From Desulfovibrio sp. (lineage in GTDB: Bacteria > Desulfobacterota > Desulfovibrionia > Desulfovibrionales > Desulfovibrionaceae): a DNA stretch of 64,000 bases. The notes under the pieces are model-generated. The model was not told the origin of the DNA. It ran no database searches and worked only from the letters and a program-made list of their open reading frames with translations. A program made the position numbers and the translations under genes. Numbering within the stretch: the first letter of the stretch is position 1; the number at the start of each line of letters is the position of its first letter. Positions 1 through 64,000 of this stretch are shown piece after piece. The stretch spans positions 1-64,000 of the forward strand of contig JACQYS010000016.1 in the NCBI GenBank assembly GCA_016208105.1, written 5' to 3'.

Positions 1-132
1 CATCTTCAAAAATACCTCGATGAATTCTGCTACCGATTCAACCGCCGTTTCTGGCCTGGGCAGGGCTTCGACCGCCTCTTGAGGGCCTGCTCCAGTGCCA
101 CCCCTGTCACCTATGCGGAGTTAAGGGGATAG
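1..132 (+). CDS. IS1595-type transposase, C-terminal end
   Basis: The reading frame is open from the window edge and stops at TAG 130-132. The 43 residues include LDEFCYRFNRRF, the sequence that closes the DDE transposase domain of IS1595/ISXO2-type elements, followed by a short tail ending in TYAELRG. Family membership rests on this one motif because the rest of the gene lies outside the window. The stop codon falls within the last few bases of the element, so the coding region probably runs into the terminal inverted repeat. Confidence 0.75.
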   Translation, partial: HLQKYLDEFCYRFNRRFWPGQGFDRLLRACSSATPVTYAELRG

Positions 133-134
133 CC
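1..134 (+). mobile_element. Right end of an IS1595-family insertion sequence
   Basis: The element is inferred to end near TAAGGGGATAGCC (about 122-134), because elements of this family often carry GGCTATCCCC-like terminal repeats and the transposase stop sits inside it. The left end and the target duplication are outside the window. The element abuts the 3' end of the glycosyltransferase gene on the opposite strand and has cut off its C-terminus. Confidence 0.55.
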
Positions 135-1641
135 ACGTAAGACTTTGGATTCGGCTGAAAAATCCCAACCCCGCTTCGATCGTTCCCTCAAAAGGCAGTG
201 TGGTCATACGGGCGATGGGATGATGATCGTACTTGTAGGTGTAGACCTTTGCATTGAGAGCATCGCCGGTCGATTCAGGAATGCCCTGTTTGGCAAGGAA
301 CGCCGCTTCGTCACCGCCCAAGGTCCCGAAATCGCGGAACGCGGAAATAAATCGCACCGTTACGTTTTTCTGTTCAGGCGCAATCTGCTGGTCACGCAAT
401 GGATTCGGCCTGACGTACTGGTCGAGATACCAGCTCACACCATTGGCAAATCCTGGGTTGGAGCAGACCGTGACCCCGCCGCCCGGGAGAGCTGTGGCCA
501 GGTGCTTGGCCACGGGCTTGAACAGGGTCACGAACACGTTGTGCCGGTAGCTGTCGACCTCGTAGTAGCGGGCATACTCCTTGGAAAAGATGAACACCGT
601 TCCGCAAATAACGATGGCTACGGCGATGGTTCTACGCCAAGGCGCCACGGCCAGGGCCGTGGCCATGAAAAATGCCAGGAACGGGGTGACGTAAGCCACA
701 TGCCACGGAGAGAAGTAGGCAGCCTTGCCAAGAGCAAAGACGTTCAACAGGGGAGCTGCCACAAGGATCAAACAAATGAGTGCAAGCCACGTGTTACGAA
801 CAAAGAGGATCGAAAAACCGGCCAGAGCGAGTCCGGCTGCGACCAGCCTTACCCAGACCGGTTCGAAAAAAAACGCGGCCAAACCCAGGTAGTTCACTAT
901 CAGATCAAACACTGTCCAACGCGAATACTGGGTATCCGAGAAGATGCTTCGCGATCCTGAACTGGGCAGGAAAAACCAGTAGAACACAGGCCAAGCCGTG
1001 AATACGGTCGCCAAACAAAACACAATAAAACGTTTCAGATCAAAACCCGGCCTGCGGGCAAGCAGACACAAAAGGAGAATAACGCCCTGCGCGAATACAA
1101 TATGGAAGGTGAAATAATGCAGCCAGAAAAGCGTCGCGTTGACCACAGCCAGTAACGCGAGGTCTTTCCAGCGCCCTGATTGCGTTATCCTCACCAGAAG
1201 CCACAGGGCCCAAAGGACCAGCATCAACTGCAAGGCGTACGGCCGTATCTCGCGCGAGAGAAGGATGTGAAGGCCGCTAACGGCCAACACCGCAGATGCG
1301 ATCAGTGCCGTCCCCTCGTCTGAAAAGACGCGCACGATGCGATAGAAGAAGTAGATGGAAATAATGCCTAGAACAACAGGAAGAAACCGCAGGGAGAAAT
1401 CGCTGACACCAGCAGCCAGTGTGACTTTTGAGATGATATAAAACAGTGGAGGATGCATCTCCGCTGAACGACAGAAGTCAAATATATACGACAGGCTGTG
1501 GCTTGCAGTAAGCGGGACTAAAATCTCATCCCACCACAGGGAAGGCGTTTCCAGGTGGTACAGGCGAAGTGCGGCACCGCAGGCCAGAATGATCGCCAAA
1601 GCGGCTTTTGAGAGAGGTGAGGAACTTTCAGATGGTTGCAT
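121..1641 (-). CDS. GT-C membrane glycosyltransferase, truncated at the C-terminus by an IS
   Basis: This 506-residue inner-membrane protein has about ten hydrophobic segments and the signatures of ArnT/PMT-like GT-C enzymes, which move sugars from polyprenyl-phosphate donors on the periplasmic face. LWWDEI in the first loop carries the acidic catalytic residues; EMHPPLFY and SREIRPYAL follow. Its last native residues (HPIARM to GFFSRIQ) align with the start of the extension seen in the 23.8-kb homologue (HPVIDL to GFYSTVRM). The final WLSP and stop codon are read from the IS terminus. The homologues continue for another 100 to 300 residues here. The core may still work, but the extension is missing. 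Substrate unknown. Confidence 0.85.
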   Translation of the reverse strand: MQPSESSSPLSKAALAIILACGAALRLYHLETPSLWWDEILVPLTASHSLSYIFDFCRSAEMHPPLFYIISKVTLAAGVSDFSLRFLPVVLGIISIYFFYRIVRVFSDEGTALIASAVLAVSGLHILLSREIRPYALQLMLVLWALWLLVRITQSGRWKDLALLAVVNATLFWLHYFTFHIVFAQGVILLLCLLARRPGFDLKRFIVFCLATVFTAWPVFYWFFLPSSGSRSIFSDTQYSRWTVFDLIVNYLGLAAFFFEPVWVRLVAAGLALAGFSILFVRNTWLALICLILVAAPLLNVFALGKAAYFSPWHVAYVTPFLAFFMATALAVAPWRRTIAVAIVICGTVFIFSKEYARYYEVDSYRHNVFVTLFKPVAKHLATALPGGGVTVCSNPGFANGVSWYLDQYVRPNPLRDQQIAPEQKNVTVRFISAFRDFGTLGGDEAAFLAKQGIPESTGDALNAKVYTYKYDHHPIARMTTLPFEGTIEAGLGFFSRIQSLTWLSP

Positions 1642-1840
1642 GAAGAGCTGACGTTAAATGTTGGTCCGGAAAGTTAGCTCACCACGAATGCCGGGTCAAC
1701 GAGGTCAAACTTGCCTACCGCTGAGCGGTTATGTGAAGGGAGTATCGCACAGCAAACATTGCCCTCTGTACAAGGCGCAATGAGCCAAAGACAAAATAGC
1801 TGCGCACAGTATGCCACTGTGAGCCGCTATTCTATTTGTG

Positions 1841-1888
1841 ACGGGAGGGGTACGAACCCCCAAGGCCTTGCGACCGGCGGATTTTGAG
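1841..1888 (-). repeat. Displaced 3' fragment of tRNA-Leu (putative att site)
   Basis: Positions 1853-1888 match 13838-13873 exactly over 36 bp, in the same orientation. The match runs from the anticodon loop to the T-loop of the tRNA-Leu at 13.8 kb. On the 3' side (1841-1852) the match is imperfect, with a damaged acceptor stem, and the 5' half of the tRNA is absent, so this is not a functional tRNA. A far copy of a tRNA 3' end is the classical trace of site-specific integration. The rest of the 1642-1948 gap shows no gene. Confidence 0.8.
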
Positions 1889-1948
1889 GCACGATCACAA
1901 TGCGTATCTGTCACAAAAATCGTTTAGAATCGGTCTTTATGCATGAGA

Positions 1949-4336
1949 TCATGGTTTGGCGGTTCCTGCTCCAAGCGGTTCAATCTCAAGCTTCGTGAAA
2001 GCCACAGTGTAGGGGGTAGAATCTGTATCGGACATGGACGAGTTGACATGGTTAATTTTTGAAAACTCAAACACAACTTCGTTGCGACCACCCAACCCGT
2101 CGAACTCAATCTCTCTCTGCTTTTGTCCATCATTCCAAGACTGGCGGGGTATGTCGACCGACTCGTCTAACACCTTGCCATTTATTAACACCCGGCATGA
2201 CTGCCCAGCCATGAAATTCGTAAAGGCGTAACTCAAACGCACTCTTTGTGCCTCAGCCAACGGAAAGGATATTTCTGATCTTCCTCCCACCCCCCATCGC
2301 CAAGCGCGATTCCCATCCACTTCAACCCCATGCAGCCCGTTAAACTCATATTCCGGCGCTAGGCCCTGTGCGTCCATGACGTTCCCATTCACAGGCCGAG
2401 CAGAGATGAGAAGGCTTTTGAACCCTACCGTATCCAAGTTGGAGGTGGGATAACTGGGGGATATCTCCGCGCAGTAGAGTTTAAATCCAATGGTCATCAA
2501 GGAGAATGGTTTAACGCGCCGCAGAGTGACTGTACGTGGGATGTAACCTGCGTCAGGTCCGCCAGCAGTCGATGCCTCAGGGCCAGTATATGACATCAGG
2601 ACCTGCGGTTCCTCATTATCGAACTGGCAGGTCATGACAAAACCATTGCCCCGGCCAAAATTTATATAATTGGCAGTGAGTGCGATGAGTAGATCATTTA
2701 CCGGACCATCATTGGTGAAATGGTATTCAAAAGATGTCCAAGCATTATTAATGGTTGGGATTATGGAGTAGCCCCAATAGGGGCGGACCATAACATTATC
2801 CGCAGCGGCCACATGGCCATAAAAACTCCGAGGAGAGGAGCTGAGGCTCATGCTGAAGGGGGTGATCAAAGGGATTTCCCCCGAATTGTCCACTGACCAG
2901 GTTTCCAATACCCCATCAGGCAAAGGGAATGAGGCCGTTCTATGTGCGACGGGCTCGCCTGGACTAGGCTCTAACTCCATCAACCGTTCCTGATGGTCGA
3001 TGTTTTGATTCTCCAATACACGAAGTGTGATGGGGGAACCATTGGATCGGATATGCTGCTCTTTTAAACCATTTACCAAGCTAAAAGAGTCGGCGTACCA
3101 GTTGATCAGGTCCACCACCGAAGTATCCACGAGGAACCCTCCGTCAGGAGGGAACTGGCTGGCAACAGCTTTTCCGGCACTGCGAAAGAAAGGATTACTG
3201 TCTTGGTAAAACGCACCCTGCTCAGATTTGAAAAAAATAGGAAGCATTATGACAGCCAGTACTATGGCCGCCAAAGGTTTAAAAGAGCCGGGTATCAGGG
3301 CGGCAACACCTGTTCCCACAAGTAAAGCGAGGAGTGGATAAAGTGAGAAGAGATGCCAATAGGTTAGGGAGAAAGATGAGCGTATCAGCAGCATGAAGAT
3401 CAGGCTGGCTCCGAAATAGGATAAACTAAGCCAGAAAGATGCCCGTCGGTTGCGCCAGAGCCAAACCGTTCCCCATATCATTACACCAAGAACAGCCCAA
3501 AAGTGCCATGGATACGTAGCATAGTTCGCAAGTGGAATATTCTCACCGAGAAAAATACCGACAGCTGCACGCGTGTAGTTGGCCACTGCCTCAGGCAGGG
3601 TTGTGGACATACTATGTCCTTGCCGAGAGTACATGCAGTTAGCCAAAAAATAACCCCCAGGAGCCAAAAGCAGAAATACGTTTATGGCTAATGGTTTTAT
3701 TGTTTGGATAATCCCTCTGCTTCGAACCAGGACAACAAGAGTGAAAGCCTGAAAAAAGAGTATTGGAATCAAAGCAGTATACACTGTAGCCAACATCAGA
3801 CCTTGAAGTATGGCAAGCAAATAGAAGGTTTTATCATCTTTATTATCAACAAAACGATGCAAGAGTATAAGTCCGGCCATAAGAAACAGAGAGGCAAAAG
3901 CATACGGTCTGACTTCCCGTGAGATATATACATGCGCTGGGCTGAAAGTAAGATATACTGCAGCAAAAAGCCCTGCCTCCCTGGAAACCCAGAGAGAACC
4001 GACCTTGTACATCATGATGATACCAGCAAGCCCAAACACAACAGAAGGAACACGCAGAGCGAATTCAGATGTCCCCAATTGCAAAACCCCCTTTACCAAA
4101 ATATGGTAAAGGGGGGGGTGCATTTCCTTAGTATTTATCCATTCAATTAAATAACCAACGGACTTGGAAGCCATCACAGGAACTATAGCTTCGTCGAACC
4201 ATAACGCAGGCACCTCAAGATTATATAATCGTATAGCAGCAGCGCAAACAAGCACAACTAAAGCAGAAATAAAATGCTTATTACCTTTCTCATCCATTTC
4301 GAATATAGGCTGGCCCATATGTTTGTCTTTTTGCAA
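1949..4336 (-). CDS. GT-C glycosyltransferase with long two-domain C-terminal extension
   Basis: The first ~410 of 795 residues form a multi-pass GT-C core with LWFDEAIVP (catalytic acidic pair), EMHPPLYH and SREVRPYAF. The extension has two parts. Domain A, about 480-640, contains FYGHV, IPTINN and DTVGFKSL. Domain B, about 660-790, contains GLHGVE, WRWGVGG, RVLINGK, GGRNEVVFEFS and DSTPYTVAFTKLEIEPL. Domain B has the look of a beta-sandwich, possibly sugar-binding. The chosen start is TTG at 4336 because AAAGGA lies about 8 bases upstream; ATG 4318 is the alternative but has no Shine-Dalgarno sequence. The closest relative in the window is the 801-residue protein at 11.1 kb. The likely role is decoration of a surface glycan; donor and acceptor are unknown. 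Confidence 0.85.
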   Translation of the reverse strand: MQKDKHMGQPIFEMDEKGNKHFISALVVLVCAAAIRLYNLEVPALWFDEAIVPVMASKSVGYLIEWINTKEMHPPLYHILVKGVLQLGTSEFALRVPSVVFGLAGIIMMYKVGSLWVSREAGLFAAVYLTFSPAHVYISREVRPYAFASLFLMAGLILLHRFVDNKDDKTFYLLAILQGLMLATVYTALIPILFFQAFTLVVLVRSRGIIQTIKPLAINVFLLLAPGGYFLANCMYSRQGHSMSTTLPEAVANYTRAAVGIFLGENIPLANYATYPWHFWAVLGVMIWGTVWLWRNRRASFWLSLSYFGASLIFMLLIRSSFSLTYWHLFSLYPLLALLVGTGVAALIPGSFKPLAAIVLAVIMLPIFFKSEQGAFYQDSNPFFRSAGKAVASQFPPDGGFLVDTSVVDLINWYADSFSLVNGLKEQHIRSNGSPITLRVLENQNIDHQERLMELEPSPGEPVAHRTASFPLPDGVLETWSVDNSGEIPLITPFSMSLSSSPRSFYGHVAAADNVMVRPYWGYSIIPTINNAWTSFEYHFTNDGPVNDLLIALTANYINFGRGNGFVMTCQFDNEEPQVLMSYTGPEASTAGGPDAGYIPRTVTLRRVKPFSLMTIGFKLYCAEISPSYPTSNLDTVGFKSLLISARPVNGNVMDAQGLAPEYEFNGLHGVEVDGNRAWRWGVGGRSEISFPLAEAQRVRLSYAFTNFMAGQSCRVLINGKVLDESVDIPRQSWNDGQKQREIEFDGLGGRNEVVFEFSKINHVNSSMSDTDSTPYTVAFTKLEIEPLGAGTAKP

Positions 4337-4497
4337 AATCTTATCCTTTAAACAAAAACATCCGTGAGTCCCCTACCAGAGATGGTATTTCTCAGGATCA
4401 ATTTGACCTACCCTCAAAAAATGTATCACTAATTATGAGGGGCTACACTCAATCCTGTGTACAATGAACACTTCCCAAGGGGAGCATTCTGCCCTGA

Positions 4498-4731
4498 GGG
4501 GAAGATTCTAGCAGGAGTTGGTGGCGGACATTGCTCCAGTGAGCCGTGCGGCCTAATCATGTAATACTCTTTGCGCAACACTCCAAGAATAACTGAGCCT
4601 GCCGAAGTTGTAGAAAATCTCACAGTTAAACATCGGACCCGCATTTTTCCGTTGAAGCTTTCGCGGCAGGCGCTCTCCCAGGGGGAACCAAGTTTCATCT
4701 GCAGCATTTTGACCCCAACCCCGGTTAACCA
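4498..4731 (-). pseudogene. IS3-family transposase OrfB, C-terminal remnant
   Basis: The minus strand reads WLTGVGVKMLQ, GSPWES, ESFNGKMRVRCL and EYYMIRPHGSL. These correspond to the GSPWENG...ESFNGKLRDECL...REYNxxRPHSSL block at the end of the IS3-family DDE integrase domain. Only about 75 residues remain and upstream frames are broken. The rest of the 4337-5022 gap (notably 4740-5022) shows no recognisable gene. Confidence 0.75.
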
Positions 4732-5022
4732 ACCCCTTCTGGTATAGGCTGTGATTCAGTTCCGTTGTCAGGCCGGAGATGATCCCGAGGCCCGCAGGGC
4801 TTCAGGCGGACAAATGAGCCATCGTTCAGCCAAGATCAGTTACGCTTAAGTTGTCATCGGAATCTTCACCTCTTCATGTCGCCAGTGCGCTCAGCCCTTT
4901 TTATGACTCACTGACCACCCTTCCCACGACAGCAGACATGCACCCGGCGGAAACCTTTACCGACCGTACTCACTCGCGGAGTGGAAATGGTTGAGGCCAG
5001 CGGCCCGTCCTATCTACCAAGG

Positions 5023-5907
5023 TCAACTACTGTCGGACATCTGGCCTATGAGCAACATCTCTCCACTTAATGGCATTGGGACAAGTACATCGCGAATTGC
5101 AGGAAACTCTAAGACAGGTGCAAAGACTCTATGCAAGAGCGGATATCGCTTCATGCTCGTACTCAATGAATCCAGTGAGAAATATAACGGCATTACCCCA
5201 GCGTGTACCACTTGGAATCCATGTTTATTAAAGAGCATTTCCAATGTTCTTCGTGAAAAATAATGCAGGTGCATACCTTGGTACCACCACCATCTTTTCT
5301 TTAACACCTTAGGAAGTAACGCCTCAACATCCCCTGTGTACACCACAAAACATCCATTAGGCTTCAATACTTTCGTAATTGCAGCCACAAGTGAATCAGG
5401 ATCAGGGATGTGTTCGATAACACCGAGCATGGTGACAACATCAAACTGGGTGTTGCCAATTTCGTCCAAAGATGAATGTACACGATGCTTTTTGTCGCAC
5501 TGGCTTCTTGACCACTTTGAAGGTTCAACTCCGTATGTCTTGAACTTTGAGGAAACGACATCTAACAGCAACCCGGTAGCGCACCCAATGTCCAATAAAC
5601 TCCCGGAACTCTTCTGCTTGAGAATAATGTCAAAAACTTTCTTAAAACACGCTACGCGCTGTTTGCTTGTCGAGATGTACACTTCGTCCTGGCTTATCTC
5701 GTACGCATCGTCGATCATGGGCATAGGGTTGGTGTAGACATGCCCGCAAGTGTTACAGGATACAATTGCAAAAGTTTTACGTGTCTCTGCCGTAAAGTCG
5801 TATTCAACTGCAGGAATAGCATCTCCCAGTTCATCGTCGTAGAGAGGTGTGTATTTCTGTGAACCGCAGATACAACAACTTACTGAGTATTTAGTGACAC
5901 CCATCAT
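5023..5907 (-). CDS. SAM-dependent methyltransferase with N-terminal zinc ribbon
   Basis: A CxxC pair (CCICGS, SCNTCGH) within the first 60 residues suggests a small zinc site. It is followed by a class I methyltransferase fold with the SAM-binding motif LLDIGCATG, then FDVVTMLGVIEHIPDP and a WWWYQGMHLHYFS segment. This arrangement is common among methyltransferases of O-antigen and other surface-glycan clusters, which fits the glycosyltransferases around it. The start at ATG 5907 has GGGAA upstream; a longer frame begins at TTG 5973 but adds no conserved sequence. It is flanked on both sides by IS debris. The substrate cannot be read from the sequence. Confidence 0.8.
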   Translation of the reverse strand: MMGVTKYSVSCCICGSQKYTPLYDDELGDAIPAVEYDFTAETRKTFAIVSCNTCGHVYTNPMPMIDDAYEISQDEVYISTSKQRVACFKKVFDIILKQKSSGSLLDIGCATGLLLDVVSSKFKTYGVEPSKWSRSQCDKKHRVHSSLDEIGNTQFDVVTMLGVIEHIPDPDSLVAAITKVLKPNGCFVVYTGDVEALLPKVLKKRWWWYQGMHLHYFSRRTLEMLFNKHGFQVVHAGVMPLYFSLDSLSTSMKRYPLLHRVFAPVLEFPAIRDVLVPMPLSGEMLLIGQMSDSS

Positions 5908-6326
5908 AATTTCCCGACAGATATGTATGAGTTGGATTGTAAGGTCATCATCAAAAACCTGCTTCAGCGGCAAAGCTGCTCACGCAGTATATCCCAAGGC
6001 ATCTTCGAAAGCAAACAGCGATTACCAATCCCAATATTTAAAGACCTCTTGGGGATTTCGCCGTGGGAGTGCCGGAGCTCCCTTTGCAGGGTAAAGCGGT
6101 TTAGTATGCCGCCGCCTACTAGCGCAGGCGCGGCCTTCTGGCCACCTTTTACTCGGGGTGTAAGAAACCTAACTACATAGTCTTGGCATAGGAGATGTGT
6201 TTTCCTTCAAAATCCTATTACACTTAGTGCGACTATCGTTGCCGACTGAGCAGGAAGCCATGGGATGGAGCCGAGAATCGAACAGTTCGCTAAGCTGGAG
6301 TCCTCAAGCGAGTAGGACGGTCTACG
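5908..6326. other. Non-coding gap upstream of the IS3 remnant
   Basis: I see no convincing gene here. A GC-rich patch around 6060-6180 differs from its AT-rich surroundings and could be the edge of another lost element, but no inverted repeat or transposase motif supports that. Confidence 0.4.
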
Positions 6327-7494
6327 ATGTCCAAGCGAAGGATGTTTTCTGCGGAGTTCAAGGCTATGGTAGTCCTGGAGGCCTCAAAATTCTTTTTAAC
6401 CCTATCTGAACTAGCGAGCAAGTACGACGTACACCCCACGATGATTGCGTCCTGAAAGCGCCAAGCCAAGGACAGCATGGTATCGGCATTTTCCGGAAAG
6501 GCCGCTGCCATGTAAAAGGTTGGCGAGGCTGAGTTCGCGATCCGCACGCGAAGATCGCCCAACTGACCGTGTTTTTTTGGAGAGAGCCTTCGCTCGGCTG
6601 TGGGTCGGGGGAGGAGGCTTAGGTTGGACGAAACAGTTCACCCAAGACCCAGTATCTCTCGGCAATGCCGGATGCTCGGCTTACCCGGGTCGACGGACAA
6701 CATCACCCCAAGGTAGAGAGCGCCATGTATCTTAAGCTGATGCGTCTCATTGATGCTCAGATTCTGGAGGCGCCCTTTTACGGCTCAAGGCAAATGCTGC
6801 TCTATTTCAAGACTCAGGGCGTCTGTTGGGCGTGGCCGAGTTCGACGTTTGGTGCGTTAGAAGGAGCTGACGGCGATATACCAGACACCACGAACCAGCG
6901 CCTCGCACCCTGCTCACCGGGCTACCTGTATTTCTTGCGAGGGATGCGGATTGATCGACTGAATCAAGTGTGGTGTGCAGACGTGCCGACGAAGTCGGTC
7001 TTGTACGTGGTGGCGATCATGGATTGACACAGCTAGGTTATGTTGTCCTGAGGGCTGCCCAGCACCATGGACACGGATTTCTGTGATTCGGCCTTGGAAG
7101 AGGCTTTGGATCGATTTGGAGCACCAGAAATCTTCAACACCGACCAGAGAGCGAAATTTTGCAACCAGGAATGTACTCAGGCACTTAAAAATGCAGGAGT
7201 GCCACTTCCATGGACGGCAAAGCGCTGGACGGACAACGTTTTCAGCGCACACCTGTGGCACTCGGAGAAGCGGGAATGCCTCTCACTGAGATAGCTTGAG
7301 GCCGGAAGCCAGACGCGGCGTGAGCTTGGGCACTGGGTCCACTTAACAACGAATAGGGACCGCATACCGCCTTTGACAAACAGCGGCCCATGGATGTCTA
7401 AGGGGAATGTTCAGGCTCCCAGAAGGCGGCATGACAATCAACCGGACTTTTGCTTAGAAACGCAGCCAACCTGTTCAACTTATAGGGACCACCT
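6327..7494 (+). pseudogene. Decayed IS3-family element (orfA and orfB remnants)
   Basis: OrfA begins at ATG 6327 with MSKRRMFSAEFKAMVVLEA and LSELASKYDVHPTMIAS, the helix-turn-helix typical of IS3-family OrfA. A TGA replaces the next Trp, and the frame resumes as KRQAKDSM before further stops. OrfB pieces follow in shifting frames: LMRLIDAQILEAPFYGSRQM, LRGMRIDRLNQVWCAD, VVAIMD, then a stop, then ALEEALDRFGAPEIFNTDQ and WTDNVF. CCACCTCA near 7494 may be the right terminus because IS3 elements end in CA, but I could not find the matching left repeat. The element cannot transpose. Confidence 0.85.
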
Positions 7495-7544
7495 CATGGA
7501 GGAATACGGGGGCCTGTTGGGTGTACTATTGGCTCCGATCACCT

Positions 7545-7817
7545 GGGGGGGCCCAGGATTTCGGAGATGCATTCTGGCGCACATTGCAGATTCCCCAGGC
7601 TTCTGATTATATCGTGGTCACGGGCAAGCAGGTAAGTGTGCGGGATTGGGCTGTGAATCAATCGATATCACCGGGCTCAACCAGCAAGATCTCGTGCGCG
7701 AAGATGTCCCTGCTTGGCTACAAACGTTCCCCGCTTTTGGGGGATATTTCTTGTTTAATTGCCCTTACAGGCTGGCAGCCGCATGTCAGCTTCGACAAAA
7801 TATTGAACATATGTTTG
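7545..7817 (+). pseudogene. GDP-mannose 4,6-dehydratase, C-terminal remnant
   Basis: One frame reads DFGDAFWRTLQ, DYIVVTGKQVSVRDW and, about 28 residues later, LLGDISC and TGWQPHVSFDKILNICL. These correspond to the Gmd signatures DYVEAMWLMLQ, DYVIATGxxxSVRxF and GDPxKAKxxLGWxPxVSFEELVxMM. A preceding TW of the expected RDWG motif lies in another frame across a run of seven Gs at about 7546, which indicates an indel. Only about 90 of the usual ~350 residues are left. An intact gene would make the precursor of GDP-fucose, GDP-rhamnose or GDP-perosamine for surface polysaccharide. Confidence 0.65.
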
Positions 7818-8518
7818 AAGAGAAGGACAACACTCTTGAACGCCCCGTACCTTGCTCCTTATTCCAACCTACAACTGGTATGGTAATGTTTCGCGTAGGC
7901 CAGGGGGATTGCCTACCTCGACGTCATTGCTCTGGACATTCCCCTTACAGCGTAACATGCATCCTTGCGATAACCACAAGGCAACTCACATAAACAAGCT
8001 GGCATTTCCTTTAACCATTTGAACCAGACCGTTTCGATGACACCTTCATCATTTACGTAATGGAGGATTCCGATGAGCAGTAAACTTATACCCTTCTCGA
8101 AGAAGTTCGGACACGTGCTAAAATTAGACAGTAATATAGTGTCATTCTGGCCAAACTCCAGAGGTGTAAGCCTTTACGTACTCAAGACTATCCACATCCT
8201 GACAAACAGGGTGAACAGTAGAAAAATTGCTTCACTCTGACGAATTCTTTTTCATCACCGGCAAGGCCCATGCCCGCAATCTTCTGAAACGAGCAGGGAG
8301 AAGCTCATTGACTTCCATCTCTACGGCCGAGATATTCTCGAACAAGTCGTCGCTGGCGGAACATACGATGTCACCAACTGACACCTCTTGCACTGTCAAT
8401 GCTTATGTTGTCCTTAACGCTCGACAGCATTCCAGGGTTTTGATTGTGTTTGTACGACAACCCGCATCTCCACATGTGCTGCAGCAGATCGTATGTATCT
8501 TCGTCCAGAAGCCACAGT
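7818..8518. other. Degenerate stretch before the 577-residue ORF
   Basis: There is no intact recognisable gene. A 55-codon frame at 8073-8240 has GGAGG before its ATG, and the frame 8280-8381 gives a protein-like run (KLIDFHLYGRDILEQVVAGG), but I recognise neither. Given the gmd and IS3 debris next door, this is most simply more decayed island sequence. Confidence 0.4.
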
Positions 8519-10177
8519 ATGCGTAGTTATATTACTATATTTATAGTCTTAATCCTGGCTGCCACATTGCGTATTGCAGGGATAACGTGGGGTCTACCTT
8601 CTCCGGAGATGCCTCTCATTCTTCATCCCGATGAAAACCGTACGATTGGCGCCCTCGCAACGGTTAACATCGCCAAAGGGGAACTCACCCCTATCCTCGG
8701 ACACATGGATGGAATGCTAGCCTATTACCTCTGGACCGGTGCATTGGGCGCTGCAAAGGCTGTGGGTTTGATTGACGTTTATGCATATCAAGCCAGCACC
8801 AATGGCGAACAGTACTCCAAAATGGTCTTGGTAAGCAGACTGCTTGTTGTTGCTTTCGACCTCGCAAGTATAGCACTGGTCTATGCCACATTGCGCCGAT
8901 TGCGCGTTCGCCCGATCTTTGCCTCACTTGGCGCTGCAGTATTGGCTGTTGTCCCTATCGAGGTTGTTTATTCTCACTACATGCGTCCCCATATTATATC
9001 TAACTTCTTTGTAACATTAACTTTTTTTGTCACTGCTGTAATGCTGCAGTCATTGCGCATGCGTTGGAGAGCCCTTGCTGGGCTTGTGTGCGGTTTAGCT
9101 ACTGCGACAATGTACCCCGCCATCTTAACCATGATTATCCCACTTTCAGCCATAACGTATGAGGAATTGATTCAAAAGCGAAAAAGCACTCTCTTTTCTA
9201 ATGTAGCTGTGGGAGCAATTTTCAATAGGAACTTGGTAGCGTTCTTTATTGCTTTCTTTGTCGGTTTTTTTGTTGCAGACCCCATGCTATTTCTTGATAT
9301 TCACACTGCACTAGGGCCATTGTCAATCCAATGGAGGGAAGCTGCGAATTTACAACAGACTAGTAGTGGCATTTTGTTTCAGCTTAATAAGATTTTAAGC
9401 TATATTGTGACATTGATCCCACGGGGAGCAGGCCCGTATCTTTGGATATTGCTTTACTTTTCCTTTCTTATGGCCTTTACCTTTAAGCGCCGCCTTGCCA
9501 TTACAGTCGCGCTAAATATATTCGTTCTATGCGTACTTTTTCTTATGGGTGCATTTTATTTCCATCGTGCTGAATTTGTCCGAACGATAATAATGATCTT
9601 CCCTCCTTTGGCCGTACTGACCAGCTTATCTATGGACAACTTTTGGGGGAAATTAAAAACACTTCGGACAAAAATTGTGTTTGTTGGGATTCTATCCTTT
9701 TTTCTTGGTAGTTCGTTACTTTTCGACATTGCTTATGTTCGGGGCATGGCTGCTCCTGACCCAAGATACCAGTTATTAAGATACGTTAGAACGAAATCCC
9801 TTGATACTCAATTACGGATAGGGCTAGTTATTTCGAGTTGGATGAGTGAATATATAGCCGAGCCACTGCGTGTATTGGAAGCAGAAGGGAAGGTTGTTGT
9901 AACCCTCATATTTCCTGACACACCCAAAGAGGTCATAGAAAGGCAAGACCTACTTTGTCTCGTGGGCTTCATGACGGGGGATACAGCAACAAATCAAACG
10001 AAACTACGACAGCTTGAGGCTGAAGGTCGATTCCGGCTGGACCAAAGCTTTCGTAATCAGTTGTCTTTAGGGTGGTTAAGCTTCGACGACGAGGATTTGC
10101 CCCATGACATGGCATATCCTTACCCAAAAATAATCTTGTTACGATCCGCAACCCCTAGGATGTCTCAGGATGGATGA
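8519..10177 (+). CDS. GT-C type membrane glycosyltransferase without C-terminal extension
   Basis: This protein of about 552 residues has many hydrophobic segments. Its first loop carries ILHPDENRTIG, an acidic pair in the position of the WWDE/WFDE motif of the neighbouring enzymes, and SHYMRPH follows further on. It resembles dolichyl-phosphate-mannose transferase-like GT-C proteins but is a different branch from the 506-, 609-, 795- and 801-residue proteins. Its soluble tail is short and shows neither domain A nor domain B. ATG 8519 starts directly at the first membrane segment (MRSYITIFIVLILA); an in-frame ATG at 8444 adds only a non-hydrophobic leader. It overlaps the next gene by 8 bp, so the two are probably translationally coupled. 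Confidence 0.75.
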   Translation: MRSYITIFIVLILAATLRIAGITWGLPSPEMPLILHPDENRTIGALATVNIAKGELTPILGHMDGMLAYYLWTGALGAAKAVGLIDVYAYQASTNGEQYSKMVLVSRLLVVAFDLASIALVYATLRRLRVRPIFASLGAAVLAVVPIEVVYSHYMRPHIISNFFVTLTFFVTAVMLQSLRMRWRALAGLVCGLATATMYPAILTMIIPLSAITYEELIQKRKSTLFSNVAVGAIFNRNLVAFFIAFFVGFFVADPMLFLDIHTALGPLSIQWREAANLQQTSSGILFQLNKILSYIVTLIPRGAGPYLWILLYFSFLMAFTFKRRLAITVALNIFVLCVLFLMGAFYFHRAEFVRTIIMIFPPLAVLTSLSMDNFWGKLKTLRTKIVFVGILSFFLGSSLLFDIAYVRGMAAPDPRYQLLRYVRTKSLDTQLRIGLVISSWMSEYIAEPLRVLEAEGKVVVTLIFPDTPKEVIERQDLLCLVGFMTGDTATNQTKLRQLEAEGRFRLDQSFRNQLSLGWLSFDDEDLPHDMAYPYPKIILLRSATPRMSQDG

Positions 10178-11018
10178 GGATATAGATTTCCGCCTGGCTA
10201 TGGCAGCCCGCCTATGTCAATCCGCCGAATCAATGATCGCAGTTGATTTACGCCATGGAGTACAAGCACTGGACATGGTGATCAAGGAAATGAGTGTGCT
10301 TGCACGATTTTCTGTTGACCATCCCCTGCGCGCGTTGAGACGTTTGGAAGCCCTTCATGCCGCCCTATCCAGAGTCAAGTCAGACAGAAGTGCTGATATA
10401 GTGGCTCATAAAGCTATTTTGGTTATGTGGGAGGTTTTAAACATCGTTCGACAAGCCCGCCGGGATATACGATCGTTCGCGTTTTACTCAACAATGCAGA
10501 AGAAGAATCATGGTGTGGCCTACATACTTGCTACTGGGTTAGTAGTCGCGTTGATTTGGGCTGGAGGAGCATGGATGAAGTGGGATGCGGCCTCTGATAT
10601 TGCGTATGATTTAATGCGCGACGATTTTCCTGATATTTCTTTGGTTGGAATACATGGTATTGAGCACAACGACGCTTTCTCCTGGCGGTGGATTGAAGGT
10701 CCAATCGCTTGCATGACAGTTTCCATGTCTTTGGCGCGGAAAGTGACTTTACGCTTTTCCGCCATGAACCCTATCCCCATGCAGCGTTTAACCATAACCC
10801 TGAATGACCGTCCAGTGGCCGCGTTCGAGGACCTTCCTGCCCAACCTTGGGGGGAATCCACTTTACAAGGCAGAGTGGAACTAGCGCTACAGAAAGGCTC
10901 AAATGTATTGTGTTTCAACTGCCGAGACTATAACCACAACAATACTACATTCGCACCGGACGACCCCACACCCTATGCGTTGGCGCTCACATCTCTAACC
11001 CTAACTGCCCGTCCATAG
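10170..11018 (+). CDS. Membrane-anchored protein with helical N-terminus and domain B
   Basis: I do not recognise this 282-residue protein as a named family. Residues 1-110 look helical and charged (probably cytoplasmic). Residues ~115-135 form one membrane segment (AYILATGLVVALIWAGGAW). The rest, about 150-282, is outside and matches the domain B of the 795- and 801-residue glycosyltransferases: GIHGIEHND, WRWIEG, MQRLTITLNDR, ALQKGSNVLCFN, and DPTPYALALTSLTL. It follows a glycosyltransferase that lacks domain B, with an 8-bp overlap. The inferred role is an accessory or acceptor-binding subunit of that enzyme. Confidence 0.7.
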   Translation: MDEDIDFRLAMAARLCQSAESMIAVDLRHGVQALDMVIKEMSVLARFSVDHPLRALRRLEALHAALSRVKSDRSADIVAHKAILVMWEVLNIVRQARRDIRSFAFYSTMQKKNHGVAYILATGLVVALIWAGGAWMKWDAASDIAYDLMRDDFPDISLVGIHGIEHNDAFSWRWIEGPIACMTVSMSLARKVTLRFSAMNPIPMQRLTITLNDRPVAAFEDLPAQPWGESTLQGRVELALQKGSNVLCFNCRDYNHNNTTFAPDDPTPYALALTSLTLTARP

Positions 11019-11037
11019 CACACTATTAAAGTGTGCT
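11017..11037 (+). other. Stem-loop at the end of the 282-residue gene
   Basis: AGCACACT and AGTGTGCT form a perfect 8-bp stem with a 5-base loop, overlapping the stop codon of the upstream gene. No T-run follows, so a classical terminator is unlikely. It may stabilise the mRNA end or attenuate transcription into the downstream glycosyltransferase. Confidence 0.4.
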
Positions 11038-11126
11038 AATGTCTTGCAACGCACAATTTTGTATGACGTTATGCGTCTGATTGAAGCATTTCAGCTTCAT
11101 ATCAGCGCACAGCTCGGAGTCAACAG

Positions 11127-13532
11127 ATGAATGTAAACAGACATATGTTCCTTTCTGATCGTGATGAAGATGTACAAACAAGAATAATTCTTTGTATAGT
11201 TCTTTCCGTTGCCGCAATCATAAGACTATATCATCTTGATACGTCCCCGCTGTGGTTCGATGAAATCTGGGCTCCATTGGTGCTCAACAAACCGACGGAC
11301 TACATCTTACAGTACATCAATACGTTAGACAATGCTCCACCTTTTTTCTACATAATAACAAAAATTGTTACACTTTTTGGATCCTCAAGTTTTGTTCTTC
11401 GGCTACCCTCTGTAGTTTTTGGCGTACTTGCGGTATACTTGATGTATATAGTTGGCAAGCTGTGGGCTTCTAAAGAAGTTGGTATTTTTTCAGCCATTTC
11501 CCTCGCGATATTCCCAGCCCATATATATATATCAAGAGCTGCAAGACCTTACTCTTTTTGTATGTTCCTGGGATTGCTGTGCTTCATATATTTGAAACCT
11601 TTCATCCAATACAAAAAAAACATAGATTTCTACCGGATCGCCCTGCTTTTGAGTTTATTATTGTTTACGGTTTACACTTCAATTGTGTATATAATTTTTT
11701 TCAATATTGTGGCTCTCATTGTACTTGTACGTGACAGAGGCATCATTCATTCTCTAAGGCCAATTCTCATTGGCACAATCATAACGTTGGCACCAACAAT
11801 TTATTTCCTTGTACACCGTGTATTTTATCCTTCTGCATTTAATCCGCAACTAGCATCATCATTGAATGACTTTGCCATTGCTTTTATAAGGCCGTTTATC
11901 GGGATTTTTTTTCTTAGTCTCGATCCAATCAGGGATGTTACCGCAACCCCCTGGGAATTTTCCTATCTTTGGCATTTCTGGATCACCGTGGCCCTGTTGT
12001 TCGCAGGGCTATTTTGGTTACTACGTTATAACCGACCCTTTTTCCTGCTTGGATTAACTCTGCTGGGAGCGACATTAGCATTCGTAGTACTCACGCGACT
12101 TCCCAACCTCCAATTCTGGCATTTTTTTACTCTTTACCCCATGATTGCTTTGCTGGCTGGCTCAGGCTTAGCGGCGGCATTACCAAAACGCTGGTGGCCT
12201 TGTGTAATGGTCGGGCTGCCTCTTATCTTTCTTTTTGTCTATATTGGCCCATTAGGGTGGCTTTTTTACCAAGTCAACAGCATTCAATTCCAATCGACAA
12301 CACCTGAGGTCGGCAAAGCAATCGCATCGTTGGCATTTGATGATGGCGGAATAATGGTGGACGTTGCAAATGAGCCTATTTACAACTGGTATGCTGATCA
12401 GTTCAGCCTCATTAACCGTCTTAAATTGCAACGGTTCGATTCAGATAGCGGCAAAATTACTCTGAACGTAATCCAGAACTCACTAGATGAAAAAAGTTTC
12501 AATTTTTTTTCACGAGGATCAAATATACAAATAGCAAACACGCATATTGTTTCTGTTACGCCAATAGGAACGCATAGCATTTTCAAATGGACCGTGGGTA
12601 ATTCCGGTGTTATTCCATTAAAATTTGGGAAAAATGTCACACTTGATGCTAACCCTCAAGATTTCTATGGTCATGTCCATTCAGCAGACAAGGTAATGGT
12701 AGACCCCGGCCATACCACCTTGGCCATCCCAACGGTCTATGACACTTGGACCCGTTTTGAATATTCCTTCAACAACGTTGAAACATTCAAAGATCTACTG
12801 ATAAATTTATCAGCGCATTATGTAAATTCTGGCAATGGAAACTATTTTATTATGACCTACACCTTCGATGAAGAAGAAGAGCAAGTATTATTTTCTTCTG
12901 TAGGCCCAGAGCTTGGTGCCATTGAAAATATCGTGCGGCATGACCTCAGCTTTCACCGCTATAAGCCATTTACTAGATTAACGCTCCACTTTAACATATA
13001 TTGCGCTCAAAAAACGCCTAGCCTTCTTCTTAGCGACCTGAGGACTGTGGGATTTAGAAAACTAGCATTTCTGGCTAAGCCTGTTAATGGAAACGTTATG
13101 AACCCCGACACTTTAGCACCGGAATACGAGTTAGAGGGATTACGAGGCGTGGAAAGAGATAATGACCGAACGTGGCGGTGGGGTGTTGACGGTAAGACAT
13201 CAGTGTCATTCCCCCTATTTGGAGCACAACGGGTACGTCTTCGCTATGCTGTGAGAAATTTTTTACCTGAACAATCTTGTCGGGTGACAATTAATGGAAA
13301 GCACCTGGAGATGATTAAAGACATGCCCATACAGAGTTGGACCTCCATTCCGATATCACGAGAACTTGAATTTGATGCACCTGACGGTCGAAACATCATT
13401 ACATTTGAATTCTCAAAAATTAACCACATAAATGCATCTATGTCTGACACAGACACAACACCCTATACAACGGCTTTCAGCACACTTGAAATCGAACCTC
13501 TCGGTACTGAGATAATACAGCCAGAGCTTTAA
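11127..13532 (+). CDS. GT-C glycosyltransferase with long two-domain C-terminal extension
   Basis: This 801-residue protein has a membrane core (about 1-400) with LWFDEIWAP and ISRAARPYSF. The usual MHPP motif is NAPPFFY here. Domain A (about 490-640) has FYGHVHSADKVMV, IPTVYD and TVGFRKL. Domain B (about 660-795) has GLRGVE, WRWGVDG, RVTINGK, DGRNIITFEFSKINH and TTPYTTAFSTLEIEPL. It is a clear paralogue of the 795-residue protein on the opposite strand at 1.9-4.3 kb, along the full length. ATG 11127 has CGGAG upstream. Many runs of A and T in the DNA contrast with the GC-rich flank beyond the tRNA. It probably transfers a sugar to a surface glycan; specificity unknown. Confidence 0.85.
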   Translation: MNVNRHMFLSDRDEDVQTRIILCIVLSVAAIIRLYHLDTSPLWFDEIWAPLVLNKPTDYILQYINTLDNAPPFFYIITKIVTLFGSSSFVLRLPSVVFGVLAVYLMYIVGKLWASKEVGIFSAISLAIFPAHIYISRAARPYSFCMFLGLLCFIYLKPFIQYKKNIDFYRIALLLSLLLFTVYTSIVYIIFFNIVALIVLVRDRGIIHSLRPILIGTIITLAPTIYFLVHRVFYPSAFNPQLASSLNDFAIAFIRPFIGIFFLSLDPIRDVTATPWEFSYLWHFWITVALLFAGLFWLLRYNRPFFLLGLTLLGATLAFVVLTRLPNLQFWHFFTLYPMIALLAGSGLAAALPKRWWPCVMVGLPLIFLFVYIGPLGWLFYQVNSIQFQSTTPEVGKAIASLAFDDGGIMVDVANEPIYNWYADQFSLINRLKLQRFDSDSGKITLNVIQNSLDEKSFNFFSRGSNIQIANTHIVSVTPIGTHSIFKWTVGNSGVIPLKFGKNVTLDANPQDFYGHVHSADKVMVDPGHTTLAIPTVYDTWTRFEYSFNNVETFKDLLINLSAHYVNSGNGNYFIMTYTFDEEEEQVLFSSVGPELGAIENIVRHDLSFHRYKPFTRLTLHFNIYCAQKTPSLLLSDLRTVGFRKLAFLAKPVNGNVMNPDTLAPEYELEGLRGVERDNDRTWRWGVDGKTSVSFPLFGAQRVRLRYAVRNFLPEQSCRVTINGKHLEMIKDMPIQSWTSIPISRELEFDAPDGRNIITFEFSKINHINASMSDTDTTPYTTAFSTLEIEPLGTEIIQPEL

Positions 13533-13818
13533 TACAAATGGCTCCCAGTTCACGCCAAAGTTTAGTGGGTTTAAGCCGAGGGATACACAGAGACATGGAC
13601 CATGGGGAAAAGACTCTTTGCTCGGTTGCCGGACTATTTGGGGAGAACACGATTCAAATTTCCTCTCTGGTTCGTGCCGTGGCTCTTCCCGCAGAATAAG
13701 AGGAAGGCCTACCAAACTATCCCCTCAGCACCGTGCACTTGAAGGGTAAGTGATGGGGAAATTCGAAGGGGACCGAGCCGCCCGTTTTTTAAGGCTACTC
13801 GATCCCCTTGATATTGCT
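13533..13818. other. Non-coding gap before tRNA-Leu
   Basis: There is no supported gene. A 46-codon frame from ATG 13602 has no ribosome site and no recognisable motif. This segment corresponds to the end of the putative island next to the tRNA, where an integrase would normally lie; none is present. Confidence 0.5.
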
Positions 13819-13905
13819 TGGTACCGGGAGGGGGACTCGAACCCCCAAGGCCTTGCGACCGGCGGATTTTGAGTCCGCTGCGTCTACCAATTCCGCCATC
13901 CCGGC
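13819..13905 (-). tRNA. tRNA-Leu (anticodon CAA)
   Basis: The minus strand begins GCCGGGATGGCGGAATTGG and ends TCCCGGTACCA. The acceptor stem pairs GCCGGGA with TCCCGGT (first pair G-U, as in other leucine tRNAs), and CCA is encoded. The anticodon stem is GCGGA/TCCGC with loop CTCAAAA, giving anticodon CAA for UUG codons. The long variable arm is typical of class II tRNAs. Its 3' portion is duplicated at 1841-1888. Confidence 0.95.
13838..13873 (-). repeat. Direct-repeat partner within tRNA-Leu (putative att site)
   Basis: These 36 bases, from anticodon loop to T-loop, are identical to 1853-1888 in the same orientation. Together the two copies bracket about 12 kb and define the putative integration event. 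Confidence 0.8.
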
Positions 13906-13991
13906 AAAAGGGTCCTCTTCCTAGGTCAACACAGCGTTTGTGTCAAGATTGGCTTGTGCTTACCACTGCAAGCTGGTAGCTCCAAGCCCCC

Positions 13992-14678
13992 ATGGACATG
14001 CCTTTAGGTACCATCGCCAACTCGGCGGCAATCGTGATCGGGAGCCTCGTGGGGCTTCTGATGCATGGCCGTTTTCCAGAGAACGTCAAGAAAATCGTTT
14101 TCCAGGGTCTTGGCCTCTCGGTCCTGCTCATCGGCCTGCAAATGGCGCTCAAGATGGACAGGCCTCTACTTGTAGTTTTCAGCATGGTTCTGGGAGGCAT
14201 CTGCGGGGAACTCCTGCACATCGAGGACCGCCTCGAATCCCTTGGAGACCGCATCAAGGTTCTGGCCCGGTCCCGAAATGCGCTTTTCACCGACGGCCTA
14301 GTCTCGGCTTCGCTCATCTATTGCGTGGGGTCCATGGCCATCCTGGGGTCCTTGGACGACGGACTGCGAAACGACCCGACAATTCTCTTCACCAAGGCCA
14401 CCCTGGACGGTTTCGCCTCCATCCCGCTGGCTTCCACCTACGGGGTTGGAGTGATGCTTTCGGCTGTGCCGGTGTTCCTCTACCAGGGAGCCATCACCTT
14501 GGCGGCAGGTTCCATCCGCGAGGTGGTCACTCCGGTGCTTCTCAACCAGATAACGGCCACCGGAGGCCTGCTCATCGTCTCCATCGGGATAAACCTCCTG
14601 GGGTTCGCCCGCATCAGGGTCGGCAATTTTCTGCCCGCCCTTGTGGCGGCCGCGCTCTTGAGTTTCACACCCATTTAG
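13992..14678 (+). CDS. DUF554 family membrane protein
   Basis: This 228-residue inner-membrane protein has about six or seven hydrophobic segments and the DUF554 pattern: GTIANSAAIVIGSLVGLL at the start, GLSVLLIGLQMAL, and FTDGLVSASLIYCVGSMAILGSL in the middle. Members resemble small transporters, but no substrate is established for them. ATG 13998 is an equally possible start. It lies 18 bp before hypA on the same strand, so they may be co-transcribed, but there is no functional link I can show. Confidence 0.8.
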   Translation: MDMPLGTIANSAAIVIGSLVGLLMHGRFPENVKKIVFQGLGLSVLLIGLQMALKMDRPLLVVFSMVLGGICGELLHIEDRLESLGDRIKVLARSRNALFTDGLVSASLIYCVGSMAILGSLDDGLRNDPTILFTKATLDGFASIPLASTYGVGVMLSAVPVFLYQGAITLAAGSIREVVTPVLLNQITATGGLLIVSIGINLLGFARIRVGNFLPALVAAALLSFTPI

Positions 14679-14696
14679 GCCACAACCGGGACCGCC

Positions 14697-15050
14697 ATGC
14701 ACGAAATGTCCATTGCCCAGTCCATCCTGGATATCATCAAGCAGGAAATGGAAAAAAACGATCTGACCAAGCTCATCAGGGTCAAGATCAAGTTCGGCAG
14801 ACTCACCAATACCGTGCCCGAAGCTCTAGAAACCGGGTTCATGGCCCTCACGGTTCAAACTCCGTTGGAGTCCGCCGTGTTTGAGTTGGAAGAGATTCAG
14901 GCCCGTTACAAGTGTTTCAAGTGCGGCAAGGAGTTTTCGCCCGAAGGCACCAACCGTCTCCTGGTCCCCTGCCCCTATTGCGGCGAGGATTTGGGACACG
15001 AGGTGCTGGCCGGCAAGGAACTTTTCATCGACTACATCGAGGCGGAGTGA
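14697..15050 (+). CDS. hypA: Hydrogenase nickel incorporation protein HypA
   Basis: The 117 residues begin with MHEMSIAQSIL, where the conserved His2 binds nickel. The protein ends with a zinc domain of two CxxC pairs (CFKCGKEF and CPYCGED). HypA hands nickel to HypB and to the large subunit of [NiFe]-hydrogenases in the cytoplasm. The length is that of the family. hypB follows with only 2 bp between the stop and the next ATG, so the pair is an operon. No hydrogenase structural genes are in the window. Confidence 0.95.
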   Translation: MHEMSIAQSILDIIKQEMEKNDLTKLIRVKIKFGRLTNTVPEALETGFMALTVQTPLESAVFELEEIQARYKCFKCGKEFSPEGTNRLLVPCPYCGEDLGHEVLAGKELFIDYIEAE

Positions 15051-15052
15051 GC

Positions 15053-15709
15053 ATGAAAGTATCCGTTATCCGCAATGTCCTGGAAGCCAACGACAGGCTT
15101 GCCCAGGAATTGAAAGACCTTTTCGCCGAGCGCGGCATCTTGGCGCTCAACCTGATGAGCTCGCCCGGCGCCGGCAAGACCAGTCTGCTTGAGCGCACCC
15201 TGGCCGACCTGGCCGGCGAATTCAAGATGGCGGTCATCGAGGGCGATCTGCAGACCGACAACGACGCCCGCCGCGTGGCCGCCACCGGAGCCCAGGCCGT
15301 ACAGATCAACACCGAAGGCGGCTGCCACCTGAACAGCTCCATGATCCTGGAAGCCCTAAAGCAGCTGGATATGGACGGCCTGGACATCCTGTTCATCGAG
15401 AACGTGGGTAACCTGGTGTGCCCAGCCGAGTTCGACGTGGGCGAGGACTGCAAGGTGACGCTTCTGTCGGTTACCGAGGGTGATGACAAACCCGAGAAGT
15501 ACCCGCTGATGTTCAATCTGAGCGAGGCTTCACTCCTTAATAAAGTGGACCTGCTGCCCTACGTCGATTTCGACATGAACCGGGCCAAGGGGTTCATGCG
15601 GGCCCTCAACAAGGATATCCTCATCTTTGATGTCTCCTGCAAGAGTCGGGAGGGATTGGATGGATGGTATGACTGGCTGAGAAAGAAACGGGCGACGAAA
15701 AAGAACTAA
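15053..15709 (+). CDS. hypB: Hydrogenase nickel incorporation GTPase HypB
   Basis: The 218-residue GTPase has the P-loop SSPGAGKTS, the metal site at EGGCH, FIENVGNLVCP and the base-recognition motif NKVD. GTP hydrolysis drives nickel insertion into [NiFe]-hydrogenase together with HypA. The N-terminal His-rich nickel-storage stretch found in some HypB proteins is absent, as is the CxxGCxC motif of the E. coli protein, so this is the compact form. ATG 15053 is the start, 2 bp after hypA. Confidence 0.95.
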   Translation: MKVSVIRNVLEANDRLAQELKDLFAERGILALNLMSSPGAGKTSLLERTLADLAGEFKMAVIEGDLQTDNDARRVAATGAQAVQINTEGGCHLNSSMILEALKQLDMDGLDILFIENVGNLVCPAEFDVGEDCKVTLLSVTEGDDKPEKYPLMFNLSEASLLNKVDLLPYVDFDMNRAKGFMRALNKDILIFDVSCKSREGLDGWYDWLRKKRATKKN

Positions 15710-15747
15710 AACCAAGCGTGTTCCACGGCGATATTAGAAATTCGTAG

Positions 15748-17085
<1,338 letters not shown>

Positions 17086-17115
17086 AGAGATAGTCCCCAA
17101 GCCGCGTATCCCTTC

Positions 17116-17155
17116 AAAAAAGCAAGGCCCGGGCGAGCATCTCCCGGGCTTCCTT
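17116..17155. terminator. Bidirectional intrinsic terminator
   Basis: GCCCGGG (17127-17133) pairs with CCCGGGC (17143-17149). A run of six Ts follows the stem on the minus strand and TTCCTT on the plus strand. It can end both the oxidoreductase transcript and the convergent small secreted-protein gene. Confidence 0.75.
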
Positions 17156-17162
17156 AGACACC

Positions 17163-17426
17163 TTATTTCCAGCCGGACTCTTTCTCACAGTCGGCCATTT
17201 CCTTGGGATGTGACTTCTCCCACTGGGAGATGGATTGGGTCTCGCTATTGTCCATCTTGTTGTTCATGCAAGTGCAATACTTGGTTACAACATCGATAGA
17301 GACCTTGGCGTCCTGATTGTCCTGTATGCACTTGGCAACCCACTTGGCATCGTCGGTTCCGGCCAAGGCCAAACCGGAAATCATGAGAGAAAGGGCCAAG
17401 CCCAGGGCTATACCAGTACGTTTCAT
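17163..17426 (-). CDS. Small secreted cysteine-containing protein, unknown function
   Basis: This 87-residue protein has a signal peptide (MKRTGIALGLALSLMISGLALA) followed by about 65 residues with four cysteines, in WVAKCIQ, KYCTCMNN and ADCEKESGW. A CxC pair and two outer Cys suggest two disulfides or a small metal site in the periplasm. GGAG precedes ATG 17426; the frame upstream has no ribosome site. It stands alone between a shared terminator and a 240-bp stretch (17427-17667) without any visible gene. I do not recognise the family. Confidence 0.7.
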   Translation of the reverse strand: MKRTGIALGLALSLMISGLALAGTDDAKWVAKCIQDNQDAKVSIDVVTKYCTCMNNKMDNSETQSISQWEKSHPKEMADCEKESGWK

Positions 17427-17667
17427 GGTGAATGCTCCTTCGGGTTCATGGTTAATTGGAAAGATTACTGAAAACCTGCTTCCTTCAACCATATCAGCCC
17501 AAAAAAGCATTGAGTCAATATACTAATCCGAAATAGTCTGGTTTACGCCGAGTGCCCTTAAACGCTAACCCCAGCTATATGAATAGTCTGACTTACTGCG
17601 TACTTCGGCCGTTCTTCTCGTAGGCGTTCCGCAGGCTCAGTCTTCCAGCATCATTTTGCCTGATGCT

Positions 17668-18792
17668 TTAGATATATTCCCGTTTGTTTAGCCCAAGCAA
17701 GCAGAACACCTCGTAGGTGATGGTCCCCCACCACCCGGCCAGATCCTCCGGCGTGATCCGTCCCGCTCCCTCTCCACCCAGGAGCCAGATGTCCTCGCCA
17801 GGGCGAACGTCTTCTAAGCCGGTCACGTCCACGGCGCACATCTGCATGCACACCCGACCCAGTACCGGCACCCTTCTCCCCTTCAAGCACATCCAGGCCT
17901 TTCCGGAAAGCCCCCGGCTGTAGGCGTCGGCATACCCGGCCGCCACTATGGCCACTCGCATGTCCTTTTCGGCCGTGTAGGTACAGCCGTAGCTTATGGT
18001 CTGCCCGGCTTTCAGAGGATGCACGGACAATATCTTGGTCTTCACGCTCATGGCCGGCTTGAGCTCGCTACCGAGCCCCTCCCGGGAGGTTCCGGCAAAC
18101 GGGCTGCATCCGTACAGGGCTATTCCGGCGCGCTGGTTGTCCAGGTGCAGGTCCGGGTGCCCCAGAATGGCCGCTGAGTTGGCGATATTGGCCTTGTGCG
18201 GCAGACCATGAGTTTCCAGTTCACGCCTTATGGCCGCGAATTCCTGGCCCTGCTCCTTGACGTACGCAAGGGCGTCGGGCTCGTCAGCCGTGGCCAGATG
18301 CGAGCTGACGTACTCCAGGCGCACGCTCTTTATGGCCTTCAGCCTGTCGGCCACAGCCGGCACGTCTGCCAAAGTGAAGCCCAGGCGGCGCATGCCCGTG
18401 TCGAACTTGAGCGCAATGGGCAGCACCTCGGCCTGCCCTTTGGCAAACTCCGCAAGTCTGTCCAGCTGTTCGAAGCTGTGGAAGAAGGCGATGACGCCAG
18501 CATCCCAGAGGGCCTGGTATTCGTGATCCTCCACGGGCCCGAGCAGGGCGATCACCCTGCGCGCATGCCCGGACGCCCTCAGGGCAACGGCCTCTTCCAC
18601 GGTCCCCACGGCGAAGGTCTCCACTCCCGCCTGGGCCGAAAGCACCTGGGCCACCTGGGAGAGGCCGTGGCCGTAGGCATCGGACTTGATCACCGGGATA
18701 ACCGCACCGGACGCGGCGTTCAGTATATTAAAATTGTGTACGATATTGGCCAGTTCGATGATCGCCGTCACTTTATTATACGCAATGCTCAT
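17668..18792 (-). CDS. alr: Alanine racemase
   Basis: This 374-residue PLP enzyme interconverts L- and D-alanine for peptidoglycan synthesis. VIKSDAYGHG near residue 36 holds the PLP lysine of the N-terminal barrel, and ISYGCTYTA and AGYADAYSR carry the catalytic Tyr region of the C-terminal domain. GRVCMQMCAVDVT is the usual GRISMD-type block, here with Met-Gln-Met. The length is normal. GGAG precedes ATG 18792. It is divergent from mutL, with 46 bp between the two starts. Confidence 0.93.
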   Translation of the reverse strand: MSIAYNKVTAIIELANIVHNFNILNAASGAVIPVIKSDAYGHGLSQVAQVLSAQAGVETFAVGTVEEAVALRASGHARRVIALLGPVEDHEYQALWDAGVIAFFHSFEQLDRLAEFAKGQAEVLPIALKFDTGMRRLGFTLADVPAVADRLKAIKSVRLEYVSSHLATADEPDALAYVKEQGQEFAAIRRELETHGLPHKANIANSAAILGHPDLHLDNQRAGIALYGCSPFAGTSREGLGSELKPAMSVKTKILSVHPLKAGQTISYGCTYTAEKDMRVAIVAAGYADAYSRGLSGKAWMCLKGRRVPVLGRVCMQMCAVDVTGLEDVRPGEDIWLLGGEGAGRITPEDLAGWWGTITYEVFCLLGLNKREYI

Positions 18793-18838
18793 GCCTGCTC
18801 CGTTGCCTGGAGTTTCGCGTTCGGGTAGTCTGGGCTCA

Positions 18839-20908
18839 ATGAATTCCTACCAGACCATTCGGGTGCTGCCGCCGCACCTTCAGAATCAGATCGCCGCCGG
18901 AGAGGTGGTAGAGCGGCCGTCGAGCGTCGTCAAGGAACTGTTGGAGAACAGCCTGGATTCCGGCGCGGACCGGGTGCAGATTTCCCTGGACGGTGGCGGG
19001 CTCGGACTCATCCTGATCCAGGACAATGGCCGGGGCATGGATCCTGCCGAACTCCGGCTGGCGCTTACCCGGCACGCGACCAGCAAGATCTCCGCCGTGG
19101 AAGACCTGGAGTCCATCGCCACTTTCGGCTTCCGGGGAGAGGCTCTGCCCTCCATAGCCTCGGTGTCACGCATGCGTTTGACCTCCCGAAGCCAGGACAG
19201 CCCGGACGCCCACTATCTGGACATCCATTTCGGGGATTTCCGCGAGGAAGGACCGGCGGCCATGGTCCAGGGCACCCGCATCGAGGTGCGCGACCTCTTC
19301 GCCAACGTGCCCGCCAGGCTCAAGTTCATGAAAACCCAGGCCACCGAGGTGCGCCGCTGCCAGGAGGTCCTGGAGCGCATGGCCCTGGCCCGGCTGGACG
19401 TGGCCTTCAAGCTCTCCATCGGGGAGCGGGCCGTGCTGCGGTTCGTCACCGGGCAGGACCTGCTGGCCAGGCTCGGAGTGGTGTGGCCTCCGGCCGTGGT
19501 CCAGGCTCTCACCCCGGTAGAAAACGAGATGCACGGCTGCAAGGTGACAGGCTTCGCGGGCTTGCCCCACGTTGGCCAGGCCCGTCCTGACCGGATGCTC
19601 TTCTACGTGAACTCACGCCCAGTCCAGGACCGGGTGCTCCTGCGGGCGGTGCGCGACGCCTACAAGGGACGGATGCTTTCCCGCGAATACCCGGTATCCG
19701 TACTCTTTATCACCACCGGGCCGGGCGAGGTGGACGTAAACGTCCATCCGGCCAAGACCGAGGTCCGCTTCCGGGACGAAAAGCTCCTGTTTTCCCTGGT
19801 GCGCACCGCCGTTGCCAGGGCCCTGGATCTGGGCTCGCCCTCGGCCACTATGACCAGCGTGCTGGACCACAAGGCCCCTCCCCTGCGCAATGAACTGCAC
19901 CCTGGCCCCAAATACGCCACCTACCAGGACTACCTGACGGAAGTTGCCCAGGCTGGTACAGAATCCGACCCGCCATCGCGCGAACCAGGGGACAGTGGTC
20001 TCCACACCGGGGATTCCAGCCATTTCCCGTCATTCAGGACACGCGGTGCCGATGCGGATCGAACCGGCGATCCCTCCGCGCACGGCGGCCTTGAAGCCAT
20101 GGATGATGTGCCGGCCTTCATGCGCAGGGGCGCAGCCGGATTCCCCAGAGGAGAAGCGGCACCCGGGACTGATGCTGACAGTCCTGGGCTCTACCGGCGA
20201 GACGCGAGGGACCACTGCGTTTCCCCGGGAGCGGCAAGGGGCCAAAACTCTCACAGCAACGAGGAGTTTCGCCTACCGTCCGCCCTGCATGATTCCGGCA
20301 CGGCCTACGGCGGGGGTTACGGAACAGAGCCCAAGCCCCCGGTTCCTGCCCGGGCTGGACGCGGAATTGAATACCTGGGGCAGGTGGCGGGCACTTACTT
20401 GGTGTTGCGACTGGCCGGGCAGGGTCTGGCTCTCCTGGACCAGCACGCCGCCCACGAGCGGGTGCTCTACGAGAAGATGCGCGCCGCCCACAGCAAGGGG
20501 CAGAGCCAGCCTCTTGGAATCCCTTTCGAGATAAGCCTGCACCCGGCCGAGCAGAAGAAACTGGCCAAGCTCTGGCCGGACCTGACCAACCTCGGCTTTC
20601 AGCTGCAATCTTCCAGGCCTACGGTGGTGACCGTGCGCGGCATACCGCCGATCCTCTCCACGGGACAAGCCAAGGAATTCCTGCGTGAGGCGTTGACCGG
20701 ACAGGCCAAGGGAATGGAAGACCTGTGGGCGGTTATGAGCTGCAAGGCGGCCATAAAGGCCGGAGACAGGCTGGCCGAGGACGAGGCCCTGGCCCTGGTG
20801 GAGTCCTGGAGCAAAGCCAAGGACCGCGACTATTGCCCGCACGGCAGGCCGGTGGTGGTCAGCTGGGACAAGAAGGAACTGGAGAAGCTCTTCAAGCGCA
20901 GAAAATAG
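18839..20908 (+). CDS. mutL: DNA mismatch repair protein MutL (endonuclease type)
   Basis: The 689-residue protein has an N-terminal GHKL ATPase (IAAGEVVERPSSVVKELLENSLDSGA, DNGRGM, TFGFRGEAL), a low-complexity linker (about 340-505), and a C-terminal dimerisation domain. Residues 534-545 read DQHAAHERVLYE, the DQHA(X)2E(X)4E metal site of MutL proteins that nick DNA themselves, as expected where MutH is absent. It couples MutS mismatch recognition to strand incision. ATG 18839 is chosen because the conserved N-terminus begins there; the longer frame runs into the alr gene. Confidence 0.95.
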   Translation: MNSYQTIRVLPPHLQNQIAAGEVVERPSSVVKELLENSLDSGADRVQISLDGGGLGLILIQDNGRGMDPAELRLALTRHATSKISAVEDLESIATFGFRGEALPSIASVSRMRLTSRSQDSPDAHYLDIHFGDFREEGPAAMVQGTRIEVRDLFANVPARLKFMKTQATEVRRCQEVLERMALARLDVAFKLSIGERAVLRFVTGQDLLARLGVVWPPAVVQALTPVENEMHGCKVTGFAGLPHVGQARPDRMLFYVNSRPVQDRVLLRAVRDAYKGRMLSREYPVSVLFITTGPGEVDVNVHPAKTEVRFRDEKLLFSLVRTAVARALDLGSPSATMTSVLDHKAPPLRNELHPGPKYATYQDYLTEVAQAGTESDPPSREPGDSGLHTGDSSHFPSFRTRGADADRTGDPSAHGGLEAMDDVPAFMRRGAAGFPRGEAAPGTDADSPGLYRRDARDHCVSPGAARGQNSHSNEEFRLPSALHDSGTAYGGGYGTEPKPPVPARAGRGIEYLGQVAGTYLVLRLAGQGLALLDQHAAHERVLYEKMRAAHSKGQSQPLGIPFEISLHPAEQKKLAKLWPDLTNLGFQLQSSRPTVVTVRGIPPILSTGQAKEFLREALTGQAKGMEDLWAVMSCKAAIKAGDRLAEDEALALVESWSKAKDRDYCPHGRPVVVSWDKKELEKLFKRRK

Positions 20909-21054
20909 GCGCGCCGCATATTTGCGAGAACGGGCATTCGCCTCTGCCGGCCTTTGCTCTCTAGCCGCCCTCATCTGAATTCAGACGTATTTCCAACCAA
21001 ACATCATAACGGGACAACGCAAAAGCCCTCCGGCATCACGGAGAGAGGAAATCC

Positions 21055-21402
21055 ATGAATTACGATCTACTGCTGCACATGGACATGGAAAGCCAGGAAA
21101 CCATGGATATCGCCCTGGGCAACATCGAGAACTACATGCTGGCCCTGCCGGATGAAACCTTTCAGATCGTGCTCGTGGCCAATGGCCCGGCCGTGAAGCT
21201 CTTCAAAAAGGCGAACTTCAGCGCTGCCATGGCCGTGACCCGGCTTCACGAAAAGGGTGCCAAATTCAAGCTCTGCGCCAATTCCCTGAAGAAATTCGCC
21301 ATACCCGCCGAGGAGATTATCGAGGGCTGCGAGGCGATCCAGGCCGGCATCGTTGCGATTGTCCGGATGCAGCGGGAGGGATTTGCCTACGTGAGGCCGT
21401 AA
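21055..21402 (+). CDS. DsrE/DsrF-like family protein
   Basis: This 115-residue cytoplasmic protein has the alternating pattern of the DsrE fold: DLLLHMDMES, FQIVLVANGPAVKLF, FKLCANSLKKF and AGIVAIVRMQREGFAYVRP. One Cys (LCANS) is in the position used for sulfur transfer by some family members, and a second (EGCEA) is nearby. A GAGAGGAAA ribosome site precedes ATG 21055. It stands alone between mutL and the AT-rich glycosyltransferase patch. A role in sulfur relay is possible but unproven. Confidence 0.8.
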   Translation: MNYDLLLHMDMESQETMDIALGNIENYMLALPDETFQIVLVANGPAVKLFKKANFSAAMAVTRLHEKGAKFKLCANSLKKFAIPAEEIIEGCEAIQAGIVAIVRMQREGFAYVRP

Positions 21403-21463
21403 CAGAAGAAGAAAACATGCACGTGGGCGGAAGTGACTCACCTGATTACGCTTCCAACCATAT

Positions 21464-21961
21464 TTACTTTTCTAAACACGACAAGGCTAACTTTGAAAAC
21501 TCTACCCGCTTGCGCCCAAGTACATACTCGTGTTCGGGTCCTGTTTTCTCTGAGTTCAGATATGCAATCTTTAAGATATTGATGCCAGGCCTGAGACTCA
21601 CCACGTAAGAATCATCGACACACTCACCGGACTTCTGGGCTGAATCGAACCGATAGGTATGAACATCAATAAAATTCATGGAAATCCCTACCATTTGTCC
21701 AGGAACACGATTAATGAATGAGACAGCTAAATTTACTTTAGCATGCTTCTTTGATTCAAGAACTATCAACGATATGGGAAATTCTCCCGTGCGAACAAGC
21801 TTTGTTTCATTGTTTAGTAGTTTTATATCACCAAAACCATAATCGTGGATCACAGGGTTCGAACTGATATTTAGCAGAATATCGACATTTAAAGCACATC
21901 TGTCACCGTAGCATGAACTGGAAAAAAGAACAAATGCCACCAGGAACAATTTATTTATCAC
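21464..21961 (-). CDS. Secreted protein resembling glycosyltransferase domain B
   Basis: This 165-residue protein has a hydrophobic leader (INKLFLVAFVLFSSSCYG) and therefore lies outside the inner membrane. The leader is not a clear lipobox. The remainder follows the domain B pattern of the 795- and 801-residue glycosyltransferases: FINRVPGQMVGISMNF aligns with FxNFxxGQSCRVLING, and LRPGINILKIAYLN with GGRNEVVFEFSKIN. The start is probably GTG 21961, which overlaps the upstream glycosyltransferase by 11 bp and has GGCGGG before it; TTG 21976 is the alternative. The inferred role is a detached accessory domain of the 609-residue enzyme. Similarity is by eye and modest. Confidence 0.55.
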   Translation of the reverse strand: MINKLFLVAFVLFSSSCYGDRCALNVDILLNISSNPVIHDYGFGDIKLLNNETKLVRTGEFPISLIVLESKKHAKVNLAVSFINRVPGQMVGISMNFIDVHTYRFDSAQKSGECVDDSYVVSLRPGINILKIAYLNSEKTGPEHEYVLGRKRVEFSKLALSCLEK

Positions 21962-23780
21962 TTCTATACCCGCCAAAATACAGCGTCATGTCTTTTACAC
22001 ACACAGTCTGGAGATTTCCACCTGGGAATCGAGGAGAATCTTTGGCGCATTCCATCTCAACCATGATATCCAACGTGGAAAATGAACGGTCAAACACCAG
22101 ATACAAAGGGACTACCTCTTTATAAGCATCATACCCTGCAGAGTACAGCAGTTTTTGTTCTCCACTATCCACTTTCGAATACACATTCAGCCTGCTCCCC
22201 CGACTTTTCACTTCATATCGTAACAATACGCAGACGATATATGGATATCTTTCATGAGAAGGTTGTACCCTGTATTCGAAAAACGCCTTGCCCTCATTGA
22301 TAGTTGGAATAACCCTGCTGCCAGATGAGACATCCAGCTGAACATACTCAGACATTCTTACTGTTGAATAGAAACCTACAGGATCAAGCTTAATCTTTAT
22401 TGTTTCCGGATATCCGAAAAGATCAATAACGGGATGTCGCTTCAGACGAACTCTCGACATGCCCCCTTCAAGAAGCTCAACGCGTTCACCACCAAAAGCA
22501 CGATCAGCACACCCCTTGTCACCACATATAACATCCAAGGAATCGCTATCGCTTGACACCGCTTGCCTCAAATAACCAGCTCGCTTTTCCTGAGGGATAT
22601 ATCTTTCGACAGCATGAAATTGCATCTGGTCACCAACAACAAACGAAAAGTTTTTTGTAAAAAGTGTGGACAGTACCTGTTCATACTGTTTTCCACCTTC
22701 ACTTTCTGAAGAGTATAGTTGAACCCTTTCTTTGTATACCCGGGACACCCCCAATACGATTATTAAGCACGCGACGACATTCACCAACATCCTTCTTGAC
22801 CTTAAAACAGAATCAATACAAACCGCACACACACAACTAAAAAAAACAATAAAGTACGAGTAATGCCATGGGTTAGAATAAGAGGAATAACGTGCTGCAA
22901 CAAGAATAAATACAGGGATCAATGCATACATAGAGAAAAATATCGCTGCATCTTTATTTGTGCGAAATAAAACACAAATCCCACAAAACAACAGGCAAGC
23001 AGCAGCCAGTGAAAAAGCGTCTACACCATCACTCCATGAAGACACCAAACAAAGATTCTTGAGGACATTCAGCATGGTCCCCATGACTGTACCTGGAGAA
23101 CCAGCTTCGGACATCCGAAAAAACAACAGAACGAGCGCAAGAATCCATGCGACAACAACAGATATGGAATTCCATTTGTATTTTTTAACTAATGCAGTTG
23201 AGCATCTCCAATCATAAGCCATAAAAATCATCATGGCGCACAGAACAAGAATTGCAGAATAGTGTATCAAGGGGAGAACACTTATGGATAGCAAAAACAC
23301 TGATCCACGCTCCCCATACTTCCTAAAGGAGAAATAACCGTAAGTTGCCAGACAATAGAGCAGCACGAGTAGGCTATACGGTCGAACCTGACGGGACAAT
23401 GATATAAAAAGCATATTGCTCGCAAGCAATGCCGCAGAGAGTAACCCCACATTTCCTGAACAAATAACGCTTCCGACACGATACATCATATAAATGCCAA
23501 TCATTGCACACAACACTGAAAACGTTCTCAGGAAACCATCCGAGCTAGATATAATAGACCATAGTTTGATGATCAAATAAAATCCAGGAGGATGAAAGTC
23601 TGTGACCAAAGATCGTTCAATAATGTAACCTAAAGGGAATCGAGAAGTCAGAGGGACAAGAATTTCATCAAGCCACAAAGGTTTTAATCCGATCTGATAA
23701 AATGTTATACACCCAAATATAAAAAATATTAGAAATAATACAATCTTGCTGGATGGATCATGGTCTTCTTTGGTAATCAT
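21951..23780 (-). CDS. GT-C membrane glycosyltransferase with domain A only
   Basis: This 609-residue protein has a multi-pass GT-C core with LWLDEILVP (catalytic acidic pair), DFHPPGFYL and SRQVRPYSLL. Residues about 455-605 form domain A (GFYSTVRM, RVIPTINEG, FFEYRV, LQTVCVKDM). Domain B is missing from the chain, but the next gene appears to encode it separately. The gene is AT-rich compared with mutL before it and hldD after it, a sign of transfer. It sits 54 bp downstream of hldD on the same strand, consistent with lipopolysaccharide decoration. Confidence 0.85.
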   Translation of the reverse strand: MITKEDHDPSSKIVLFLIFFIFGCITFYQIGLKPLWLDEILVPLTSRFPLGYIIERSLVTDFHPPGFYLIIKLWSIISSSDGFLRTFSVLCAMIGIYMMYRVGSVICSGNVGLLSAALLASNMLFISLSRQVRPYSLLVLLYCLATYGYFSFRKYGERGSVFLLSISVLPLIHYSAILVLCAMMIFMAYDWRCSTALVKKYKWNSISVVVAWILALVLLFFRMSEAGSPGTVMGTMLNVLKNLCLVSSWSDGVDAFSLAAACLLFCGICVLFRTNKDAAIFFSMYALIPVFILVAARYSSYSNPWHYSYFIVFFSCVCAVCIDSVLRSRRMLVNVVACLIIVLGVSRVYKERVQLYSSESEGGKQYEQVLSTLFTKNFSFVVGDQMQFHAVERYIPQEKRAGYLRQAVSSDSDSLDVICGDKGCADRAFGGERVELLEGGMSRVRLKRHPVIDLFGYPETIKIKLDPVGFYSTVRMSEYVQLDVSSGSRVIPTINEGKAFFEYRVQPSHERYPYIVCVLLRYEVKSRGSRLNVYSKVDSGEQKLLYSAGYDAYKEVVPLYLVFDRSFSTLDIMVEMECAKDSPRFPGGNLQTVCVKDMTLYFGGYRSDK

Positions 23781-23834
23781 TTATCATCCACCACAGTACT
23801 TCTGGATACTTGTCATGATTATAGCTGTCACTGA

Positions 23835-24806
23835 TTATAGAATGAGGTCGTCTGTAGCCAAATACCCGGTCACGTAGTCTTTCACCCCCTTTTCCAAGGA
23901 AGTGAACTGCTTGTCGTACCCTGCCGCCTGCAAACGCCCCATGGGGGCCTCGGTGAAATACTGGTATGTGTCCCGGATGGCCTCGGGCATGTCGATGTAT
24001 TCTATCTTGGGGGTGAGGCCCATGGCCGAAAACACCGCCCCCACCAGGTCCTTGAAGCTCCTGGCTTTGCCGGAGCCCACATTGAACACCCCGTTCGCCC
24101 TGGGGTTTTCCAGAAGCCACACCACCACGTCGGCGCAGTCCTTCACGTACACGAAATCGCGCAGCTGCCCTCCGTCCGCATAGTCCGGGCGGTGCGACTT
24201 GAAGAGGCGGACTTTGCCCCCGGCCTTGATCTGTTCGAACGCCTTGCAGACCACGCTCTTCATATCCGCCTTGTGGTATTCGTTGGGTCCGAACACGTTG
24301 AAGAACTTGAGGCTCGCGATGGAATTCAGCCAGCCCTGACGCTTAGCCGCGAGATCGAAAAGGTGCTTCGAGTACCCGTACATGTTCATGGGTTTAAGCC
24401 CGTCCAGGCTTTCCATTCCGTCCTCGAACCCCTGGGCGCCGTCGCCGTAGGTGGCCGCGCTGGAGGCGTTTATGAACCGGATGGAGTTATCCAGACAGAA
24501 GCGGCACAGCTCCAAGCTGTAGCGGGTGTTATTGGCGTAGAGGTAGTCCGCGTCGCGTTCGGTGGTGGAGGAACAGGCCCCCATATGGATGATGGCCGTG
24601 GCCCCGAACGGGTTCTCCCCGGTTTCCACAAGGCGCAGGAACTCGGACTTGTGCATGTAGTCCGTGAAGCGCCTGCCCACCAGGTTTCGCCATTTCTCGC
24701 CCGTACCCAGGTTGTCCACCACCAGAATGTCTTCGCGGCCGAGCTCGTTGAGCTTCCAGATGATGGCGCTGCCCAGAAATCCGGCGCCGCCGGTGACGAT
24801 AAGCAT
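23835..24806 (-). CDS. hldD: ADP-L-glycero-D-manno-heptose-6-epimerase
   Basis: This 323-residue short-chain dehydrogenase-fold enzyme has the NAD(P) motif TGGAGFLGS at the very N-terminus, IIHMGACSSTTE, the catalytic YGYSK, and FFNVFGPNEYHK with QLRDFVYVKD, the signature of HldD/RfaD. It makes ADP-L,D-heptose, the precursor of the lipopolysaccharide inner core. Length is typical. GGGAGG precedes ATG 24806. The glycosyltransferase downstream on the same strand may act on the same envelope polymer. Confidence 0.95.
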   Translation of the reverse strand: MLIVTGGAGFLGSAIIWKLNELGREDILVVDNLGTGEKWRNLVGRRFTDYMHKSEFLRLVETGENPFGATAIIHMGACSSTTERDADYLYANNTRYSLELCRFCLDNSIRFINASSAATYGDGAQGFEDGMESLDGLKPMNMYGYSKHLFDLAAKRQGWLNSIASLKFFNVFGPNEYHKADMKSVVCKAFEQIKAGGKVRLFKSHRPDYADGGQLRDFVYVKDCADVVVWLLENPRANGVFNVGSGKARSFKDLVGAVFSAMGLTPKIEYIDMPEAIRDTYQYFTEAPMGRLQAAGYDKQFTSLEKGVKDYVTGYLATDDLIL

Positions 24807-24956
24807 TTGGCCTCCCAGGCTTTGTGACGAATACCGCGCGTTTTAGCCGAACTAAGCCAGTGCGGCCCCGAATGCAACCGCGCTTTATCCTTGGCAGGAA
24901 CTCGTGAAATGTTGTACAATGTCGAAGTCGCCGCAACCAACCCAGCGAGGCTCCAC

Positions 24957-26546
24957 ATGGCATTCTTCGAAGAATTCGATATCGCTCTCAAACAAATCTA
25001 TTCCCAGGCTGTCGACGAGGAACGAATCATCCAGAATCCTGGCGCGGACAGGCTGCGCCGGATATGCCTGGAGGAACCCGAGGTCCGCCAGACCAGCTAC
25101 GGCAGCATTGTGGCCAATACCGAGCCCATGTCCAGGGCCAAGCCGTTCACTACCAACAGCATCGACACCCAGTTCGGCCCGGAGGAATTCGCTCTGCTGG
25201 CCCAGGCCAAGGAGTTCCTGAACAAGACCCCGCTCATCTGCATGGACGTGCTGGTGCGCGAGGAAGACGGCCCCATCACCGCAAGGCTCCTGGTGCCGCG
25301 CCGCTTCGCCCACATCGCCTACGGCGGCCACAAGCTCTTCGGCCCCAGGGTGAACAACGTCACGGACCCCACCTACCAGGTGATCTTCTTTTACGACGAG
25401 GGCTGGGAAAAGAACGCGGACAAGCCACTCCCGGAAAAGGATATCACCATCAGGCTCGTCTACTCCCAGGATGGACGCATGATCAAGCTGGTGCGCAATT
25501 CCAGCTACCTGGGTGAGTGGAAGAAGGGTGTGTTCGCCGGCGAGGACTGGCGGGCGAAAATGGCGCGCGAGGGTATCTTCCTGCACGCCGGCTGCCGCCG
25601 GGACTGCCTGGAGATGGCCCACGGGGGCATGCAGACTCAGACGTCGCTCTTCGTGGCCCTTTCCGCCAACGGCAAGACCTCGCTCACCTGCCGGGTGATG
25701 GCCCGCAAGAACGGCGAGGAATCCTGGCTCATCCAGGATGACGGCGGCATATTGAAGCGCGACGGCTCCTTCCACGGCTTCGAAGCGGGCGGCATCTACG
25801 CCAAGACCGACGGCCTGACCCCCAGCGAGCAGATCGAGACCTACTACGGGGCGCTCAAGCCAGACGCCTACCTTGAGAATGTCCATGTGGACGAGAACGG
25901 CGACATGGACTTCTTCAACATCCAGCTCACTTCCAACGGTCGGGTGGTGGTGGAACGGCGCGACTTCATGCACGCCCACCGCTCCATCAAGGCCTCCGAA
26001 GTGGACAACCTGTTCATCATCACCCGCGGTCCCACCGTTCCCGCCGTGGCCAAGCTCTCGCCCTGGCAGGCCACGGCCTTCATGGTGCTGGGTCAGTCCA
26101 TGGAGTCCTCGGCCGGAGACCCGACCCAGGCGGGCAAGATAAAGAACGTGTTTTTCTACGATCCGTTCCTGGCCGGAGACCGGGTGGAGCACGCCCACCT
26201 ATTCCACGAGATACTCAAGTGGAACCCGCATATCGACTGCTACCTCCTGAACACCGGCGGCGTGGGCGAAGGCGACCACTACCGCAAGATCACCTTAAAC
26301 GACACTGTGAACATCCTGGAGTCCATCCTTCGCGGCGACCTGGAGGACTGGGAGCCCAACGAGGCCACCGGCCTTACCATTCCCAGGGCCGTGAGCGGGG
26401 TGGAGTCCATTCTCATGCATCCGGAGAAGCTCTTCCCCAAAGGAGAGTTCGAGGAACGCCAGAAGGCGCTGTACGAAAAACGGCGTGAGATTCTGGAGTC
26501 CTACCAGGGCCTCGACAAGGCCATCGTGAACTCCATCAAGAAGTAG
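24957..26546 (+). CDS. Phosphoenolpyruvate carboxykinase (ATP-type, divergent)
   Basis: This 529-residue protein aligns over its length with ATP-dependent PEP carboxykinases (oxaloacetate + ATP to PEP + CO2). RNSSYLGEW, HAGCRRDCLEMAHGG, GIYAKTDGL, LENVHVDENGDMDF, FIITRGPTVPAVAKLSPWQA and LLNTGGVGEG take the places of the family blocks. The nucleotide-binding loop reads ALSANGKTSLT instead of GLSGTGKTTLS, and the metal block reads IQDDGGI instead of GDDEHGW. The start at ATG 24957 has GAGG upstream, and a strong terminator follows. The assignment is good, but the altered loop leaves the true nucleotide open (ATP, GTP or PPi). Confidence 0.8.
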   Translation: MAFFEEFDIALKQIYSQAVDEERIIQNPGADRLRRICLEEPEVRQTSYGSIVANTEPMSRAKPFTTNSIDTQFGPEEFALLAQAKEFLNKTPLICMDVLVREEDGPITARLLVPRRFAHIAYGGHKLFGPRVNNVTDPTYQVIFFYDEGWEKNADKPLPEKDITIRLVYSQDGRMIKLVRNSSYLGEWKKGVFAGEDWRAKMAREGIFLHAGCRRDCLEMAHGGMQTQTSLFVALSANGKTSLTCRVMARKNGEESWLIQDDGGILKRDGSFHGFEAGGIYAKTDGLTPSEQIETYYGALKPDAYLENVHVDENGDMDFFNIQLTSNGRVVVERRDFMHAHRSIKASEVDNLFIITRGPTVPAVAKLSPWQATAFMVLGQSMESSAGDPTQAGKIKNVFFYDPFLAGDRVEHAHLFHEILKWNPHIDCYLLNTGGVGEGDHYRKITLNDTVNILESILRGDLEDWEPNEATGLTIPRAVSGVESILMHPEKLFPKGEFEERQKALYEKRREILESYQGLDKAIVNSIKK

Positions 26547-26570
26547 TACGCTTCATCCTGCGTGATTTCA

Positions 26571-26605
26571 GGCGGATGCCGGGTGCGGCGTCCGCCTTTT
26601 TCTTT
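26571..26605 (+). terminator. Intrinsic terminator after the PEP carboxykinase gene
   Basis: GGCGGATGCC and GGCGTCCGCC form a 10-base stem with one mismatch, a 6-base loop and a TTTTTCTTT tail, 24 bp after the stop codon. Confidence 0.9.
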
Positions 26606-26645
26606 GCCAAGCGCAAAAACATCATTCCCTGTCGTGACAAGCGGC

Positions 26646-26674
26646 TTGACTTGTTTTGAACATATGCTCAATAT
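26646..26674 (+). promoter_or_regulatory. Promoter with palindromic operator before the DUF134 gene
   Basis: TTGACT (26646-26651) and CAATAT (26669-26674) are spaced by 17 bases. A 16-base near-palindrome, TTGAACATATGCTCAA (26656-26671, 14 of 16 positions symmetric), occupies the spacer and overlaps the -10 box, a placement that suits repression. The downstream HTH protein may bind it itself. Confidence 0.6.
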
Positions 26675-26692
26675 CAACTCCGGAGAGACGAC

Positions 26693-27184
26693 ATGCCCAG
26701 ACCCAGACGATGCTGCCGCGTGAGCGGCGAACCCACCTGCCGAAAATTCAAGCCCTCGGGCATCCCAGCACGTGAACTTGAGGAGGTGACGCTTGCCGTG
26801 GAGGAATTGGAAGCCCTGAGACTTGGCGACATGGAGGGGCTCTACCATGAGACGGCGGCGCAGATGATGGGCGTGTCGCGGGCCACGTTCGGGCGCATCC
26901 TGCAGGACGGGCGCAAGAAGGTGGCCACGGCCCTGGTTTCGGGCCAGGCTTTAAAAATCGACGGAGGAAACTACGAAATGAGCGAGCAGAAAGAACATGT
27001 TTGCTGCGGCAGGGGCCGCAAGAACCGGACGGAAGCTGGAGAAGCGGCTGGCTGCGGCTGCGAAGGCAAGGGACACGGCCACCAGCGCCACGGCGGGGCT
27101 GGAGAATGCAAAGGAGAAGGTCACGGCGGACACGGGCATGGGCACGGGTGTTGCCGCAGCAAGGCCGGGGCCGAAGAGGTATAA
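26693..27184 (+). CDS. DUF134 family HTH protein with His/Cys-rich tail
   Basis: The first ~95 of 163 residues are a DUF134 domain: MPRPRRCCRV at the start, LAVEELEALRLGDMEGL, and a helix-turn-helix around TAAQMMGVSRATFGRIL as in sigma-70 region 4-like domains. The tail (about 100-163) is rich in Gly, His and Cys (CCGRGRK, GCGCEGKGHGH, GHGHGHGCC), so it probably binds metal. DUF134 genes commonly sit next to NifX/NifB-type proteins, as here. I infer a metal-responsive regulator. GGAGAGACGAC precedes ATG 26693, and a palindromic promoter lies just upstream. Confidence 0.85.
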   Translation: MPRPRRCCRVSGEPTCRKFKPSGIPARELEEVTLAVEELEALRLGDMEGLYHETAAQMMGVSRATFGRILQDGRKKVATALVSGQALKIDGGNYEMSEQKEHVCCGRGRKNRTEAGEAAGCGCEGKGHGHQRHGGAGECKGEGHGGHGHGHGCCRSKAGAEEV

Positions 27185-27310
27185 GGCCAGAACTGCAACA
27201 ACGCCTGAAGTCCACAGGCGCATAAAAAGTTCATTGGTTCCCGTGCTGCCCGGCATGAGGCCGGGGCCCGTGGGGGGCTTTACGGGAACGCGCGGGGTGG
27301 GGACCACGCC

Positions 27311-27655
27311 ATGAGGATAGCCGTTACTTGCGATGAATCCGGCGAAATGCCCGGGTATTTCGGGAAAAGCACGGCATTCCTCGTGGCGGACTCGCGCGAC
27401 GGACAGGTCATATCCTGCAGCATCAGATCCGTTCGCCCAGACGAGCTCCAGCGGGCGGACTGGGACGGGCTTGAAGGATGCGCCTGTGTGATCTGCAAAG
27501 GCATCGGGCCGCAAGCCGCTCAGTCCCTCAGGGAGAAAAACATCCTCCCCTACGTGGTGGACAGGGACATGAAGCCTCGCGAAGCGGTCCAGGCATTTCT
27601 TGAGGGGCGACTGAGGCTGTCGGGGGAATTCGGCGCGGCCGGGGAAGCTCGCTAG
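27311..27655 (+). CDS. NifX/NifB-type dinitrogenase iron-molybdenum cofactor domain protein
   Basis: The 114 residues fit the single-domain Di-Nase_FeMo-co family: MRIAVTCDESG, FGKSTAFLVADS, ACVICKGIGPQAAQSL and PYVVDRDMKPREAVQAFLEG. Such proteins bind iron-sulfur or Fe-Mo clusters, and in Desulfovibrio relatives take part in orange-protein-type complexes. No nitrogenase genes are present, so nitrogen fixation is not implied. A GTGGGGA ribosome site precedes ATG 27311. It lies 126 bp after the DUF134 gene, and its end overlaps the convergent LysE gene by 4 bp. Confidence 0.85.
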   Translation: MRIAVTCDESGEMPGYFGKSTAFLVADSRDGQVISCSIRSVRPDELQRADWDGLEGCACVICKGIGPQAAQSLREKNILPYVVDRDMKPREAVQAFLEGRLRLSGEFGAAGEAR

Positions 27656-28290
27656 TTTGATTCTTTGGCCGCTGTCCAGATTCCGGCCCCGATAAGGGCC
27701 GAGCCTCCCAGACGGGTGAAGGTCCTTAAGACGCCCGGGCTGCGCGCGGCGCGGCGGGCGGAACCGGCCAGGACGGCGTAGGCCAGGGAATTTAAGAAGG
27801 CCAGGGCCACGAAGCTTGCCAGGATGATGAGCATCTGCCGGGTGACGTCCGGGCCTGGGGTAATGAACTGGGGCACGAAGGCCACGAAGAAGAGGATGGA
27901 CTTCGGGTTGAGGGCCGTGACCAGGTAGGCCTGGCAGACCAGGCGGAAGCGGGATATTTCGAGTTGACAGCCCTGAGGGTTGCGGGCCGGGCCAGCCATT
28001 GCGGCGGGTTCGGCCCGCAGCATTTTGTAGCCCATCCAGATGAGGTAGAGGGCTCCGGCCCACTTGAGGATGGTGAAGAGGTGGGCGGAAGTCTGGAGAA
28101 AGGCCCCCAGGCCGAGGAGGGAACAGGAGAGCGCGGTTGCGTCGCCAAGGGCCACGCCGATGGCGGACCACCAGGCCCGGCGGACGCCGTGGGTAAGGGA
28201 ATGGGCGATGACCAGCATCACCGTGGGGCCGGGGATGAGGAGGAGGATGGTGGAAGCGAGGAGGAAGGCGAAGTAAGTTTGGAGGGGCAT
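27652..28290 (-). CDS. LysE/RhtB-family amino acid exporter
   Basis: This 212-residue membrane protein has about six hydrophobic segments. The N-terminal signature LLIPGPTVMLVIAHSLTHG and the GALYLIWMGYKMLR and LNPKSILFFVAFVPQFI blocks are typical of the LysE/RhtB superfamily. Members export amino acids such as homoserine, threonine or lysine; the substrate here is not readable. GGAG precedes ATG 28290, which starts the conserved region; the longer frame upstream adds nothing conserved. Confidence 0.88.
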   Translation of the reverse strand: MPLQTYFAFLLASTILLLIPGPTVMLVIAHSLTHGVRRAWWSAIGVALGDATALSCSLLGLGAFLQTSAHLFTILKWAGALYLIWMGYKMLRAEPAAMAGPARNPQGCQLEISRFRLVCQAYLVTALNPKSILFFVAFVPQFITPGPDVTRQMLIILASFVALAFLNSLAYAVLAGSARRAARSPGVLRTFTRLGGSALIGAGIWTAAKESN

Positions 28291-28451
28291 GGGGAGGCTC
28301 CGGATGTAATGTTCAGAGAGTATAGGCCCGCCACTCCAGGGCTTCAAGACCAATCAGGCCGAAAGTGTGCAACCGTTGGGCTGAACCATCCAGGCAAGAC
28401 AGCTCAGCCTAGAGCTTTTCAAACTAATTTTGCGCATCATGTGTATTATTC

Positions 28452-28484
28452 TTGACTTGATCGTACCGATGTGTACCGTACACA
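28452..28484 (+). promoter_or_regulatory. hicAB promoter region with palindromic operator
   Basis: TTGACT at 28452-28457 is a good -35 box. TGTGTACCGTACACA (28470-28484) is a perfect 15-base palindrome that ends two bases before the hicA ATG and covers the expected -10 region. HicB antitoxins with a DNA-binding C-terminus repress their own operons, so this is the likely operator. Confidence 0.6.
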
Positions 28485-28485
28485 C

Positions 28486-28677
28486 ATGGAAAGCAGGGAA
28501 ATCCTCGGCCGCCTGGAACAAAGCGGATTTACGCTCCTGCGCATACATGGAAGCCATCACGTTTTCGGCCACACCGACGGCCGCCGGGTGGTGGTCCCCC
28601 ATCCCCGCAAGGATTTCCCGGTAGGAACCCTGCGCAATATCTCCCGGCAGGCCGGTTGGCCCTGGCCACCCAAATAG
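28486..28677 (+). CDS. hicA: HicA-family toxin (mRNA interferase)
   Basis: The 63-residue protein has the double-stranded RNA-binding-like fold of HicA/YcfA: MESREILGRLEQSGF, then IHGSHHVFGHTDGRR with the catalytic His in GSHH, then VVVPHPRKDFPVGTLRNI. HicA toxins cleave mRNA when free of HicB. ATG 28486 fits the family N-terminus; an in-frame ATG five codons upstream would lie inside the operator. hicB follows after 9 bp. Confidence 0.92.
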   Translation: MESREILGRLEQSGFTLLRIHGSHHVFGHTDGRRVVVPHPRKDFPVGTLRNISRQAGWPWPPK

Positions 28678-28686
28678 GAGAGGCAC

Positions 28687-29079
28687 ATGCACAAGCACTA
28701 CCCCGTGATTCTTCATACCGAGAACGGCGTAAGCTACGGCGTGACTATCCCGGACATGCCCGGTTGCTACACGTCGGGCGACACGCTGGAAGAGGCACTC
28801 GCCAACGTGCAGGAAGCCGTGGAAGCGTACCTGTTCGACGCGGGGCACGCCCCGGAGGTCAGCGCGCCAGACGCTGTGCTGGACATGGTCGAGGCCGAAG
28901 GTGGGGTGCTGGCTTATGTGGAGGTGGATTTGTCGTTTCTGGACAGGGAGCCGGTGCGGGTGAATATCAGCGTGCCCAAGTATAGGCTGGAAAGGATCGA
29001 CGCGGCGGCGAAGAAGCTTGGCATGACCCGTTCCGGCTTTCTGGTCCATGCGGCCGAAGCGATTTCGGAACAGAAATAA
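28687..29079 (+). CDS. hicB: HicB-family antitoxin
   Basis: The first half of this 130-residue protein is the partial RNase H-like HicB fold (YPVILHTENGVSYGVTIPDMPGCYTSGDT, EEALANVQEAVEAYL). The second half, VNISVPKYRLERIDAAAKKLGMTRSGFLVHAA, is a ribbon-helix-helix DNA-binding segment. It neutralises HicA and probably represses the operon through the palindrome before hicA. GGAG precedes ATG 28687. Confidence 0.93.
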   Translation: MHKHYPVILHTENGVSYGVTIPDMPGCYTSGDTLEEALANVQEAVEAYLFDAGHAPEVSAPDAVLDMVEAEGGVLAYVEVDLSFLDREPVRVNISVPKYRLERIDAAAKKLGMTRSGFLVHAAEAISEQK

Positions 29080-29112
29080 AGGCCGCCCCCTTCCGGGAGC
29101 GGCCTCTCATTA
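29079..29112. terminator. Bidirectional terminator between hicB and the DHS-like gene
   Basis: GGCCGC (29081-29086) pairs with GCGGCC (29099-29104), extended by CCC/GGG inside the loop. On the minus strand the stem is followed by TTTATTT, which suits the convergent deoxyhypusine-synthase-like gene. Confidence 0.7.
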
Positions 29113-29143
29113 ACCGTCAACATTTTCAGCGTCTTTCTAGCGC

Positions 29144-30115
29144 CTAGTCACCCAGCACGTAGCTGAATATCAGCGGCGCCACGATGGCTGCGTCCGAATT
29201 GATCATGTACTTGGGCGTATGAATATCCAGCTTGCCCCAGGTGATCTTTTCATTCGGCACAGCACCGGAATACGACCCGTAGCTCGTGGTCGAGTCGCTG
29301 ATCTGACAGAAATACGCCCAGAACGGCGTGTCTTCCAGTTCCAGATCCTGAATCAGCATGGGCACCACGCAGATCGGAAAATCACCGGCAATGCCGCCGC
29401 CGATCTGGAAGAACCCGATGGGCACCTTCTTCTTGCCCATCTCGATGTACCACTTGGCCAAATGCTCCATCTGCTCGGTGCCGTGGCGGATGGCGGCATG
29501 GCTCTTCACGTTGCCGCGGATGATCTCGGAAACGAAAATATTGCCCAAGGTGCAGTCCTCCCAGCCGGGAGTGTAAATCACCACCCCCATCTCCTTGGCG
29601 GCCAGCACCCAGGAGTCCTCGGCGGGCACCTGGAAGTGCTTCTCGATGCCGGGCTGGTCCAGAAGCTCATACATGAACTCGTACGGGAACTTCGGGGTGC
29701 CCTCGTCGGCGGCCTTCTTCCAGAGTCTGGTGATCTCGCGCTGCACCTGGCGCATGATGCCTTCGGGGATGCAGGTGTCGGTGACGCGGTTGAAACCCTC
29801 GTCGTAGAGCTCCTTCTCGGCCTCTGGTGAAAGATCCCGGTAGTGTGGGACCATCTTGTATTCGTTGTGGTTGAAGAGGTTGAAGAGGTCCTCTTCCAGG
29901 TTGGCCGCCGTGCAGCAGATGGTGTGGACCTTGCCCGCGCGGATCATGCGCGAAAGGATGATGCCGATCTCGGCGGTGCTCATGGCCCCGGCCATGGTCA
30001 GAAACATCTGGCCGCCGTCGTCCAGAAGCTTGTTCCAGGCCTTTGCGGCATCCAACGTCTCGCGGGCGTTGAAATGCCTGAAATGATGGTCCATGAATTT
30101 AGTAATGGTGCTCAT
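29144..30115 (-). CDS. Deoxyhypusine synthase-like protein
   Basis: The 323 residues match the deoxyhypusine synthase family: AGAMSTAEIGIILSRMIRAGKVH near the N-terminus, GAM-type and GGGIAGDF loops for NAD, and near the C-terminus EKITWGKLDIHTPK with Lys295 in the position of the catalytic lysine of the WGK motif. Eukaryotic and archaeal enzymes modify eIF5A/aIF5A using spermidine. Bacteria lack that target, and bacterial homologues have been linked to homospermidine-type chemistry. The reaction here is therefore open. AGGAG precedes ATG 30115. A small cupin gene lies directly upstream on the same strand. Confidence 0.88.
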   Translation of the reverse strand: MSTITKFMDHHFRHFNARETLDAAKAWNKLLDDGGQMFLTMAGAMSTAEIGIILSRMIRAGKVHTICCTAANLEEDLFNLFNHNEYKMVPHYRDLSPEAEKELYDEGFNRVTDTCIPEGIMRQVQREITRLWKKAADEGTPKFPYEFMYELLDQPGIEKHFQVPAEDSWVLAAKEMGVVIYTPGWEDCTLGNIFVSEIIRGNVKSHAAIRHGTEQMEHLAKWYIEMGKKKVPIGFFQIGGGIAGDFPICVVPMLIQDLELEDTPFWAYFCQISDSTTSYGSYSGAVPNEKITWGKLDIHTPKYMINSDAAIVAPLIFSYVLGD

Positions 30116-30176
30116 AGCCGCTCCTGTGCCGCTTAACGGGCGCTCGTGGCGCCTGGTCTTTTACGAAAAAAAGTGC

Positions 30177-30452
30177 TTACTCGAAATTGAAGTGCTTGCG
30201 CACGGGCTCGATGATGTTCCAGACGCACGTGAGTCCGGACGGGAAGATCACCAGGTCGCCCTTGCCCATGGTAAGGGGCTCCCCGCCTGCCGGGGTGACG
30301 ACCACCTGGCCGTCCATGAAGTACGCCACTTCGGTGGAATCGTAAGTCCAGGGGAATTCGGAGGCTTCCTTTTCCCAGATGGGCCAGTCCCAGACACCCA
30401 AAGCGGACAGGCGTTCGGGGGACGGATGCCGTTCAATCTGTATGCCGTGCAT
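30177..30452 (-). CDS. Small cupin-domain protein (DUF861/Cupin_3 type)
   Basis: This 91-residue single cupin barrel has WEKEASEFPWTYDSTEVAYFMDGQVVVTP with the Glu and Tyr of the first cupin motif, and GDLVIFPSGLTCVWNI for the second, as in the EutQ/DUF861 group. Such proteins bind a metal and a small ligand, but the role is not known. AGGAAT lies just before ATG 30452, preferred over the in-frame ATG at 30491. It is 61 bp upstream of the deoxyhypusine-synthase-like gene and probably co-transcribed with it. Confidence 0.8.
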   Translation of the reverse strand: MHGIQIERHPSPERLSALGVWDWPIWEKEASEFPWTYDSTEVAYFMDGQVVVTPAGGEPLTMGKGDLVIFPSGLTCVWNIIEPVRKHFNFE

Positions 30453-30643
30453 ATTCCTGCCTTTGCCAAAGGCGATCGACATAGCAGACAATCATGCACC
30501 GCGTAAAGCCTGACGGGAGCCAAACCGCGGTCCGGCAGGGAGCATTCACCTCCTTGAGGAGCTTTCAAGGCGGGTGGGACATTGTTTTGCATTGTTCGAT
30601 ACGCTAAGAGTAGCCACATTGAACCCGAACGATACAACCGCCC

Positions 30644-32326
<1,683 letters not shown>

Positions 32327-32370
32327 CGGTTTTTTTTGCCCTGTGGCATATTCGTCGACGGAGGCGATCA

Positions 32371-32871
32371 ATGGACTACGACAGCTGCGAAGACCTCTTC
32401 CACGATCCCGAAGTCGGCCCGAAGCTCATGGAGATGCTGGACAGCTCCACCTGGGCCAAGGACCTCACCGAAGACGACATAAAGGCGCTCTGCGGATACA
32501 TGAGCCTGTGCAGGTATCCCAAAAGCGAGATCATTTTCCGCGAGGGCGATCCCGACGACTCCATGGCCATCATCCTCGAAGGAAGCATCGAGGTCACCAA
32601 GCAGGACGCCTCGCCGGACCACAGGCCCAAGTGCCTGGTGCGCATCGGCCCCGGACGCGCCTTCGGCGAGCTGGCCCTCATAGAGGGACCGCCGCGCTCC
32701 GCCACCTGCAAGGCCCTGGACGACGTGTCGCTGCTTATGCTCACCAAACAGCAGTTCGACGCCTTGTGCGCGAAGAACATGCCCCTGGCCTTGAAGCTCA
32801 CCATAAACATCGCGCGGCTCATGAGCTTTCGGCTGCGAAACACCAGCGTGAAGCTGGTGGAATATCTCTAG
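32371..32871 (+). CDS. Cyclic nucleotide-binding domain protein
   Basis: This 166-residue protein has a single cNMP-binding beta-roll: FREGDPDDSMAIILEGSIEV, then GPGRAFGELALIEGPPRSATCKA, which is the phosphate-binding cassette, then an alpha-helical end. No helix-turn-helix follows, so it is not a complete CRP-type regulator. It may sense a nucleotide and act by protein contact, or the ligand pocket may be structural. GGAGGCGATCA precedes ATG 32371. It sits between an acyl-CoA ligase and ubiD with short gaps. Confidence 0.85.
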   Translation: MDYDSCEDLFHDPEVGPKLMEMLDSSTWAKDLTEDDIKALCGYMSLCRYPKSEIIFREGDPDDSMAIILEGSIEVTKQDASPDHRPKCLVRIGPGRAFGELALIEGPPRSATCKALDDVSLLMLTKQQFDALCAKNMPLALKLTINIARLMSFRLRNTSVKLVEYL

Positions 32872-32887
32872 CTTCTTTTGAGGACGG

Positions 32888-34729
32888 ATGAGCTACAGAA
32901 ATCTTTCCGAGTGCCTGCAAGATCTGGAAGCGACAGGGCAACTAAGGCGCATTGACGTGGAGGTCGACGCCGACCAGCAGGTCGCGGCCATCCAGCGCCG
33001 GGTCTTTCAGGCGAAAGGCCCCGCCATTTTGTTCACCCGCGTCAAGGGTACCCCCTTCCCCATGGTTGGCAACGTGTTCGGGACCATGGCGCGGACCAAG
33101 TTCATCTTCCGCAAGACCCTGCGCGCCATCGAGAGCCTCTTTCAGCTGAAGCTCGACCCCATGGAGGCCTTCAAGCGCCCCTGGAGACATCTCGGGGTCC
33201 CGGCGGCCCTTGTCCACGCCTTGCCCAGGCGGGTCAAGGACGGCCCCGTTCTGGCGAACGAGACGCGCATTTCCCAACTGCCGCAACTTAAGTCCTGGCC
33301 GAATGACGGAGGCGGCTACGTGACCTTGCCCCAGGTCTACACCGAAAGCCTGGCCCACCCCGGATTTGCCCGCTCCAATATCGGCATGTACCGGGTCCAG
33401 CTCACCGGGCAACACTTCGAACCGGACCGGGAAGTCGGCCTCCATTACCAGATCCACAGGGGAATCGGGCACCATCACGGCGAAGCTCTCGCCCGGGGCG
33501 AATCGCTCAAGGTGAATATTTTCGTGGGCGGTCCACCTTCCATGACCGTGGCAGCGGTCATGCCGCTTCCCGAGGGGATGCCGGAACTCTTTTTTGCCGG
33601 GGCTCTGGGCGGGCGCAGGATGGACATGGTCGACCGGCCCGGAGGGCTGCCCATCCTCGCGGAAGCGGACTTCTGCATCACCGGCCACGTCGCTCCTGGG
33701 CGGGAACTCCCGGAAGGCCCCTTCGGCGACCATCTCGGCTACTATAGCCTCGCTCACGATTTCCCGGTGCTCACGGTGGACAAGGTCTACCACAGGCAGG
33801 GCGCGGTCTGGCCGTTCACCACGGTGGGCAGGCCCCCCCAGGAGGACACGGTCTTCGGCGCGTTCATCCACGAGCTCACCGCGCCGCTTGTGTCCACCGT
33901 ATTCAGCGGCGTCCATGAGGTCCATGCCGTGGACGAGGCCGGAGTCCATCCCCTCCTCCTGGCCCTGGGCAGCGAGCGCTACGTCCCTTACGCCGCCGAG
34001 AGAACACCCCAGGAACTCATCACCAACGCCCTCTCGCTCCTTGGCACCACGCAGACCTCCCTCTCCAAGTACGTCCTCATTGCGGCCAAGGAAGACAACC
34101 CCGCACTGCACTGCCACGACGTCAAGGCCTTCTTTCGGCACATGCTGGAGCGGATCGACCCCAAAAGGGACCTCCACTTCATCACCCGGACAACCATAGA
34201 CACCTTGGATTACTCCGGCATCAGCCTCAATCAGGGGTCGAAGGTTGTCATCGCCGTAACGGGAGAGAAGCGCAGGGAACTCGGGAAGGAGATGCCCACG
34301 GGACTGTGCCTCGCAAAGGGCTTCGGCCAGGCCCGTCTCTTCGCGCCGGGCATCCTTATCATCCAGGGGCCGCCCCACGCCACAGGACGGGACCAGCATG
34401 ACCCGCTCATGGAAGAACTGGCCCGGACCATGACCGCCGAAGCTGGGCTCGAGGGTTTCCCCCTGGTCGTGGTTGCGGACGATGCAGCCTTCACGGCCGC
34501 ATCCTGGGCGAACTTCCTGTGGGTCACCTTTACCCGCTCCGACCCGGCCACGGACACCTACGGAGTGGGCGAGTTCACCCACTGCAAGCATTGGGGGTGC
34601 CAGGGACCGATCATCATCGACGCGCGGCTCAAGACCTACCACGCTCCCCAACTCGATCCCGATCCGGACGCTGAGAAGTTCGCGGACAGCCTCGGTGCGC
34701 CGGGCGGACCACTCCACGGCATCATCTAG
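32888..34729 (+). CDS. UbiD-family decarboxylase
   Basis: The 613-residue protein belongs to the UbiD family of prenylated-FMN-dependent decarboxylases: SNIGMYRVQL, GLHYQIHRGIGHHH, and the PEGPFGDHLGYYS block with the catalytic acidic residues. UbiD of E. coli is about 500 residues; the extra length here is mostly C-terminal (after about 480), a feature of the longer subgroup. Substrates of the family are aromatic or alpha,beta-unsaturated acids. The UbiX flavin prenyltransferase that would supply the cofactor is not in the window. GAGG precedes ATG 32888, 16 bp after the cNMP gene. Confidence 0.88.
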   Translation: MSYRNLSECLQDLEATGQLRRIDVEVDADQQVAAIQRRVFQAKGPAILFTRVKGTPFPMVGNVFGTMARTKFIFRKTLRAIESLFQLKLDPMEAFKRPWRHLGVPAALVHALPRRVKDGPVLANETRISQLPQLKSWPNDGGGYVTLPQVYTESLAHPGFARSNIGMYRVQLTGQHFEPDREVGLHYQIHRGIGHHHGEALARGESLKVNIFVGGPPSMTVAAVMPLPEGMPELFFAGALGGRRMDMVDRPGGLPILAEADFCITGHVAPGRELPEGPFGDHLGYYSLAHDFPVLTVDKVYHRQGAVWPFTTVGRPPQEDTVFGAFIHELTAPLVSTVFSGVHEVHAVDEAGVHPLLLALGSERYVPYAAERTPQELITNALSLLGTTQTSLSKYVLIAAKEDNPALHCHDVKAFFRHMLERIDPKRDLHFITRTTIDTLDYSGISLNQGSKVVIAVTGEKRRELGKEMPTGLCLAKGFGQARLFAPGILIIQGPPHATGRDQHDPLMEELARTMTAEAGLEGFPLVVVADDAAFTAASWANFLWVTFTRSDPATDTYGVGEFTHCKHWGCQGPIIIDARLKTYHAPQLDPDPDAEKFADSLGAPGGPLHGII

Positions 34730-34842
34730 AAGAAGGTTCGTCCGTAAGCACTCCGGCTCCGTGACCATCCCAGGATGTGGCCATCCTTAGCGATGCGCCG
34801 CTTGAGTTCACACGGCAAGCTCTACCGGAACACACATATGAG

Positions 34843-34878
34843 AAAGGCCGCGCCGGGACATCCCTGGCGCGGCCTTTT
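34843..34878. terminator. Bidirectional intrinsic terminator
   Basis: GGCCGCGCC (34846-34854) pairs perfectly with GGCGCGGCC (34866-34874). TTTT follows on the plus strand and TTT on the minus strand. It lies between ubiD and a convergent gene. Confidence 0.88.
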
Positions 34879-34916
34879 AGTATTGCAGAAGGCAACGGTC
34901 GCAAGACCCATTGGTG

Positions 34917-35441
34917 CTACCTGGACACCCCGTTGAGCTTGCTGGAGAGATTCGCGGTCATGATGGACGTCAGCTGGCCGGAAAAATCCGCCCCCTGAGA
35001 GCCGTTCATGTAGTCGAGCAGGGTCAGGCTCGACTGCGACGTGTAGGCCCGGGCCAAGGTGGTGGCGGTGGCGCCCATGTTGATGCTGGACATGGAACCG
35101 GAGAGCGCCGCGTTGGAAAACTGTTCGGCCATGGTCTCCAGACTGTAGCGCTGCAAAGTGTCCGTACATTGTTCAGCGGCGTCATGAAAATCCTGGGCTA
35201 TCTGGGCGGCCCTTTCCTGGAACGCCTCGGGATCTTTCTTTTCCAAAGAAGACAAATTGCTCAACAGAATGCCCACCTGGGAGATGCTGGTAGGCGCGGC
35301 ACCGGTGCTTATGCCCGAAGACTCGGAATATGCCGAAACAGGCGACAGGGACGACGTTGCGGACGTGTCTTGGTTCTGGTCGACATTCAAATATCCAAGC
35401 GACGCGATCAGGCTCTGGGTGGTGATGCTGTTTACGCTCAT
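34917..35441 (-). CDS. Unrecognised Ser/Thr-rich protein
   Basis: This 174-residue protein has no signal peptide or membrane segment. The N-terminal ~70 residues are rich in Ser, Thr and Gln (TSATSSLSPVSAYSESSG). The middle (about 75-125) is a likely amphipathic helix pair (LLSNLSSLEKKDPEAFQERAAQ), and the end is again polar. GGGAGG precedes ATG 35441. It is transcribed divergently from the equally unusual 351-residue gene, with 161 bp between the starts. The composition recalls flagellar or secreted cell-surface proteins, but I find no diagnostic motif. Confidence 0.65.
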   Translation of the reverse strand: MSVNSITTQSLIASLGYLNVDQNQDTSATSSLSPVSAYSESSGISTGAAPTSISQVGILLSNLSSLEKKDPEAFQERAAQIAQDFHDAAEQCTDTLQRYSLETMAEQFSNAALSGSMSSINMGATATTLARAYTSQSSLTLLDYMNGSQGADFSGQLTSIMTANLSSKLNGVSR

Positions 35442-35602
35442 TTTTTCCTCCCGCAATGCATACGAAATCATTTGCAAAGCGCGTTCCATGGAGGCCCGCG
35501 GCGACCCGCTCCGCCACACCTGAGGCACAGCCTTTGCTTTTACTGTTCGGAGAGAAGATTACCCGGCAGATTTTTCCTTTCTGCCCGCGTGGAGGGGATG
35601 CC

Positions 35603-36658
35603 ATGATCACCGCTCTGGACCAAACAACATTGGATACGGGACATACGTCCCAACAGAACACGGCCAACCTGGGCGACCCTGCCCAATTCGCGGCCCAGCT
35701 TGCCCAGGTTCTTGCGGCCAATGCCCAGCAGGCATCAGGGGTGCAGCAACAGCCCACTGAACAAGTTGCGGCCCAGGCCACTGATCCGAGCGTAATTCTG
35801 GCCGCTCAAGCCGCCCAAATACAGACCAATCTCATGGCCCAGGCCGCAGCTCAGCCGCAGGCCAGCTCTGAAGACACTCCGGCGGCTCAGCAGAACGCGC
35901 TTTTGCAGAACCTCAATTTCCAGGCTTCATTGGCGTTTAGCCAGCGAAACATTCCGGCTTTCATGGCCTTCCAAACCATGATCGCCCAACAGATGGCCGC
36001 CATGAATCCTGCCCAGGCAACGCAAGCTGAGGCGGCCTCCACCGCCGCATCAGCCACGCCCGCAGCCAAAAAGACTTCCTCTGTGGTGGCCCTCACCAAG
36101 ACCGTATCCGCTGCGGCCACGACGAAAACGACATCCACAACCAGCTCGTCGAGCTCCACAGTCTCAACTGCGAGCAACGCCAGCACGACAAACTCGTCAA
36201 CCGCTCAAACGGCAAGCAATGCCAGCACCACCAATTCCGGAAGCGCCCAGGCCGCGAGCAATGCCGGAACCGGAGGCGCATCCGCGACTCAAACAGCAAG
36301 CAATGCCGGTTCCGGCGGAACGTCCGCAATAGCCGATGGTGCGGGTGAAGAAGGACTCGAGACACTCAATTTCATGGCGGGCATTCTCGAAAATGAACTG
36401 GCTGAGCTTTCCGGAAACGACCTCGCAGCAGCTTTGGACGATCTGGCGGATCTCGCCAAGACTTGGTTCGCAAAGTCGCCACCAGGGGCTTTGGATGGAG
36501 AGTCCGGTACAGCAGGCGAGTTCCTGATCGACACTTTGAGAAGCGAGATTGCCGGGCTTACCGGAGCGGATCGCGCCCAGGCCCTGGACCAGCTGGCCAG
36601 CCTGGCGGACAAGTGGTCCAAGCCTCCACCGGTCTCTGCCGTCCAATCCGCAGCCTAA
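35603..36658 (+). CDS. Unrecognised low-complexity protein with internal repeats
   Basis: This 351-residue protein has no signal peptide. Residues 1-160 are Ala/Gln-rich and helical. Residues ~170-250 hold several copies of a short TASNASTTNSG-like repeat, a flexible Ser/Thr/Asn linker. The C-terminus contains two copies of a ~38-residue helical repeat (255-294 and 306-343), each with the pattern E(L/I)A-L-(S/T)G-D-A-ALD-LA-LA-W---PP. GGAGGGG precedes ATG 35603. It is divergent from the 174-residue gene and is followed by a terminator. A structural or exported role is plausible; none can be assigned. Confidence 0.65.
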   Translation: MITALDQTTLDTGHTSQQNTANLGDPAQFAAQLAQVLAANAQQASGVQQQPTEQVAAQATDPSVILAAQAAQIQTNLMAQAAAQPQASSEDTPAAQQNALLQNLNFQASLAFSQRNIPAFMAFQTMIAQQMAAMNPAQATQAEAASTAASATPAAKKTSSVVALTKTVSAAATTKTTSTTSSSSSTVSTASNASTTNSSTAQTASNASTTNSGSAQAASNAGTGGASATQTASNAGSGGTSAIADGAGEEGLETLNFMAGILENELAELSGNDLAAALDDLADLAKTWFAKSPPGALDGESGTAGEFLIDTLRSEIAGLTGADRAQALDQLASLADKWSKPPPVSAVQSAA

Positions 36659-36674
36659 GCAGCAAAACCAGAAT

Positions 36675-36707
36675 GGCCGCCTCGAATACGGGGCGGCCTT
36701 CTTCTTC
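36675..36707 (+). terminator. Intrinsic terminator after the low-complexity gene
   Basis: GGCCGCC (36675-36681) pairs with GGCGGCC (36692-36698), followed by a TTCTTCTTC tail. The remaining ~185 bp up to the next gene hold nothing recognisable. Confidence 0.75.
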
Positions 36708-36891
36708 ATGGCGGTATCACGCGAATATGCAACGGCTGTCAGGAGCTATTCCACGGTTTCGCATCAGCCGCACCTGATGAGCATCGGCAAAAACAGAAAG
36801 AAGCTGTTTTGATCCTCAGGCCGGAGCGAAAAAATGAGTGAATCCGAAGGGCCGTACGAAGCCGGTGCGGCTGTTCTTCCGCGTGCGGCCG

Positions 36892-38268
36892 TTACTGGGG
36901 TTTCGGGGCCTTGCGCCTGGTGGGAATCTCGATGGCGTATTTCTGTATCTTGTAGTTCAAGGCCCGGCGGCTGACGCCGAGAAGCGGGGCAGCATCCTTC
37001 TGCACCCAGTTGGACTTTTCCAGGGCGCGGATGATGGCGAGCTTCTCGCTTTCGTCCAGGGACATGGCTTCCTGGCGGGCCTTGCCTGGTTTCGACGCCG
37101 GGGCGACCTGCAGGTCGTCTGGAGTGAGCACGCCGTCGTTGGAAACCACGATGGCCGCTTCGATGGCGTTTTTCAATTCCCGTATGTTTCCGGGCCAGGA
37201 ATACTCTTTTATGAACTCCATGGTTTCGCGGGGAATCGCAAGCGGAGCCATTCCCTGATCCTTGCAGAAGGATTCGGCGAAATGTTCGGCCAGGATCGGG
37301 ATGTCCTCCTTGCGCTCGCGAAGCGGAGGAACGTTCACCGTGACCACCCGAAGCCGGTAGTACAGGTCTTCCCGGAAGTTGCCCTCGGCAACGTCCTGGG
37401 CCAGATCAGCATTGGTGGCCGCGATCACCCGGCAGTCCACCGCTATCTCGCGCGTGTCGCCGATATGCCTGATCTTGCGGTTCTCCAGAAAACGCAGCAG
37501 ACGGACCTGCATCTCGGTGGAGATGTTGCCGATCTCATCCAGAAAGAGCGTTCCCTTGTGGGCCTCCTCGATGAGGCCCTTTTTGTCGCGCACGGCATGG
37601 GTGAAGGAGCCTTTCACATGCCCGAAAAGCTCGGATTCCAGCAGGCTGGCCGGGGTTGAGCCGCAATCCACGACCACCAGGGGATGTTCCCGGCGAGGGC
37701 TCAGGGAATGAATAAGGTGCGCGATGCGCTCCTTGCCGGTGCCCGATTCCCCCAGCAGCAGCACGTTCACGTCCCGCGCCGCCACCTTCTCCACCATCTT
37801 GGCCAGTTCCAGCATTTTGGGGGAGCGGGTTTCCCACATGCCCCCGTCCTTCTTGGGGGCGGAAGGGGCCACGAAACTCGTGCCAGGGCCGGATTTGGAG
37901 AGGACCTTGCTCACCTTGTCCAGAAGCTCACGCCCTTCGAAAGGCTTGGTAAGGTAGTCCACAGCGCCGCTTTTGATGGCCTTCACGGCGTCCTGAATGG
38001 AACCGTAGGCCGTGAGGAAGATGATGGGCAGCGTGGGCGCGGTTTTCTCCAGGCGGGCCTGAAGCTCCAGTCCGTCGAGCCCGGGCATGCGGATGTCCGA
38101 GATCACCAGGTCCACGGGGGTGCCGCCAAGTAGTTCCAGAGCTTCCCCGCCGTCGGAAGCCTGGATGACTTCATACCCGGCGGACGAGAGCCGCACGTCC
38201 AGAACCTCGCGGATGTGCGAATCGTCGTCCACAACGAGTATTGTCTTGCGAAGCTGTGTTGCTGCCAT
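36892..38268 (-). CDS. Sigma-54-dependent response regulator (GlrR/QseF-like)
   Basis: The 458-residue NtrC-type activator has a receiver domain (about 8-125; ILVVDDDSH, phosphorylated Asp in VISDIRMPG, and Lys in YLTKPFEG). The AAA+ domain follows (about 150-380), with GESGTGKE Walker A, GSFTHAV in place of the usual GAFTGA loop, and GTLFLDEIGN. A Fis-type DNA-binding helix ends the protein (DAAPLLGVSRRALNYKIQKY). It activates RNA polymerase carrying sigma-54. The gene starts 3 bases after the lipoprotein stop. Kinase-lipoprotein-regulator order matches qseE-qseG-qseF of enterobacteria. Confidence 0.92.
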   Translation of the reverse strand: MAATQLRKTILVVDDDSHIREVLDVRLSSAGYEVIQASDGGEALELLGGTPVDLVISDIRMPGLDGLELQARLEKTAPTLPIIFLTAYGSIQDAVKAIKSGAVDYLTKPFEGRELLDKVSKVLSKSGPGTSFVAPSAPKKDGGMWETRSPKMLELAKMVEKVAARDVNVLLLGESGTGKERIAHLIHSLSPRREHPLVVVDCGSTPASLLESELFGHVKGSFTHAVRDKKGLIEEAHKGTLFLDEIGNISTEMQVRLLRFLENRKIRHIGDTREIAVDCRVIAATNADLAQDVAEGNFREDLYYRLRVVTVNVPPLRERKEDIPILAEHFAESFCKDQGMAPLAIPRETMEFIKEYSWPGNIRELKNAIEAAIVVSNDGVLTPDDLQVAPASKPGKARQEAMSLDESEKLAIIRALEKSNWVQKDAAPLLGVSRRALNYKIQKYAIEIPTRRKAPKPQ

Positions 38269-38270
38269 GT

Positions 38271-38888
38271 CTATTGGGTCGACAGTTTCTTCTTTTCCTG
38301 AATCTCGCGATGTATGGCTTCCAGGGCTTTAATCTGCTTTTGCAGGACCATTACTTCTTTTTCCTTCTCCTGCAAACGCTTGGCGAGATCCTGCTCCGAG
38401 GTCCCGGCCTTTCCGAACGGGAACTTGAAATCGCGCGATTCCTTGCCGCCGAGCATGATCTTGGCGTTCTGGATGAACGGGGTGATCATTCGCGGGTCAG
38501 CCTGGCCCACGGCGCCGGATGAAGCATGCTCCCACTCCTGCCAGACCAGGCGCGCGGCCTTGAACTCCTCCTGGTTCTCCGCTCCGGCCAGTTTGGCGCA
38601 GGCCAAGCCGAAAAGGGCCTTGGAGCGGAACGGGTGGTCGTCGGGACGGCGGGCCAGGTTCTCGAACAGGGCCGCGGCCGATTTATAACTGCCTATCCAG
38701 AAAGCGTGCAGCCCTTCGGCGTATGCGGTTTCCACGTCCAGCGTATCGGGGTTGACGGCCACCGGCTGGGCCGCCTCAGGCTCAACAGGCACTGTTTTCT
38801 TGGGCGAACAGGCCGCCATGGTCAGAACCAGAAGCATCGCCAGAAGGACTGGGCTTGTTGCCTGCAATGGTTTCAGTCGCGCGTTCAT
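38271..38888 (-). CDS. Lipoprotein, QseG-like position
   Basis: This 205-residue protein has a signal peptide and a lipobox (LTMAACS, Cys about 27), so it is membrane-anchored in the periplasm or outer membrane. A TPR-like helical part follows (YAEGLHAFWIGSYKSAAALFENLARRPDDHPFRSKALFGLACAKL). A coiled coil closes it (about 165-200, AKRLQEKEKEVMVLQKQIKALEAI). It lies between a histidine kinase and a sigma-54 regulator, 1 bp after the kinase stop. QseG, an outer-membrane lipoprotein that controls kinase QseE, occupies the same place. Sequence similarity to QseG cannot be judged here. Confidence 0.8.
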   Translation of the reverse strand: MNARLKPLQATSPVLLAMLLVLTMAACSPKKTVPVEPEAAQPVAVNPDTLDVETAYAEGLHAFWIGSYKSAAALFENLARRPDDHPFRSKALFGLACAKLAGAENQEEFKAARLVWQEWEHASSGAVGQADPRMITPFIQNAKIMLGGKESRDFKFPFGKAGTSEQDLAKRLQEKEKEVMVLQKQIKALEAIHREIQEKKKLSTQ

Positions 38889-38889
38889 G

Positions 38890-40353
38890 TTACTGTGTCT
38901 CCCGGGCGATGGGTATGGTGAAGAAAAACGTGCTGCCCCGTCCAGGCCTGCTTGAGAGCCATATCTTGCCGCCGTGGGCCTCAACGATGTTCTTGGCGAT
39001 GGAAAGCCCAAGGCCAATGCCGTCGGCGGTTTTTTTGAGCTGCTCTCCCCGGTAGTACTTGTTGAATACCAAAGGCTGCTCACCTTCCGGGATGCCAGGC
39101 CCCGAATCCACCACGGAAAAAAGGAGCTGATTTCCGCCGTCAGCGAGTTGCAGCGAGGTTTCCACCACCGACCCCGGGGGCGAAAACTTCACGGCATTGC
39201 CTATGAGGTTCAAAAGAGCTTGGCGCAGGTGCTCGGTGTCGGCCATGGCTGACGGAACATCCGGGACGCAATGGGCGTTTATGGTAATTTTCTTGGCTTC
39301 GGCCGAAGGCATGGCCTTGTCCACTGTTTCATGAAGCAGATGAACGGGGTCAACGGGTTTGAAGCTCAGGGTGATGAAGCGAGATGACATGCTGGAGACC
39401 TGCATCAGACGCCCGAGCAACTTCGAGATGCGCTCCAGTTCCGAGGAGGCGATGTCCAAAAAACGCTTCTGACGGTCGTTGATGTCTCCCAGAACCTGCT
39501 CGCGCATGAGGTTCACGGACTCGCGTATGGAGGTGAGCGGCGTGCGGATCTCGTGACTTAACATGTCGATGAAGTCCGTGCGCATCTTCTCTTCCTCGGT
39601 CAGGCGGGCGGTCATCTCGTTGAAGGCCTGGGCCAGCTCGCCCAGTTCGTCCCGGGAGATCACCCGCACGGATTTGAGCTTTCCGTCCAGGGTGAAGGCC
39701 CGGATGCCCCGGCGCAGTTCACGCAAGGGCAGGAACAGGGAATAGGTGAGGTACGCGCTGCCGAACAGGGCCACGGCCATGGAAATACCCAAGCCTATCA
39801 TGCCGGCTCGTACCGAACGTTCGCTCCAGGCGTAAAGCTCGCGCATGCTTGATTCGATGAAGCGCTCGTTGGCCTGCTTGGAGCTCAAGATGGTGTTCAG
39901 CCACTCGTTGAGCTTCTCTTGAGGCACCCAGGGGAGCTGGCCTTTGGTGATGTCGTCCGGGTCCGCCAGATTCGGCAGGGTCTGCTGGAAATCCTGTTGC
40001 AGACGGCCCCATACCTCGGAGCCGGAATAGCTGAACCACTGGATCGAACCCAGGTTGCGTTTGTATTCCTTCAGCGCGGACACGAAATATTGTTTGTAAT
40101 TGTCCTGGCGCAACACGTCGTATTTCTTCTGGTTCTCTTCCATGGAGAGCAGGCTGTCCACCATGCCCTGCGAGATGGAGAGCACCTCGAAGCGCACCTT
40201 CACCACCTCGCGGGAGATGTTCACAATCCCCTGCTGGTAGTCGAAGATGTTGGACGTGGTGAAATAGATGATCACCAATATGGAGGTGAAAACCAGAATC
40301 AGCTTAAAAAGGATGCCGATCCTCAGAATGCGGGGTCGTGTGGTGAAGCGCAT
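38890..40353 (-). CDS. Sensor histidine kinase (GlrK/QseE-like)
   Basis: The 487-residue kinase has an N-terminal membrane segment (GILFKLILVFTSILVIIYF) and a periplasmic loop of about 140 residues. After a second membrane segment (about 182-205) come a HAMP linker, a HisKA domain with the phospho-acceptor in LSHEIRTPLTSI, and a HATPase domain (NLIGNAVKF, DSGPGIPE, GIGLGLSIAKNIVEAHGG). It presumably phosphorylates the sigma-54 regulator two genes downstream. The periplasmic loop is where the neighbouring lipoprotein could act. Confidence 0.92.
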   Translation of the reverse strand: MRFTTRPRILRIGILFKLILVFTSILVIIYFTTSNIFDYQQGIVNISREVVKVRFEVLSISQGMVDSLLSMEENQKKYDVLRQDNYKQYFVSALKEYKRNLGSIQWFSYSGSEVWGRLQQDFQQTLPNLADPDDITKGQLPWVPQEKLNEWLNTILSSKQANERFIESSMRELYAWSERSVRAGMIGLGISMAVALFGSAYLTYSLFLPLRELRRGIRAFTLDGKLKSVRVISRDELGELAQAFNEMTARLTEEEKMRTDFIDMLSHEIRTPLTSIRESVNLMREQVLGDINDRQKRFLDIASSELERISKLLGRLMQVSSMSSRFITLSFKPVDPVHLLHETVDKAMPSAEAKKITINAHCVPDVPSAMADTEHLRQALLNLIGNAVKFSPPGSVVETSLQLADGGNQLLFSVVDSGPGIPEGEQPLVFNKYYRGEQLKKTADGIGLGLSIAKNIVEAHGGKIWLSSRPGRGSTFFFTIPIARETQ

Positions 40354-40418
40354 GGTCTTGTGAGTGGTCCGCCCTTATCGACGGCGGGGACCATACGCCC
40401 AAAGCTTGTCGCGGGCAA

Positions 40419-40925
40419 TCATTTGGCCCCAAAGAGTTCGCGCTCGAACTCGTGGGGTTTTCTTAAGTTGGAAATGACGATCCTTTGCCCAGACCCCGTG
40501 ACCAACAGGACCCGGCCGTAGCCCAAAAGCGACCCGAGAAGCCCGGTGCAGGCTCGGACCGATTCGATGCGCCCCAGGTCGATGGAGAAGAGGGAGCCGG
40601 AAAGCACGTCGTGCTGGATGACCCGTTTGGTGGTGACGAGCACCTTGTTGCTGAAAAAGCTCAAAAGCCTGGCCATGCCGAACAGGCCAAAGATTACGGC
40701 CGCCGTGAAACAGACTGTCTTTACCGTGCCGTTGATGAGGGGGGGCAATATCCGCTTGAAATCTTCGGGAGGAGTGAACTGGACAGCCGCCAAAATTGGA
40801 TCTTTGTAGGCGAGCACGGCCCCGGCCAGTCCGAAATAGACGGCAGCCTTGATGAAAACGGCCCAATGCTTTTTCGTCTGGTAGAGAATGTCTTCCTTTT
40901 CGGCCAGAACGCGGCGAGGCTCCAT
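40419..40925 (-). CDS. Membrane protein with bacterial PH domain
   Basis: This 168-residue protein has two hydrophobic segments (about 23-43 and 72-95), then a bacterial PH (bPH2) domain with FFSNKVLVTTKRVIQHDVLSG, the usual start of that domain. GGGAG precedes ATG 40925. It lies 65 bp upstream of the kinase-lipoprotein-regulator operon on the same strand and might be co-transcribed. Function unknown. Confidence 0.78.
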   Translation of the reverse strand: MEPRRVLAEKEDILYQTKKHWAVFIKAAVYFGLAGAVLAYKDPILAAVQFTPPEDFKRILPPLINGTVKTVCFTAAVIFGLFGMARLLSFFSNKVLVTTKRVIQHDVLSGSLFSIDLGRIESVRACTGLLGSLLGYGRVLLVTGSGQRIVISNLRKPHEFERELFGAK

Positions 40926-41113
40926 ACGTGTCTCCCATTCCCCTGTTTCAGTGCGGCTTGCTTGCCTTTGTAACGCACGCTTAAGGCTTGTGTAAAGAAT
41001 TGAAGGAATTAAACCATCACGAACCATTCGTTCCGGAATATGTTTTCCATCCCTCTTTCCAACCGTGAAATTTGGAATTACACTCTTTAACTAGAATTAA
41101 AGAGGAGACGCCA

Positions 41114-41206
41114 ATGCTGGACGCGCTGCTTTTCCTGGCAATAGTCGTGGGGGGAGCCATCATCATAAACAAGCTGTTCCCGAAAATCGAAGGCGGCGGG
41201 GGCTGA
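41114..41206 (+). CDS. 30-residue small membrane protein
   Basis: An ATG at 41114 follows a strong AAAGAGGAG ribosome site. The 30 codons give MLDALLFLAIVVGGAIIINK and then LFPKIEGGGG, that is, one hydrophobic helix and a short basic-glycine tail. It is surrounded by non-coding DNA and lies between divergent and convergent genes. An inverted repeat TTCCAA/TTGGAA lies about 60 bp upstream. The ribosome site and clean composition favour a real small gene. Function unknown. Confidence 0.55.
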   Translation: MLDALLFLAIVVGGAIIINKLFPKIEGGGG

Positions 41207-41257
41207 ATACCCCGCGTCGGCCCGGACTTCGGTCAGGAGTCCCCCAAAGACAAGAGA

Positions 41258-42208
41258 TCATGCAAGTAGGGCCCAGGCCCAGGCAAGAATAACCGTCATG
41301 GCCGCCGCTGTTCCCAGCCACGGGGAGAGCGGGCGGCCGTTTTTTTTCGTAATCCGCTCCAGGCCGGCGTAGACAAGCCCCAGAACGAACCCGGCCCCGA
41401 ATCCCATAAAGTGCCCGGCAAGATCGATCCTGCGGGCCTCTTCCTCCGACCCCACGCCCAGAAAGGCCAGAATCATGAGTCCGGCCGCAAATGGCAGGGC
41501 CCGGCGCCAGCTCAGATTCCGGCCGAGGCGTATGAGCCTGACCCCGGCCAAAACACCGAGCGCGGCGAAGACCGCGGTGGATGAGCCCAGAAATCTGTAG
41601 CCGCTGGCCTGCAGGGGAATCTTGACCAGGTTGGCCCAGACGGCCCCGGCCAGAGACAAGAACCAGGCCGAGCCCAGACCAATCTCGCCGGCCAGCAACA
41701 AAAGAAACGTGCCCCCAAGGCACACGTTCCCGACCAGGTGGGCTATATCGGCGTGCAGGGTCAACGCGGTAACGGCTCTCCACAGTTCACCGGCGGCCAT
41801 GAGCCCGGTGTCGCCGCTGCCGCGCGTATGCCAGTCTTTCAGGAAAATTCCGAGGGTGTTTTCAGACCCGGTCATGGTCAGAAAAACCGTGACAATGGAG
41901 AGGCTCCACAGCACTCCGGGCAGCTCCCCCCAGGAGGAGGGCTTGGCCCTGAAGTCTGGAATGGCCACCGGCTCGGGCGGATTCTCCTTAAGGTAGGCCT
42001 GGAGCTCGCCGAGTGCCTCCTCGCGACGGGAAGCCGGAACCAGAAGCCGAAGTCCCGGCCAGCCCTGGCGCACCCTGTGCGGCACCCGCCTGGACAAAAG
42101 CACCAGGGACCATTGCCTGGCCATGTCCTGCGTGAGCTCTGGCTGGCCGATCTCGGTCAACAGTTCCGGAGCCACATCCGGCCAGGATTGTCTGGGAGTT
42201 GGAAGCAT
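41258..42208 (-). CDS. Rhomboid-family intramembrane serine protease
   Basis: In this 316-residue protein the first ~95 residues form a soluble N-terminal domain, followed by about seven membrane segments. Rhomboid landmarks are LHADIAHLVGN in TM2 (HxxxHLxxN), FLGSSTAVFAALG in TM4 carrying the nucleophilic Ser, and AGHFMGFGAGF with the catalytic His in TM6. The Ser motif has Thr where GxSG usually has Gly, as also happens in other active relatives. Substrates are membrane proteins; none can be named. Confidence 0.87.
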   Translation of the reverse strand: MLPTPRQSWPDVAPELLTEIGQPELTQDMARQWSLVLLSRRVPHRVRQGWPGLRLLVPASRREEALGELQAYLKENPPEPVAIPDFRAKPSSWGELPGVLWSLSIVTVFLTMTGSENTLGIFLKDWHTRGSGDTGLMAAGELWRAVTALTLHADIAHLVGNVCLGGTFLLLLAGEIGLGSAWFLSLAGAVWANLVKIPLQASGYRFLGSSTAVFAALGVLAGVRLIRLGRNLSWRRALPFAAGLMILAFLGVGSEEEARRIDLAGHFMGFGAGFVLGLVYAGLERITKKNGRPLSPWLGTAAAMTVILAWAWALLA

Positions 42209-42306
42209 GGGTGCCTGATCGCCTCAGTCCTTGAATTGGCTCTTTTCGCCGGTTCTCAACTCTGTTAAAGGAGCCATGGTCATTCATACGACTCGAAGGG
42301 AACGCC

Positions 42307-43416
42307 ATGGACAAGCAGCAGCAAATCTATTCTTTCTTTCTCTTGGGCATACTCGCGGTATCCCTCTACTTCGCATTCCAGGTTTTGAATCCCTTCGTCC
42401 ACAACATCTTCGTGGCCATTATCCTGGCCAGCCTGCTCCACCCGTTCCACCAGCGGCTGAGGACCAAATTGAACGGCAAGGACGTGGTTGCCGCGCTCGT
42501 TTCCACCGTACTGGTCACCCTGCTCATCATCCTGCCCATGTTCCTGTTCACCGGGGCGCTTATCGGCCAGGCAGCGAAATCCTTGAACGCCCTGCAGACA
42601 TGGCTCAAGGCCGCCCACCTGGAAACCTGGCTCAAGGACGAGAGCTTCGCTCCCTACGTCAACTGGTTAAACGAGGCTTTCCCCTGGCTTGAATTCGACC
42701 TGAGCAAGGTCGACATCAGGGGCGGCCTGCTGGACCTTTCCAAAAATCTCGGACAGCTCACCATCGACCTTGGCACCCGTTTGCTCGGCAACTTCATCGG
42801 GGTGCTCCTGGACTTCTTGATCATGCTCTTCGTGCTGTTCTTCCTCTTTCTCGACGGCGAGTCCATGCTTGTGCAGCTCAAGCATCTTTCCCCGCTGCAC
42901 GACGCCCAGGAAGACCGCATCCTGCGCAAGCTTCGCGACGTGGCCCGCTCCGTGGTGGTGGGCAGCTTCCTGGTGGCCATCTGCCAGGGCGTGGTGGGCG
43001 GCCTTGGCCTTGCCATCGTGGGCATCCCGGCCCTTTTCTGGGGAGCCATGATGGGGTTCGCGTCCCTGGTGCCCGTTGTCGGCACCCTGCTCATCTGGGG
43101 TCCGGCCGCGCTGTACCTGCTCATCATCGGGGACTGGAAGGGCGCTCTTATCATCGCCGGTTGGGGCGCTATCATCGTCTCCGGCATCGACTCGTTCGTA
43201 CGGCCCATGCTCATGAAAGGCCAGGCGCAGATGTCCACCTTCTGGGTGTTCCTCTCCATCATCGGCGGCATCAAGTACTTCGGTCCGCTGGGAATCCTCT
43301 ACGGCCCCATGATCCTGGCCCTGGCCATGGTGATGTTAAGCATCTACGCCGACGAATACAGCGACCTGCTGGCCACCAAATGCCTTCCTCCCCAGGAGAC
43401 GCCGAAAAAAAAGTGA
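42307..43416 (+). CDS. AI-2E family transporter (PerM/DUF20 type)
   Basis: This 369-residue inner-membrane protein has a long soluble middle part. LNPFVHNIFVAIILASLLHPFHQRL at the start and the paired C-terminal segments (PALFWGAMMGFASLVPVVGTLLIWGPAALYLL, GIDSFVRPMLMKG) are the hallmarks of the family. Members export autoinducer-2, exchange sodium and protons, or have unknown cargo. It converges with the next gene, with only 6 bp between stops. Confidence 0.88.
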   Translation: MDKQQQIYSFFLLGILAVSLYFAFQVLNPFVHNIFVAIILASLLHPFHQRLRTKLNGKDVVAALVSTVLVTLLIILPMFLFTGALIGQAAKSLNALQTWLKAAHLETWLKDESFAPYVNWLNEAFPWLEFDLSKVDIRGGLLDLSKNLGQLTIDLGTRLLGNFIGVLLDFLIMLFVLFFLFLDGESMLVQLKHLSPLHDAQEDRILRKLRDVARSVVVGSFLVAICQGVVGGLGLAIVGIPALFWGAMMGFASLVPVVGTLLIWGPAALYLLIIGDWKGALIIAGWGAIIVSGIDSFVRPMLMKGQAQMSTFWVFLSIIGGIKYFGPLGILYGPMILALAMVMLSIYADEYSDLLATKCLPPQETPKKK

Positions 43417-43422
43417 GCGCAG

Positions 43423-43869
43423 CTACTTCGCCTGGCTCCATTCCTCGCGAAGCTGCCTGAGTATTTCGGCTGCCTCCGGGATGTTTTTTCGCTGCAAAGC
43501 CCACACCCGAACCGCCTTGTTCACCGGGATGGCCCGGTTGGCAGGGTCCTTGTAGAAGGCGTCGAGCCCCTCCACGAAATCCTTGAGCGAAAGCCCGAAG
43601 AAGAACCGGCTTGTATTGTAGTCGAAGGTGGTCTGGGTTTTCTCCAGGCAGGCCTTGTCTTCCTTGTAGAGCACGATGCTGCCCTTGGACAGGGTGGGCA
43701 TGGTGAAGTCGGCGCCTGTGGTCACGCCGTCCAGAATACCTGTCATGTAGGCGTACTTCCAGGAATCGTTGCGCTCTTGCCAATCCTTGCCGTCGCGTTC
43801 GGATTGGGCGTGGGACACGGCAGCGGTAACGAGCAAGAGAAAACTTATGACGAGTAGAACTAGGCGCAT
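43423..43869 (-). CDS. Secreted protein of unknown function
   Basis: This 148-residue protein has a clear signal peptide (MRLVLLVISFLLLVTAAVSHA), so it is periplasmic. The mature part is mixed helix and polar sequence (WKYAYMTGILDGVTTGADFT, CLEKTQTTFDYN, DFVEGLDAFYKDPANRAIPV). The YMTGILDG and ending AFYKDPxNxxIPV pattern recalls small bacterial proteins of the Rap1a/Ssp-like immunity type, but the match is weak. GAGG precedes ATG 43869. Confidence 0.65.
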   Translation of the reverse strand: MRLVLLVISFLLLVTAAVSHAQSERDGKDWQERNDSWKYAYMTGILDGVTTGADFTMPTLSKGSIVLYKEDKACLEKTQTTFDYNTSRFFFGLSLKDFVEGLDAFYKDPANRAIPVNKAVRVWALQRKNIPEAAEILRQLREEWSQAK

Positions 43870-43903
43870 GGGATAACCTCACGGTGATGTGGTGGCGGTG
43901 GTA

Positions 43904-44542
43904 TCAGGGGCATGCTCCGCTGGCAACCGGGGAAGGCTTGCGGCAGACGATTCGGCCCATGACCCGGGGCGGATCGTCCAGGAAACCCTCGTAATGCTCA
44001 AGCACCTCCCAACCTTCAAACCAGGCCGCCAGCTCGCCGCGCCCAAGCAGATGGTCCGGATTGCGGGGTTTGCCGTAGGCTTCCTGGCCCTCCAGGTACG
44101 TCTCGTAGACGAACATGCCTCCGGGGATCAGGCAATCGCGCAGCCCCCCAATGAGAGGGCGGTGCAGATATCGAAAGACCATCACCGCGCCGAAGGCCTG
44201 GGCCTCGAAAACAGGCGGTTCAGGTGTTTCCAGGTCAAGCCGCATGAACCGGACGTTCTCCGGGTGGCCCGCCTCGGCCACGCTCTCCAGGGCAAGCGAG
44301 GATTTGTCCACGAGCACAACGCGCGCCCCGAGACCTGCTAGATACAGGCCGTTTCTCCCGTCGCCGCAGGCCACGTCCAGCACAGGGCCCAGACCAGCCG
44401 CCTGGAGCAGTGCACCGCTCCATCGCACCAGAAGCCCGGAGGCCTTGCGCGCAACCCCGGAGAGGGTCTGCGGACCTCCCTCGCGCGCGCCCTGCCCCGC
44501 TTCACAGACTTTGGGCGTTTGAATCCCTTTCGCGTTCGCCAT
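43904..44542 (-). CDS. Class I SAM-dependent methyltransferase (TehB-like)
   Basis: The 212-residue protein has the SAM loop VLDVACGDGRNGLYLAGLGA, the acidic second-strand end VVLVDKSS, and MVFRYLHRPLIGGLRDCLIPGGMFVYETYLEGQE, like TehB/UbiE-type methyltransferases acting on small molecules. ATG 44542 is preferred because GAGG is about 8 bases upstream; a TTG lies two codons earlier. It sits 40 bp downstream of sppA on the same strand and 34 bp before the secreted-protein gene. Substrate not identifiable. Confidence 0.82.
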   Translation of the reverse strand: MANAKGIQTPKVCEAGQGAREGGPQTLSGVARKASGLLVRWSGALLQAAGLGPVLDVACGDGRNGLYLAGLGARVVLVDKSSLALESVAEAGHPENVRFMRLDLETPEPPVFEAQAFGAVMVFRYLHRPLIGGLRDCLIPGGMFVYETYLEGQEAYGKPRNPDHLLGRGELAAWFEGWEVLEHYEGFLDDPPRVMGRIVCRKPSPVASGACP

Positions 44543-44582
44543 CAGCAAGCCTCACGCCAAAAATAGCTTTCTCCTTTGGATA

Positions 44583-45581
44583 TCATCGCCACTGTTCCGG
44601 CAGCGCTTGGGGCCAGAGGTAGTAGAATCCGGCGTCCACAGGCATTCCCAGGCTCTCCAGGCCGATGCTGACCCCGAGCGTCTTGGCTCCCTCCCCGCCC
44701 CATTGCCCGGTTGCCGCATTGTAGTAGGTGTCGTCTTCGTATTTCGACCTGCGGTAGACCACCACCTTGGCGTTTTCCGCCACTCCGGCAAGGGCTTTGG
44801 CCCTGGCCAGGGCGTCCCTGGGATATCCCAGCCTGTCCACAAGCCCAAGCTCCTTGGCCTTCCCCCCGGCGTACACACCCGCCCTGGCGGCCTCGTCCTT
44901 TTGGGAGCGTGAGAGCTTCCGTTTAGATGCCAGAAGCTCCAGGAACATGGCGTTCATCTGATCGATCATCTCCTGGGTGATGCGGCGCTCCTCTTCGGTT
45001 GAGGCCCGAAAGGGCGAGCCCATGTCTTTGAGCGATCCGGACTTGGTCACCTCGGCATCAACCCCGATTTTGCCCATGAGCCCCGCCAGCTTTGGCGAAA
45101 CAAAGAGCGTCCCAACGGATCCGACCACGGAAGCCGGGGTGGCCTGGATCTCGTCGGCTGCCAGGGCCAGGTAATAGCCGCCTGAAGCGCATACGGTCAT
45201 TGCCTGAGCCACAACCTTCACATGCGTTGAAGCCTTGTACGCCTCGATCTCCTTAAAAAGCATGTCCGTACCGGCCACCGTGCCGCCAGGGCTGTCGATG
45301 AGAAGCACCAGGGCTTTCACGTTCTTGTCCTTGGCGGCTTTTCTCAAGATGGCCGTCGCTTCCTGCACCGTTCCCGGGCGTGAGGACAAAAGACCCTGGC
45401 GTGGCCCCAGGCCGATGAAGCCGCTCACGGGCAGCACCAATACCTTTGCGGAACCGCTCCCTTCAAGCACGGACTGTGTAAGCGACGTTGATGCCGGATC
45501 CCCGAACAGGCTCAGCCGGGGGGAGCACCCGGCGGCTGTTGCCAGAATCAGCATGAGAGAAAGAACGATACGGGCGGGCAT
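44583..45581 (-). CDS. Signal peptide peptidase SppA, S49 family
   Basis: This 332-residue peptidase begins with a lipoprotein-type signal (LATAAGCS, Cys19). The S49 core shows LLIDSPGG, the nucleophile Ser133 in CASGGYYLALAADEI, and the general-base Lys180 in VTKSGSLKDMGSP, the same spacing as in the short SppA of Bacillus. It degrades cleaved signal peptides in the membrane. A lipid-anchored SppA is less usual than the transmembrane form. GGAGG precedes ATG 45581. Confidence 0.88.
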   Translation of the reverse strand: MPARIVLSLMLILATAAGCSPRLSLFGDPASTSLTQSVLEGSGSAKVLVLPVSGFIGLGPRQGLLSSRPGTVQEATAILRKAAKDKNVKALVLLIDSPGGTVAGTDMLFKEIEAYKASTHVKVVAQAMTVCASGGYYLALAADEIQATPASVVGSVGTLFVSPKLAGLMGKIGVDAEVTKSGSLKDMGSPFRASTEEERRITQEMIDQMNAMFLELLASKRKLSRSQKDEAARAGVYAGGKAKELGLVDRLGYPRDALARAKALAGVAENAKVVVYRRSKYEDDTYYNAATGQWGGEGAKTLGVSIGLESLGMPVDAGFYYLWPQALPEQWR

Positions 45582-45967
45582 GCCTGGCCTCCAAGTTCAG
45601 GTTCGATCTTGGTTTATCCCATGAAAACAGTTCTGTTGTCACCTTACGGAATGTTGGCAAAGGTGGTCGAATAGGCCGTAACCCACACCAAAAGCCTGTA
45701 GTTACCTGAAGCGCGGCATGGACGCTGGCCTTCAATCGTAAATGGAAAACAGGAACGCGTGTACGGCTACAGACTCTTGTCTGGCATACCCAATGGGACG
45801 AACAGTATATGGGGCACTCGCACTCTATCGTTTGACGCAACGTACCCTCTGCCACTCCTCTTTATCGCGCAAATATAATCCGCACATTCTGTGGTTTGGA
45901 CACTTGCTATTTCATAGCACTTACTGCTAGATGCCTCTAGAAGTTGTACCCTGCAGTGGAGGTCCGC
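45582..45967. other. 386-bp intergenic region
   Basis: I see no gene here. The base composition is more AT-rich than the neighbours. The only clear structure is the inverted repeat at 45905-45919, described separately. Confidence 0.5.
45905..45919 (+). promoter_or_regulatory. Palindrome before the ribbon-helix-helix-like gene
   Basis: TGCTAT and ATAGCA form a perfect 6-base inverted repeat with a 3-base centre. TTGGAC (45896-45901) just upstream could be a -35 box, so the palindrome would fall between the promoter boxes, 48 bp before the start of a putative DNA-binding protein. It is a candidate autoregulatory operator. Confidence 0.4.
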
Positions 45968-46516
45968 ATGAACGGGAAAGCGCGAGCCACCAGATGGCGT
46001 GCCAGGCAAGTCGCAGAGGGTGGAAAACCCATCGGCGTAACTCTTACCGCGGGAGCAGCTCAAGCGCTTGAGTCCTTGCAGGCCGTTTACCGCATGTCGC
46101 AACGCGAAGCCATCTCACAGGCTTTAGAACTTGCGGCAGGACATCCCGAGCTGTTTCATTCCACCAGAGAGATGCCACTGTCGGATGTTTTGGGAGAAGG
46201 TTCCACATCACGGAGAATCGAAGAGCTGGAACTTCGACTTGAAATGCTGGAAGCCACTCTCGCCAAGAAAGCCGAGGAAGAACAGCAAGCTTCAGCACCA
46301 AACCAAGCCCAGGAAGACAAAGCGATACTTATCGCCTTTACCGCAAAGCAGATGCTTGAGCATGGTGAACGCATGTCCCGCGTGCAGCTATATGCGCTGG
46401 CAAAGCAGCACAACATGCCCGTTCCACCTACACAGCATGACTATAACGTTTTCATTTCCTACCACATGGACATGATACGCGAAATGATGCGCAGCCTAAA
46501 GGAGCGTACGCATTAA
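45968..46516 (+). CDS. Putative ribbon-helix-helix DNA-binding protein with coiled coil
   Basis: In this 182-residue protein, the segment GVTLTAGAAQALESLQAVYRMSQREAISQALELAAGH (about 22-58) has the strand-helix-helix pattern of ribbon-helix-helix regulators. RRIEELELRLEMLEATLAKKAEEEQQ (about 80-105) is a coiled coil, and a helical C-terminal domain (FTAKQMLEHGERMSRVQLYALAKQHNMPV) follows. GGAGG precedes ATG 45968. The family is not recognised; a plasmid-type or phage-type regulator is possible. Its end overlaps the convergent SagB-type gene by 4 bp. Confidence 0.6.
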   Translation: MNGKARATRWRARQVAEGGKPIGVTLTAGAAQALESLQAVYRMSQREAISQALELAAGHPELFHSTREMPLSDVLGEGSTSRRIEELELRLEMLEATLAKKAEEEQQASAPNQAQEDKAILIAFTAKQMLEHGERMSRVQLYALAKQHNMPVPPTQHDYNVFISYHMDMIREMMRSLKERTH

Positions 46517-47991
46517 CGGCTGCGGGTAGGCCCCACGGCAACCACGTAGGCAAGCCCAGCCCCGTCGGGCAAGCCCAAGAGTTCGGCGGCATCCCCGTCG
46601 AAGAAAGCACCCACGCCGCAAGCCCCGATCCCCAGGGATTCAGCGGCCAAATACAATCTGTGCCCCAGCCGCCCCGCAGCCTGGAGCGCTCCCCGGTACC
46701 CCCTGTCTCCCAGACACGGTTCCAGCTCGGAAAAATCGACAAGAAACAGTACGTGCATGGCCGCATCGCGCATCCAGAGCTGGTCCAGGCATACCTTGGC
46801 CATGGCTTCGCGCATGTCGCCGTCACGGCGCAGGCCGATGCGCATGTTCAGACGGTCAAACAGGGAAAAACCCATTGGGATAGGCGGCGCCGCAGGGGAC
46901 AACACCCCCACTGTGCAGGCCTCTTCAGCGGGATGCCCACCCGGGGGATACAAAGGGCCGGACAGGCTCGCCAGCATCTTGAGCATCGCGCCCCTATACT
47001 GCGAATCCGAAATGAAATTTCTCCTGGAGCGTCTGGCGGACATGGCCGGGAACAGCTTTGTCTGTTCGTAGAAGCCGCTGGGCGAAGCACACCCCTGCCA
47101 GTTCAGTCCCGCCCCCAGCCTGGTGTGCCGGGCCGGCGGCATGGCCGCGTCCTGGCCGACAAGCCTGGAGCAAGCGGAATGCACGGCCTGCACCCCGCTC
47201 ATGGGGGCGTCCGCTGGAGAACACCTGCTGACCAACGCCGAATCTTCAGGCAGCGGTCCAAGATTGCCATTGGCGGACCGGCCATGGCCAGGACAGAACC
47301 TGATAACGCTCAAACAACCTTCCAGGGCGGCGTCAATGCCAAGAAATCCAGCGACCGCCGCGTCGTCGAAGTTGAGCTCCACCCGCACAGGAACGTCGTA
47401 GGCACCAAATCCCAGGGCCAATCCTTCCACCATGTGTCCGGCGTCCAGATTCAGATAGCGGTAGGCCCGGGTGCGGTACTTCCAGGCGGTACGATAGAAA
47501 ATGGCCGTAACGAACACAAACGCCTCGCCCTCAAGGGATGAGCGATGCGGCAGTCCAAGCGATGCAGGGGTTGGAAACCCTGTGCGCAGTTCGGTCAGGC
47601 CATGCCCGCCAACATCATAGTGGTACAGTCCGGCATCAAGACCCGCCCCGCCTGGCCAGGCCAGATATGCTTCACATGGATAGAGGGCGCCTGCGGATGG
47701 GCACGCCCTGTAAAAGGATTCGCGTTCCTTGCGGGGGCTCGACCTGGTAAGCCCGGCCCCGTGAAACAAAATGGCCGAAAGTTCATCCAGGCCAAGGGGC
47801 TTGGCCTCTCCGGGGTTTGGAACTCTCCACAAGGAGACCTCTGGCAAGTCGACGTCCCTGGGGAGGGAGAAAAGCCGCAACCCCCCATAGCTCTTGAATT
47901 TCGATGGCTGGTTCACCCAGTCCACACCCATGCCGGTGAGCTTGCCCCGGCTGTGGGCCACGACGTCGTGATAGATTCTCGCTGTTATCAC
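46513..47991 (-). CDS. SagB-type double nitroreductase-domain protein
   Basis: This 492-residue protein has two nitroreductase-like halves. The first has RACPSAGALYPCEAYLAW and GLYHYD, the signature of SagB/ThcOx-type FMN oxidases. The second has SARRSRRNF, QAAGRLGHRLYLAAESLGIGACGVGAF and DGAGLAYVVAVGP. SagB-type enzymes oxidise azolines in modified peptides, but stand-alone double-domain forms without a cyclodehydratase, as here, have no established substrate. The start is GTG 47991: its GTGA overlaps the TGA of the DUF4079 gene, the usual sign of translational coupling. Confidence 0.82.
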   Translation of the reverse strand: MITARIYHDVVAHSRGKLTGMGVDWVNQPSKFKSYGGLRLFSLPRDVDLPEVSLWRVPNPGEAKPLGLDELSAILFHGAGLTRSSPRKERESFYRACPSAGALYPCEAYLAWPGGAGLDAGLYHYDVGGHGLTELRTGFPTPASLGLPHRSSLEGEAFVFVTAIFYRTAWKYRTRAYRYLNLDAGHMVEGLALGFGAYDVPVRVELNFDDAAVAGFLGIDAALEGCLSVIRFCPGHGRSANGNLGPLPEDSALVSRCSPADAPMSGVQAVHSACSRLVGQDAAMPPARHTRLGAGLNWQGCASPSGFYEQTKLFPAMSARRSRRNFISDSQYRGAMLKMLASLSGPLYPPGGHPAEEACTVGVLSPAAPPIPMGFSLFDRLNMRIGLRRDGDMREAMAKVCLDQLWMRDAAMHVLFLVDFSELEPCLGDRGYRGALQAAGRLGHRLYLAAESLGIGACGVGAFFDGDAAELLGLPDGAGLAYVVAVGPTRSR

Positions 47992-48410
47992 CAGATGAAA
48001 TCCTTCAGTACGTGGTAACCGGTGTACACCTGCACAAGTGCCAGAATGGCCAACAGGGTGTTGCCGATTCCATGGACCAGGGCCAGAGGGTTCCCCGGCT
48101 TCTTGGTCTTGTTCAGGGACTGGCCCGTGGCCGTGCCCGAAACGATTAACACCAGCATGACCAATGCGATTCCAGCATGGGTTTTGGCGGCGAAGGGGGC
48201 TCCCCAGAAAAACCAGGTCATGAACAGGCCCCCGCACATACCCGCGGCAAGCCCGACCATGGCGAATCGCCCGAGTAGAACATGACGCTTCCACTGGAAT
48301 ATGGTTTTTCTCCCCAGATGCTGGGATTTGAAACGCGCATATCCCAAAGTGAAAACATAGAGCGTCAAGAGGATAAGACACAGCATCATCGCTGGATGAA
48401 CGTAGAGCAT
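47988..48410 (-). CDS. DUF4079 family membrane protein
   Basis: This 140-residue protein has four hydrophobic segments: MLYVHPAMMLCLILLTLYVF, LGRFAMVGLAAGMCGGLFM, THAGIALVMLVLIVSGTATG, and LVHGIGNTLLAILALVQVYTG. Conserved His residues on the membrane segments (HPAM, KTHAG, VHGIG) resemble a heme-binding four-helix membrane cytochrome of the DUF4079 group. It could pass electrons to or from the coupled nitroreductase-type enzyme. GAGG precedes ATG 48410. Confidence 0.78.
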   Translation of the reverse strand: MLYVHPAMMLCLILLTLYVFTLGYARFKSQHLGRKTIFQWKRHVLLGRFAMVGLAAGMCGGLFMTWFFWGAPFAAKTHAGIALVMLVLIVSGTATGQSLNKTKKPGNPLALVHGIGNTLLAILALVQVYTGYHVLKDFIW

Positions 48411-48525
48411 GGAGTCCTCAGGGAGTTGGGCTGTTGCCAAGCCCTTGCCCGCCGGGTAAGAATGATTGTCTTGCCCGCCAAAAAGCGGCTGCCGTCGGAC
48501 GATTAATTATTATCTACCTGATATC

Positions 48526-49527
48526 ATGCACATAGGCAACCTATCCTTCACCGAAGCAGGACGATCCGTACGGGCGGGTGAGCACTTGACCGGAGCGGCC
48601 TTGGACCGTTTCGTCCAGGCAGTGGCCAGTGCCAAGGCTGACCAGTTCGTTAAGCTTCTGGCCGCCGCCCGTGACATACGAATCGAGCGGATCGGCCGGA
48701 CCGTGAGCCTGTGCGCCATAGTCAACGCTAAGAGCGGCCGCTGCTCGGAAAACTGCGCCTTCTGCGCCCAATCCGCGCATCACGAAACGAACGCTCCGGT
48801 GTATCCCTTCATGAGCCCGGCCCAGGTTGCTCAAGCGGCTGAATCCATGCTGCACATGGGAGCGCGGCGCTTCGGCATCGTCACCAGCGGCCTTTCTCCC
48901 TCCGGAAAAGACTTCAACAACCTTCTCGAATCGGTGCGGGCCGTGGCCAAGCTCGGCATGGAAGCGGACGCGTCCTGCGGCGTTCTTACTCGCGACCAAC
49001 TGGCCGTTTTGAAGAATGCCGGTCTCAAAGCCTACCACCACAACCTGGAAACCGCCCGCAGTTTCTTCCCGAAAATTTGCACCACCCACGACTACGAACG
49101 TGATGTCCAGACCGTGAGCGACGCCGTTGCCGTGGGGCTGTACGTTTGTTCAGGGGGCATCATGGGCTTGGGCGAAAGCTGGGACCAGCGGGCCGAACTG
49201 GCACTGACCCTGCGTGAGCTCGGGGTGCCTTCAGTGCCGATGAATTTCCTGCTCCCCATCCCCGGGACTCCCATGGGAACCCGCGCCCCGCTCTCGTCCG
49301 AAGAGGCCCTCAAGATAATCGCCCTCTTTCGTTTTCTTCTACCCGATGCCCACATCCGCATCTGCGGCGGCCGCCAGATCGTCTTCGGCCAAAATAGCGG
49401 GATACTGCCATTGGAAGCCGGGGCCAGCGGACTCATGATCGGCGATTACCTCACCACCAAGGGCTTGGACGCCAAGGCGGATATTGAAGCCATCCTCAAG
49501 GCTGGCTGGGAGATCGCCGGTGATTGA
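48526..49527 (+). CDS. bioB: Biotin synthase
   Basis: This 333-residue radical-SAM enzyme inserts sulfur into dethiobiotin, the last step of biotin synthesis. Cys73, Cys77 and Cys80 in GRCSENCAFCAQS bind the [4Fe-4S] cluster and SAM. CGVLTRDQ, AYHHNLETARSFFPKICTTHDYE, CSGGIMGLGE, NFLLPIPGTP and ICGGRQ follow in the order of the family. It is the first gene of the biotin operon. No BirA-type operator is visible in the short upstream region. It overlaps bioF by 8 bp. Confidence 0.96.
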   Translation: MHIGNLSFTEAGRSVRAGEHLTGAALDRFVQAVASAKADQFVKLLAAARDIRIERIGRTVSLCAIVNAKSGRCSENCAFCAQSAHHETNAPVYPFMSPAQVAQAAESMLHMGARRFGIVTSGLSPSGKDFNNLLESVRAVAKLGMEADASCGVLTRDQLAVLKNAGLKAYHHNLETARSFFPKICTTHDYERDVQTVSDAVAVGLYVCSGGIMGLGESWDQRAELALTLRELGVPSVPMNFLLPIPGTPMGTRAPLSSEEALKIIALFRFLLPDAHIRICGGRQIVFGQNSGILPLEAGASGLMIGDYLTTKGLDAKADIEAILKAGWEIAGD

Positions 49528-50674
49528 GAAAAGCTACCGGGCTGTGCTGTCCGAGCTGGAGGGGCTTCACCGTCTGCGAAAAACCCGGGCCTTCGATCCG
49601 TCCCGGCCGGGAGTGCTGAACGTCTCCTCCAACGACTACCTGGGACTGTCGCGCCACCCGGAGTGCATCGCCCGGGCCTGCGAATACGCCCATGCCTGGG
49701 GCGCTGGCTCCGCCTCCTCCCGGCTTATCTGCGGCACGCTCCCCATCCACGAGGCCCTCGAGGCCAAGCTTGCCCGGCTGAAGGGAAGCGAGACGGCCCT
49801 GGTGATGGGGTCCGGGTTCCAGACCAACTCCTCGGTGCTGGCCGCCCTGCTCGACCGCCAGGCCCTGGGAGCAGAGCCCTTGGTCTTCGCGGACAAGCTC
49901 AATCACGCCAGCATGCACGAAGGCTGCCGGTTGGCCGGAGTCCGGCAGATACGGTTCAGGCACCTGGACCTGAATCATCTGGAATCGCTTCTGACCAAGC
50001 ATGCCAACGCGACTGCACCACGCTTCATTCTCTCCGAAAGCGTCTTTTCCATGGATGGCGACCGGACAGACGTGCAGGTACTGGCCAGTTTGGCCGACCG
50101 CTTCGGCGCCTTCCTCTACCTGGACGAGGCTCACGCCGTTGGCGTTTTGGGACAGAGGGGGCTCGGCCTGGCCAGCGGCGTCGCCATTGCCCAAGGCCTG
50201 ATCATGGGAACGTTCAGCAAGGCCCTGGGCAGCTACGGGGCCTACGTGTGCTGCTCCAGCACCGTGCGCGAATACCTTGTGAATCGGGCCCCCGGGTTCA
50301 TCTTTTCCACGGCCCTGCCGCCAGCCGCCCTTGGCGCGGCGGACGCCGCCCTGGACCTCATTTTGGGAATGGACACAGAGCGCGAACACCTGCTTTGGTG
50401 CGCAGCCCGTTTCAGAACCGCGCTGCACGCGCACGGCCTCGACACCGGCCTGTCGGACACTCAGATCGTTCCCGTCATGGCTGGAGAGGAAGCGCGCGCC
50501 CTCCGTGCCATGTCCGCATTGCAGGACGAAGGCATCCTGGCAGTGGCCGTACGCCCGCCCACAGTCCCCCCTGGGAGCAGCAGGCTTAGGATTTCGCTCA
50601 CAGCCCGGCACAGTGCAGACGACGTCGACCGGCTGGCCGAGGCTGTCATCCGGATCATGCGGCAGGTTCCGTGA
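49520..50674 (+). CDS. bioF: 8-amino-7-oxononanoate synthase
   Basis: The 384-residue PLP enzyme condenses pimeloyl-ACP or -CoA with alanine. NVSSNDYLGLSRHP, GSGFQTNSS, YLDEAHAVGVLG and MGTFSKALGSYGAYV, with the PLP Lys at 234, are family blocks. The start is GTG 49520 (VIEKSYRAVL), overlapping the bioB end by 8 bp, with GGGAGA upstream. Its own stop overlaps the next gene in a GTGA. Confidence 0.95.
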   Translation: MIEKSYRAVLSELEGLHRLRKTRAFDPSRPGVLNVSSNDYLGLSRHPECIARACEYAHAWGAGSASSRLICGTLPIHEALEAKLARLKGSETALVMGSGFQTNSSVLAALLDRQALGAEPLVFADKLNHASMHEGCRLAGVRQIRFRHLDLNHLESLLTKHANATAPRFILSESVFSMDGDRTDVQVLASLADRFGAFLYLDEAHAVGVLGQRGLGLASGVAIAQGLIMGTFSKALGSYGAYVCCSSTVREYLVNRAPGFIFSTALPPAALGAADAALDLILGMDTEREHLLWCAARFRTALHAHGLDTGLSDTQIVPVMAGEEARALRAMSALQDEGILAVAVRPPTVPPGSSRLRISLTARHSADDVDRLAEAVIRIMRQVP

Positions 50675-51303
50675 AGAGCCCGCACCTCATTTTCGTCCAT
50701 GGCTGGGGCTTCACCCCGGCCTTCTGGGACCCGCTTCGCAGCATACTCTCGCAGTACTCCAGCTCCGCCCTGGATCTCGGATTCTTCGGGCAAGAAGATG
50801 CGTCTTTCCCAACAATTCACACCGGCACCCCCTGCGTCGCAGTGGGGCATTCCCTGGGTGTACCTTGGCTTCTGCGACAGACTGAACTGCGGTATCAGGC
50901 GTTCGTGAGCCTTGGAGGCTTTGGCCGTTTCGATGTGTCGGCCGGCCCTATCCGGGCCATGCGCCGGGGGCTTGGCAAGAACGTACAGCAGGTGCTGACC
51001 GGGTTTCATCAGGCCTGCGGCCTTCCCCTGGAACTTGCGCCCGATGTATCCCAGGCTAGGCCGGACAGACTGGCCCAGGGGTTAGATTGGCTGCTCACCT
51101 GGGACGAAGCCAAAACGCTGGAAGCGCTGCCAGTGCCTGTGCTGGCCATTGCCACGCAAGACGACGCGATTGTCCCTGAAACTCTCAGCAGGTCCAGCTT
51201 TCCAAAGGACCTGATCATGCTTCCTGGCGGCGGCCACGCCTTTCCCGCAACGCGCGCCTCTGAATGTGCCGGGCTCATCACGCAATTTCTGGAGGCACAT
51301 TGA
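50671..51303 (+). CDS. Alpha/beta hydrolase, BioH-like (in the biotin operon)
   Basis: This 210-residue alpha/beta hydrolase has FVHGWGFTPAFWDPL (oxyanion region), the nucleophile in VGHSLGVPWLL, the acid in IATQDDAIVPE, and the catalytic His in PGGGHAFP. HGWG and the place between bioF and bioC point to a pimeloyl-ACP methyl-ester esterase of the BioH/BioG type, which ends the BioC-dependent pimelate pathway. It is shorter than E. coli BioH (about 256). The start is GTG 50671 in a GTGA overlap with bioF. Confidence 0.85.
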   Translation: MKSPHLIFVHGWGFTPAFWDPLRSILSQYSSSALDLGFFGQEDASFPTIHTGTPCVAVGHSLGVPWLLRQTELRYQAFVSLGGFGRFDVSAGPIRAMRRGLGKNVQQVLTGFHQACGLPLELAPDVSQARPDRLAQGLDWLLTWDEAKTLEALPVPVLAIATQDDAIVPETLSRSSFPKDLIMLPGGGHAFPATRASECAGLITQFLEAH

Positions 51304-52070
51304 GCGACGCGCGCACCACCCGCATCCGCGAGGCTTTTGGCAAAGCCACAGCCTACGACGCCCACGCCAAGCCCCAAGCTGCCACGGCCAAACGGCTCGC
51401 GGAGCTGATTCTGGCTCAAGGCCTGCCCCACGATGCCCGCATACTGGACATGGGCTGCGGCACGGGCGCTCTGGCCACGCATCTTCTGGCATCGGGCAAA
51501 CCCCGCTTCTACCTGTGTGCGGACATTTCCCCGGCCATGCTGGACCGGGCACGGCCCAAGACCATCGGACTTACTCCCGCGCCCTGTTTTGCTTGCATGG
51601 ACGCCTCCGCACCGGCCCTTTCACCCGGGTTTCATCTGGTGGCTTCCAACATGGCCCTGCACTGGGTCGCCGACGGGGCATCGGCCCTCAACCGTTTGTG
51701 GGAGCTGGTTCTGCCGGGGGGCATGCTCGCCGTGGCCGTCCCGGGCGAAAAGACCTTTGCCGCCTGGAGGGAAGCCCACCGGAATTTGGGCTTGGCGTGC
51801 GGGCTTCAGGACTTCTTCTCCGCCGCGAGCCTGTCCAGCATTTTCCCCGGCACCGCGAGCATCACGGAACAGACCATCAAGCTGAACCTCACCCGGGCCC
51901 TGGACCTGCCGCGCCACCTGAAGGCCGTTGGCGGATACGTGCCGCGCCCCGGACACACGCCCCTTGATCCCAGGCAGTTCAGGGCCGTGCTCGCCGCGCT
52001 GGACGCCACCGGCCCCGGCGCCGAATACCACGTCCTCTACGCCCTGGCCTTGAAGCCTCCCAAGGAGTAG
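51300..52070 (+). CDS. bioC: Malonyl-ACP O-methyltransferase BioC
   Basis: The 256-residue SAM methyltransferase starts the pimelate chain by methylating malonyl-ACP. IREAFGKATAYDAHAKPQ is the typical BioC N-terminus, ILDMGCGTGALATHLL the SAM loop, and LVASNMALHWVADGASALNRL the BioC block. The start is most likely TTG 51300, which overlaps the TGA of the upstream gene and has GGAGG 5 bases before it. The frame runs upstream without other conserved sequence. Confidence 0.93.
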   Translation: MSDARTTRIREAFGKATAYDAHAKPQAATAKRLAELILAQGLPHDARILDMGCGTGALATHLLASGKPRFYLCADISPAMLDRARPKTIGLTPAPCFACMDASAPALSPGFHLVASNMALHWVADGASALNRLWELVLPGGMLAVAVPGEKTFAAWREAHRNLGLACGLQDFFSAASLSSIFPGTASITEQTIKLNLTRALDLPRHLKAVGGYVPRPGHTPLDPRQFRAVLAALDATGPGAEYHVLYALALKPPKE

Positions 52071-52079
52071 ACGTCTTTC

Positions 52080-54002
52080 ATGAACGGGTACTTTGTTACC
52101 GGTACGGACACCGGCGTGGGCAAGACCGTGCTCAGCGCCCTTCTCTGCACGGCGTTGAACGCCCACTATTTCAAGCCCATCCAAACCGGCCAGGACTCGG
52201 ACACCGATACCGCGGCCGCTCTGGCCGGGCTGGACGCATCACGAATCACCGCGCCCACCGTCTCTCTCACTGCGCCGCTTTCGCCCGACCAGGCCGCCCG
52301 GAAGCAAGGCGTCACCCTGGACATCGCTGCCATCCGCCTGCCTGAAACGAAAAGGCCTCTCATCGTGGAAGGGGCCGGGGGCGCGCTGGTGCCCATCGCA
52401 CCCGGCCAAGACATGGCCGGACTCATGGTCAGACTCGGCCTGCCCGTCATCGTGGCCGCGCGGTCCGGGCTGGGCACCTTGAATCACACCCTGCTCACCC
52501 TGGAGGCTCTGCGCCTGCGCGGGATAGAGGTTGCGGGAGTGGCCCTCATCGGGGAACCCAATGCGGACAACCGCTTGGACATCGAACGCCTGGGGAAAGT
52601 ACCTGTAATCATTGAATTGCCCATACTTCAGCCGCTGTCGATCGAGACCATCCGCATTGCAACCGCCCTTCTCAGGCTCCCGGAGAGCTCTTCGAAACCA
52701 GACGTCGCAGCCTGGGACCGGAACCATGTCTGGCATCCGTTCACCCAGGCCAGGACAGCGCCCCCCCCCATGCAGGCCGTACGGGGCCTGGGGTCGAAGA
52801 TTTTCACCGATGACGGGCGCGAACTCGTCGATCTTGTCTCCTCCTGGTGGGTGAACCCGCACGGCCACGCCCATCCGGCCGTGGCCCGGGCCATTGCCCG
52901 CCAGGCATCGATGCTGGAGCAGGTCCTTTTCGCGGATTTCACCCACGAACCGGCAGCGCGCCTGGCCTATGAGCTGTGCTCCATTCTACCCGGAGGCTTG
53001 AAGCGGGTCTTTTATTCCGACAACGGCTCCACCGCCGTGGAAGTGGCCCTCAAGATGGCCCATCAGTACTGGCGCAACCAGGGCAGGCCGGAGCGCACCC
53101 GTTTCGCGGCCTTTCAGGGCGGCTACCACGGAGATACGGTGGGGGCCATGTCCGTGGGGCTTGGCAGCGGATTCTTCGGCGGCTTCGAGCCGCTGACCTT
53201 TAAGGTGGATTTTCTGCCCTACCCGGCCACCTGGCTTGGCGACGAGGACATCGAGGACAAGGAATCCCAGGCCCTGGCGGTTCTCAAGAACTACTTCGCC
53301 GTGCATGCCGGCACCGTGGCCGGGGTTATTCTGGAGCCCCTGGTGCAGGGGGCGTCGGGAATGCGCATGGTCCGGCCCGGGTTCGTGAAGGCCGTGGCGG
53401 AGCTGGCCCGCACAGCAGGCGGACTGGTGATCTTCGACGAGGTGATGACCGGGTTCGGGCGCACGGGCCGCATGTTCGCCAGCGAGCTTACCGGCACGGC
53501 CCCGGACATCATCTGCCTGGCCAAGGGGCTTACTTGCGGGTTTTTGCCCATGTCCGCCACCGTGGCCACCGAGGACATCTACCAGGCTTTCCAGGGCGAC
53601 ACCTTCGACCGGGCTCTGGCCCACGGCCACTCCTTCACTGCCAACCCGCTGGGCTGCGCCGCGGCCCTGGCCGGTCTGGCCCTGTTCAAAGAGGAAGCCA
53701 CCCTGGAGCGCATCGCCACCCTGGAAAAGGTCCACGCCGAAAGGCTTACGGCCATGCGGGACCACCCGAGGATCGCCATGCCGCGCTGGCTGGGGTCCAT
53801 CGGGGCGGTGAACGTCACGGGAGCTGGCCAGGGGTACGACGCCGACGTGGGCAGAAAGATTAAACGCTTTTTCACGGGAAATGGGTTCTACGCCCGGCCC
53901 ATGGGGGATGTGTTCTACATTCTGCCGCCCTACTGCCTGACCACTGATGAGCTGAACCAGGCTTACGATCTGCTTGGACGTGCCCTGGACCGGCTGGACT
54001 AG
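52080..54002 (+). CDS. Fused dethiobiotin synthetase / DAPA aminotransferase (BioD-BioA)
   Basis: This is one 640-residue protein. Residues 1-205 are BioD: GTDTGVGKT P-loop at 8-16, YFKPIQTG, VEGAGGALVPI. From W212 on it is BioA: DRNHVWHPFTQ, SSWWVNPHGHAHP, GGYHGDT, VIFDEVMTGFGRTG and LAKGLTCGFLPM with the PLP Lys at 482. The two enzymes catalyse consecutive steps (KAPA to DAPA, DAPA to dethiobiotin). Fusions are known in plants and some bacteria, usually also with BioD first. It is the last gene of the operon, 9 bp after bioC, followed by a terminator. Confidence 0.95.
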   Translation: MNGYFVTGTDTGVGKTVLSALLCTALNAHYFKPIQTGQDSDTDTAAALAGLDASRITAPTVSLTAPLSPDQAARKQGVTLDIAAIRLPETKRPLIVEGAGGALVPIAPGQDMAGLMVRLGLPVIVAARSGLGTLNHTLLTLEALRLRGIEVAGVALIGEPNADNRLDIERLGKVPVIIELPILQPLSIETIRIATALLRLPESSSKPDVAAWDRNHVWHPFTQARTAPPPMQAVRGLGSKIFTDDGRELVDLVSSWWVNPHGHAHPAVARAIARQASMLEQVLFADFTHEPAARLAYELCSILPGGLKRVFYSDNGSTAVEVALKMAHQYWRNQGRPERTRFAAFQGGYHGDTVGAMSVGLGSGFFGGFEPLTFKVDFLPYPATWLGDEDIEDKESQALAVLKNYFAVHAGTVAGVILEPLVQGASGMRMVRPGFVKAVAELARTAGGLVIFDEVMTGFGRTGRMFASELTGTAPDIICLAKGLTCGFLPMSATVATEDIYQAFQGDTFDRALAHGHSFTANPLGCAAALAGLALFKEEATLERIATLEKVHAERLTAMRDHPRIAMPRWLGSIGAVNVTGAGQGYDADVGRKIKRFFTGNGFYARPMGDVFYILPPYCLTTDELNQAYDLLGRALDRLD

Positions 54003-54020
54003 CTCCTTCATCACAAAGCA

Positions 54021-54053
54021 AAACGCCCGGAAGGCAGGGTAACCTTCCGGGCG
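54021..54053. terminator. Bidirectional terminator between the bio operon and the MauE-like gene
   Basis: CGCCCGGAAGG (54024-54034) pairs perfectly with CCTTCCGGGCG (54043-54053). TTTT follows on the minus strand, so it mainly ends the convergent MauE/rhodanese transcript; the plus-strand tail is poor in T. Confidence 0.78.
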
Positions 54054-54117
54054 TCCATTCAAACGCATGTTCGGCGCGCACGATACGACGGGATCATCCT
54101 CGCCAGAGATGCTCCAG

Positions 54118-54534
54118 CTAATCCTTGCCCGTACGGGCGAACGCTCCCCACATTGCCACCAGGCCCACTGCCAGAAAGGCGGCGTCACGAATCAAGGTTT
54201 CCTTGGTTACGGCCTGCCCGGAACCGCCGAAGCAGCCGCAGGTCACGTCCAGGCCCCGGACCATGGCAAGGCCCATAGCGCCGATGAACCCCACCATCAA
54301 GAGGTTCAGCACCACGGACGCCCCCCGGGCCAGGGTGTTGGCGCACAGGGCGAGGCCGCAAACAATCTCCACCGCCGGCATGAGCATGGCGGTGGCGTAG
54401 ACGGCCTTGGCCGGGAGAATCTGGTAGTTGAAAATGACCGACGCGAAGACGTCCGCATCAGCCATTTTTTCCGCCCCGGCGTAGACGAACATCACCCCGT
54501 AGACCAGACGGCAGATAAACCATATCCAGCGCAT
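54118..54534 (-). CDS. MauE/DoxX-like membrane protein
   Basis: This 138-residue protein has four membrane segments and the DoxX/MauE pattern: MFVYAGAEKMADADVFA, ILPAKAVYATAMLMPAVEIVCGLAL and, near residue 100, DVTCGCFGG, the conserved Cys pair of MauE-type redox proteins. It overlaps the rhodanese-domain gene by one base (TGATG). Together they suggest thiol or sulfur redox work at the inner membrane. Confidence 0.8.
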   Translation of the reverse strand: MRWIWFICRLVYGVMFVYAGAEKMADADVFASVIFNYQILPAKAVYATAMLMPAVEIVCGLALCANTLARGASVVLNLLMVGFIGAMGLAMVRGLDVTCGCFGGSGQAVTKETLIRDAAFLAVGLVAMWGAFARTGKD

Positions 54535-55022
54535 CAGCGTGCCTCCACCGGGCCGCCCTCGGCCTTCCAACCTTCAAGCCCTTCGGGCATCACGGACAGG
54601 GCGGTGAACCCCAATTCCTTCATGCCCTGGGCCAGGTCCTTGCTTTTGGGGCAGGCTAGGTTGGAGCAGTAGAGCACCATCGGCTTGTCCTTGGCGAGCC
54701 CGGACACCGCGGCATCAAGGCCTGTGAGAAGCGCCTCGGCGGATATGTGCATCGCCCCGGGTATGTGCTCCTGGGCGAATTCATCGGGTTCTCGCGCATC
54801 CACGAAAAGAGCCGACTGCGCCTTGAAGATTTCCAAAGCCTCTTTGGGAGAAAGAACCGCAAGCCCGGTTCGGGTGGTTTCCTCGACCTTCTTGGCCGCG
54901 AAGTCGCCCCACCAGGGAAGCGGCGCCGGCCTGGCCACATTGACAACCCAAGCCGCCATGATTGATATTGCAAGTAGTAAAACGATTTCGGGCCACACCG
55001 GGCCGCGTACCGATTGGTGCAT
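54534..55022 (-). CDS. Membrane-anchored rhodanese-domain protein
   Basis: This 162-residue protein has one N-terminal membrane segment (VLLLAISIMAAWVVNVA). The rhodanese domain (about 55-160) has ALFVDAREPDEFAQEHIPGAMHI and the loop VLYCSNLACPKSKDLA, where the Cys that takes up sulfane sulfur is the first Cys. The domain probably faces the periplasm. Coupled to the MauE-like gene downstream. Confidence 0.87.
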   Translation of the reverse strand: MHQSVRGPVWPEIVLLLAISIMAAWVVNVARPAPLPWWGDFAAKKVEETTRTGLAVLSPKEALEIFKAQSALFVDAREPDEFAQEHIPGAMHISAEALLTGLDAAVSGLAKDKPMVLYCSNLACPKSKDLAQGMKELGFTALSVMPEGLEGWKAEGGPVEAR

Positions 55023-55135
55023 GTCTTGGCCTCACACGACGTTGTGTCGGCCCCTGCCTAGAGGAAAACGTGCGGAAACTCAACGCCCTGATGGACTACA
55101 TCTTTTTCGTCGTGCAGCACTCCTTCGGAGGATCA

Positions 55136-55966
55136 ATGCCACAAGAGTCTGTTCCCCCCAAAGACATCGGCGCGGAAGAAGCCAGGAAGATGCTCTCCAT
55201 GGCGGTTCCAAACGCCCTAACCGTCCTGGATGTCCGCCAGGGATGGGAATACGAGGAACTCCATCTGCCCGGGGCCAAGCTCGTGCCCTTGGGCGAACTT
55301 GAGGACCGAACAGCGGAGATCCCCCGGGACAAGCCTTTGCTCGTCTACTGCCGTTCCGGAAAACGCAGCGCCGCCGCTGCCTCGCTTCTTTCAGCCAGGG
55401 GCTACAAGGACGTGACCAACATGCTGGGAGGCATCACAGCCTGGTCCGGTGCTTCGGCCGTGGGTCCGCAAGACTCCGGCATGCGCTACTGGCAGGGCGA
55501 CGAGACCCCGGAGCGGATTCTGGCCCTGGCCTTTGCCATGGAGCGCGAGCTGGGCGTCTTCTACCAGGAACTGGCCGACAGCGCGGCGGATAAGGAACTC
55601 AAAGCCACCTTCGCCAGGCTGGCCGGGTTCGAGGACAAGCACAAGCTGGTGGTCTACCATCTCTACAAGACGCTGTTCCCGCAGAGCGCGGGCATCGAAG
55701 ACCTGGCGGACAAGGCGACCTTCAAGGCTTTGGAGGGCGGACGTTCGGCCGATGAAATCCTGGCTGATTCCCAAGGGTTCGAATCGTCCCGCGACGCGCT
55801 GGACATGGCCATGGGCATCGAGGCCCAGGCCCTGGACCTCTACATGCGCTACGCCGAGAGGGCTTCAGATGCTAAAACCCGGGAGGCCCTGCACGAGCTG
55901 GCCAAGGAAGAGCGGGGGCACCTGCGGGCACTGGCCACCATGATGGACCGGCTTGGACCTGGGTAA
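55136..55966 (+). CDS. Rhodanese-ferritin-like fusion protein
   Basis: In this 276-residue protein, residues 1-110 are a rhodanese domain (TVLDVRQGWEYEELHLPGAKLVP, catalytic Cys in VYCRSGKRSAAAA). Residues ~125-275 are a four-helix ferritin/rubrerythrin-like domain with Glu and His in FAMERELGVFYQELAD, GFEDKHKLVVYHL, MGIEAQALDLYMRYAE and ELAKEERGHLRAL, which can hold a di-iron site. Fusion of sulfur-transfer and di-iron domains occurs in anaerobes. CGGAGG precedes ATG 55136; the frame is open upstream but overlaps the divergent rhodanese gene. Cytoplasmic, possibly oxidative or sulfide stress. Confidence 0.85.
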   Translation: MPQESVPPKDIGAEEARKMLSMAVPNALTVLDVRQGWEYEELHLPGAKLVPLGELEDRTAEIPRDKPLLVYCRSGKRSAAAASLLSARGYKDVTNMLGGITAWSGASAVGPQDSGMRYWQGDETPERILALAFAMERELGVFYQELADSAADKELKATFARLAGFEDKHKLVVYHLYKTLFPQSAGIEDLADKATFKALEGGRSADEILADSQGFESSRDALDMAMGIEAQALDLYMRYAERASDAKTREALHELAKEERGHLRALATMMDRLGPG

Positions 55967-56069
55967 GGGAAACTGGGAGACGGCGTCTTCACACTTGAAC
56001 GCTGTAACCAGCTTGAGCAGTACACCCACATCACCATAGAATTTTTAAAGAGATACAGAAGGAACTTAC

Positions 56070-56495
56070 ATGGAACCGGTTAATTTCATCATGAACATCC
56101 TCTGGCTGGTGCTCGGAGGAGTCTTCATGGGCCTGGGCTGGTGTTTGGCCGGGCTCATCATGGCCATCACCATCATCGGCCTGCCTTGGGCCCGCTCCTG
56201 CTTCGTCATCGCCAAGCTGGCCTTCTGGCCCTTCGGCAAGATGATCGTCGACCGCCAGTACATTCAGGGATACCACGATGCGGGCACCGGCCCCCTGGGA
56301 TTTCTGGGCAATGTGCTGTGGTTCGTGTTCGCTGGCTGGTGGCTGGCTGTGGGGCATATCGCCAGCGCTTTCGTCAACTTCGTGAGCATCATCGGCATTC
56401 CGTTCGGAATACAGCATCTGAAGCTGGCGCTTATCTCCTTGGCCCCTGTGGGAAAAACAGTGGTGGACAAGACAGAGGGCAGGTATTTCCAATAA
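56070..56495 (+). CDS. YccF-family membrane protein
   Basis: This 141-residue protein contains two copies of the YccF domain, each with a long hydrophobic stretch: NILWLVLGGVFMGLGWCLAGLIMAITIIGLPW and NVLWFVFAGWWLAVGHIASAFVNFVSIIGIPFG. The ITIIGLPWA/SIIGIPFG repeats are diagnostic. AGGAA precedes ATG 56070. Function unknown in the family. Confidence 0.85.
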   Translation: MEPVNFIMNILWLVLGGVFMGLGWCLAGLIMAITIIGLPWARSCFVIAKLAFWPFGKMIVDRQYIQGYHDAGTGPLGFLGNVLWFVFAGWWLAVGHIASAFVNFVSIIGIPFGIQHLKLALISLAPVGKTVVDKTEGRYFQ

Positions 56496-56571
56496 GGCGT
56501 CGCTTAGTATTTCTAGCACCGGCTGTGAGAGCTGATCTTCATGCCGCTATGACCAGCTGGGAGTCGTTTCG

Positions 56572-57315
56572 TCAGGAGCTTAGGAAGAGAAGATACTCCT
56601 GGTTGCCCTTCGGCCCCTTCACTGCGGCCGGAACAACCCCCAGAGGCTCCAGCCCAAGCTCCCTGGCCGCGCCCTCCACCATCTGGACTGCCAGCTGGCG
56701 AAGCGACTCATCGCGCACCACGCCCTTGTCCGTCTGGCCGGGTCCAAGCTCGAACTGGGGCTTCACCAGGGCCACTATCCGCCCGCCCGGTTTCAGGAAC
56801 AGCTTCACTGCAGGCAGCACCTTGGTGAGCGATATAAACGACACGTCTATAACGGCCATGTCCACATGTTCGGGAATAAGATTAGGCTCAGCCAAACGGA
56901 AATTGACCCCTTCCAGGCTTATCACCCTTGAATCGGCGCGCAGTTTTTCGTGCAGCTGGCTCTTACCCACGTCCACAGCGTAGACCCTGACCGCGCCGTG
57001 CTGGAGCAGGCAATCGGTAAAGCCTCCAGTGGAAGCCCCCACATCCAGGGCCACCATCCCCGTCACGTCCAGCTTGAAATGCTCGATGGCGGACAAGAGC
57101 TTGTAGGCGCCCCGGCTCACGAAGCGTTCCGGTTCGGCCAGACTCAATGCAGCCATGGCCGGAAGCATGCGCCCCGGCTTGTCCAGAAGCTCGCGTCTGC
57201 CGTTCTGCTCCAAATACACCTGACCGGCCATGACCAGCCGCTTGGCCCGCTCTCGGCTTTCGGCCAGGCCCTGTTCCACCAGCAATTGATCGGCCCTGAA
57301 TTTTGGATTCGCCAT
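56572..57315 (-). CDS. tlyA: TlyA-family rRNA methyltransferase
   Basis: The 247-residue protein has an N-terminal S4 RNA-binding domain (ADQLLVEQGLAESRERAKRLVMAGQVYL) and an FtsJ-like methyltransferase domain. VALDVGASTGGFTDCLLQHGA is the SAM loop, VYAVDVGKSQL follows, and the VIDVSFISLTKVLPAVKLFL and ALVKPQFELGPGQ blocks carry the K-D-K-type residues. TlyA 2'-O-methylates rRNA in Mycobacterium; a hemolysin activity is also ascribed to the family. CAGGCAAGAAAC precedes ATG 57315. Confidence 0.9.
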   Translation of the reverse strand: MANPKFRADQLLVEQGLAESRERAKRLVMAGQVYLEQNGRRELLDKPGRMLPAMAALSLAEPERFVSRGAYKLLSAIEHFKLDVTGMVALDVGASTGGFTDCLLQHGAVRVYAVDVGKSQLHEKLRADSRVISLEGVNFRLAEPNLIPEHVDMAVIDVSFISLTKVLPAVKLFLKPGGRIVALVKPQFELGPGQTDKGVVRDESLRQLAVQMVEGAARELGLEPLGVVPAAVKGPKGNQEYLLFLSS

Positions 57316-57441
57316 GTTTCTTGCCTGCCAGCCAAGGCTGGGCTAAAAGGGATGTGTGCCGAAGTTGTACCCGCGTAATTCCGCCTCGACCGCCAACGCC
57401 ACCCGATTGGCCGATCCCTGCTCTCAAACGGAGCATACGTT

Positions 57442-57864
57442 ATGAGCCCGAAGTTCCATGCGGTGCAGGGCGCTGTCAGCGCCGCTGTACTTTATCCGTT
57501 CATAGGCTTTGACGCGGTCATTTTTGGGCTGTCTGTCTTCTTGATCGACTTGGACCACATCATTCCTTTCGTGCGCGATTGCAGAAGCCTCTCCATCAGC
57601 AAGTTTTTCGAGTACCATCGAATGGTGCCCAAGATCCCGGACTACCTGGCCCTGGCCTGCTTCCATACCCTGGAGTTCTTCCTGCTGCTCTTCATCCTGG
57701 GCTTCTGGCACCACCAGTTCTGGGTGGTCCTGGCCGCCTGCCTGTTCCACATCATCTTCGACGTGGTCAAGGCATTCCAGCTCGGCAAACCCAATATTCG
57801 GGTGTTCTCTTTCGTGGAATACGCCATCCGCCGCAAAGGCAAACAGACCAGACACGTGGTCTGA
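57442..57864 (+). CDS. Membrane protein, DUF457-like metal hydrolase pattern
   Basis: This 140-residue protein has three or four hydrophobic segments and acidic/His clusters at their ends: FLIDLDHIIPF, CFHTLEFFLLL and LFHIIFDVVKAF. Such D-x-D-H and H/D sites appear in membrane-bound metal-dependent hydrolases of the YdjM/DUF457 type, but this protein is short and the match is by motif only. It stands alone between tlyA (divergent) and the repeat-protein gene. Confidence 0.6.
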   Translation: MSPKFHAVQGAVSAAVLYPFIGFDAVIFGLSVFLIDLDHIIPFVRDCRSLSISKFFEYHRMVPKIPDYLALACFHTLEFFLLLFILGFWHHQFWVVLAACLFHIIFDVVKAFQLGKPNIRVFSFVEYAIRRKGKQTRHVV

Positions 57865-57967
57865 TTCTTTAAGCGGGTGCTTGGCTCCCGGACTCCCCTT
57901 TCTAGTTCCCGCTCTACTCAGCGCGAATCTTCTTTTTTTGCAAATCTACTTATCGAATAATTATATA

Positions 57968-57996
57968 TTGACAAATATATCTCGAGCGAAATAAAC
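57968..57996 (+). promoter_or_regulatory. Promoter before the tandem-repeat protein
   Basis: A consensus TTGACA (57968-57973) is followed 16-17 bases later by AATAAA/ATAAAC, in a markedly AT-rich patch within GC-rich DNA. The leader to the ATG at 58021 is short and contains a GGGAGG ribosome site. Confidence 0.5.
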
Positions 57997-58020
57997 ATTT
58001 TGAAACGCGGGAGGTAAGCC

Positions 58021-58377
58021 ATGTCGCAAATCATTCTCAGCCTCGTCCTGGTCGCCTGCCTGGGCGTACCCGCTCTGAGTCAGACCACGATCAGATCGGG
58101 GGATGTCTTTCATGGCCCCAACGGGGCTACCGTAAAATCCGGAGACGTCTATCACGGCCCTAACGGAACCACCATCAAATCCGGAGACGTCTACCACGGC
58201 AAAGACGGCGGGGTGAAGGTTGGAGGCGTATTCCACGGCAGCAATGGAACCACATATACCTCTACGGGTGGTGTGGTGCACGGAAGCGATGGCTCCACCA
58301 CCATCAAGATCGGGGACACCTACCACACGTCTGGCGGCAAAGGCGCCCCACCGCCTGCCGTCCTGGACTCCAAATAA
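58021..58377 (+). CDS. Secreted tandem-repeat protein (GDVYHGPNG repeats)
   Basis: This 118-residue protein has a signal peptide (MSQIILSLVLVACLGVPALS) followed by about six copies of a 13-15 residue unit with consensus SGDVYHGPNGTTIK. The middle copies are near-perfect and the last two diverge (GGVVHGSDGSTT, IGDTYHTSGG). The regular Gly/His spacing suits a small beta-solenoid or a metal-binding repeat in the periplasm or outside. GGGAGG precedes ATG 58021. No named family is recognised. It has its own promoter and terminator. Confidence 0.75.
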   Translation: MSQIILSLVLVACLGVPALSQTTIRSGDVFHGPNGATVKSGDVYHGPNGTTIKSGDVYHGKDGGVKVGGVFHGSNGTTYTSTGGVVHGSDGSTTIKIGDTYHTSGGKGAPPPAVLDSK

Positions 58378-58403
58378 AAAACGGCCCCGCGAGGGGCCGT
58401 TTG
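58376..58403. terminator. Bidirectional intrinsic terminator
   Basis: ACGGCCCC (58381-58388) pairs with GGGGCCGT (58393-58400) around GCGA. A T-run (TTTTTTATTT) follows on the minus strand and TTTGCATTT on the plus strand, so it serves the convergent thrC and the repeat-protein gene. Confidence 0.88.
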
Positions 58404-58433
58404 CATTTCCACATTTCGTTGCCTAACGGCGCA

Positions 58434-59882
58434 TCATTTCTTGCTGGCCAACCCAAGCCTGGCCACCACTTTCTGGGCGGCCTTCACCGTGTATTCCTCG
58501 GGAGAAAGGCTGTCCTTCTCCTTCTGGGTGATCACCAGTTCAGGCTGGTTCACGTACTCCTTCTTGGCTTTCACCTCGTACTCGGGCGGGAAGCTGTCGG
58601 TAAAGTACATGTCCTGGAATCCGGCGAACTTCATGCTGTGGGCCGTGGCGTCCAGAATGGCCAGTTCGGAAGGCTCGATGAGGCCAAGCTCCTTGGCCCG
58701 GATAAGTCCGGCCAGGCACTCGCCGCCCTGGGTGCAGCTGATGTGCCCGTGGCGGTTGGCCAGAAGCATGCCTTCGACTATGGCCTGCTCCTCCACCTGG
58801 ATCACCTGGAAGGAGCCAGGGCCGCCGATCTTTTCGTATTGCTCGGCGAAATGCTTCACCCGGGGAAAGCTTACCGGGCTTCCGATCATGGCCGCCTGGG
58901 CCGCGCTGGGACGGACCGCCACCGGCTCGTACACGCGCTGGGCCGGGTCCTCCACGGAGTAATACCGGTAGACCGGGTCGGCATGGGCGGACTGCACCCC
59001 GAAGATGCGCGGCAAGGACGGTATGATGCCCAGGCGCTGGAGCTTCAAAAAACCGCTCATCACGGCGGTGACGTTGCCTGCGTTGCCGATGGGCACGAAC
59101 ACGGCCTTGCGGTAGGTGTCCCACTCGTACCACTGGGCCACTTCGAAGGCGTATGACTCCTGGCCCAGGATGCGCCAGGCGTTCTTGGAGTTCAAAAGCG
59201 CCACGCGGTAGTTGTCCGCCAGATGCTCGACCACCTTCATGCAGTCGTCGAACACGCCCGGGACCTCCAGCACCACGGCTCCGCTGCCCAGAGGCTGGGC
59301 CAGCTGCTGCGGGGTGACCTTGCCCTGGGGCAGGATGACCACCGACGTGATGGGATCGCCCACATAGGCGGCGTAGAGCGCGGCCGAGGCCGAGGTGTCA
59401 CCGGTGGAGGCGCATACCGTGAGCACGCTGTCCCAGGAGTTCTCGCGCACCAGGCTTTTCAAGTAGCTGAAGGCGCAGGCCATGCCCCGGTCCTTGAAGG
59501 AGGCCGAAGGGTTCTGCCCGTCGTTCTTGAAGGCCATGGGCATGCCCAGATGCTTCGAAAGGGCCTGGCTGGTCTCGATGATGGGGGTATTGCCCTCGCC
59601 CAGATAGACTATGTCCTGGGCTTCGAGAATGGGGGCCATGAGTTCGTAGAAGCGGAAAATGCCCCGAAGCGCTGTATTCTTGGAAGCGGCGCGCTTGTCG
59701 AAAAGCGTTTTCCAATACACCGGGGGATTTTCGGCCAGGGAATCGAACCAGATGTCCTCCAGCAGGAAAACGCCGCCGCACTTGGGACAGGTGTAATGGA
59801 GTTCGCCAACCGCGAAGCGCTCCTCGCAGCCGAGGCAGAAGTACTCCATGTTGCCGCGGTATGTGGGGAAATCGTTGCTCAT
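58434..59882 (-). CDS. thrC: Threonine synthase
   Basis: This 482-residue PLP enzyme converts O-phosphohomoserine to threonine. Its N-terminus holds a zinc ribbon (Cys16, Cys19, Cys32, Cys35), followed by YLGEGNTPIIE, the PLP lysine 130 in NPSASFKDRGM, ASTGDTSASAALYAAY, and PIGNAGNVTAVM. The domain order fits the zinc-ribbon class of threonine synthases. It runs as a single gene, with the DUF456 gene further downstream of nothing shared. Confidence 0.93.
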   Translation of the reverse strand: MSNDFPTYRGNMEYFCLGCEERFAVGELHYTCPKCGGVFLLEDIWFDSLAENPPVYWKTLFDKRAASKNTALRGIFRFYELMAPILEAQDIVYLGEGNTPIIETSQALSKHLGMPMAFKNDGQNPSASFKDRGMACAFSYLKSLVRENSWDSVLTVCASTGDTSASAALYAAYVGDPITSVVILPQGKVTPQQLAQPLGSGAVVLEVPGVFDDCMKVVEHLADNYRVALLNSKNAWRILGQESYAFEVAQWYEWDTYRKAVFVPIGNAGNVTAVMSGFLKLQRLGIIPSLPRIFGVQSAHADPVYRYYSVEDPAQRVYEPVAVRPSAAQAAMIGSPVSFPRVKHFAEQYEKIGGPGSFQVIQVEEQAIVEGMLLANRHGHISCTQGGECLAGLIRAKELGLIEPSELAILDATAHSMKFAGFQDMYFTDSFPPEYEVKAKKEYVNQPELVITQKEKDSLSPEEYTVKAAQKVVARLGLASKK

Positions 59883-59936
59883 TGTATTTCCTTCGAGTGA
59901 AACAAAAGCATTATGGTCCTGATATCCTCGGAAGCC

Positions 59937-60473
59937 TTAAATGCCAAGCGCGGCAACAGCCTGCTTGGCCGCTGGCCAGACAACCCTGGCAACCACGGCC
60001 AGCATGGCTCCGCCCAGGCCGGTCTTCACCACGAAACCAAGCACCCGGCCCCACATGGCGCCTTTGGCCGCATGCCAGGCCTCGTTGGACGGGCGCCCAT
60101 GCAGGCGCTCGAACACGTAGCAGCCAAGATAGGCCCCGCCAACCGCGCCCAAGAGGGCTCCGAAGCCAAGCAAAAAGGGCGCGCAGAAAATGGCCCCGCA
60201 AATAGCCCCAATGAAGGCCCCGATGTTGCCCTTGTTGGTGCCGCCGTACTTCTTGGCGCCATAGAACTGCGCCCCGAATTCTATGGCCTCGCCCAGAGCG
60301 GCCATGGCGATAAGAGAGCCGTAGAAGCCCCAGCCAAGCTCAAGGCCGGGATGGAGAAGCCCCCAGACCCAGGCCAGGCCCAATATGATCCAGTTTGCGG
60401 GCAGGCCCAGGACGTTAAGCCCCAAGACGGCCAGAAGCAGCAGCAAGTACAATATGGCCCAGACATATTCCAT
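59937..60473 (-). CDS. DUF456 family membrane protein
   Basis: This 178-residue glycine-rich membrane protein has about five hydrophobic segments and the DUF456 pattern: VLGLNVLGLPANWIILGLAWVWGLL, then ALGEAIEFGAQFYGAKKYGGTNKG, then IGAICGAIFCAPFLLGFGALLGAVGGAYLG. GAGGAA precedes ATG 60473. Function unknown. Confidence 0.82.
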   Translation of the reverse strand: MEYVWAILYLLLLLAVLGLNVLGLPANWIILGLAWVWGLLHPGLELGWGFYGSLIAMAALGEAIEFGAQFYGAKKYGGTNKGNIGAFIGAICGAIFCAPFLLGFGALLGAVGGAYLGCYVFERLHGRPSNEAWHAAKGAMWGRVLGFVVKTGLGGAMLAVVARVVWPAAKQAVAALGI

Positions 60474-60614
60474 GAAGTCGTATTCCTCGATTTCCGTTCC
60501 AAACGGAGTCAGTTTGCGAGTCGATTCAGAACGTTGCGCAGCCCCTGTTGCGAGGTCCAACCGCGCCTCCGGCACAGTAAGCCATGCGAACCCGTAAAGG
60601 TGCGCGGCTCCCCT

Positions 60615-61919
60615 CTATTCCGGCTTTCTGTTGTCCACCACGCGCTGGGCCTTGCCCTCGCTCTTGGGCAGGGTGTTGTGCTCCACCAGGTCCACCTTGG
60701 GCGTAACCAGAATTTCGTCGCGGAGCTTGTGGGCGATCTTCTGCTTGAGCGAATTGAGCGCCCGCATGTCCTCCACGAAGTGCGCCTCCTTCACCTCCAC
60801 CTTCACGCGGATCTGGTCGATGGGGCCTTCGCTTTCAAGCTCTATCAGGTAGTTCTGGCCCACCTCGGGCAGGCTCATGAGCACCTGTTCGATCTGCATG
60901 GGATAGATGTTCACGCCCTTAATGATGATCAGATCGTCGGAGCGGCCCGTGATCCTGTCGATGCGAACATGCTCTCGCCCGCAGGGGCAGGCACCGGGAA
61001 TAAAGCGGGACAGGTCCCGGGTGCGGTAGCGCACGATGGGCATGCCTTCCCGGCACAGGGTGGTCAGCACCAGTTCCCCCACCTCGCCGGGCTTGGCCGG
61101 TTCAAGGGTCTCGGGATCGATGATCTCGGCCAGGTAGGCGTCCTCCCAGAGGTGCATGCCGGCCTGCTGCCCGCACTCGAAGGCCACGCCCGGCCCGTTC
61201 ATTTCCGACAGGCCGTAGGAGTTGAAGGCCTTGAACCCGAAGATGTCTTCCAGGCGGCGGCGGGTCTCCTCGGAATACGGTTCCGCGCCCACCAGGGCGA
61301 TGCGCAGGCCCAGGCCCTTGGGGTCGATTCCGTTCTGATGACAGTAGTTGGCCAGATAGAGCGCGTAGGACGGAATGATGTGCAGGGCGGTGACCTTGAA
61401 ATCCTGCATGAGCTTCAGCTGCCGCTGGGTGTTGCCCGCTCCCATGGGAATGGCCAGGCAGCCCAGGCGCTCAGCGCCGTAGTGCATGCCCAGGCCCCCG
61501 GTGAACAGGCCGTAGCTTGTGGTGTTCTGGAACACGTCCGTTGATCTCATGCCTGTCATGTGCATGCAGCGGGCCACCAGGGAGGACCACCAGCAGATGT
61601 CCGCGGCGGTGTGGTAGATCACCGTGGGCGTGCCGGTGGTGCCCGAAGACACGTGCATGCGCACCATCTGCTCCGTGGGCACGGCGTTTAAGCCGTCGGG
61701 ATAGGAGTCTCGCAGGTCTTGCTTGGTGGTGAAGGGCAGGCGGCGCACGTCGTCCAAGGTCTTCACGTCAGCAGGATCAAGACCGTGTTCCTTGAACTTG
61801 CGGGCGTAGAGCTTGGAACGCGAGGCGCGTTCAAGGGTGGTGCGCAGCCTGGAGAGCTGCAGATGTGAGATTTGATCGCGGGACAGAGTCTCTGCCGAGT
61901 CGTAGTACATGCGCTCCAC
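60615..61919 (-). CDS. Phenylacetate-CoA ligase
   Basis: The 434-residue adenylate-forming enzyme has the PaaK pattern: LPFTTKQDLRDSYPDG, HVSSGTTGTPTVIYHT (ATP loop), FNSYGLSEMNGPGVAFEC, REGMPIVRYRTRDLSRFIPGACPCGR, and GRSDDLIIIKGVNIYPMQIE. It makes phenylacetyl-CoA or a related aryl-CoA. Many anaerobes carry several copies used on indole-3-acetate or phenylacetate. It lies 24 bp downstream of dnaB on the same strand, probably by chance. Confidence 0.92.
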   Translation of the reverse strand: MERMYYDSAETLSRDQISHLQLSRLRTTLERASRSKLYARKFKEHGLDPADVKTLDDVRRLPFTTKQDLRDSYPDGLNAVPTEQMVRMHVSSGTTGTPTVIYHTAADICWWSSLVARCMHMTGMRSTDVFQNTTSYGLFTGGLGMHYGAERLGCLAIPMGAGNTQRQLKLMQDFKVTALHIIPSYALYLANYCHQNGIDPKGLGLRIALVGAEPYSEETRRRLEDIFGFKAFNSYGLSEMNGPGVAFECGQQAGMHLWEDAYLAEIIDPETLEPAKPGEVGELVLTTLCREGMPIVRYRTRDLSRFIPGACPCGREHVRIDRITGRSDDLIIIKGVNIYPMQIEQVLMSLPEVGQNYLIELESEGPIDQIRVKVEVKEAHFVEDMRALNSLKQKIAHKLRDEILVTPKVDLVEHNTLPKSEGKAQRVVDNRKPE

Positions 61920-61943
61920 TCCAGCGGTATTGCCGGCTCCAGG

Positions 61944-63398
61944 TTAGGAGCCGTACTCGGAAGGCGGCGGAATATCCGACGGGTTTTCGAAAGACGTGGA
62001 TTCACGGAAGAAGCGCAGCTTCACCATGCCTGTGGGGCCGTTGCGCTGCTTGCCGATTATTATCTCGGCCACGTTGTCATCGGGGGTGAGTTCGTCCTTC
62101 TTCTTGTAGGCCGCCTCGCGGTAGAGGAAGATGATGACGTCCGCATCCTGTTCGATGGCGCCGGATTCGCGCAGGTCGCTCATCATGGGGCGCTTGTCGC
62201 CGCGCTCTTCCACCTTGCGGTTGAGCTGGGAGAGCGCGATGACCGGGACGTGCATTTCCTTGGCCAGGGCCTTGAGATTGCGGGAGATGTCGGAAATTTC
62301 CTGTTCGCGCGAGTCCACGCGCCTGGCCGAGCGCATGAGCTGCAGGTAGTCCACCACCACCAGGCCAAGGCCGTGCTCGGCCTTGAGGCGGCGGCAGCGG
62401 GCCCGGACTTCCATGGTGGACAGGGCGGCGGAATCGTCCACGAACACGGGCGCTGGCGAAAGGGCATTGGCCGATTCGTAGAGCCTGGCCCAGTCGCTAT
62501 CGTCCAGGCGGCCTTTTCTCAGCTTGGACAGGTCCACCTTGCCCCAGGAACAGAGCATGCGCATCATGATCTGCTCCTTGCTCATTTCCAGCGAGAATAT
62601 GGCCGTGGGCACGTTGTACATGCAGGCCGCGCGCATGGCCACGTTCATGGCGAAGGCGGTCTTGCCCATGGAGGGGCGGCCGGCCACGATGATCAGGTCC
62701 GAGGGCTGGAGCCCGGCTGTATACTCGTCGAACGTGTAGTAGCCGGTGGGCACACCTGTGACCAGCTCCTTGTTCTCCACGCGTTTGGTGAGCTGCTCGA
62801 ACACGGAGTCCACCAGGGACTTGCTCGAACTCAAGGCCCCGGACTTCTTGGAATCGGAAATGGCGAACACGGCCTGTTCGGAGGCGTCCAGCAGGGCATC
62901 GGTCTCCTCGGCCCCCTCGAAGACCTTCTCGATGATGTCCGATGCGGCCGAGATCAGGCGGCGCTTGACGGCCTTGTCCTTGACGATCTGGGCGTGGTGC
63001 ACGGCATTGGCCGCGCTGACCGTGGCCGAGGCCAGCTCGGCCAGGTAGACCGGGCCGCCCACTTCGTCGAGCTTGCCCATGCGGGCCAGCTCTTCGGCCA
63101 GGGTGACCAGGTCCACGGCAACGGAGCGGCGGTTGAGCTCCAGGCAGGCCTGGTAGATATTGCGGTGCACCGGGGAGTAGAAGTCGTCTTCCCCGAGGAT
63201 GTCGATGAGATTGTGGAGAGTGGAATTCTTGATGAGAATCCCCCCCAGCACGGACTGCTCGGCTTCCGGGCTGTGAGGGGGAACACGGCGAAGAAGATCG
63301 CCTGAAACCCGTTCCAAAGTACGCGGGGCGAGCTCGGCTTCCTGCTCGCCCGCCCCGCGACGGGTCTTACGCTTCGGCTTCGGCGGACTGCTGTCCAC
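61944..63398 (-). CDS. dnaB: Replicative DNA helicase DnaB
   Basis: The 484-residue ring helicase has an N-terminal DnaB domain (PPHSPEAEQSVLGGILIKN, EDFYSPVHRNIYQA), then the RecA-like motor with Walker A in IVAGRPSMGKTAFAMNVA, VVDYLQLM (Walker B), ALSQLNRKVEERGDKRPMMSDLRESGAIEQDADVI. It opens DNA at the fork. The start is GTG 63398, overlapping the end of rplI by 32 bp; no other start lies before the conserved region. The ribosomal-protein operon order rpsR-rplI-dnaB is common. Confidence 0.95.
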   Translation of the reverse strand: MDSSPPKPKRKTRRGAGEQEAELAPRTLERVSGDLLRRVPPHSPEAEQSVLGGILIKNSTLHNLIDILGEDDFYSPVHRNIYQACLELNRRSVAVDLVTLAEELARMGKLDEVGGPVYLAELASATVSAANAVHHAQIVKDKAVKRRLISAASDIIEKVFEGAEETDALLDASEQAVFAISDSKKSGALSSSKSLVDSVFEQLTKRVENKELVTGVPTGYYTFDEYTAGLQPSDLIIVAGRPSMGKTAFAMNVAMRAACMYNVPTAIFSLEMSKEQIMMRMLCSWGKVDLSKLRKGRLDDSDWARLYESANALSPAPVFVDDSAALSTMEVRARCRRLKAEHGLGLVVVDYLQLMRSARRVDSREQEISDISRNLKALAKEMHVPVIALSQLNRKVEERGDKRPMMSDLRESGAIEQDADVIIFLYREAAYKKKDELTPDDNVAEIIIGKQRNGPTGMVKLRFFRESTSFENPSDIPPPSEYGS

Positions 63399-63888
63399 TT
63401 TCGTCGGCTGCTTTTTCAGCGTCGATGAGTTTCTCGCCCTGGCGGCAAACCATGACGCGCACGGTGCCGCGCACGTCGGCGTGGAGCTTCACGTCCACTT
63501 CATGCACGCCAAGGGTGCGGATGGGATCGTCAAGAACGATCTTCTTGCGATCGACCACGATGCCCTGGGCCTCGAGCCCGTCGGCAATCATGGAGGAGGT
63601 GACGGAGCCGTAGAGCTTGTCGCCCTCGCCCACGCGCACCTCGATGGACACGGTGGCTGCGGCGAGCTTCTCGGCAAGGCCGGCGGCATCGGAGCGCAGG
63701 GCGTCCATCTTGGCCTGAAGCTTCTTGCGCTCCAGGTCGAAGACCTTCTGGTTTGAAGTGGTGGCCATCATGGCCAGGCCCTGGGGTATCAGATAGTTGC
63801 GGCCGTAGCCGGGCTTCACGGCGACGATGTCGCCAAGTTTGCCCAGGTTTTCCATATCGGCGCGCAAAATGAGTTTCATGGCTGCCAT
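63367..63888 (-). CDS. rplI: 50S ribosomal protein L9
   Basis: The 173 residues match L9: MKLILRADMENLGKLGDIVAVKPGYGRNYLIPQGLAM near the start, and KLYGSVTSSMIADGLEAQGIVVDRKKIVL in the C-terminal domain. The Ala/Glu-rich tail after ~152 is longer than in E. coli (149). AGGAG precedes ATG 63888; ATG 63879 starts the canonical MKLIL and is the alternative. Confidence 0.96.
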   Translation of the reverse strand: MAAMKLILRADMENLGKLGDIVAVKPGYGRNYLIPQGLAMMATTSNQKVFDLERKKLQAKMDALRSDAAGLAEKLAAATVSIEVRVGEGDKLYGSVTSSMIADGLEAQGIVVDRKKIVLDDPIRTLGVHEVDVKLHADVRGTVRVMVCRQGEKLIDAEKAADESGQQSAEAEA

Positions 63889-63898
63889 AGCGTGACTC

Positions 63899-64000
63899 CT
63901 ACTGCATCTTCTTCAGAAGTTCGGCGCTGTGGGTGGCCGTGTAGTAGATGAGGGCCATCTGGCGTGCGCGCTTGATCTGGGTGGTGAGCCTGCGCTGGCA
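63899..64000 (-). CDS. rpsR: 30S ribosomal protein S18, C-terminal part
   Basis: The minus strand reads CQRRLTTQIKRARQMALIYY, then a tail ending LLKKMQ and a TAG at 63899-63901. QRxLTxxIKRARxxAL is the S18 core. The start lies beyond the window. The tail after the core is about 15 residues longer than in most S18 proteins. It lies 10 bp before rplI in the usual operon order. Confidence 0.88.
   Translation of the reverse strand, partial: CQRRLTTQIKRARQMALIYYTATHSAELLKKMQ

Follow-up and report, generated by a model that had tools for sequence, protein, structure and literature searches.

What does a C-terminal domain do for membrane glycosyltransferases when two enzymes carry it fused and two further genes encode it as a separate protein? 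This question is raised by a window of 64,000 nucleotides (the whole stretch of Desulfovibrio sp. DNA analysed here), for which a preliminary description had argued, from the gene-fusion principle, that the domain works with glycosyltransferases of the GT-C type. We refer to it as module B and list the features in Table 1.

Table 1. Positions of the module-B proteins and associated glycosyltransferases in the window
Feature	Position	Strand	Remarks
GT795, 795-aa GT-C glycosyltransferase, fused domains A and B	1949..4336	-	PMT_2 E 2.3e-13
Module B of GT795, residues 653-787	1976..2380	-	profile E 2.5e-37
GT552, 552-aa GT-C glycosyltransferase, upstream partner of the 282-aa protein	8519..10177	+	PMT_2 E 8.3e-6
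282-aa split module-B protein	10170..11018	+	overlaps the GT552 gene by 8 bp
Module B of the 282-aa protein, residues 144-281	10599..11012	+	
GT801, 801-aa GT-C glycosyltransferase, fused domains A and B	11127..13532	+	PMT_2 E 2.2e-9
Domain A of GT801, residues ~489-651	12591..13079	+	strands in model; structural alignments end at 651
Module B of GT801, residues 656-791	13092..13499	+	profile E 1.1e-33
165-aa split module-B protein (170-aa form to 21976)	21464..21961/21976	-	profile, profile-profile, homologue
GT609, 609-aa GT-C glycosyltransferase, with domain A, without module B	21951..23780	-	PMT_2 E 2.6e-10

Four homologous modules in the window

The tails of GT801 and GT795 indeed recur in the outer part of the 282-aa protein, whose residues 154-278 match the former (BLASTP E 1.5e-17) and residues 154-282 the latter (E 3.5e-16). 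The motif set proposed earlier is recognisable there, although partly degenerate (GIHGIE, SWRWIEGP, TLNDRP, GSNVLCFNC, TPYALALTSLTL). Across module B a W is invariant, and E, G, Q, G, N and D are nearly invariant. A profile built from 52 non-window members was run on the window's 496 ORFs of 40 aa or more, with E-values scaled to 4,000 sequences. It retrieved exactly four members and no others, which agrees with the two fused and two split cases first described: besides the fused modules (Table 1), these are the 282-aa protein (8.5e-39) and the small protein in its 170-aa (7e-7) or 165-aa form (6.5e-7). As the preliminary description had stated, GT552 and GT609 lack the module, the profile giving no match to them or to GT506. 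Shuffling the 282- and 165-aa proteins (2,000 shuffles) gave a best E-value of 0.58.

The 165-aa protein, for which a similar pattern had been noted, is not linked to the other three window members by BLASTP, and phmmer ties it, weakly, to the 282-aa protein alone of the three. The profile found it in a search across its whole own genome (5.7e-4), a same-genus genome encodes a homologue (4.2e-16), and profile-profile comparison relates it to module B (probability 97.6, E 4.4e-12). On the strength of these three links, the sequence comparisons identify it as a divergent member of the family, which is more than mere resemblance. Where BLASTP had failed, the profile and profile-profile tests rule out a chance resemblance.

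Five window glycosyltransferases reach the Pfam PMT_2 (PF13231) cut-off of 26.1 bits (GT506 52.8, GT795 51.1, GT609 41.2, GT801 38.1), GT552 only narrowly (26.5). GT801 and GT795 are 43% identical; in GT801 (predicted model with pLDDT 85.9 and pTM 0.79) domain A, a further beta-rich domain, lies between the membrane part and module B. GT552 matches neither domain. The 282-aa protein consists of a helical N-terminal part (~1-110), probably cytoplasmic, a TM helix (~114-140) and module B outside. A profile search for common ancestry between this helical half and that of the MBOAT-type module-B proteins described below gave no match. The 165-aa protein has a hydrophobic N-terminus followed by module B (~26-135), and its gene overlaps the end of the GT609 gene. 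The module-B genes of the window lie within low-GC stretches, and one adjoins a tRNA gene.

A predicted carbohydrate-binding-like fold

The preliminary description had guessed a beta-sandwich, and the predicted fold of module B is a beta-sandwich (jelly-roll) whose best matches are carbohydrate-binding modules (CBMs). The module-B profile also matches CBM structures (5x7o, 1.1e-7; 2w3j, 1.3e-4). With a predicted beta-sandwich fold and significant sequence similarity to known members, module B probably falls within the CBM35/CBM6-like superfamily, the closest to it by profile and by fold; it differs in riding on envelope-glycan-modifying enzymes. A CBM-like fold is thus supported by sequence profiles and predicted models. 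Pfam CBM_35 (PF16990) gives no clear match: 4 of 55 module-B members match it, the best at E 0.0027, and none of the nine Pfam-searched proteins, the 282-aa protein included, does so at E up to 1. For the RWT-type tails of actinobacterial glycosyltransferases mentioned in the preliminary description, the nearest Pfam lead is DUF7024 (PF22895), matched by one of the 55 members at 4.6e-4, yet this family model misses the module-B places: it has no match in the own genome, and only two of 21 genomes have any, neither at a module-B place, with a single place above the cut-off.

The structural matches to module B include BcsB of bacterial cellulose synthase, a subunit anchored in the membrane on the periplasmic side. 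Here too the CBM-like domains belong to a protein distinct from the membrane glycosyltransferase next to it; its partner is the processive synthase BcsA, and BcsB forms a crown.

Module B occurs fused or split, coupled to enzyme genes and shared across enzyme classes

In the family sample, 25 of 199 genomes, the own genome included, have a module-B match; with up to 20 candidates scored per genome, there are at least 91 matches. We read in context all 45 of the 91 that lie in frames shorter than 740 codons, which represent 44 proteins; of the 46 in longer frames, 30 were fetched. Phylum-wide, four of 394 sampled genomes besides the own one match at 1e-5. Phages searched for module B gave no match, nor did a plasmid search with one MBOAT-type module-B protein as query. 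Three Deinococcus plasmids encode module B inside AlgX-like proteins; one Deinococcus plasmid has a second match place.

Among the 32 split genes of the examined Desulfovibrionaceae set, 19 adjoin a GT-C gene, far above chance, eight stand in O-acyltransferase contexts (six MBOAT clusters and two SGNH/ALGX-like neighbours), three adjoin an unclassified multi-TM gene and two have no neighbour of these kinds. Fused module B is known from PMT_2, GT87 (one enzyme) and GDSL/SGNH enzymes (one GDSL hydrolase) and is also found on five AT3 acyltransferases. The module does therefore accompany GT-C enzymes, as had been proposed, but these are not its sole partners: given the other enzymes, neither the fusion logic nor the suggested co-occurrence test on solo genes selects GT-C alone. 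The eight acyltransferase contexts and the five AT3 fusions rule out a GT-C-specific accessory.

Gene calls in GC-rich loci favoured the frames bearing module B and starts were called mechanically, so that overlaps such as the 295 bp at L123, or those of three divergent pairs, are overstated. A tree of 55 modules needs five changes between the fused and split states; since well-supported branches force just one, we do not claim repeated fusion and fission.

A candidate role in holding the acceptor glycan

We propose that module B, a sugar-binding-like domain outside the inner membrane, probably keeps hold of the sugar chain on which the enzyme works. It would be an uncharacterised beta-sandwich of CBM35/CBM6 type that grips the polysaccharide under decoration and keeps it at the outward-facing active site of the membrane enzyme. 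In GT795 and GT801 it would be the second and final beta-rich domain on the periplasmic side of a GT-C transferase dependent on a lipid-phosphate sugar. The pairs GT552/282-aa and GT609/165-aa could do the same job in trans, the module being supplied by an exported or membrane-anchored partner whose gene overlaps that of the enzyme. Related bacteria have the module together with AT3, MBOAT plus SGNH-like and AlgX-like O-acyltransferases. Because of this use with O-acyltransferases, module B would recognise the acceptor glycan rather than the donor or a particular type of enzyme. The most likely reading is a mobile module that binds acceptor glycans for several classes of enzymes acting on envelope glycans. 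That it binds the decorated polysaccharide at the membrane enzyme, in cis or in trans, is the reading we favour with some confidence; we infer the binding, the partnership in trans and which glycan is bound.

The alternative that fares best, which we nevertheless hold to be unlikely, is a docking or assembly domain whose ligand is a protein (a flippase, an export channel or periplasmic loops of the enzyme itself) on a CBM-like fold inherited as a scaffold, as in synthase-complex organisers. The presence of the structural subunit BcsB among the Foldseek matches would agree with this, as would the TM-anchored versions and the tandem one (two copies at L113), and the CBM of ORF12 was reportedly dispensable under the conditions tested. 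On the other hand, PMT_2, GT87, AT3, GDSL/SGNH and AlgX-like proteins are unrelated, and what they have in common is plausibly a glycan acceptor and not a protein surface. One could also assume that the split genes are merely co-located in glycan clusters and encode independent soluble or surface lectins. Their low-GC setting and the tRNA neighbour in the window would suit such gathered glycan islands, and three of the 32 are divergently transcribed and one adjoins CysRS. We judge this improbable, as 26 of the 32 overlap or almost touch a same-strand enzyme or multi-TM gene, all 19 GT-C neighbours lack a fused module, and PMT_2, GT87 and GDSL/SGNH enzymes also present the fused state. That the split pairs are decay products with little function left, as the fissioned look of GT609 and its 165-aa partner, the most divergent window member, might suggest, is very hard to credit when that pair is retained in a second species (35% identity for the enzyme, 26-28% for the partner), simple hydropathy gives 30 of the 32 split proteins one or more hydrophobic segments of their own, and similar split pairs recur across genomes (L100, L103, L104; L116, L118, L129; L026, L099, L101).

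Related architectures are known. CBM tails on GT-C enzymes are already published for EmbC, AftD and ORF12/GT136. Like mycobacterial EmbA/B/C and AftD and ORF12 (GT136) of Citrobacter youngae, the fused enzymes of the window combine a GT-C membrane part with a periplasmic beta-sandwich tail. With an rmsd of 15-18 Å in the alignments to Emb/AftD, the domain arrangements do not superpose; the enzymes here belong to Pfam PMT_2, module B is a sequence family of its own, and split copies exist. Alginate O-acetylation by AlgI-AlgJ-AlgF-AlgX likewise joins MBOAT, SGNH and a glycan-binding part, AlgX having its own C-terminal CBM. By contrast, the Deinococcus AlgX-like proteins hold module B between two ALGX stretches, and in the six Desulfovibrionaceae MBOAT loci it is a separate TM-anchored protein.

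In a partial literature search we found no paper joining CBM35 with GT-C, or AlgX with Deinococcus and carbohydrate binding. Against the literature so searched, three things look new: the family, which is uncharacterised, its occurrence in split form, and its use by more than one enzyme class. The same search turned up no two-gene version of module B, as had been supposed, but separate CBM-like subunits are known from glycan machines, BcsB among them.

Little is understood of how enzymes that modify the envelope select their glycan; the work on ORF12, too, left the role of its CBM open. A tentative and more far-reaching hypothesis, which may well prove wrong, would be that one exchangeable module family, fused or in trans, steers both glycosylation (PMT_2/GT87) and O-acylation (AT3, MBOAT/SGNH, AlgX-like) to the same envelope polysaccharide in each cell, so that decoration would evolve by swapping, fusing and splitting modules and not by changing the enzyme. 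Module B provides natural experiments in which the same recognition part accompanies different chemistries, and the same chemistry is paired with that part either in cis or in trans. The module further gives a sequence handle for finding the partners of small "hypothetical protein" genes near GT-C and MBOAT genes.

Detection of the shared module in the window

The window is the beginning of contig C16 of a 4.18-Mb genome, and all the genes named in the preliminary description were found in it. Pfam assigned its five large proteins to the PMT_2 glycosyltransferases and gave no match in the 282-aa protein, the 170-aa protein or the enzyme tails. By BLASTP, we recovered the tail proposed to be shared, here called module B, the outer region of the 282-aa protein matching the tails of the 801-aa (1.5e-17) and 795-aa (3.5e-16) enzymes. 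Two profiles were constructed, from nine own-genome members and from 55 members, and for the window the second was rebuilt without the three window rows. Of the 496 window ORFs it matched exactly four (282-aa, 8.5e-39; 795-aa, 2.5e-37; 801-aa, 1.1e-33; 170-aa, 7e-7); shuffled versions of the 282- and 165-aa proteins (2,000) reached an E-value of 0.58 at best. Module B is real. GT609 and GT552, described as lacking it, were indeed unmatched by the profile, as was GT506.

The 165-aa protein had been said to share the pattern and does so, despite showing no BLASTP link to the other three window members. It joins the family by a genome-wide profile match (5.7e-4), by a homologue (E 4.2e-16) in G001, a genome of the same genus, located after a glycosyltransferase that shares 35% identity with GT609 across 608 residues, and by profile-profile comparison with module B (probability 97.6, E 4.4e-12). 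The own genome contains ten members. In six, module B is the fused tail of a GT-C enzyme (GT795, GT801 and L021-L024); the remaining four are split, namely the 282- and 165-aa window proteins, L026 and L028.

GC content is 39-51% in the stretches with the 795-, 552-, 282-, 801-, 609- and 165-aa genes and 55-66% at 14-21 and 24-26 kb. These low-GC stretches lie near a tRNA-Leu and near short frames between the glycosyltransferase genes that resemble IS3-type transposase remnants. The co-occurrence of these three features suggests a mobile glycan island.

Module-B genes and associated features
Feature	Location	Description
GT795	window 1949-4336 (-)	GT-C, domains A and B fused
IS3-like frames	window 4429-4707, 6665-7294	presumed remnants
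GT552	window 8519-10177 (+)	putative partner of 282-aa protein
282-aa protein	window 10170-11018 (+)	split module B
GT801	window 11127-13532 (+)	GT-C, domains A and B fused
Domain A	window 12591-13079	no Pfam match in window either
tRNA-Leu	window 13819-13905	
165/170-aa protein	window 21464-21961/21976 (-)	split module B
GT609	window 21951-23780 (-)	putative partner of 165-aa protein
L026		split, 181 aa, divergent from a glycosyltransferase; putative lipobox-like N-terminus
L027	152-1003 (C5)	further domain A copy, gene cut by contig edge
L028		split, 338 aa, TM-anchored, 4 bp after own genome's only GT87 match
L102, L105, L107, L109, L110, L111		split, MBOAT O-acyltransferase cluster (MBOAT by Pfam in 6/6)
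L113	4853-5911 (G006:C21)	352 aa, two tandem copies
L115		split, beside GDSL/SGNH-like gene scoring below Pfam cut-off
L119		split, beside ALGX gene
L124, L169, L170		within larger proteins without Pfam match; L169 has 12 hydrophobic segments
L125		fused to GDSL/SGNH hydrolase
L126		in GT-C gene, apparently frameshifted
L128, L130, L131, L132, L133		C-terminal tail of AT3 (OafA-type) acyltransferases
L134	3804-5453 (G013:C3)	radical-SAM/SPASM protein, module B near N-terminus, no TM helix
L164	5251-6912	Deinococcus plasmid, internal module B; annotated hypothetical
L165	4281-5954	as L164
L166	4323-5981	as L164
L167	3352-7746 (NC_012797.1, pDMC1)	Solidesulfovibrio magneticus RS-1 plasmid, two split genes; annotated hypothetical
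L168	854-2929 (G190:C180)	691 aa: GT87 154-377, C-terminal module B 555-689

Architectures and neighbours across the family

Module B was found in 25 of 199 family genomes, own included, with at least 91 matches, a lower bound since at most 20 candidates were scored per genome. Forty-six lie in frames of at least 740 codons, 30 of which were fetched; the other 45 correspond to 44 proteins (one with tandem copies), all read in genomic context: 32 split, five AT3 fusions, one GDSL/SGNH fusion, one GT87 fusion and five others. The GT87 and module B fused in L168 are separate genes at L028. The AT3 fusions come from relatives belonging to the genus of the window and to a second one, which would be Solidesulfovibrio. 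Directly after the tandem-copy gene lies that of an 805-aa protein with 16 TM segments by simple hydropathy, in which Pfam finds nothing.

A GT-C gene adjoins 19 of the 32 split genes (18 PMT-type, of which those at L108, L116 and L127 score under the Pfam cut-off, and one GT87). Eight others are in O-acyltransferase contexts (the six Pfam-confirmed MBOAT clusters, L115 and L119), three adjoin a multi-TM gene without Pfam class, and two have none of these neighbours, one following cysteinyl-tRNA synthetase (L114) and one being a fragment (L121). Same-strand contact or overlap within 5 bp with the enzyme or multi-TM gene was seen for 26/32, with overlaps of 4-8 bp in 14 of these; three of the 32 are divergent. 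Given that the own genome has 16 PMT_2 genes and 16 relatives have 3-18, and estimating roughly one gene per kilobase, chance would place a PMT_2 gene next to fewer than 1% of genes. Module B is absent from all 19 GT-C neighbours, but 10 of the 16 own-genome PMT_2 genes lack it anyway. Domain A, the second beta-rich domain of the 795- and 801-aa enzymes, is present in 10 of the 19, so that enzyme and split partner rebuild the fused layout as two genes. GT609 with the 165-aa protein is of this kind; GT552 with the 282-aa protein represents a second, with an enzyme that lacks domain A.

Like the 282-aa protein, the six split proteins of the MBOAT loci consist of an N-terminal part, one TM helix and module B. 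No relation between their N-terminal parts and the helical one of the 282-aa protein could be demonstrated. In each locus the split gene touches that of a protein of about 390-460 aa with a single TM segment, which we read as SGNH-like from its GSSR and D-x-x-H motifs; Pfam gave no match in five and only DUF1574 at 0.019 in L109. Outside the phylum, tblastn located module B on three Deinococcus plasmids, all with a row of MBOAT, ALGX-type protein, AlgF and a ~555-aa protein (AlgF and the MBOAT of two plasmids being taken from annotation). The ~555-aa proteins match ALGX in two stretches (2.2e-43, 3.2e-36, 5.3e-40), with module B between them (4e-28, 8e-27, 7e-33). On pDMC1, both split genes flank a GT-C gene and an 11-TM gene, and sugar-nucleotide genes adjoin.

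A probable role in acceptor binding

CBM tails on GT-C enzymes are already published. According to PMC11127046, that of Citrobacter youngae ORF12 (GT136) binds undecorated LPS, but under the test conditions the enzyme is active without it; the EmbC and AftD tails contact the acceptor. AlgX has a C-terminal CBM (PMC4148444), and AT3-SGNH fusions are shown in a review of AT3 proteins (PMC9558356), in which no occurrence of 'carbohydrate-binding' was counted. In the part of the literature covered, neither the module-B family nor its split form was found described, and the same holds for its sharing among these enzyme classes.

In the 282-aa protein, a basic stretch (RRDIRSF...QKKN) precedes the TM helix, suggesting an N-inside topology and therefore a periplasmic module B. 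An envelope role does not fit the radical-SAM/SPASM protein L134. As members of the PMT_2/GT-C family, the enzymes would take the sugar that they transfer from a lipid phosphate donor, at the inner membrane's outer face. One could think of donor handling or of docking to a specific enzyme; the acceptor, on the other hand, is what PMT_2, GT87, AT3, MBOAT/SGNH and AlgX-like proteins have in common, and acceptor binding is therefore preferred as the most likely role. Glycan binding itself, the identity of the glycan and the physical pairing with the enzyme are what we infer. Whether fused to the enzyme or supplied as a separate protein, module B would keep the acceptor polysaccharide close to the outer-face active site.
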